A DNA stretch of 26,587 bases from the IMG/VR virus record IMGVR_UViG_3300042987_002483, positions 1-26,587 of that record; one strand, written 5' to 3'. A program made the position numbers and the translations under genes. The DNA comes from a virus. The number at the start of each line of letters is the position of its first letter. The first letter of the stretch is position 1. Below are positions 1 to 26,587 of the stretch, piece after piece. Under the pieces are notes generated by a model. That model was not told where the DNA came from. It did no database searches and saw only the letters and a program-made list of their open reading frames with translations.

Positions 1-579
1 GACGACAACATCGACAAACAAGTCCAAGACCTACCCGTCCTACCCCTCCTGCTTGGGGTGGACTTCAACGTGGACCCAATGAGCGCGGTCTGCGCAGTGA
101 AAAAAGGCGACGTGCTCTGGGTCTTCGACGAAATCATCATGACCGGCGGCGCCACCACCTGGGACCTCTGCGAAGAAATCCAAACCCGCTACGGCGTGGA
201 GCGCCGAATCATCGCTTGCCCCGACCCCACGGGTGGCGCCCGCAAAACCAGCGGCGTCGGCGCCACCGACCACAACATCCTCCGCAAGAGCGGCTTCACA
301 GTTTCGAGCCCCCGCAACCCTTGGAAGATCCGCGACAAGATCACCTGCGTCAACACCGCCCTACTGGATGCAACTGGAACCCGCCGCCTCTTCATCCACC
401 CCCGCTGCAAGGAGTTAATCAAATCCCTCCGCACTCTGACCTACTCCCCTGGAACGGGTCTCCCCAACAAAAACCTTGGTGTAGACCACGCCTTCGACGC
501 CCTTGGTTATCTATGCCTACAAACCTTCAACTTGGCCAAACCAGAGAGCCTGGGCAAAACGTCCTATCGTGTGTGGTAA
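1..579 (+). CDS. Terminase large subunit, C-terminal nuclease part (5' partial)
   Basis: This is the DNA-packaging motor's large subunit. The C-terminal RNase H-like domain cuts concatemeric DNA at the start and end of packaging. The reading frame is open from base 1, so the N-terminal ATPase lies outside the window and about 192 residues remain. The first catalytic aspartate sits in LLLGVDFNVDPMS, the typical entry strand of the terminase nuclease. A second acidic site is in CPDPTGG, and the last aspartate is in GVDHAFDALGYL, which matches the family's C-terminal metal-binding helix. A GTG at 58 could be called as a start, but it falls in the middle of the first catalytic strand and is not the true start. 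It lies upstream of small genes and the portal, the usual order. Confidence 0.93.
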   Translation, partial: DDNIDKQVQDLPVLPLLLGVDFNVDPMSAVCAVKKGDVLWVFDEIIMTGGATTWDLCEEIQTRYGVERRIIACPDPTGGARKTSGVGATDHNILRKSGFTVSSPRNPWKIRDKITCVNTALLDATGTRRLFIHPRCKELIKSLRTLTYSPGTGLPNKNLGVDHAFDALGYLCLQTFNLAKPESLGKTSYRVW

Positions 580-598
580 CACCCCTTGCTGGCACAAA

Positions 599-769
599 AT
601 GGCGGCAAAAAAGCCCACCAAAGGCCAAAAGAAGGTCGAAAAAGTGATGTCAGAGTATAAATCTGGCGCACTCAAGTCCAGCTCGGGCAAAAAAGTAACC
701 AGCCGCAAGCAGGCAATCGCTATTGCCATGTCCGAGGCTGGTATGACCCGCAAAAAGAGGAAAAAATAA
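599..769 (+). CDS. Small basic phage protein, DUF6496-like
   Basis: This is a 56-residue protein with very high lysine content and no membrane segment. The motif GKKVTSRKQAIAIAMSEAGM, preceded by a KGQKKVEKVM helix, is what I recognise as the DUF6496 family (number from memory). That family is common in phages and has no known function. I chose the ATG at 599 because the family begins with this M-A-A-K-K-P pattern; the frame stays open upstream to 503, but that part overlaps the terminase and looks non-coding. The stop TAA overlaps the next start as TAATG, which suggests translational coupling. A role in DNA binding or condensation is only inferred from charge. Confidence 0.8.
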   Translation: MAAKKPTKGQKKVEKVMSEYKSGALKSSSGKKVTSRKQAIAIAMSEAGMTRKKRKK

Positions 770-924
770 TGGCAAAACGCGGCCTTTACGCCAATATCGC
801 TGCAAAACGCAAGCGCATCGCAGCTGGCAGCGGCGAAAAAATGCGCAAACCTGGCACAAAGGGTGCCCCCACCGCTGCTGCCTTCAAAGCAGCCGCCAAA
901 ACCGCCAAAAAACGGAGGAAATAA
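769..924 (+). CDS. Small basic conserved phage protein
   Basis: This is a 51-residue protein made almost entirely of Lys, Arg, Ala and Gly, starting MAKRGLYANIAAKRKRIAAG and continuing with EKMRKPGTKGAPT. I recognise this type (GLYANI, KRIAAGSGEKMRKPG) from many unrelated phage genomes, where it is always hypothetical. It starts on the TAATG overlap with the preceding gene, ends at TAA 922-924, and its last codons contain the GGAGG that serves the next gene. No catalytic motif is visible. A nucleic-acid-binding or virion-packaged role is possible from the charge but is not shown. Confidence 0.78.
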   Translation: MAKRGLYANIAAKRKRIAAGSGEKMRKPGTKGAPTAAAFKAAAKTAKKRRK

Positions 925-926
925 CC

Positions 927-1277
927 ATGGCTGCCGTCGCTATCACCGCCAAGGACCACTTCACCAACATTGTTGAGTTCACTGGCGGCAACATGACTGC
1001 CGTTGACGACTGGATGGAAGTCCCCGCCCAATCTTCCAGTTACACCTTTGCTGCAACCGTCACCGGCGGCGCCAACTTCCAACTATCTCTGGAGTGTAGT
1101 TTTAACGGCAACGGCAACTGGTTCACCGTAGACAACGGCAAAACCATCAATTCCAACGGTCAATACGTCTACTTCTATGACGGCAAACCTGCCGCCAAGA
1201 TCCGTATGCGTATTGCCTCGATCAGCTCTGGAACGCCCACTGTCGTCCCCCACATTGCAGTCGCTTATCACGGCTAA
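927..1277 (+). CDS. Hypothetical protein, beta-rich, head-region
   Basis: This 116-residue protein begins at an ATG with an excellent ribosome binding site (GGAGG at 913-917, within AACGGAGGAAATAACC). It is rich in Thr, Val, Gly and alternating hydrophobic residues, for example SSYTFAATVTGGANFQLSLE and NGQYVYFYDGKPAAKIRMRI, which suggests a beta-sandwich. No membrane segment or signal peptide is visible. Its place between terminase and portal, with one of the few strong ribosome binding sites here, is compatible with a virion protein such as a decoration or spike subunit, but I do not recognise the family. It overlaps the next start by one base (TAATG). Confidence 0.75.
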   Translation: MAAVAITAKDHFTNIVEFTGGNMTAVDDWMEVPAQSSSYTFAATVTGGANFQLSLECSFNGNGNWFTVDNGKTINSNGQYVYFYDGKPAAKIRMRIASISSGTPTVVPHIAVAYHG

Positions 1278-1474
1278 TGGCAATTCAAACAGTAAACGGA
1301 GGCTGTATTCACATCGAAATCGATGCTGAAGACGGCCTTACCCATGCCACATTCGTCTTCAAATCACCCCAAAACCCAGAAATCTTGGGCGGCTTCGTAG
1401 CAATGCTTGCCCAAGGCATTGAAGTGCTGGTGCCAATCTCCGATCCCGACGACGAGGAAGACGACGATGATTGA
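1277..1474 (+). CDS. Hypothetical small acidic protein
   Basis: This is a 65-residue protein starting on a TAATG overlap with its upstream neighbour. The N-terminal two thirds look like a small folded unit (ITVNGG-type strand, then THATFVFKSP, then a hydrophobic GGFVAMLAQGIEVLVPI stretch). The protein ends in a run of Asp/Glu (DPDDEEDDDD). The acidic tail contrasts with the strongly basic neighbours on both sides; pairing with one of them is conceivable but unsupported. The gene overlaps the start of the next by eight bases, which favours a coupled operon. The family is not recognised. Confidence 0.65.
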   Translation: MAIQTVNGGCIHIEIDAEDGLTHATFVFKSPQNPEILGGFVAMLAQGIEVLVPISDPDDEEDDDD

Positions 1475-1739
1475 GTATCGCGGCGAAAAATTCTCGGGCT
1501 ACAACAAGCCCAAGCGCACCCCAAACCACCCAAACAAATCTCACGTCGTCTTAGCAAAAGAAGGCGACAAAGTAAAACTTATCCGCTTCGGCCAACAGGG
1601 AGTCTCTGGATCACCCAAACGCGAAGGTGAATCCGCAGCAAATAAAGCACGCCGCGAAGCTTTCAAAGCACGCCACGCAGAGAACATTGCCAAAGGAAAA
1701 ATGTCTGCTGCCTACTGGGCAAACAAAACCAAGTGGTGA
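1467..1739 (+). CDS. Conserved basic phage protein of unknown function
   Basis: This is a 90-residue, strongly basic protein. The ATG at 1467 is preferred over the upstream in-frame ATG at 1407 because the conserved sequence starts here (MIEYRGEKFSGYNKPKRTP). It continues with SHVVLAKEGDKVKLIRFGQQ and ends KARHAENIAKGKMSAAYWANKTKW. I recognise this pattern (FSGYNKPKRTP, IRFGQQGV, SAAYWANK.KW) as a small family found repeatedly in marine and cyanobacterial phages, without a known function. It overlaps the acidic gene upstream by eight bases. A 37-base gap with TAGGAG at 1764-1769 separates it from the portal gene. Confidence 0.82.
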   Translation: MIEYRGEKFSGYNKPKRTPNHPNKSHVVLAKEGDKVKLIRFGQQGVSGSPKREGESAANKARREAFKARHAENIAKGKMSAAYWANKTKW

Positions 1740-1776
1740 CTCTCTGCCAAAATAAGTACAAAGTAGGAGCCTAGCC

Positions 1777-3255
1777 GTGGTCTACAGCGCCAATATCCCC
1801 CCAACTGGAGCTGTAGTCAGCGAATCGCCGTTCGTTCGCAGCCTCGAAGTGATCGGCATGATGCCGGACTGGGGCGTAATGGCAGCTGTCACGCACGGAA
1901 CAAACTACATCCGCGACATGAGCGAGACCTATCTCCCTCAGGAACCGCGTGAGGACGACGACGCCTACCAAACCCGCGTTGACCGCAGCGTCCTCAGCCC
2001 CTACACCAGCCGCCTGATCGAAACCGCAGCTGGCGCCATCCTCCGCAAACCCATCCACATCGAAGGCGACGCCTACTGGCTGGAGCTTGCACAAAACATT
2101 GACGGCCTCGGCTCAAACATCAACGAATACGCCCGCCGCGCCTTGGTAAGTAGTCTTACCTACGGCCATAGCGCGATTCTTGTCGACTACCCGGCAGCAA
2201 GCGAAGCTCGCAATCTGGCTGAAGAGCGTGCAATGGGCCGCCGCCCCTACTTCGTGCACGTCGACGCCCCCCAGATCTGGGGCTGGCGCAAGGAGTCCGG
2301 CACCAACCGTTTGCTGCAGGTTCGCATCCACGACTACGACGTCCGCCCGCTGAACGAGTTCGGCGAAGAGCAAGTCGAGGAAATGCGCGTCATCTACCCC
2401 GGCCGCTACGACCTTTACACCCTCGGCCACGAACTCGTCGAGTTCACCGCCACCGGTGGCTACAGCCTCGACGAAATCCCCTTGGTCCCGATCTACAGCA
2501 ACCGCCGTGGCCTGCTGGTATCCCAGCCCCCACTGCTGGACATTGCCAACCTCAATATCACGCACTACCAACGCCAAGCCGACCTCATCCACGCCCTCCA
2601 CATCGCCGCTATGCCCACCCTCGTCCTAGAGGGCTGGGACGACACAACTGGTTCGGCAACGATGGGCGTGAACTACGCCATCGCCATGCAACCGGGCAAC
2701 AAGGCGTACTACGTACAGGCCGACGCCACCAGCTTCGACGCCCAAATGGCCGAACTGGAATCGCTGGCATCCCAAATGTCCACGCTGGGCGTCACCAAAC
2801 TTTTCGGCCAGAAATTCGTCGCTGAATCTGCCGAGGCCAAGCGCATCGACCAAGCCCAGAGCAACAGTGTCCTTTCGATCATCAGCCAAGAGCTGGAAAG
2901 CGCCCTCAACCAAGCCTTCGGTTTCGCCGCCCAGTACGTGGGCATGGAACCACCCGAGATCACGATTGACCGCGACTTCGACTACTACCGCCTGATCGGC
3001 CAAGACGTATCTGTACTGGCTCAACTGAACCAGATGGGCAAGATCAGCGACGCGATGTTGCTGGAGATCCTGCGTCGCGGCGAAGTTCTCCCCGACAACA
3101 TCAACGTCGAAGACGAGGCAGATGAAGCCCGCAGCGAGATGGAAGCCCCTGAACTGATTGAGGCAAACGAGAACACCGGCGAGGACGACATGAACGACCG
3201 CGCCGAAATGACTCCCGACCGCGTAGACCGCCTAATCGAACTACTATCTCGCTAA
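1777..3255 (+). CDS. Portal protein (DUF4055 family)
   Basis: This is the phage portal, a dodecameric ring at one capsid vertex through which DNA is packaged and ejected and to which the tail is attached. The 492-residue product has the DUF4055 layout: an N-terminal helix-rich part with [19 protein letters not shown] and [12 protein letters not shown], a central clip/wing part with DAPQIWGWR and [12 protein letters not shown], and the stem region after [19 protein letters not shown]. The C-terminus is an acidic tail. Start is GTG 1777 with TAGGAG eight to thirteen bases upstream. The gene is strongly biased to C-ending codons. It ends on a TAATG overlap with the collagen-like gene. Confidence 0.9.
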
Positions 3256-4880
3256 TGGCCACCCGAACTGAGCAACTAACGCTCGCCCAAGTCACCGCCC
3301 TGGTGCGCCTCACCCAACGGGTTGACGCACTTAACACGATCCACTCCGGCGACGACCCCCCAAGCGCCGCCCTCGGCACCGACGGCGACTGGTACATCAG
3401 CCTTGACCCCCTCACGATCTACGGCCCCAAAGCCAACGACGACTGGGGCACCGGCGTCGAACTTGCCACGCGCACGCAACTAACCGGACTAACAGTCGGT
3501 GGTGCCCTACCGGGTTCCGGCGGCAGCGGATCCTCCGCAACCATCACAGTTGGCACAACCACAACCGGCGCCCCCGGCACAGACGCCACCGTCACCAACG
3601 CTGGCACCGAATCTGCCGCCATTTTCAACTTCACCATCCCCCGTGGTGCAGTCGGAGCAACAGGTCCCACTGGCGCTACCGGACCAACTGGACCGACAGG
3701 CGCCACCGGCCCCCAAGGTCCACAAGGCGAACAAGGCCCTACTGGACCCACCGGAGCGACTGGTCCGCAAGGCATCCAGGGCATCCAAGGCGAAGAGGGT
3801 CCCCAAGGTGAGCAAGGCCCCCAGGGCGACACCGGCCCCGCAGGCCCAACTGGAGCAACCGGCGCCCAAGGCCCTCAGGGCAACCCTGGCACTGCAGCCA
3901 CTATTGCAATCGGCGCTGTTAGCACAGGTGCAGCCGGATCCAACGTAATTGTTACTAACAGCGGCACAACTACTGCAGCAACGTTAAATTTTACGATACC
4001 AAAAGGTGATAAAGGAGAAACAGGCATTGTTACAGCCACGTCTCCACTCACTTACAACTCTGACACCCAAACAATAAGCACTACCTTAGCAACTAACAAA
4101 CTACTTGGGCGATACAGCAGTGGCACAGGTGTAGCCGAAGAAATAACAATAGGTTCTGGTTTATCTTTAACTTCTGGCACCCTAACGTCAACAGGAGGTT
4201 TTACTGGCGGCACACTTACAAGTAATCTTACTCTTGCAACAGGAACAACATCTGATTCACCACTTAAATTTCAATCGGGCACTAACTTAAGTACTGCTGC
4301 AGCAGGGGCTGTTGAATACGACGGCAAAGTTATTTATTCCACGCCAGCTGGACGGGGTGTTTCGCCATCAGTAATGCTGTACCGCCTAAACAGCGGTTTG
4401 GCGGGTTCTAATGTAAATACCGTTCAATCCACCTTTGGAGCAAGTGTAACGCTTATTGCCAGCACCGTGTATAACTTTGAAAGCTTTTATATCCTACAAA
4501 AAACATCCGGTACAACAAGTCACACAATAGGATCTAGTTTTGGTGGTACTGCAACACTAAATAATATTAGTTATGGTGTAATTTGGAGCCGTGCCGATTC
4601 AGCATTAACTGCTTCGGCAATGTCGCAGTTTAGTCCGTTACAATCTTTTTCCACGTTATCTTCTAACATTGCACTGACAGGTAATATCACTTCTGCAAAT
4701 GAAACCTTTGTTGCGCGAGTAACCGGCACGGTAAGTGTGAATACAGGCGGGACGTTTATCCCACAGTACACATTGAGTGCTGCACCTGGAGGCGCTTACA
4801 CAACTTTAACCGGCTCGTATTTTGCTATCTGGCCCGTTGGCACTTCCGGGTCTAATACCGTCGTTGGGCCTTGGTCATAG
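3255..4880 (+). CDS. Collagen-like phage structural protein
   Basis: This 541-residue protein is probably a virion fibre or head decoration. Residues 1-80 resemble an attachment domain with [15 protein letters not shown]. Residues about 97-132 form a linker ending NFTIPRG. Residues about 131-214 are an uninterrupted Gly-X-Y collagen stretch ([19 protein letters not shown] and onward, many GPQGEQ and GPTGAT triplets), which should form a triple helix. The linker is then repeated (residues about 215-250, ending NFTIPKG) and followed by only a few triplets (GDKGETG). Residues 255-541 are Ser/Thr/Gly-rich and beta-like, a probable C-terminal knob. From about base 3940 the codons turn A/T-rich. 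Translation is coupled to the portal (TAATG). Confidence 0.85.
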
Positions 4881-4952
4881 TGTTGTAACGTAAAACAAAC
4901 GTCTAAAAACCCTTTGCCTGCTAGTCTATAAACGTTCAAGTATCACATAACC

Positions 4953-5660
4953 GTGTCCGAAGAATCGACCGCAGCAGTGTCTCCTGTGGAGCCTATTGCG
5001 ACTCAGCCTGTGGCTGACACGTCTGACTTTGCGGCTCAACTTGAAGCACTTCGTGCAAAAAACCAAGAGTTGATCGCCGAGCGCCGCAAGGACCGCGAAA
5101 ACCGCGAAGCCCTCCAAAAACAAATTGAAGATCTGCGCTTGGCGCAAGAATCGGCAAAAACCGCAAAGTTGGCCGAATCCGGCGAGTTCAAAACTCTCTG
5201 GGAACAAGCCCAAGAAACAGTTGCCGAGCTTAAGCAACAACTTGCAGCAAAAGAATCCGAGGTCGAACAAATCCGCCAAGGATTCACACAAGAACAAGTG
5301 AAATCTGCCGCGATAGCACAACTCTCACAGGCTGGTGCACTGGCACCTGATCAGCTGTATCGTTTACTTCAGGAGAACCTACGCGCTAAAGAAGGACAGC
5401 CTGTGGCTGTTGTCGGCGGCGTGGAAGTTCCAGTTGGTGAATACATCGCCAACTTAAAAAACCCCGGCAGCGGTTACGAGCACCACTTTGCAGCTACGAA
5501 CCGTGCCGGCATGGGTGTTACGGGTAGTGCCCGCAATACCTCCCTTCCCGGCCAAGCCAACCCCTGGTCTAAGGACAGCTGGAACGTCACTCAGCAAATG
5601 ATGATGCTTGCCAGCGACCCCGACAAAGCCCGGTTGTTGAAAGCTGAAGCCGGCCTCTAG
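4953..5660 (+). CDS. Capsid scaffolding protein
   Basis: This 235-residue protein is the likely internal scaffold that shapes the procapsid. Residues about 28-115 are a long charged coiled coil (QLEALRAKNQELIAERRKDR, then KQIEDLRLAQESAK, LKQQLAAKESEVEQIRQGF). The C-terminus is a short conserved helix, NVTQQMMMLASDPDKARLL, the type that binds coat protein in scaffolds of this class. It sits immediately before the major capsid gene, the standard place. Start is GTG 4953; no good Shine-Dalgarno is seen. The 72 bases before it hold no gene, only a TATAAA at 4927-4932 without a convincing -35 box. No protease domain is present. Confidence 0.82.
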   Translation: MSEESTAAVSPVEPIATQPVADTSDFAAQLEALRAKNQELIAERRKDRENREALQKQIEDLRLAQESAKTAKLAESGEFKTLWEQAQETVAELKQQLAAKESEVEQIRQGFTQEQVKSAAIAQLSQAGALAPDQLYRLLQENLRAKEGQPVAVVGGVEVPVGEYIANLKNPGSGYEHHFAATNRAGMGVTGSARNTSLPGQANPWSKDSWNVTQQMMMLASDPDKARLLKAEAGL

Positions 5661-5704
5661 CCCCTGTGGGGCAACCTCCCCAACCTTGACTCCACTGGAG
5701 CTAC
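5660..5704 (+). promoter_or_regulatory. Leader hairpins and ribosome binding site of the capsid gene
   Basis: A perfect hairpin GCCCC-TGT-GGGGC lies at 5660-5672, starting on the last base of the scaffold stop codon. No T-run follows, so it is not a standard terminator; it may protect or process the mRNA. The capsid ribosome binding site GGAG (5697-5700) is seven bases before the ATG and can pair with CTCC at 5690-5693 in a weak four-base-pair hairpin. Function is inferred. Confidence 0.45.
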
Positions 5705-5707
5705 CCA

Positions 5708-6814
5708 ATGTCTGCTTCTAACAGCAACTTCGGGGGAACTTTTCTCTCGAACCTTGTAACTCGTCCCGAGTTTCTTCAGTACACCGCTGAGGGCATCTTC
5801 GAGCAATCGAAGTGGGTCCAGAGCGGCATCATCCAGCGCAACGCTGCCCTTGACGCCCGCGCTGGCGGCACCCGCGTGCGCGTGCCTTTCTTCGACCCCA
5901 TCGCCCCCACCGAGACCCAAATCCTGTCCACCTCCAGCTGGAACGGTGGCCTGGGTTATCTGACCGCCCAGAACGTCACTGCCGACGAGCAGATCATGAC
6001 GATTCTGCACCGTGGTTTCGCCTACGCCGCAGACGACCTGAGCAAGCTCGGCTCTGGCGCCGACCCCCTGGCTCACGTCCGCAACCAGCTGACCGCCGCC
6101 ATCAACAAGCTGAAGACCGCCACCCTGGCTGCCCAACTGTTGGGTCTGTTCGGTGGCATCAGCGGCGCCGGCGTGCTTGGTGCCAACCAAACCAACAAGA
6201 CGTTTGCTGGTGTCCCCGGTTCGATGACCGAGGCCAACTTCATCAACGTCGCCAACGTTGTGGCAGCCAAGGCCAAACTGGGCGAGCGCGGTGACGAACT
6301 CGACGCCATCGCAATGCACTCCAACGTTGCGTATTACCTCCAACAGGTGGGGATGCTGACCTTCAGCACCTCTGCACTGTCTGCAGGTGGCGCCGTTGTG
6401 TGGGGCGGCGGCGGTGTGGGCGTGACCCAAACCGAAGTGGCGACCTTCGCTGGTCTCCGCGTGGTGATCGACGACCAGCTGACCTACCTGACCGGCGGCA
6501 CTTCCACCCATGCGGTGAAGTATCCGGTCTACCTGTTCAAGTCGGGCGTCGTTTCCGAGGGTATCCAGCAGGATCTTCGCCTCGGCGCAGACCGTAACAT
6601 CCTGTCCATGCAGGACATCCTGGCCGTGGATTACCACTACGGTTACCACGTGACTGGCACCAAGTGGAACGTGGCCGGCGACAACCCGACCAACGCTGCC
6701 ACCACCGGCAACCTGGCCGACACCGCCTCCTGGAGCCTGGTCTACAGCGCCGCCAAGCAGGTGCCCATCTGCCGTCTGCTGGTCAACACCCCGTTCGATG
6801 TCTCGGCATACTGA
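5708..6814 (+). CDS. Major capsid protein
   Basis: This is the main shell subunit, 368 residues, starting at an ATG with GGAG seven bases upstream. The N-terminus (FGGTFLSNLVTRPEFLQYTA, then KWVQSGIIQRN) and the following GGTRVRVPFFDPI and HRGFAYAADDLSKLGSG segments fit the phage coat proteins of the HK97 fold that lack an N-terminal delta domain and use a separate scaffold. Further support comes from DELDAIAMHSNVAYYLQQ and from GLRVVIDDQLTYL, typical of the coat A and P domains. The strong C-ending codon bias and the terminator just downstream suit a very highly expressed gene. No cleavage site or protease gene is obvious. Confidence 0.9.
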   Translation: MSASNSNFGGTFLSNLVTRPEFLQYTAEGIFEQSKWVQSGIIQRNAALDARAGGTRVRVPFFDPIAPTETQILSTSSWNGGLGYLTAQNVTADEQIMTILHRGFAYAADDLSKLGSGADPLAHVRNQLTAAINKLKTATLAAQLLGLFGGISGAGVLGANQTNKTFAGVPGSMTEANFINVANVVAAKAKLGERGDELDAIAMHSNVAYYLQQVGMLTFSTSALSAGGAVVWGGGGVGVTQTEVATFAGLRVVIDDQLTYLTGGTSTHAVKYPVYLFKSGVVSEGIQQDLRLGADRNILSMQDILAVDYHYGYHVTGTKWNVAGDNPTNAATTGNLADTASWSLVYSAAKQVPICRLLVNTPFDVSAY

Positions 6815-6829
6815 TAACCTGTTATCAGT
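6810..6829. repeat. Perfect 9-bp inverted repeat at the capsid stop codon
   Basis: ACTGATAAC and GTTATCAGT flank a two-base CT spacer and overlap the capsid stop TGA (6812-6814). In RNA it gives an eight-base-pair stem with a CCTG tetraloop. In DNA it is a 20-bp palindrome that could be an operator or a nuclease target. It lies twelve bases before the terminator and 37 bases before the HNH gene. Confidence 0.7.
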
Positions 6830-6840
6830 GGTGTAGGATA

Positions 6841-6864
6841 GGGGCTCTTCGGGGCCCCTTTTTT
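6841..6864 (+). terminator. Rho-independent terminator after the capsid gene
   Basis: GGGGC at 6841-6845 pairs with GCCCC at 6854-6858 and is followed directly by six T (6859-6864). It closes the head transcription unit. The HNH start codon begins two bases after the T-run, so that gene has no room for its own leader and must be read through or start within the hairpin region. Confidence 0.85.
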
Positions 6865-6865
6865 C

Positions 6866-7372
6866 ATGGAAACTCGACTCATTCCATCCACTACTGGCTA
6901 CAGCGCCTCACAATGCGGAAAAATAATTAGCTATCACCGACTGGAACCATTTGAACTAAAGCAAGCAGATCATCGCCAAGGGTACAAAAAAGTATCGGTA
7001 AAAACCCCTGCAGGTATAAAAAACAAACTGGTACACCGCCTTGTTTTGGAAGCGTGGGTAGGTCCGTGTCCTGATGGTTGCGTAACAAACCACAAAAACG
7101 GAGATAAAACAGACAACCGCTTAGAAAACTTGGAATACTGCACGCAAAGCGAAAATATGGCACACGCATACGGCTACGGTTTAAGCCCAAAACCGCCTAC
7201 ACGAAAAGGTTCTGAGTGCCGTTTGGCAAAACTGGACGAACAAAAAGTCCTGGCTCTGCGAGCCGAAGATGACCGCGAGCCAGGATACCTAAAACGTTTA
7301 GCTGAAAAGTACGAGATTACGTCATCTACCGCATCAAAAATACTCTTGCGGCGCACTTGGGCGCATATCTAA
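6866..7372 (+). CDS. HNH homing endonuclease (free-standing)
   Basis: This 168-residue protein is a site-specific DNA nuclease of the kind that spreads between phage genomes. The N-terminus (residues 5-25, IPSTTGYSASQCGKIIS) looks like a NUMOD4-type DNA-binding element, which supports the ATG at 6866. The HNH_3-like core follows: VHRLVLEAWVGPCPDG (H57), then NHKNGDKTDNRLENLEYCT (N75, H76, N78, N84, N88). A C-terminal helix-turn-helix runs from about 117 to 165 (AKLDEQKVLALRA, then LAEKYEITSSTASKILLRR, TWAHI). There is no Shine-Dalgarno, and codon use is more A/T-rich than the flanking structural genes, as expected for a mobile insertion. It converges with the next, minus-strand gene and their stops overlap. 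Confidence 0.88.
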   Translation: METRLIPSTTGYSASQCGKIISYHRLEPFELKQADHRQGYKKVSVKTPAGIKNKLVHRLVLEAWVGPCPDGCVTNHKNGDKTDNRLENLEYCTQSENMAHAYGYGLSPKPPTRKGSECRLAKLDEQKVLALRAEDDREPGYLKRLAEKYEITSSTASKILLRRTWAHI

Positions 7373-7653
7373 CCCTCAATTTCACCAATCCGAATCCGCT
7401 CTTGATACTCAAAAATTGCTGGAGCACGACCCACCATCTTGTAAGAGTGGCTGAGCAGCTCACGAAATACATGCGAACTAACGGCCAGCTCCTGCTGGAT
7501 CGTCTCTGCATCTTCACCAGCAGCAAACATTTGACGGATTGCCGCAGCAACGGGCTCCAGTGAGCGAACGGTGTTACCGGGCAGCGCAGACGGTGCGGAT
7601 TCTTCCTTTACTTCTAGGCTGTCATCAGCAACAGCAGCTTTGCGAGCGGGCAT
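7369..7653 (-). CDS. Small HTH-like protein on the opposite strand, possible regulator
   Basis: This 94-residue protein is one of only two supported minus-strand genes in the window. The ATG at 7653-7651 begins MPARKAAVADDSLEVKEE, a low-complexity acidic/alanine N-terminus. Residues about 33-70 read SLEPVAAAIRQMFAAGEDAE then TIQQELAVSSHVFRELLSHS, a pattern like a tri-helical helix-turn-helix (AGxDAETIQQEL-VSSHVFRELL). The C-terminus is basic and aromatic. The stop overlaps the stop of the HNH gene. The longer frame to 7761 is less likely because that part covers a plus-strand gene. A DNA-binding regulator is a fair inference; I do not recognise a named family. Confidence 0.62.
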   Translation of the reverse strand: MPARKAAVADDSLEVKEESAPSALPGNTVRSLEPVAAAIRQMFAAGEDAETIQQELAVSSHVFRELLSHSYKMVGRAPAIFEYQERIRIGEIEG

Positions 7654-7846
7654 GAGTACAGTGCGTCTCTTCGTACTACAGGATAACTGTCGCAGCTTTG
7701 TTGACGTCCAGTACGGCCAACACCTAGAAGCCCAAGCCGAACTGGAAATGTTTGGCGCCAAGGTCTATCACTCAATGGTTTTAAGCGAACCACCTAAACA
7801 AAGGAAATCCCGCACTGGCGCTAGACTCAAACAAAGGATGTATTGA
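7652..7846 (+). CDS. Orphan small protein of the accessory island
   Basis: This 64-residue protein starts MSTVRLFVLQDNCRSFVDVQ, continues with GAKVYHSMVLSEPPKQRK, and ends with a basic tail (RTGARLKQRMY). Its ATG (7652-7654) shares the palindrome CATG with the start codon of the minus-strand gene, so the two genes overlap by two bases head to head. The stop at 7844-7846 lies three bases before the GTG of the connector gene, and AAAGGA at 7833-7838 inside it probably serves that gene. The upstream in-frame ATG at 7571 would overlap the minus gene heavily and is rejected. The family is not recognised. Confidence 0.6.
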   Translation: MSTVRLFVLQDNCRSFVDVQYGQHLEAQAELEMFGAKVYHSMVLSEPPKQRKSRTGARLKQRMY

Positions 7847-7848
7847 TT

Positions 7849-8379
7849 GTGGCTGCCGTTATTGATGCCACTGTTGCCGGCGCGTCAGCCAACAGCTACG
7901 TGACGCTGGCCGCTGCCAACACCTATTTCGAGACAGTCCCGGACTCGGCCACCTGGACGGATAAGACCGACGACCAAAAGAACCGCGCTCTGATCAGCGC
8001 CACCCGCTGGATCGACGCCCTCAGCTTCTACGGCGACCGCTGCACCACGACGCAAGCCCTGAAGTGGCCCCGCGAAGACTTCGAGGTTGACGGCATCGAA
8101 CTGGTCTGCACTGTCATCCCAACAGAAATCAAAGTCGCCACCTACGAGCTGGCACGCGCCCTCGCCAACGACACCGACGCCATCACGGGCAGCACCGGCA
8201 CAACCGGCCTCTACGACCAAGTGGAACTGGGCGAACTGAAAGTCAAGTACAAGTCCAGCTCCATGACACCGGGCATGGTGAACAACGTGTTCGACCTATA
8301 CCCCTGGCTGCAGACCTACCTCGGTGCTTATTGCATGGGCGGCGCCACCAACTACGCCGTCCGCCTCCGTCGCGGTTGA
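7849..8379 (+). CDS. Head-tail connector, DnaT-like ssDNA-binding family
   Basis: This 176-residue protein has the signature of the family annotated 'DnaT-like ssDNA binding protein', found right after capsid genes in many siphophages. The signature is ANSYVTLAAANTYFETV, then WTDKTDDQKNRALISATRWI, then QALKWPREDFEVDG. The family name comes from similarity, and position argues for a head-completion or adaptor role on the portal. GTG 7849 is chosen over TTG 7843 because AAAGGA lies ten bases upstream and the protein then starts MAAVIDATVAGASANSYV, as relatives do. Codons are GC-rich like those of portal and capsid, unlike the island just upstream. Confidence 0.78.
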   Translation: MAAVIDATVAGASANSYVTLAAANTYFETVPDSATWTDKTDDQKNRALISATRWIDALSFYGDRCTTTQALKWPREDFEVDGIELVCTVIPTEIKVATYELARALANDTDAITGSTGTTGLYDQVELGELKVKYKSSSMTPGMVNNVFDLYPWLQTYLGAYCMGGATNYAVRLRRG

Positions 8380-8380
8380 C

Positions 8381-8758
8381 ATGGGCCTGATTGATACCAC
8401 CTTCGCCCCAATCCCCACCTCAGTCCTTGCCGACTGGGGCCAAAACATCACGTACATCAAAACCGCAACACCCCGCACCTACAACCCAACAACTGGAGCT
8501 GTCACTGGTTCCGACACCACCATCACGGTCAAAGCCGTCATTACTCGTGTCACACCTCGTGAGGCTGAAGGTCTTTATCAAACAACTGATCTTAAAGTCA
8601 TCATCGGCGCCAGCGAGCTTGGCACCTACTACCCAACCGAAGCCGACCGCATCCAGTACCAACAGGCTGGAGCAACCCGCGAGGCAAAGATTATCGCCAT
8701 CACCACCTATCGCGGCGATAACCCGGTTTACCACTCTCTAATCGTGAGGCCCCAGTAA
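8381..8758 (+). CDS. Putative head closure / head-tail joining protein
   Basis: This is a 125-residue protein starting one base after the stop of the DnaT-like gene (ATG 8381), in preference to the earlier in-frame ATG at 8324. It is beta-rich: ADWGQNITYIKTATPRTYNP, TTITVKAVITRVTPREAEGL, DLKVIIGASELG, REAKIIAITTYRGDNPVYH. This matches the pattern of small phage closure/stopper proteins ('Fin'- or gp16-like) in which a beta barrel plugs the connector. Its place as second gene of the four-gene connector block supports that, but the family assignment is inference. It couples to the next gene by TAATG. Confidence 0.65.
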   Translation: MGLIDTTFAPIPTSVLADWGQNITYIKTATPRTYNPTTGAVTGSDTTITVKAVITRVTPREAEGLYQTTDLKVIIGASELGTYYPTEADRIQYQQAGATREAKIIAITTYRGDNPVYHSLIVRPQ

Positions 8759-9306
8759 TGGCACGCAATCGCGGTTTTTTAAATGAACTGGATCGTTTAG
8801 CAGAAAACATTGATCGCATTGCTGTCGCTGCCTTCAGTCGTGGTCCAGCCCGCGCTGCAGAAGAAATTGTTGTGGATTTACAAGAAGCAGGTCCTGTGTG
8901 GTCCGGCAAATTCTCTAACTCTTGGCAAATTGAAACCACTGACGGACGCCGGACTGCAGGTGATGGGGGTCCCGGTGTTCCACGGCGTGTACCTGCACCA
9001 CTGCTTAGCGGGCGCGGTTTTGCCTTTGATGATGTTAAGTACACAATTTCAAACTTTGCTCCCTATGCAGATGAGGCGCGAGATTTAGTCGAAGGTACGT
9101 TTATTGATCCCGGTACAACACCCCTTAAGGAATACGACAGAGGCACCAGGGTAAGCGGTTATCGTGGCGATCTTGTTGGTAACGATGAAGGACCAAATCG
9201 CAGCACAGCCCCACTGGACTGGTACACAACGTATGCCCGTGGCGGTGCTATAGATAGGCGCATACGCATTGAAATGGACGAGGAACTGGGACGTATCCGT
9301 TTATGA
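8758..9306 (+). CDS. Tail-completion protein, HK97 gp10-like
   Basis: This 182-residue neck/tail-completion protein has an N-terminal helical part (GFLNELDRLAENIDRIAVAA, RAAEEIVVDLQEAGPVWSGK). The diagnostic WSGKFSNSWQIE and ISNFAPYADEARDLVEG motifs follow; in the gp10-like family such a 'P...tG.lr.S' and 'N..pYA...E.G' pair is typical. The C-terminal extension (DWYTTYARGGAIDRRIRIEM) is longer than in the shortest relatives. It lies between the closure gene and the tail terminator, the expected place. Codons are more A/T-rich than in the gene before it. It overlaps the next gene by four bases (ATGA). Confidence 0.72.
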   Translation: MARNRGFLNELDRLAENIDRIAVAAFSRGPARAAEEIVVDLQEAGPVWSGKFSNSWQIETTDGRRTAGDGGPGVPRRVPAPLLSGRGFAFDDVKYTISNFAPYADEARDLVEGTFIDPGTTPLKEYDRGTRVSGYRGDLVGNDEGPNRSTAPLDWYTTYARGGAIDRRIRIEMDEELGRIRL

Positions 9307-9734
9307 ACTACCAAGCAATCCGCGCCGCTGTCGAAAACCCACTGCTCACAGCATTTGGTGCACTGGTGCCAGCGGTACCCGTTTACTTCGACAACATCAC
9401 GGCAGTTCCGCCTAACACAACTACTGAATACGTTCGCGTCAATGTTACTTTCGGTATTACCAACGAACCCACGCTTACCAGCAGCGTTGACAACGCCCGT
9501 GGTGCGATTGTTATCCGCATTTTCACGGAAAAAGGTAAAGGCCCCGCACGCAACCAAACGCTGATCACAACAGCAGTCAACGTACTGGAAACACTCAATA
9601 ACGCCGCTAAAACAACCAGTGGCGTATTTTTCCGCGTCGGCGAAATTAGCGGCCCAACTTTTTCGGCAACGGAAGAAGCGCCACATTTTGTTGGGAGAAT
9701 TGATACCTCCTACGTTGCAACTGTCCTGTCATAG
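9303..9734 (+). CDS. Tail terminator protein (gpU / DUF4128-like)
   Basis: This 143-residue protein caps the finished tail tube with a hexameric ring and joins it to the head. The sequence has the alpha/beta layout of terminators: an N-terminal helix MNYQAIRAAVENPLLTAFGA, a strand with VPVYFDNITAVPPNTTTEYV, then RVNVTFGITNEPTLTS, GAIVIRIFTEKGKGPARNQ (the conserved strand plus basic turn), a long helix, and a C-terminal strand IDTSYVATVLS. Its place directly before the tail-tube gene is standard. It starts on an ATGA overlap with the gp10-like gene. Confidence 0.78.
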   Translation: MNYQAIRAAVENPLLTAFGALVPAVPVYFDNITAVPPNTTTEYVRVNVTFGITNEPTLTSSVDNARGAIVIRIFTEKGKGPARNQTLITTAVNVLETLNNAAKTTSGVFFRVGEISGPTFSATEEAPHFVGRIDTSYVATVLS

Positions 9735-9740
9735 GTAGTG

Positions 9741-9783
9741 CTTAACAACAGGCGCTAACCTGTATTAAGCCGGGCAGTGCCCG
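9741..9783 (+). promoter_or_regulatory. Structured leader of the tail-tube gene
   Basis: The 76 bases between terminator and tube genes hold two inverted repeats. The first has CTTAA (9741-9745) and CAGG (9749-9752) pairing with CCTG (9759-9762) and TTAAG (9765-9769). The second has CGGGC (9771-9775) pairing with GCCCG (9779-9783) around AGT. No T-run follows, so this is not a terminator. It may stabilise or process the highly expressed tube message. No convincing -35/-10 pair was found. Confidence 0.45.
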
Positions 9784-9810
9784 CCCAACAACGTTCACTT
9801 GGTACGCCCT

Positions 9811-10584
9811 ATGGCCACCACCGTTCTGTCCGGCACGTCCGGCGCGCTTTACTACAAACCCGCCGGCACCACCGGCACCTTCGGCGAAGCCGGCGTCAAC
9901 ACTGGCACCGATGTAATCACCGTCGCCCCCTACCTGAACTTCAAGGCAGGCGACCCGGTGAAGTTCCGCGTGGTGAACAGCCAGACCGGCGGTTCCGGCA
10001 CCGGCACTCTGCCTGCACCCATTTCTGACGCCACCACCTACTACGTGCTGAGCTACACCGCTGCGACTGGTGCGCTCACCGTATCGACCTCTGCCGGCGG
10101 CACCATCCTGGCCATCACCGACGATGGCACCGTGGCTGCTCCCAACGAGTTCGAGGTGTATTACGCCGACTTCGCCGTCGTCGGCCAAGTCCGCGACTGG
10201 AGCTTCGAGATCAGCCGCGCTGAAATCGACGTAACCACCATCGGTCAAACTCCTGGTCAGTATGTGCCCTTCCGCAGCTACATCAGCGGCTTCGGCGACG
10301 GCACCGGCACCGCAACGGTCTACATGACCAACGAGGACGCCGCCCTGTCCAACCGCATGATCGAGGACGTGCTCCAGCGCCAGCAAAACGGCGCTGCCTT
10401 CAAGCTCTACACCGACCGCGTGTTTAGCGGCGGCACCCTGAGCGAAAGCCTGAGCCGCTCCATCTCGTTCGATGCAGTGCTGACCTCGGCCAGCCTGAAT
10501 ATCAACCCCGATGACGCCCAATCGGTGACTGTCAACTTCCGCCCTGCTGGCACCCCGACTTTCGACTTCAGCACCTCTGCCTGA
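9811..10584 (+). CDS. Major tail tube protein
   Basis: This 257-residue subunit makes the hexameric rings of the tail tube. The core tube signature lies at about residues 130-235: VGQVRDWSFEISRAEIDVTT, then GQTPGQYVPFRSYISGFGDG, TGTATVYMTNEDAA, and the closing strands ISFDAVLTSASLNINPDDA. Between about residues 35 and 115 it carries an extra beta domain (LNFKAGDPVKFRVVN, then ATTYYVLSYTAATGALTVST), a surface domain seen in many tail proteins. ATG 9811 is preferred to TTG 9799. Strong C-ending codon bias, a structured leader and a terminator at 10614 fit a single, abundant message. Confidence 0.88.
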   Translation: MATTVLSGTSGALYYKPAGTTGTFGEAGVNTGTDVITVAPYLNFKAGDPVKFRVVNSQTGGSGTGTLPAPISDATTYYVLSYTAATGALTVSTSAGGTILAITDDGTVAAPNEFEVYYADFAVVGQVRDWSFEISRAEIDVTTIGQTPGQYVPFRSYISGFGDGTGTATVYMTNEDAALSNRMIEDVLQRQQNGAAFKLYTDRVFSGGTLSESLSRSISFDAVLTSASLNINPDDAQSVTVNFRPAGTPTFDFSTSA

Positions 10585-10613
10585 TAGTCTGCTGTCGCAG
10601 TCAGTTCAGCAAG

Positions 10614-10638
10614 CCCCGGCCCCCAGCCGGGGTTTTTT
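10614..10638 (+). terminator. Rho-independent terminator after the tail tube gene
   Basis: CCCCGGC (10614-10620) and GCCGGGG (10626-10632) form a perfect seven-base-pair stem around CCCCA, followed by six T (10633-10638). It is the strongest terminator in the window and isolates the tube gene from the chaperone genes. The 42 bases after it contain no gene. Confidence 0.93.
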
Positions 10639-10680
10639 ATTTCTACTCCGCTACACTAATCCCATACCCCAAGCATTGGT

Positions 10681-11022
10681 ATGCCCGTTCCTGTACGCGC
10701 AATCGACCGTCTCCGTAAGGCCGCCAACCTGGAGCCAGTCAAAAAAGTAGTGGAGCTGTCCGATGGCAGCAGATTTGAAATGTGGGTGGCACCGCTGACG
10801 ATGGCCGAGCGCGAACGCGCCCAAAAACAAGCCAAATCCGACGACGCCAACGCCTTCGCACTTCAGCTGCTGATTGCAAAGGCCCTCGACGAATCCGGCT
10901 CCAAGTTGTTCAGCGTCGGCGAGGTGGATGTGCTGAAGAACGAAGTGAAGGACAAGGACCTGCAAGCCCTGATGCTGGCGATCCTTACCGACGACGCCGA
11001 GCCCATCGACCCAAAATCCTGA
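10681..11022 (+). CDS. Tail assembly chaperone (G-like, unshifted product)
   Basis: This 113-residue cytoplasmic chaperone is like lambda gpG and helps load tube protein on the tape measure. It has VVELSDGSRFEMWVAPLTMA near the N-terminus, followed by helices (ERERAQKQAKSDDANAFALQ, LLIAKALDESGSKLF, KDKDLQALMLAILTD), the typical make-up of this family. It lies between tube and tape-measure genes, where G always is. It ends DPKS-stop two codons after the heptamer CCCAAAA, where a fraction of ribosomes is expected to shift. No Shine-Dalgarno is seen before ATG 10681. Confidence 0.82.
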   Translation: MPVPVRAIDRLRKAANLEPVKKVVELSDGSRFEMWVAPLTMAERERAQKQAKSDDANAFALQLLIAKALDESGSKLFSVGEVDVLKNEVKDKDLQALMLAILTDDAEPIDPKS

Positions 11023-11207
11023 GCGCCGAACTCCGCAAAGACAACTGGCTCATGCTCCAGTTTGGCGTCGCCAAGGAACTGGGCCTGACTCTTACCGAAG
11101 TTCGGACGACCATGACCGCCGAGGAATTACTCGGCTGGAGCGCCTACTTTCAAGTCCTGAACGAGGACCAGCAAAAGGAACTCGACAAAGCCAGACGCCG
11201 CCGCTAA
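10681..11207 (+). CDS. Tail assembly chaperone G-T fusion by -1 frameshift
   Basis: The predicted 175-residue frameshift product consists of G residues 1-112, then 63 residues read from 11016 to 11204 in the -1 frame (ATC CTG AGC, giving ILSAELRKDNWLMLQFG). The extension continues GVAKELGLTLTEVRTTMTAE and ELLGWSAYFQVLN and ends with a basic KARRRR tail. It has no start codon of its own close to the overlap, and its sequence (WLMLQFG.AKELG, MTAEELLGW.AYF) matches the T half of lambda-type G-T proteins, which binds the tape measure. The stop TAA (11205-11207) lies within the next terminator hairpin. Confidence 0.85.
11010..11016 (+). promoter_or_regulatory. Programmed -1 frameshift slippery site
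   Basis: The heptamer CCCAAAA is read C CCA AAA in the G frame, which is the X XXY YYZ form. Slipping back one base keeps both tRNAs paired (CCC AAA). The G stop TGA is at 11020-11022. The -1 frame opens directly into the T-like extension. No clear downstream stimulatory stem was identified by eye. Confidence 0.87.
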
Positions 11208-11222
11208 CCCGGCGGCTTTTTT
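11197..11222 (+). terminator. Rho-independent terminator overlapping the G-T stop codon
   Basis: GCCGCC (11197-11202) pairs with GGCGGC (11211-11216), with the G-T stop codon TAA inside the eight-base loop and six T at 11217-11222. It separates the chaperone message from the tape measure gene. A ribosome finishing G-T would cover the hairpin, so frameshifting could in principle lower termination; this is inference. Confidence 0.85.
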
Positions 11223-11260
11223 ACACCGTAAACTGAAGTACCAGAGTGTGACGTGGCGCT

Positions 11261-14200
11261 GTGTCCTCCTACAGAGCTGATATTGAAATCGGCGTAAGAG
11301 GCGCAAGAAGTCTTGAACAACTACGCAGCAGCATCAATCAAACAGCTCGTGCTGTAGATAGTCTCAACGATGTTGTAAGCGCAAGAGGTTCTCTTGTCCA
11401 AAACATTCAAAATTACACCAATAATTTAAATAGAGCCGCGCAGTCTTTGCGCATGGTTGGCGCTGGCACGCAAGCAGAAACAAAAGCAATTAGGGAATAT
11501 GTACGTGCTTTAGGGGAGGCTAACACTGCTCGTGCACGCCAAAATTCTCTTGTAGCGCAAGAAATAGCAAATCAACGGCGCGTTAGCGCTGGTACAGCGC
11601 CTTACGGCCAGCAAGGACCTGCTTTGCCTCCGGCAATGGTCAAAAGTCGCCAAATCCAGCAAAACTGGAACCGCTTTTTCCAAGAAGCAGCACAAGTTGG
11701 TCAAGAACTACAAACTACAGCAGCAGCTAAAACAGTAAACATTAGAAACAGCTGGAACCGCTTTTTCCAAGAAGCAGCACAAGTTGGTCAAGAACTACAA
11801 ACTACAGCAGCAGCTAAAACAGTAAACATTAGAAACAGCTGGAACCGCTTTTTCCAAGAAGCAGCACAAGTTGGTCAAGAACTACAAACTACAGCAGCAG
11901 CTAAAACAGTAAACATTAGAAACAGCTGGAACCGCTTTTTCCAAGAAGCCACGGAAGTCGCCGTGGAACTCACTGTTCAAGCTCAACGTACAGCTGCAGC
12001 TATTAGAAGCAATGAAGGTGCTGCCAGTGCAGCTGCAAGACAACGCTTAGCTGATGCTGCTGCACAACGGCAACGTATTACAAACGCAGGTTTTGGCGTG
12101 CAAGGTCCTGCTTTGCCACCTACTGCCGCTGGTACAACAGGGGCAGGTTTTAGAGGACGTATTGGAGGTGCAGTTAGTGGTGCAGTTATTGGTGGAGCTT
12201 TTCCACTGTTGTTCGGCCAAAGCGGTGGAGCTGCTGCGGGCGGTGCTATCGGCGGTCTTGTAGGAGGGTTAGCTGGTCCTGGCGGAGGTTTTGCAGGTTC
12301 ATTGCTCGGCACGCTAATCGGGGATATTGCATCTAGAGGACAGGCAGTTAAACAACTAGGCGAAGATTTAGGTTTTTCTGTCGAACAAACTAAGCAGCTG
12401 GCAGCGGCGTTTAAGACAGCAAATACCGACGTAGAAAAATTTACAGCAGTCATACAAAACGTACGCGGTCTTGGATTGGAACTTGAAGATCAAGCTAAAG
12501 CAATCCAACTTGTCACTACACTCACCGAAAAGTACGGTGGATCCTTTGAAAAAACAGGTAACGCTATTACATCCGCTCTCGAATCAGGAAAAGTAACACA
12601 GGCGACGCTTAATCAATTGACAAGCCAAGGGATAAATATCCAAGGAGAGTTAGCAAATAAGTACGGTATTAGTCGTGACGCCATTCTACAAATGGCGAAA
12701 GATGGCGATATTTCAGTACAAACACTTATTGATACTTTAGTAAAAATGGGTAATGAAGGTGTAGCAGCCGCGAACAAGCCCAAAACAGCAATGGAGCGTT
12801 TGACCGCTAGCGTCAACGCCCTTGGACAGTCTTTAGCTGGTTTAGCCACAAATCTAGTACGTGCGTTTGGGCCGGCTATGCAGTGGCTAACTGATCGCGT
12901 TACTGATTTTGTCAATGCAGTATCTAGAGCTATTTCAAGACTTTCGGATTTAATGAGCGGAGGCCGTATGGCTCAAGCAGATATTCAAGCTGCTCGTGCT
13001 GCCGAAACAGCAACGCAACGTAAGTTTGGAGTACTTGGTGGAATACGTGCGTTTAATCCAGCGGCACAAAAGTTTTATGAAAGTCAGAAGCAAGCAGAGT
13101 TGCGGCGTTTAGTCCCTGGTGCTTTTGCTCCGACTGCCCCAGCCGCAGGGCCGCTTACAAGTTTTCAAGTACCGTCTCAAGCGGCACCGTCAGGTGGCGC
13201 CGGAGCAAAAGGCCCTAAACCACCAGAAGATCGCACTGCTCAGCTTCAAGCGGATTACAAAGCACTTATTGAAATCGGAAATGCCGAAAATCTTATTAGA
13301 GACTTTCTATTTGAGGGTAGAGAATTACTTGCTGTAGATGTAGAGCTAACAAAGACGCTAGCAGATATAGAACGTGACAGGGTTAAGGCTTTAGAGCAAG
13401 CAAACTATCAGAGCGAGCGCGAACTAATAAACAAAACAGCGATAGCTCGGGAGAGTTTTGCACGTCAAGTAATAGAAGATAAAATCCGCGAAATTACGCA
13501 AAAACGCTTTGAAGAAGAACTACGTGCACAGCAAGCCATACGCGACGCAGTTAAACCTTTTACAGATCTAACAAAACAGCAGCAACTACAGGCGCAGTAT
13601 GGACGTACGTATTTACGGCTAGTTACAGAAGGAGTGCTTCCCGCTGAGGCAGAACGTATTGCAAATTTTGAGAGGCTTGTTACCGAACAACTTACAGCTG
13701 TAGAAGAACAGATAAAAATAACGGAACTTGCCATATTAGAGGCTAAAGCCCGTGGGACGAGCACAGTCGAGCTAGAAAAACAGTTGAAGATATTTAAGGA
13801 TCAGCAAAATGCCGTACAGGGTGCAGCAGCCGCTGGCCCAGAAAAGGGTAAAACAGGCTCTGAACGCTTACAAGATGCTATTGCTACGGCTAGAGGTGAA
13901 CTTAACAACTTAACAGATCCCATCAACCAAGTTGTTGCCGGAGCCAAGGCTATCGGTGATGCGTTCCAGCAAGCCTTTAAGGGCCTTGTTTCTGGCGCGA
14001 TGACTGGCCAACAAGCGTTAGCTGCGTTCTTCAAAGGTGTAGGCGATCATTTCATGGATATGGCATCCCAAATGATTGCCAAACTTATTGAAATTTATAT
14101 TCTTGAGACCGTACTCGGACTTATTAGTGGAGCTGCTTCAGGTAGTTTCCAATCAAAATCTAATGCAGCAGGTAAAGCTACATTTGGAGGCAGCTTTAAG

Positions 14201-14614
14201 GGTACAGGTTCTAGTACCTTTGGTTCCGGAGGGATTCGCGTTCCGGGTTTTGCGGAAGGTGGTTTTGTTACCGGCCCTACCCGCGCCGTTATCGGTGAAG
14301 GCGGCGAACCAGAATACGTCATCCCGCAATCCAAAATGTCCGCTGCCATGTCCCGTTACTCTCGTGGCGCTCGGGGCAAATCTGTCATCCCTGGTAGCGG
14401 TACAAGTGCGGACGGAAATACGGCAACCGCCGCACTCGAACCCATTGACGTGCGCTACAGCGTGGAACGCATCAATAATGTGGAGTACGTCACTGTGGAT
14501 CAATTCCAAGCCGGAATGTCCCAAGCTGCCCAGCAAGGAGCACAACGTGGTGAACAAGCCACCCTGCGCCGCCTGCAACAGTCCAGCTCTACCCGTCGCC
14601 GCATCGGAATGTAA
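11261..14614 (+). CDS. Tail tape measure protein
   Basis: At 1117 residues this is the ruler that sets tail length and is ejected ahead of the DNA. Residues 1-130 are helical (VRGARSLEQLRSSINQTARA). Residues about 135-230 hold three exact and one partial copy of a 29-residue unit with WNRFFQEAAQVGQELQ. Residues about 292-355 are a glycine-zipper membrane stretch (GGAVSGAVIGGAFPLLFG, GGLVGGLAG). The tape-measure domain is at about 360-530 (LGFSVEQTKQLAAAF, VTQATLNQLTSQGINIQGEL, MAKDGDISVQTLIDTL). Coiled coils at 660-900 follow. The C-terminus has the lambda gpH-like VPGFAEGGFVTGPTRAVIGE then GGEPEYVIPQSK. GTG start; codons are much more A/T-rich than tube and G/T. Confidence 0.93.
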   Translation: MSSYRADIEIGVRGARSLEQLRSSINQTARAVDSLNDVVSARGSLVQNIQNYTNNLNRAAQSLRMVGAGTQAETKAIREYVRALGEANTARARQNSLVAQEIANQRRVSAGTAPYGQQGPALPPAMVKSRQIQQNWNRFFQEAAQVGQELQTTAAAKTVNIRNSWNRFFQEAAQVGQELQTTAAAKTVNIRNSWNRFFQEAAQVGQELQTTAAAKTVNIRNSWNRFFQEATEVAVELTVQAQRTAAAIRSNEGAASAAARQRLADAAAQRQRITNAGFGVQGPALPPTAAGTTGAGFRGRIGGAVSGAVIGGAFPLLFGQSGGAAAGGAIGGLVGGLAGPGGGFAGSLLGTLIGDIASRGQAVKQLGEDLGFSVEQTKQLAAAFKTANTDVEKFTAVIQNVRGLGLELEDQAKAIQLVTTLTEKYGGSFEKTGNAITSALESGKVTQATLNQLTSQGINIQGELANKYGISRDAILQMAKDGDISVQTLIDTLVKMGNEGVAAANKPKTAMERLTASVNALGQSLAGLATNLVRAFGPAMQWLTDRVTDFVNAVSRAISRLSDLMSGGRMAQADIQAARAAETATQRKFGVLGGIRAFNPAAQKFYESQKQAELRRLVPGAFAPTAPAAGPLTSFQVPSQAAPSGGAGAKGPKPPEDRTAQLQADYKALIEIGNAENLIRDFLFEGRELLAVDVELTKTLADIERDRVKALEQANYQSERELINKTAIARESFARQVIEDKIREITQKRFEEELRAQQAIRDAVKPFTDLTKQQQLQAQYGRTYLRLVTEGVLPAEAERIANFERLVTEQLTAVEEQIKITELAILEAKARGTSTVELEKQLKIFKDQQNAVQGAAAAGPEKGKTGSERLQDAIATARGELNNLTDPINQVVAGAKAIGDAFQQAFKGLVSGAMTGQQALAAFFKGVGDHFMDMASQMIAKLIEIYILETVLGLISGAASGSFQSKSNAAGKATFGGSFKGTGSSTFGSGGIRVPGFAEGGFVTGPTRAVIGEGGEPEYVIPQSKMSAAMSRYSRGARGKSVIPGSGTSADGNTATAALEPIDVRYSVERINNVEYVTVDQFQAGMSQAAQQGAQRGEQATLRRLQQSSSTRRRIGM
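11665..11949 (+). repeat. 87-bp exact tandem repeat inside the tape measure gene
   Basis: Copies begin at 11665, 11752 and 11839, with a truncated fourth at 11926 that diverges after 11949. Each starts CTGGAACCGCTTTTTCCAAG. The three full copies look identical base for base over 87 bases (29 codons), so the duplication is recent. The fourth copy continues as a diverged but similarly patterned helix (EATEVAVELTVQAQRTAAAI). Confidence 0.93.
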
Positions 14615-15075
14615 TGCAGTACGCTCTCGGTCACTTTGTCCGCTTTAAGCAGGACAACGGCAACATCTTGGCCTTCCAAAATTTTTACATCCGTAGCGGT
14701 ATTACCCGCAGCGGCTACTTACATACGTTTATGCCATTCGGCTTTAGCGGCATATCCGTCAACATCAAAGGTGACAACGTGGATGCTGCCCTTACGTTCC
14801 CCAACAACGACCTGAGCCGCTCGTGGGCAGCCCAAGCCGTCACGGAATCATGGATCGCCACTGTAGATGTCTGCCTTGTAAATCCGGATAACTCAGCCTC
14901 ACAACAACTACTGCACAGTTACACAGGAGTTACAGCCAGCGGAGGCTGGGACGAAGCCAGCATTAACCTGCGGCTTAACACTGTGCTTGATGCTGTAAAC
15001 AGCGATATTCCCAACCGTACGCTGCACCAACGGCTTGTCGGTAGGTTGCCCGCGTCGTCTTATGTGCGTTTCTGA
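14614..15075 (+). CDS. Minor tail protein, gpL/DUF1833-like
   Basis: This 153-residue tail-tip subunit starts on a TAATG overlap with the tape measure. It has the features of the L-like minor tail proteins: GHFVRFKQDNGNILAFQNFY, then an SGYLHTFMPFGFSGISVNI strand pair, GDNVDAALTFPNNDLSRSW, ESWIATVDVCLVNPDN and the end IPNRTLHQRLVGRLPASSYV. Lambda gpL binds an iron-sulphur cluster, but no cluster of cysteines is present here (a single Cys). It is followed by the NlpC/P60 protein and J, the lambda order L-K-J. Family assignment is from pattern and position. Confidence 0.7.
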   Translation: MQYALGHFVRFKQDNGNILAFQNFYIRSGITRSGYLHTFMPFGFSGISVNIKGDNVDAALTFPNNDLSRSWAAQAVTESWIATVDVCLVNPDNSASQQLLHSYTGVTASGGWDEASINLRLNTVLDAVNSDIPNRTLHQRLVGRLPASSYVRF

Positions 15076-15445
15076 CCTGATCGGTAGACCCTATCGCTAT
15101 GGCGCGGACGGAACCGATCCCGACGCAGCGCTCGACTGCATCCACTTGGTACTTGTAGCTTTAGACGAACTGGAAATACCTAGACCGCCGGCATCAGTCC
15201 ACTGGTACGAAGCCACCTGGCGTCAGATCGGCCGCGAATTATTGCAGTGGGGAAAGCGCGTTGGCGCAGCTAAACTCGATGGAGACGTGGTGTTGCTGTC
15301 CACGCATAAGCACGCATTTGGAGTGGTATGGCAGCAGGGCGTAATCCACATCAGCACACCCAGGCAAGCGGTGACTTGGTGCCCTATCGGGATCATGCAG
15401 CCCGTGCATACGCTGCGCCACTTCTCCCGTTTGAACGCGACTTAA
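15062..15445 (+). CDS. NlpC/P60-like tail assembly peptidase (gpK-like)
   Basis: This 127-residue cysteine-peptidase-fold protein of the tail tip probably cuts peptidoglycan or helps tip assembly. The catalytic cysteine is C26 in YRYGADGTDPDAALDCIHLV, the family's G..Y..GG....DC..LV motif with Ile-His in place of Ser-Gly. The catalytic histidine is H84 in HKHAFGVVWQQGVIHIS. The usual N-terminal JAB/MPN half of lambda gpK is absent, so only the NlpC/P60 domain is present. ATG 15062 is chosen, overlapping the L-like gene by 14 bases; the upstream in-frame ATG at 15035 would lengthen the overlap. Confidence 0.8.
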   Translation: MCVSDLIGRPYRYGADGTDPDAALDCIHLVLVALDELEIPRPPASVHWYEATWRQIGRELLQWGKRVGAAKLDGDVVLLSTHKHAFGVVWQQGVIHISTPRQAVTWCPIGIMQPVHTLRHFSRLNAT

Positions 15446-18400
15446 TTGCAACCATTGGCTGCAGCGAGGAAGAATACCGCTGGTACAAACAACAAGTCGC
15501 AGAACTTGAAAAGAACCGTCCTGCAGAATACAACCTAATTCCAGACATTAAAAATGGCGATTTTGGTATATCGCTTTTAATCAGTCTCGCCGTAGGTGCA
15601 ATTTTTTCAGCGGCCTCATACTTTTTAACCCCTAAGCCCGAAGTTCCTTCTCAAGGGCGTACAAAACGACTTGCTTCTGCAAACGGTCGCAGCCGCTTCA
15701 ACCAAACTTTTGGCTTTGAAGGTACTGCAGATATTGCACAGTTTGGACTACCTATTCCGATTATTTTTGGACGCTACACACAACGCGAAACTCATACAAC
15801 AGGCGGCATTTTTGTCACGCCTTCACTGGTCTGGTCGCGCATGTTCAGCTATGGCTCCAGTCAAGGCTACAAAGGACTATACGTTGTTGGTGAAAGCGTA
15901 CTAAATACTCCCGATGTAAACGGCATATTCCTTGGGACAATGCCTTTGGCATCTTTGCCTAAGGAACAGTACGCCTTCTATTGGGCTAGCCGGGACGGAG
16001 ACAATCGAGTTAAAGCAACCGACAAATTCGCTGGTACTCGCGGCGAACCGTATTCTGGCGATCCTGAACCGCATGACGATATTTTTCAGTGTCCTACTCA
16101 GTCTGCGGCTGTAGACACAGGTTTTTGCTCCGTCTATACACCAAGCGGCAGCACAACTTTTGGTGTCTACGATCCCATCAAAAACGGCACGCACAACAAA
16201 ATCAACTGGCAAGTTATCTCAATCCCTGACGGTGACGATCCGGATCGTCGTTTACGCGCCACGCGCCGCAAAATCGCAGGTGGTGCAGCAAATCAACCCG
16301 AAGACGGGATGCCTGGCGATGGGGCAGGTTATAGCTGTTTCATGGGCCTAATTAAGCACAACCAAACCGAATACACATTGCCCACTCGTGTGCTTGTTTC
16401 TGTTGGCGATACGGTTACTTTTAGAATTAACGACAACGAATATAACGATGATTCTTTTGCAACAGAATCCGGCGTAACACTAGACGATCAAAACTCCAGA
16501 AGCATTGCAGAACGCGAAGAAGCTGACGACAAATTACAAGTCGGCGAAATGTTTATGATTGGCCGAACTGTATGGCAGGTCATACAACGCCCATCCACAA
16601 TATGGCGTGCAAAAAAAGGCATAAGCGATTATCTGCTGAAGTGCATCGAAACAACAGGCGGCTCCACAGAAATCGGAATTGCTGGGACTAAAGCTACTTA
16701 CAACCAAGTTGGTTACGACGGTCAAACTTACGAAGATTCGTGGATCGGCCCTTCATACTTTCCATTGCTGCATGTGGCTTTTGCCACAGTTAGAAATCAG
16801 CGCGTTGTTGATGCAACTGAGTTTGGTATTCGCTCGCAAGCGTGGAACCGCGCCAACGGTTTGTGCAACTTTCCAGAGGTACCCACACCAGCTCGCTTGG
16901 CGCAATTTGACCGTAACGGCGTCACAATTACTAACGGCACACGCAACGGCTACTTTGCCCGCACAACCGTATTTACCATTGCCGTTCGTCCCGTCGGCTT
17001 AGATACCAACGGCCAACCTTATACATGGGAGTTGATTGGCGAACAGTTCTGCGTAACGGGTAAAAATCCAACAGATCAGTACAACTACATCAGAATCAAA
17101 AGTCGCACACCAGGTCAATTTGAATATCGCTTTATTCCAAAGAGCGGTGCCGATGTCCGCCAATTCAGTCCTGATGACGCCCAATTTTGGCGTTTAATCG
17201 CTAACGGTACCAACATTCTTGGTGCTGATTACCCAAATCGTTACGGCACTTTTCGCCTAACGACTACAGGTGAAGTTGTCGCTGCGATTGACGTACGCGC
17301 CAACAAAGAGTTTAGAACTAAAGGCCGTGCTGGCACCGACGGGCGATGGACAACGCAAGCCGCTCGAATGGAAGTGCAGGAATGGTTGCCCACAAACGTA
17401 ACGACGGGAAGATTTGGCGGCTGGCATACATATTATTTAGGATATGCCACCGATTACCAAGGACAAGAACGAGCAGTAAATGTCGAACTGACGTGGGCAG
17501 ACGGCAAGACAGTCACAATTAGCCTTAAAGCGCGAAGCATCTATAGGCCGGAAAATCCCTTAAGTGGCGGCTGGGAATGGGAAAACCCATCCACGATGAC
17601 CATTGTTAGCTGGTCGCATGAACCGCCGAACAACTACACGTTTGATGCTTGGGCAAACGTAAACAATAACTTTTTTCGTGGAAATGTTGGACCGCGTTTG
17701 CGCGTCGTACACGACAGTGTTTATGTACCTGGAGATCCAGCAACAGAAGAACGCTGGTTTGAGCTTGCCAGCCAGATAGCGGATGTGTCGCACTACGAAG
17801 AACTAGAAAAATCAAACAACTCAAACGCCGAACATGAGATCGTTTATGTCAATGAAAGTGTCACTAACCCGGAAATACCTACATACAACAATATGACCAT
17901 GTTTGGTATGGCTTTGCGTTCCAGCAAATCCGTCACCAGTCTTGATCAAGTGCGTATCTGGATCCCAGACGGCATCCCTACTTTGCGCTTTGACACCAAC
18001 ACTATTGGACCTGCAAATAAATTTTCCGATCTTGTCTATTTTTTACTTACAGACCCACGCTCCGGAGCTGGACGGCGTATTTCAACTGACCTTGTAGACA
18101 CATCCGGTTTTACCCGCACGGCACGCTTTTTAGTGCAAAACCGCATTTATTTTGATGGTGTTGTTGAAGAGCAAATCAACATCCGTGAGTACATCAGTCA
18201 GCTGGCTCCGCTGCACCTATGTAATTTTGTAGTTACAAACGGCAAGTTTTCAGTAGAGCCAGCACTGCCTACAGAAACTGATGGAAGCCTGCGCCAAGGC
18301 GCGGTGCAGATTTCTGCTTTATTTACATCAGGTAACATTATTGAAGACACTTTTGCTGTTAATTACCTGGAAGCAGATGATCGCCATAACTTTCGTGCAG

Positions 18401-19026
18401 TTATGAGTTATAGAGAAGCCGCTAAAAATCAACTGCCAGAGTCGCGCTCGATGATGGTGCTGTGGTCGGACAATACAGATGACTACAACCAGGCAAAAAT
18501 GGAAACATATGACTTGAGCGGTTTCTGCACCTATCGAGAACAAGCCTTTTTAACAGCTCGCTACCTGCTTAGTGTTCGCCGTCGAATTACCCATACCATT
18601 TCGTTCAAGACGACACCCGAAGGTTTGTACTTAGCTCCAGGTCAGTACATCCGTGTAATCACAAAAGCCTCGCCCAATGTCGCTTATGAAAACGGCGTAA
18701 TTGACGCCAGCGGGAATGTGACCTGTCTGTCCGGATCGCTTAGTGGTACGTACAGCATTTTTGCCTATCGGGCTGGTGATACAGATGTTCGTCTTACAAC
18801 TATGACGGTTACAGACGGCCGGACTACCGACAGCACGTTATTCAATGCTTTGTTCACAGTGCGATCTGACATCACCGCTTGCAACATCTACCAAGTGGAT
18901 CAGATCACAATGGACGAGGACGGACTTGTTGAAATTCAAGCCAGTCACTTCCCGTGTGATAGCCAGTTGCGTAGTCTGATTGTGCAGGACGTGCTCGATG
19001 AGAGCCGCTTTGAGGTGCTCGACTAA
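15379..19026 (+). CDS. Tail tip / host specificity protein (J-like)
   Basis: This is a central tail-tip protein of about 1215 residues that contacts the host receptor and closes the tube end. The likely start is GTG 15379 (PYRDHAARAYAAPLLPFERD), because the segment encoded from ATG 15328 to there only shadows the NlpC gene. From the GTG, residues 62-85 are a membrane-like segment (FGISLLISLAVGAIFSAASY). QFGLPIPIIFGRYTQRETHT follows, the typical J entry. The middle holds beta-rich inserts (EQFCVTGKNPTDQYN). The last third has FLTARYLLSVRRRITHTISF and APGQYIRVI, the phage-tail type 3 hub region, ending with FPCDSQLRSLIVQDV. Codons are A/T-rich. It ends on TAATG. Confidence 0.88.
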   Translation: MPYRDHAARAYAAPLLPFERDLIATIGCSEEEYRWYKQQVAELEKNRPAEYNLIPDIKNGDFGISLLISLAVGAIFSAASYFLTPKPEVPSQGRTKRLASANGRSRFNQTFGFEGTADIAQFGLPIPIIFGRYTQRETHTTGGIFVTPSLVWSRMFSYGSSQGYKGLYVVGESVLNTPDVNGIFLGTMPLASLPKEQYAFYWASRDGDNRVKATDKFAGTRGEPYSGDPEPHDDIFQCPTQSAAVDTGFCSVYTPSGSTTFGVYDPIKNGTHNKINWQVISIPDGDDPDRRLRATRRKIAGGAANQPEDGMPGDGAGYSCFMGLIKHNQTEYTLPTRVLVSVGDTVTFRINDNEYNDDSFATESGVTLDDQNSRSIAEREEADDKLQVGEMFMIGRTVWQVIQRPSTIWRAKKGISDYLLKCIETTGGSTEIGIAGTKATYNQVGYDGQTYEDSWIGPSYFPLLHVAFATVRNQRVVDATEFGIRSQAWNRANGLCNFPEVPTPARLAQFDRNGVTITNGTRNGYFARTTVFTIAVRPVGLDTNGQPYTWELIGEQFCVTGKNPTDQYNYIRIKSRTPGQFEYRFIPKSGADVRQFSPDDAQFWRLIANGTNILGADYPNRYGTFRLTTTGEVVAAIDVRANKEFRTKGRAGTDGRWTTQAARMEVQEWLPTNVTTGRFGGWHTYYLGYATDYQGQERAVNVELTWADGKTVTISLKARSIYRPENPLSGGWEWENPSTMTIVSWSHEPPNNYTFDAWANVNNNFFRGNVGPRLRVVHDSVYVPGDPATEERWFELASQIADVSHYEELEKSNNSNAEHEIVYVNESVTNPEIPTYNNMTMFGMALRSSKSVTSLDQVRIWIPDGIPTLRFDTNTIGPANKFSDLVYFLLTDPRSGAGRRISTDLVDTSGFTRTARFLVQNRIYFDGVVEEQINIREYISQLAPLHLCNFVVTNGKFSVEPALPTETDGSLRQGAVQISALFTSGNIIEDTFAVNYLEADDRHNFRAVMSYREAAKNQLPESRSMMVLWSDNTDDYNQAKMETYDLSGFCTYREQAFLTARYLLSVRRRITHTISFKTTPEGLYLAPGQYIRVITKASPNVAYENGVIDASGNVTCLSGSLSGTYSIFAYRAGDTDVRLTTMTVTDGRTTDSTLFNALFTVRSDITACNIYQVDQITMDEDGLVEIQASHFPCDSQLRSLIVQDVLDESRFEVLD

Positions 19027-19400
19027 TGGCATTCCCTTCCCTCACGCCCACATCACGCAATTTCAATCCGGGCGACTACCCAATCAAACAGTTTCGCTCT
19101 CAATCTGGCGCTGAAGTGCGAATTTTGTACGGCGATGCCCGCACCGGTATGGCACTGGAACTTGCCTACGACAACATCAGCGACAGCAATGCCGAACTGT
19201 TTTTAACGCACTACAACGACGTCAAAGGTACGTACAACACCTTCACCATCCCTAGTTCCGTCAAAACAGGTTGGACTGGCACGGATTCTGCCATCGACGT
19301 GTCCGGCTTGAACGCTTGGCGTTATGCCGAAGCCCCTGCCGTAACTGCCGTACGTCCAGGACGTAGCTCTGTCCGTGTTCAACTCATCGGAGTTCTCTAA
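19026..19400 (+). CDS. Minor tail protein next to J
   Basis: This 124-residue protein starts MAFPSLTPTSRNFNPGDYPI, followed by KQFRSQSGAEVRILYGDART, DNISDSNAELFLTHYNDVKG, TYNTFTIPSSVKTGWTG and the end RPGRSSVRVQLIGVL. The 'P-T-R-F-PG-YP ... G.E.R..YG' opening and the 'F..HY....G....F.LP' middle are typical of small distal/minor tail proteins in cyanobacterial siphophages. I infer that it lines the tip, near J. It is coupled to J by TAATG and followed ten bases later by a tube-like gene. Confidence 0.7.
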   Translation: MAFPSLTPTSRNFNPGDYPIKQFRSQSGAEVRILYGDARTGMALELAYDNISDSNAELFLTHYNDVKGTYNTFTIPSSVKTGWTGTDSAIDVSGLNAWRYAEAPAVTAVRPGRSSVRVQLIGVL

Positions 19401-19409
19401 ACTGAAACC

Positions 19410-19835
19410 ATGGCAAAAATCTATACAGGCCGGGACGGCCAACTACTGATTGACGGGACCGAGCAGCTTAAGGTCACGAACTGGTCTATGACCGGAAGCC
19501 TTGAGATGCTGGAAACCACCACGCTTGGCGACTCCCAGCGTACTTACACACCTGGGGTACAAGAGTTTAATGGCAGCGCTTCGTTGCTGTACTACAACGA
19601 CGGTGCTGGACGCAACGACGCAGCCACAGCCCTAAAAAATGTTCTACGCGTTGACGGTGTATCTAGTGGTGACACCGTTGATATGCGCCTAAGACTTGTT
19701 GACGGTAATACAAATAGCGATGTACGTCTTACGGCTTACATTACAAGCGTCAGTTTCGGAGCGGCTGTAGGCGAAGTAAGCCGTGCCGAAATTTCATTCC
19801 AAGGCACCGGAGCCCTTACTGCGGTAACGATCTAA
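19410..19835 (+). CDS. Tail tube-like protein, second copy
   Basis: This 141-residue protein has the fold signature of a phage tail tube: GRDGQLLIDGTEQLKVTNWS, then a MTGSLEMLETTTLGDSQRTY element matching the tube family's 'TTLGD..R.Y.PG', then EFNGSASLLYYND and the end VSRAEISFQGTGALTAVTI. It lacks the extra beta domain of the main tube protein at 9811. Its place after J suggests a tip or adaptor ring rather than the main tube. It shares the W-strand plus T-T-I/L-G spacing with the proteins at 9811 and 19835. It overlaps the next gene as TAATG. Confidence 0.75.
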   Translation: MAKIYTGRDGQLLIDGTEQLKVTNWSMTGSLEMLETTTLGDSQRTYTPGVQEFNGSASLLYYNDGAGRNDAATALKNVLRVDGVSSGDTVDMRLRLVDGNTNSDVRLTAYITSVSFGAAVGEVSRAEISFQGTGALTAVTI

Positions 19836-20731
19836 TGGGCATCTATCTTGGTCAGATTGGTACGATTGAACTAACGCGCCAGTCGCTTGAGGGCAGCAAA
19901 GAATCTGTTGTCAATCCATCGGATGTAAATGCAGACCGAGACAGATTTAGTTTTGATTTTGACGAGGGTTTTTTGGTTAGTGGCGATCTACTGGAGCTTA
20001 CAACAACAGACGGAACAAATTTAGATTTTGTAGACGCTAGCGGTTGGGCAAATAACACTGTTCAAAGTAGTGGCAACTGGTACGTATTTGTTGACGAACT
20101 GGGCGGGATCAAGCTATACGACACCTTTGACGACAGCCTAGAAGGCAGCACTGCGGGCCTTATACCGCTGACCGCTATTGCACGAGACATTCCAATACGC
20201 GCCACGATACGCGACCGGGATACGCGCATTTTGGGGCAAGTTACAGAGTACGAATTAAACACAACACGTGAAACTGTTGACGTCACTGTTTTAAGTGACG
20301 AACATCGGCAGCAATACAGTAGTTTAATTAGTGGGAGCGGGCAGCTAGTTGCTCAATGGGATTACGTCAACAAAGCAGGAGAGGAGCCCGTTAATTATTT
20401 ACTGCAACTTGTTGTGCGTACAGAAGTCGGTGCATCTTTTCACGGCAAATTTTATATTAAATACGGAGACACTGCTGCCCAAGGAGGCAACTTTGCAGCA
20501 TCTCAAATTAACGACGCCCTTTGGTGGGAGTTTAATGCCATCGTCACCGGGGCAGCTGTCAGTTTTACGCCGGACAGCGTTGTGAACGCCACAATATCGT
20601 TCGTAACCACAGGCCCTGTACGCTTAAAGGCCAGGACACAGCAGAAGCGTTTCCTGTTACAGGAATCCGGAGACAAGATTGAGCTAGAGCAAGATGCCAG
20701 CTCTTATCTGGTACTAGAGGAACTGGAGTAA
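19835..20731 (+). CDS. Tail protein with tube-like core and extra beta domains
   Basis: This is a 298-residue protein. Residues about 35-115 form an insertion-type beta domain (DRFSFDFDEGFLVSGDLLEL, then NNTVQSSGNWYVFVDELGGI, KLYDTFDDSLEGS). Residues about 128-260 carry a tube-like pattern, GQVTEYELNTTRETVDVTVL then SDEHRQQYSSLISGSGQLVA, QWDY, parallel to the strand and TT-L-G turn of the other tube proteins. The C-terminus (FLLQESGDKIELEQDASSYL) is a short strand-rich tail often found on fibre-associated phage proteins. I infer a tip/adaptor ring that anchors fibres encoded next. Codons are A/T-rich. Confidence 0.66.
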   Translation: MGIYLGQIGTIELTRQSLEGSKESVVNPSDVNADRDRFSFDFDEGFLVSGDLLELTTTDGTNLDFVDASGWANNTVQSSGNWYVFVDELGGIKLYDTFDDSLEGSTAGLIPLTAIARDIPIRATIRDRDTRILGQVTEYELNTTRETVDVTVLSDEHRQQYSSLISGSGQLVAQWDYVNKAGEEPVNYLLQLVVRTEVGASFHGKFYIKYGDTAAQGGNFAASQINDALWWEFNAIVTGAAVSFTPDSVVNATISFVTTGPVRLKARTQQKRFLLQESGDKIELEQDASSYLVLEELE

Positions 20732-20774
20732 GACCTAGAATCGGCTTACGACTACGGTTTTCGGTTGAGGGCGC

Positions 20775-22487
20775 ATGGCTGACCTAAAAATTAGCGAACT
20801 TGCCGCTCTTGCCGGCGCGAACCTCGCAGCCGGGGACTTACTCGCTGTAGCTGACATCAGCGCAAGTGAAACAAAAAGGATCACGGTCCAAGACGCCATC
20901 GGTTATGGCGTGACTTTGATCGCCGACGCTACCATCCCCGGCGCCAAAATCCTGTTTAACAGTGGTCAAATTGCCGGCACTGCCATTGCAACGGGCGGTA
21001 TCAGCGCCACGCAACTGGCTAGTGATGCCGTAACTGCAGCCAAGCTGGCCGACGAATCGACTGTCGATCTTGTTACCACTCTTCCCGCTAGTGGTGCATT
21101 TACGGGTCAACTGGCTCTAGACACTGACGACAGCAAAATTTACTGCTGGAACGGCAGCAGTTGGGTCAGCATCAAAGCCGCCGGATCAATCAACACCGTC
21201 GTTGGCGACACGGCGGGCATCGTCAATCTAAGCGTTGCTACTTCTGGTGATCAAGTCACCATCACAACTTCCTTAGATAACACTGGCGCAGCAGCACAAT
21301 TTCTAGCTGGTCCCACCGGTGCTGCTGGTGCTGTTAGTTACCGCACGATTGCAGCAACAGATCTTCCTACGGCTACCACCAGCGCTAAAGGTGCCGTAAT
21401 CGTCAATGGCAACGGACTAACGCTTAGCGGCGACACTATCCAAATCGACAACAGCGTTACCGCAAACACCAGCACCTACCAAGTTGTTCAATACAGTGCC
21501 AAGGGTTTAATTACTGCAGGTCGAAGCATTACTGCTGCAGATTTGCCGGCAGCAACATCAGGCGCAATCGGTGCTGTACTGCCCGGAAGCGGGCTATCCG
21601 TAGATGCTGCTGGAACGCTTAATCACACAAACTCAGTCACACCTGGTACTTACCCCAAGGTCACTGTTGATGCTCAAGGACACGTCAGTAATGGGACAGC
21701 ACTTGTTGCGTCTGATATTCCTGTCCTTGATGCCAGCAAAGTAACTACAGGGACATTTGGTTCTGACCGAATTGCTTCCGACGCAATAACAGGAACCAAA
21801 CTTGCAAACTATTCAGTTTCACTATTTGGTGAAACACAGCCAACTGCCGATCACATCGGCCAATTTTTCTTCAATCCTCTTACTCGTGACCTGTTTCTTT
21901 GGGACGGAAACGTTTACCAGCCCGTAGGTATTTCTGCTGGTGAGATTGTTTTCGCTGGTACTTATGACGCAAGCACCAATTTGGTGGATTCCGTAACGGC
22001 AGACGGTACTGCGGCAGGCTTTACCGTCAGTGCGGCCCTACCTTCACCTAGCGCAACCAATAACAAATACTACGTTGTTGTTAGTGAAGGTGGCACTGGT
22101 ACAAGCCCCGCACCAACTGTTGCACTTTCGCCGCCAGACATTCTACTGAGCACCGGAAGTGTTTATAAACTGATTGACGTTTCTGAAACAGTCACTGCGC
22201 AGCTCGCTAGCAATATCCAATTCACACCGACTGGCGATATTGCCGCTACTAACGTTCAATCAGCTCTTGCTGAAGTAGATAACGAAAAGCTAGCTAAAGC
22301 CGGTGGCACGATGACCGGCAACCTTGAAATGGGCATTGGCACCACAATCATCTTTGAGGGTGCTACTGCAAATGCCTACGAAACAACGTTGACTGTCACT
22401 GACCCCACGGCTGATCGAACTATTACGTTTAAGGATGCCACTGGCACAGTTGCACTGACCAGTGATCTTGATGACGGCGCGTTCTGA
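20775..22487 (+). CDS. Tail fibre protein
   Basis: This 570-residue elongated protein is a probable receptor-binding fibre. The N-terminus MADLKISELAALAGANLAAG then DLLAVADISASETKRITVQD is a common virion-attachment domain of phage fibres. GQLALDTDDSKIYCWNGSSW is a beta hairpin module. The middle is repetitive Thr/Ser/Ala/Gly-rich sequence with TATTSAKGAVIVNGNGLTLS, TAADLPAATSGAIGAVLPGS and HTNSVTPGTYPKVTVDAQGH, typical of trimeric fibre shafts. The end KLAKAGGTMTGNLEMGIGTT, then DPTADRTITFKDATGTVALT, is also classic. No chaperone domain is present, unlike the next fibre. It is 43 bases after the tube-like gene, with no clear Shine-Dalgarno. Confidence 0.85.
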   Translation: MADLKISELAALAGANLAAGDLLAVADISASETKRITVQDAIGYGVTLIADATIPGAKILFNSGQIAGTAIATGGISATQLASDAVTAAKLADESTVDLVTTLPASGAFTGQLALDTDDSKIYCWNGSSWVSIKAAGSINTVVGDTAGIVNLSVATSGDQVTITTSLDNTGAAAQFLAGPTGAAGAVSYRTIAATDLPTATTSAKGAVIVNGNGLTLSGDTIQIDNSVTANTSTYQVVQYSAKGLITAGRSITAADLPAATSGAIGAVLPGSGLSVDAAGTLNHTNSVTPGTYPKVTVDAQGHVSNGTALVASDIPVLDASKVTTGTFGSDRIASDAITGTKLANYSVSLFGETQPTADHIGQFFFNPLTRDLFLWDGNVYQPVGISAGEIVFAGTYDASTNLVDSVTADGTAAGFTVSAALPSPSATNNKYYVVVSEGGTGTSPAPTVALSPPDILLSTGSVYKLIDVSETVTAQLASNIQFTPTGDIAATNVQSALAEVDNEKLAKAGGTMTGNLEMGIGTTIIFEGATANAYETTLTVTDPTADRTITFKDATGTVALTSDLDDGAF

Positions 22488-22537
22488 TCGCGTTAGTTAC
22501 AGTAAGGGAGTAATTTCCGGCCTGCGGGCGTTAAGGA

Positions 22538-24706
22538 ATGGCTCTCCAGCATTTGCGTTCTAGCACTGCAAGCAAGCGTCCTTTGCCTGCAAGCATGAGC
22601 GATGGGCAGCTTGCAATCAATACCAATTCCACCAGTCCTGGACTGTTCTACAAAGACAGCGCTGGAGCATTGGTCAAAGTTGGTCCTGTTCACGTAGGCA
22701 CGACTGCACCTAATGCCAGCCCCGCTAGCGGCGGCGAAACTGGCAATAGTGTTGGTGAACTGTGGTTAGATACCAGCGCCAGTCCTAACCAACTCAAAAC
22801 GTGGAACGGCAGCGCATGGGTGAGTGACTTTCCTGACGAGATCCCTGTCTCCAAACTGGCTGACGGTACCGCTCGCCAACTGCTACAGACGGATGCTGCT
22901 GGTACCGGCGTTGAGTGGACCAGCAACGTTGATGTACCTGGGACACTTGATGTAACCAGCACCGCAACATTTGACAGCATCATTAGCGCATCTGCTGGTG
23001 CGGCTGCAACACCAAGCATTACATTTACCGGCGATACAAACACCGGTATTTATTCGCCTGGCGCAGATCAAGTAGCCATCTCGACTAACTCCTCTCAGCG
23101 CCTGCTAATTGATGCGAGTGGTCGGGTTGGCGTGGGGAACGCATCACCCGGCAGTTATGAGTCAACATTCAGCCAGCTTGTTGTTGGCTCTAGCGGAGCC
23201 AATGGCATAACCATTGTTTCCGACACTGCAAGTAACGGCAATATTGCATTTGCTGACGGAACCGCTGGACTAGATAAATATCGTGGTTATATTCAATATA
23301 TACACAGCACCAACGCTTTAGCCTTTGGCACTGATGGCGCTGAAAGGTTCAGAGTTGATTCCAGTGGCCGCTTAGGTCTGGGGACTAGCAGCCCTAGCGC
23401 AACTCTTGAAGTTGGCGCAGTAAGTGGAGCCGTTACAGCGGGAGACCTGATTGTCTCTACAGGCAGCACAACAGCCTCCGTGACGGTTGGTAGGTTAAGT
23501 AGTACAAATGCAGACAATACAACCTTTAACGTTAGAAACAGGGTCGGAACTTCGATTTTTTATGTAGATACTCCCAATAGCAGAGTAGGGATTGGCTCTA
23601 CAGCCCCTGGTTCATTATTAACTTTGAACGCAGCGTCAAACCCGTCACTCAGAATTGATATATCAAATACAAGGTACGCAAGCCTGACTGCTGATACAAG
23701 TTCTAATGCCACCTTCTTAGAATCTTACGAAAACTACCCACTTGCATTTTCTGTTTCCTCCGCCGGCGGAAGAACGGAAAGAGCACGTATTGATACATCG
23801 GGGCGCCTGTTAGTTGGCACGTCTTCGAGCTATGCAGTAGGCAGGCTTGTAGGAAACGGTAATTATCCCAATCAAGCCAATCAGCAGATACACGGCCCAT
23901 CAAATAGTTTTGCAGGTCTTTCGCTTGTCACAAATAGAAATTCAGACGAAACAGGTAGTTTTATTGCCCTTGGCAAATCAAGGGGCACTACTCCTGGAAG
24001 CGTCGATGTTGTTGTAAACGGCGACGACCTTGGTACCATTTGTTTCGTGGGCGCCGATGGCACTGATCTCGAAAGTGTGGGTGCCGCTATTGCTGCTCGG
24101 GTAGACGGCACCCCCGGCGCTAACGACATGCCGGGCAGGTTAGTGTTCTCCACTACCGCCGACGGAGCAAGCAGCCCGACGGAGCGGCTCAGAATCCTTG
24201 CTAATGGCAATACAAATTTTAGAAACTGCACTGATGTCTACCCAACTACAGATAATGCAGTAAAACTTGGCGCTGACGGGTATCGCTGGTCGGCAGTATG
24301 GGCGGCAAACGGCACTATCCAGACTTCCGATCAACGCGCTAAGGCTGACATTGCAGATTCGCAGCTTGGCTCTGACTTTATCAAAGCTCTTCGCCCTGTT
24401 TCATACAAATGGATTGAGGGTGGCAAGATTGACACGGGCGAACGCGACGAACAAAACAACTACATTTACGAGTCCGTTCCAGGCACTCGCACCCACTGGG
24501 GCTTTATTGCTCAAGAGGTAAAGCAAGCTGTTGATGCTGCGGGCGTTGACTTTGGCGGCTGGGTATTAACTGACAAGGATGACCTTGATAGCCAGCAAGC
24601 TCTGCGCTACGACCAATTCATCGCACCGCTGACCAAAGCACTGCAGGAGGCACTGGCCAAGATCGAAACTCTTGAAGCCAAAGTTGCAGCCCTTGAAGGC
24701 GTGTAG
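22538..24706 (+). CDS. Tail fibre with C-terminal S74 self-cleaving chaperone
   Basis: This is a 722-residue fibre. The N-terminus MALQHLRSSTASKRPLPASM then SDGQLAINTNSTSPGLFYKD is a known attachment domain. ELWLDTSASPNQLKTWNGSA is a hairpin module like that in the fibre before it. The shaft has several 'R.RID.SGR.G.GT' repeats (RLLIDASGRVGVGNASPG, ERFRVDSSGRLGLGTSSP, RARIDTSGRLLVGTSS). Residues about 595-722 are the peptidase S74 intramolecular chaperone: TSDQRAKADI with candidate dyad Ser597 and Lys602, then HWGFIAQEVKQAVDAAG, and a terminal coiled coil (ALQEALAKIETLEAKVAALE). Cleavage before Ser597 would release it after trimer folding. Confidence 0.92.
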   Translation: MALQHLRSSTASKRPLPASMSDGQLAINTNSTSPGLFYKDSAGALVKVGPVHVGTTAPNASPASGGETGNSVGELWLDTSASPNQLKTWNGSAWVSDFPDEIPVSKLADGTARQLLQTDAAGTGVEWTSNVDVPGTLDVTSTATFDSIISASAGAAATPSITFTGDTNTGIYSPGADQVAISTNSSQRLLIDASGRVGVGNASPGSYESTFSQLVVGSSGANGITIVSDTASNGNIAFADGTAGLDKYRGYIQYIHSTNALAFGTDGAERFRVDSSGRLGLGTSSPSATLEVGAVSGAVTAGDLIVSTGSTTASVTVGRLSSTNADNTTFNVRNRVGTSIFYVDTPNSRVGIGSTAPGSLLTLNAASNPSLRIDISNTRYASLTADTSSNATFLESYENYPLAFSVSSAGGRTERARIDTSGRLLVGTSSSYAVGRLVGNGNYPNQANQQIHGPSNSFAGLSLVTNRNSDETGSFIALGKSRGTTPGSVDVVVNGDDLGTICFVGADGTDLESVGAAIAARVDGTPGANDMPGRLVFSTTADGASSPTERLRILANGNTNFRNCTDVYPTTDNAVKLGADGYRWSAVWAANGTIQTSDQRAKADIADSQLGSDFIKALRPVSYKWIEGGKIDTGERDEQNNYIYESVPGTRTHWGFIAQEVKQAVDAAGVDFGGWVLTDKDDLDSQQALRYDQFIAPLTKALQEALAKIETLEAKVAALEGV

Positions 24707-24723
24707 TCCTACTCACTTCTATG
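24704..24723 (+). repeat. Repeated intergenic spacer, copy 1
   Basis: The stop TAG of the fibre gene, the 14-base spacer TCCTACTCACTTCT and the ATG of the next gene form a unit that recurs at 24859-24878 with the same length. TAGTC at the left and CACTTCTATG at the right are identical. There is no Shine-Dalgarno in it. Confidence 0.6.
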
Positions 24724-24861
24724 CCTGACACGGAAACCATCAAAACCGCCTACGAGGAGTTCCGAGCAATCCTTGCTGGTGGGCAGAACAACCGAGAGTT
24801 CTACCTATCCGCTCGGTTTGTCTGCGAGTTCTTCGAGCAGCTTCTACGCGAGCAGTCGTAG
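24721..24861 (+). CDS. Small acidic protein of the late cassette
   Basis: This is a 46-residue protein, MPDTETIKTAYEEFRAILAG then GQNNREFYLSARFVCEFFEQ and a short LLREQS end. It is predicted to be almost wholly helical and acidic, with an aromatic amphipathic second half and one cysteine. No membrane segment is seen. It begins 14 bases after the fibre stop and ends 14 bases before the next ATG, within the same repeated spacer. I do not recognise a family. A helper of fibre assembly or a host-directed peptide would be guesses. Confidence 0.62.
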   Translation: MPDTETIKTAYEEFRAILAGGQNNREFYLSARFVCEFFEQLLREQS

Positions 24862-24878
24862 TCATTACCACTTCTATG
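24859..24878 (+). repeat. Repeated intergenic spacer, copy 2
   Basis: TAG, the 14-base spacer TCATTACCACTTCT and ATG correspond to copy 1 at 24704-24723, with 10 of 14 spacer bases identical. A partial third copy follows the next gene at 25065-25079 (TAGTCACCTTCCCTA). Confidence 0.6.
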
Positions 24879-25067
24879 TCTAAACTTTCACCCCAAGCTC
24901 AAGAGGTGTTCTGGGCCTTTAACCAAGCAGCCAGCGGCAAGCCTGATGACTGGCACTATCTGCCTGCCATTGCCGCCGCCGTTCGTGCTGCAGGTGAACA
25001 ATGCACCTATGTGGCACGCACCGAACTTAATCTCATTGCTGATGAGTTAGAAGCCTTTGCCCAGTAG
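24876..25067 (+). CDS. Small conserved helical protein
   Basis: This is a 63-residue protein starting MSKLSPQAQEVFWAFNQAAS. It continues with LPAIAAAVRAAGEQCTYVAR and ends LNLIADELEAFAQ. The pattern 'LSP.AQ.V..AF', 'IAAA.RA...Q' and a final 'I...EL' is one I associate with many small proteins of cyanobacteria and their phages, always hypothetical. Its presence therefore supports a cyanobacterial host. No catalytic motif or membrane segment is seen. It precedes an 79-base non-coding stretch. Confidence 0.68.
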   Translation: MSKLSPQAQEVFWAFNQAASGKPDDWHYLPAIAAAVRAAGEQCTYVARTELNLIADELEAFAQ

Positions 25068-25146
25068 TCACCTTCCCTAGGGTGGACAGCCGACCCCTCC
25101 CAACTGGCTGTACCCCTCCTACTCTGTACCAGTCTGGTTCTTCATC
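25068..25146 (+). promoter_or_regulatory. Non-coding leader with inverted repeat and CCCCTCC repeats
   Basis: No gene is seen here. ACAGCC (25086-25091) and GGCTGT (25106-25111) form a six-base-pair stem with a 14-base loop. ACCCCTCC occurs twice (25093-25100 and 25112-25119), once inside the loop and once just after the stem. CCCTAGGG at 25076-25083 is an eight-base palindrome. There is no T-run. A leader structure for the gene at 25147 is possible; function is unknown. Confidence 0.35.
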
Positions 25147-25458
25147 ATGGCCACCACCTTTACGTGGGGTATCAACACCCTTGAACGCGAAACCGACGAC
25201 GGCTTTGTGTTTACCGCCCACTACACCGTTGACGCCAACGACGGCACCTACTCTGCTGGTGCTTATGGCTCCATCGGTTTTCAACGCCCCGAAAACCTAA
25301 TTCCCTACGCAGATCTGACTCAAGATCTCGTGATCGCTTGGGTACAGGAAGCCCTAGGCGGCGAAGAAAAAGTCAACGAAATCCAGGACGCTTTGCAAGC
25401 CCAACTGGATGAACAACGGCACCCGTCTAAAGCGGCTGGTGTGCCTTGGGGTAACTGA
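25147..25458 (+). CDS. Conserved phage protein, DUF7936-like
   Basis: This is a 103-residue protein, MATTFTWGINTLERETDDGF then VFTAHYTVDANDGTYSAGAY, GSIGFQRP, LIPYADLTQDLVIAWVQEAL, and an end with HPSKAAGVPWGN. I recognise this pattern (TFTW.I..LERET.DGFVF.AHYTV, GAYGS, W...AL, P.KA.G.PW) as a family widespread in marine and cyanobacterial phages, which I believe is DUF7936 (number from memory). Function is unknown; the usual neighbours are tail-fibre and lysis genes, as here. No membrane segment is visible. It follows a structured 79-base leader. Confidence 0.8.
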   Translation: MATTFTWGINTLERETDDGFVFTAHYTVDANDGTYSAGAYGSIGFQRPENLIPYADLTQDLVIAWVQEALGGEEKVNEIQDALQAQLDEQRHPSKAAGVPWGN

Positions 25459-25470
25459 CGATAAGCGGCA

Positions 25471-25563
25471 ATGCTTACTGCAGGATTCTTTGCCGGTGCT
25501 TGGTGCGCCGGCATTTTTTTGGCTTACTGTTTAGTCGCCATCAACCCACCGGATGACCTGTAG
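25471..25563 (+). CDS. 30-residue single-pass membrane micro-protein
   Basis: This very short gene reads MLTAGFFAGAWCAGIFLAYC then LVAINPPDDL. Residues 3-24 form one hydrophobic segment rich in Gly, Ala and Phe, with a polar acidic end. It is too short for most gene finders. Two points support it: the stop TAG overlaps the GTG of the next gene (TAGTG), like the other couplings here, and the composition is clearly membrane-like. Against it, a terminator-like hairpin with seven T lies inside it (25491-25520). A small holin-type or lysis-accessory role is possible but unproven. Confidence 0.52.
   Translation: MLTAGFFAGAWCAGIFLAYCLVAINPPDDL
25491..25520 (+). terminator. Rho-independent terminator inside the micro-gene
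   Basis: TGCCGG (25491-25496) pairs with CCGGCA (25508-25513). The stem can extend by three pairs, one of them U-G, to leave a UUGGU loop. Seven T follow at 25514-25520. It lies 33 bases after the stop of the gene at 25147-25458, so it could end that transcript, although it falls inside the micro-gene frame. Confidence 0.7.
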
Positions 25564-25700
25564 TGGCGGTAAAGAGTAAAACAGCCCTTGGGCGTGTCGA
25601 GCACAAAGCCGGCCGCCCCAAAACAACAAGACAGGGTTACGGCCAACACAGCCGTCCACGCCGTCGAGGCAAGAAACCTTTGCGCGGTCAAGGCCGCTAA
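25563..25700 (+). CDS. Small basic conserved cyanophage protein
   Basis: This is a 45-residue, extremely basic protein: AVKSKTALGRVEHKAGRPKT after the GTG start, then TRQGYGQHSRPRRRGKKPLR, GQGR. The pattern 'VK.KT..GRVEHK..R.K.TRQG.G.HS......R..RGQG' is one I know from many cyanophages of different morphologies, always without a function. GTG 25563 overlaps the stop of the membrane micro-gene by one base. It has no ATG and is too short to be found easily. Nucleic-acid or ribosome binding could be guessed from charge only. Confidence 0.72.
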   Translation: MAVKSKTALGRVEHKAGRPKTTRQGYGQHSRPRRRGKKPLRGQGR

Positions 25701-25731
25701 ATTAGTAAAAAGGTCGGCAGTATGCCTCGCA

Positions 25732-25983
25732 ATGGATCACAACGAGGAAGTGCACGCCGGCACACCACAACCATCTAACTTGATTAACCAAGCTGTACCG
25801 GCACTCCTTGCCACAGCTGTAATCGGGTTAGGTGGCCTTTTTATCCAAGTCGCCAAGCTGGATCAGTCTGTAAATACGGTCGCTGCCGATATTCAAGAAC
25901 TCAAGAACGACTCCAAAGAAAGACTCAGTGATCTCGAAACTAGAGTGCGCCAGATTGAAATGCGCGTCGGCTACGGAAAATGA
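25732..25983 (+). CDS. Membrane protein with coiled coil, possible holin/lysis accessory
   Basis: This is an 83-residue protein starting MDHNEEVHAGTPQPSNLINQ. Residues about 19-41 form a single membrane helix (AVPALLATAVIGLGGLFIQV), followed by a charged coiled coil at about 43-79 (LDQSVNTVAADIQELKNDSK, ERLSDLETRVRQIEMRV). The size and membrane-plus-coil make-up resemble XhlA-like or spanin/holin accessory proteins, although XhlA has the reverse order (coil first). ATG 25732 is preferred to the upstream TTG 25588, whose extension only shadows the basic gene. It overlaps the next gene as ATGA. A lysis role is inferred from position and topology. Confidence 0.7.
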   Translation: MDHNEEVHAGTPQPSNLINQAVPALLATAVIGLGGLFIQVAKLDQSVNTVAADIQELKNDSKERLSDLETRVRQIEMRVGYGK

Positions 25984-26165
25984 GCGTCGTTCACACCACT
26001 GACTACGGCAACGGCTTCAGCTTGGATCAGCTGGAAAACGAACGTGGTGAGCTGTACTACCGCGCCTGTAAGGACAGCATTTGCCGCTACGCCGAAGACC
26101 ACTACATCGCAATGATGTACCTGGAAGGCATGGGCTGGGACCCTAAGCAACAAGCCCCTCAGTAA
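25980..26165 (+). CDS. Hypothetical protein after the membrane gene
   Basis: This is a 61-residue protein, MSVVHTTDYGNGFSLDQLEN then ERGELYYRACKDSICRYAED, HYIAMMYLEGMGWDPKQQAP. It is aromatic and acidic, with two cysteines seven residues apart and no membrane segment. It starts on the ATGA overlap with the membrane-coil gene, which supports real co-translation. Its 3' end overlaps the 3' end of the minus-strand HNH gene by 23 bases, so the two transcripts converge here. The family is not recognised. Confidence 0.68.
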   Translation: MSVVHTTDYGNGFSLDQLENERGELYYRACKDSICRYAEDHYIAMMYLEGMGWDPKQQAPQ

Positions 26166-26463
26166 TCCACGCAATAATCGCATCCTCCCGGTGCGGTTCC
26201 CAGAACGGCTGGTCCCTGTACCACTCCAGCCAATCCTCCGCCGACTTTGAGATATTGCACGCAAAACAGCACGCCACCAAATTCTGCTGGTGCGTATGCC
26301 CACCACGAAATTTCGGGTGCACGTGATCGAGTGTTGCAGATCGCCCCAGATCTGTCCCGCAATAGGCGCAAGAGTTTTTCCAGTGGTTAAGGATTGATTG
26401 CCTAAATCTTGCTTTTGCTTCCTTCTTGTTTAAGTATTCGCCATCTTCAATGCGATGGTTCAT
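26143..26463 (-). CDS. HNH endonuclease, minus strand
   Basis: This is a 106-residue HNH nuclease of the zinc-ribbon (McrA-like, PF01844) type. The zinc-binding CAYCG (C32, C35) is followed by ATLDHVHPKFRGGHTHQQNL (D46-H47 catalytic pair, N61) and VACCFACNISKSAEDW (second cysteine pair C66, C69, with N70). Start is ATG 26463-26461. It lacks the extra DNA-binding domains of the HNH protein at 6866, so it is of a different lineage. It converges with the late operon and may be a free-standing homing nuclease or, as in many siphophages, a partner of the terminase; the first is likelier from position. Confidence 0.87.
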   Translation of the reverse strand: MNHRIEDGEYLNKKEAKARFRQSILNHWKNSCAYCGTDLGRSATLDHVHPKFRGGHTHQQNLVACCFACNISKSAEDWLEWYRDQPFWEPHREDAIIAWITEGLVA

Positions 26464-26587
26464 ACCCAGCAGTGGCTACCCGGAATGTAGCGGTAGAAAC
26501 TATTACGTGCGCAGGAACTCTTGTCTAGTACAGCTAAACTTCCTGCAGACTCCTGATTCTGCATGGATCCCACTACTGCTGCCGCAA
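26464..26587. other. Divergent intergenic region with a possible gene start at the edge
   Basis: No complete gene is seen here. An ATG at 26563 opens a frame to the window end (MDPTTAAA), which could be the start of the next rightward gene. It lacks a clear Shine-Dalgarno and is too short to judge. The 99 bases between it and the HNH start must hold any promoter for both directions; I could not find a convincing -35/-10 pair. Confidence 0.35.

Follow-up and report, generated by a model that had tools for sequence, protein, structure and literature searches.

A variable array of 29-residue units in the tape measure protein of an uncultured phage and its relatives

The stretch of DNA analyzed here (the window) is 26,587 bp long and constitutes the entire genome record IMGVR_UViG_3300042987_002483, with nothing beyond its ends. 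It carries a structural gene cluster that includes genes for the portal, capsid protein, head completion, tail tube, tail chaperone, tape measure, tail tip, and fibre proteins. The closest named relatives are Synechococcus phages, so this uncultured phage likely infects a cyanobacterial host. The tape measure region contains the following features:

10681..11022, + strand, tail assembly chaperone, gpG-like (PHROG tail assembly chaperone match; sequence)
11261..14614, + strand, tape measure protein gene, 1117 aa (PHROG and Pfam TMP_3 matches; gene position)
11609..11631, + strand, left copy of the direct repeat flanking the unit cassette, GQQGPALPP (sequence)
11665..11949, + strand, perfect run with a period of 87 bp, 3.28 copies (tandem repeat analysis; sequence)
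11666..11752, + strand, unit 1, WNRFFQEAAQVGQELQTTAAAKTVNIRNS, residues 136-164 (sequence)
11753..11839, + strand, unit 2, identical to unit 1, from residue 165 (sequence)
11840..11926, + strand, unit 3, identical to unit 1, from residue 194 (sequence)
11927..12013, + strand, diverged terminal (fourth) unit, WNRFFQEATEVAVELTVQAQRTAAAIRSN, from residue 223 (sequence)
12098..12120, + strand, right copy of the direct repeat flanking the unit cassette, GVQGPALPP (sequence)
12155..12355, + strand, landmark region used for distance comparison (sequence)

The identification of the protein as a tape measure, made initially from the sequence alone, is borne out by profile matches and by gene position. 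Six PHROG tape measure families match its C-terminal part (best E value, 6e-9), and the match to Pfam TMP_3 scores 40.8 bits (E value, 2.6e-10), 0.2 bits under the cut-off of 41. The long gene lies beside a chaperone gene of the G/GT type and ahead of the distal tail genes, followed by a gene for a tail fibre J-like protein at 15328. The chaperone gene contains a −1 slippery heptamer, CCCAAAA (C CCA AAA), just ahead of its stop codon, and the −1 frame remains open to about position 11205; most of the relatives also have the heptamer, about equally far from the start of the tape measure gene. The chaperone end and the open −1 frame (10985-11205) are arranged as in the lambda G/GT pair.

The period-87 run spans 285 bp with 100% matches and no indels, in frame within the tape measure open reading frame, which confirms the earlier claim of base-exact 87-base copies. 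It is the top tandem repeat of the window, with a score of 570 against 72 for the next one, and chance is therefore excluded. The fourth unit, whose first 23 bases still lie inside the perfect run, keeps the WNRFFQEA start and diverges after it; it shows 62% identity to the other units in DNA and 48% in protein. The description of the protein after the exact copies as a diverged echo thus holds for this single unit but not farther on, as no additional W..FF units were found in the window tape measure. The Trp residue and the Phe-Phe pair do occupy fixed places in the unit (W1, F4, and F5), as had been proposed. The exact copy number in the window (three identical units) should be regarded with caution. 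A typical short read does not cover the array, and the contigs of several relatives stop or start inside their arrays, as would happen if assemblers broke at these sites.

Related phages were gathered as metagenomic contigs from a viral collection by searches that started from the tape measure protein and continued with an aligned set of unit regions. W..FF arrays were detected in 40 contigs, including the window, with 25 representative phages among them. The arrays consist of 1 to 10 units, some of them being cut by contig ends, and the maximum of 10 is found in contig L019; the relatives L004-L008 and L071-L078 contain no units. The window array has 4 units, versus 3 in L003, at 91% DNA identity. 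Similarly, the 10 units of L019 compare with 5 in L021 (96.6% DNA identity) and 4 in L023 (92%), and the 5 units of L040 compare with 2 in L052 (93 to 94%). L046 and L047 have 6 units each versus 4 in L049, at 93.7% DNA identity; all units in these arrays are diverged and hard for an assembler to collapse, so this difference is unlikely to be an assembly error. L061 and L064 are identical across 8197 bp apart from exactly one 87-bp unit; taken alone, this difference could also reflect collapse during assembly, as the units involved match exactly. The sequence-only reading anticipated variable copy number in related phages, and the counts indeed range from 0 to 10, changing in whole 29-residue steps between close relatives instead of being the same in all of them.

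Each additional unit places the FPLLFG landmark about 29 residues farther away in most close pairs; the units are therefore not compensated nearby. Apart from the units, total tape measure length is not quantised: L052, which has 3 units fewer than L040, is nevertheless 10 residues longer owing to an extra non-repeat block. Compensation of extra units elsewhere in the protein, with the total length kept constant, fits only L040/L052, is contradicted by the other close pairs, and was rejected. In L021, L022, and L030, a poly-glycine stretch of about 25 residues comes after the last unit; its length and composition vary between relatives.

None of 50,697 phage records yielded an isolated phage with the unit at E values up to 1, and bacterial and archaeal genomes, when scanned, contained no relatives. 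A degenerate search pattern based on the unit variant of the window, poorly framed for L003, retrieved no further contig. The cultured cyanophage KBS-S-2A shares its major tail protein with the window phage (68% in DNA) and has no units in its 938-aa presumed tape measure. The cyanosiphoviruses S-CBS1, S-CBS3, and S-LBS1 share a conserved C-terminal tape measure segment with the window protein (55 to 66% identity over 53 residues), but the shorter tape measures of S-CBS1 (577 aa) and S-LBS1 (584 aa) lack the units.

The full copies in the window array show zero differences, as do the two full units of L003. Between these two phages, 7 of the 87 unit positions differ, each fixed in all full copies, and a silent change at unit position 15 is common to every copy within each phage and extends to the beginning of the diverged last unit. 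Because the 7 fixed differences separate the two arrays and none is found within either, both arrays are, as judged from their sequences, undergoing concerted evolution, with copies repeatedly regenerated from one another. The suggestion that exact identity reflects very recent slippage or recombination agrees with such homogeneous arrays; it need not mean one recent expansion, since the fixed differences point to repeated turnover. In L019 (positions 4590-5111), successive units carry A and T in turn at a silent site, resulting in a perfect higher period of 174 bp, which seems to come from amplification of a two-unit block. Gain or loss of the unit cassette through the flanking direct repeat is plausible, because the unit-less relatives have either one copy of the direct-repeat motif (L004-L008) or two near-adjacent copies (L071-L078).

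The spacing between units is 29 residues in all 109 intervals of the 40 arrays and in 75 of the 75 intervals from the 25 representatives. Fresh duplicates keep 87 bp trivially. However, 34 of these 75 intervals lie between neighbours with <70% DNA identity and still contain no indel, whereas flanking regions of the same proteins, at comparable protein identity, have 0.70 gap openings per 29 residues on the upstream side and 1.58 on the downstream side; the contrast is large, but the comparisons are not mutually independent and no probability is attached to it. Because the old, diverged intervals are free of indels and the flanks are gapped at such rates, the sequence statistics indicate that the 29-residue length is under selection at the protein level. 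The unit has the form W-N-x-F-F-x-E-A.... Among 50 non-redundant units, W1, F4, and A8 are invariant and F5 is nearly so; the search pattern included W and an aromatic residue or Leu at positions 4 and 5, while A8 was outside it.

Aromatic repeats in tape measure proteins are known. Periods of 11 or 11/18 residues, with duplication and loss, occur in about 5% of annotated tape measures (PMC3271669), and related Bacillus prophages carry either 3 or 4 copies of a 44-residue block (Belcaid 2011, PMC3271669). The 11- and 11/18-residue repeats of staphylococcal and Bacillus phages and of TP901-1 (PMC3271669; Mahony 2016, PMC5099701) are likewise tandem, are marked by Trp and Phe, and undergo block duplication and loss; variable unit number between related phages is a trait that the 29-residue family shares with them. 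The window unit differs in having 29 residues with one Trp and one Phe-Phe pair and no aromatic residue at a spacing of 11 or 18. Positions 12 and 19 are never aromatic in the 50 non-redundant units, so that neither of the Belcaid/Siponen patterns, [FW] every 11 residues or an 11-11-18 series, is found. The earlier comparison of the Trp and Phe-Phe to known tape measure repeats is thus correct insofar as aromatic tandem repeats are known, but the known 11/18-residue pattern is absent here. Further differences are the base identity of the window copies, the variation between close relatives with up to 10 units, and the closeness of the 29-residue unit to one tail ring, compared with about 1.5 rings for 44 residues and about 0.4 for 11. 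No paper on a 29-residue tape measure unit was found in the open literature, which omits most subscription papers. While tape measure repeats as such are already known, the 29-residue unit appears, by its sequence, to be new among them.

The units are predicted to form a continuous helical rod, in line with the earlier suggestion of a helical unit. The best AlphaFold2 model of residues 113-290, built from 37 rows, is one continuous helix over the repeat region (152 residues, positions 12-163 of the 178-residue segment) with a mean pLDDT of 85.9; the remaining four of the five models had pLDDT values of 41 to 50, and a first run with residues 1-297 and 11 rows gave a low confidence of 46.5. Averaged over the 50 non-redundant units, hydrophobicity has its strongest period at 3.62 residues per turn (harmonic 8). 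This signal is modest (P=0.03 for harmonic 8 and 0.41 for any harmonic, in an underpowered test with 29 points), and the Leu/Val at unit position 24 is off the hydrophobic stripe.

The original helix arithmetic for 29 residues (eight turns, roughly 4.3 nm) is correct: 29 × 0.15 gives 4.35 nm, or 4.2 nm with the constant of 0.145 nm per residue measured for the TP901-1 ruler (PMC5099701). Published tube rings of siphophages have a rise of 38 to 43 Å and a twist of 17 to 24° (PMC9022992), so the calculated 4.2 to 4.35 nm stands against ring rises of 3.8 to 4.3 nm obtained for other phages. A parallel to the predicted helical ruler comes from HFTV1, an archaeal virus whose hexameric tape measure has a full atomic model with a continuous helical coiled coil, residues 2-316, aligned with 11 rings (PMC12494034). 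Division of these 315 helical residues by 11, made here, gives 28.6 residues per ring; the section on this model mentions no 29-residue tandem repeat, and the likeness lies in the structure. The lambda gpH-type ruler, to which Katsura assigned about 0.15 nm per residue (cited in PMC5099701), is comparable in its ruler function; the literature examined contained no mention of a repeat of the 29-residue type in lambda. The proposed closeness of the unit to one tail ring thus agrees with the published rises and with the HFTV1 structure, which makes one ring per unit quantitatively plausible by calculation and analogy. In TP901-1, however, one measurement gave a tail 8.5 nm shorter after deletion of 29 residues, nearer two rings and twice the expectation (PMC5099701).

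The array probably encodes a ruler segment built from the 29-residue helical unit, in which copy number would alter tail length by about one ring per unit. We infer that slippage or unequal recombination between identical adjacent copies adds and removes 87-bp units, because close relatives differ by whole units and the arrays are homogenised. Selection at the protein level, as the spacing statistics indicate, keeps the length of 29 residues. The units would form the predicted rod, and each copy should add about 4.2 to 4.35 nm to it, which the ring rises and ruler constants in the literature equate with about one tail-tube ring. Tails of natural variants would accordingly be longer or shorter by about one ring for each unit gained or lost. 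A stricter proposal, that the unit is in register with the tube lattice, with each unit meeting one ring identically, and that wild populations change tail length in quantised single-ring steps via minisatellite copy number, is rather doubtful. At 3.60 residues per turn, 29 helix residues make 8 turns plus 20° over 43.5 Å; a slightly different pitch gives about −4° instead. The similarity of this screw to that of the tube (38 to 43 Å, 17 to 24°) is a testable coincidence that is suggestive only.

The match to the ring could itself be coincidental, a possibility that deserves serious attention while falling short of an even chance. A length of 29 residues would then be kept because eight whole turns leave the W/F stripe facing one way in the tape measure bundle, and tail length would still follow copy number but without ring register. 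Whole-turn repeat lengths, such as 25, 29, and 36, would be favoured by any helix, whether or not a ring is involved. The ratio 29/8 is 3.625 residues per turn, harmonic 8 is the strongest period in unit hydrophobicity, and tape measure repeats of 11 and 18 residues likewise fit whole turns without matching a ring (PMC3271669). Against it, of the lengths whose rise equals or approaches that of a ring (about 26 to 29 residues), 29 is the only one that also completes whole turns; this point, like the screw similarity, is only suggestive. Neutral slippage, with units coming and going without a fitness effect in a helix that tolerates any whole-turn insertion, appears unlikely: it accounts for the trivial length conservation of recent duplicates, but the 34 diverged intervals without indels and the invariance of W1, F4, and A8 (the first two partly required by the search pattern) argue against it. 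The frequent tolerance of repeat deletions in TP901-1 (PMC5099701) is in its favor.

Even less probable is that each unit serves as a docking site for a tail chaperone of the gpG/gpGT type, its copy number tuning chaperone loading during assembly. The gpG-like gene with its conserved slippery heptamer adjoins the tape measure gene, and the authors of the TP901-1 study speculated that aromatic repeats pair with chaperone aromatics; in the same study, however, changing a whole repeat to alanines left infectivity unaffected (PMC5099701). The unit-less L004, L005, and L071 also retain the slippery heptamer upstream of the tape measure, and chaperone binding would in any case be compatible with a ruler role. 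Misassembly of the window's exact copies, the true number being different and perhaps one, is very improbable. The perfect 285-bp array exceeds a typical short read, the contigs of L025, L026, L027, L030, L062, and L068-L070 end or begin inside arrays, and the L061/L064 difference could be a collapse. Nevertheless, the array is not a one-off, as arrays are present in many independent assemblies, and neither the diverged arrays (L043, L046/L047, and L049) nor the alternating variant of L019 could be produced by simple looping or collapse.

A ruler segment with variable unit number would bear on the contact between the tape measure and the rings, which a 2022 tail review listed as unsolved (PMC9022992); the tape measure is blurred in several published cryo-EM maps. 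Close relatives that differ by whole 29-residue units offer a ready-made experiment, with different ruler lengths in a similar phage background. The array would be an example from nature of a minisatellite within a coding sequence that tunes a structural dimension, and the strict constraint on 29 residues has to be accounted for by any model of how the tape measure is packed.

Several other genes of the window can be mentioned. Tail tube families match three genes, one preceding the tape measure gene (9799-10584) and two adjacent ones well downstream (19410-19835 and 19835-20731, the last below the cut-off), so the phage possibly encodes more than one tube-like protein. Two HNH endonuclease genes are found, one located between the genes for the capsid protein and head completion (6866-7372, + strand) and the other on the opposite strand (26143-26463, − strand). 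The protein encoded at 3255-4880, between the portal and capsid genes, contains collagen-like G-x-y repeats. The tail fibre or spike gene at 22538-24706 encodes a Peptidase_S74 chaperone domain near the C terminus of its product; its stretch at ∼24101-24187 is 90 to 98% identical in DNA to the tail fibre genes of Synechococcus phages S-CBP3, S-CBP4, and S-CBP42, which suggests exchange with other phages.
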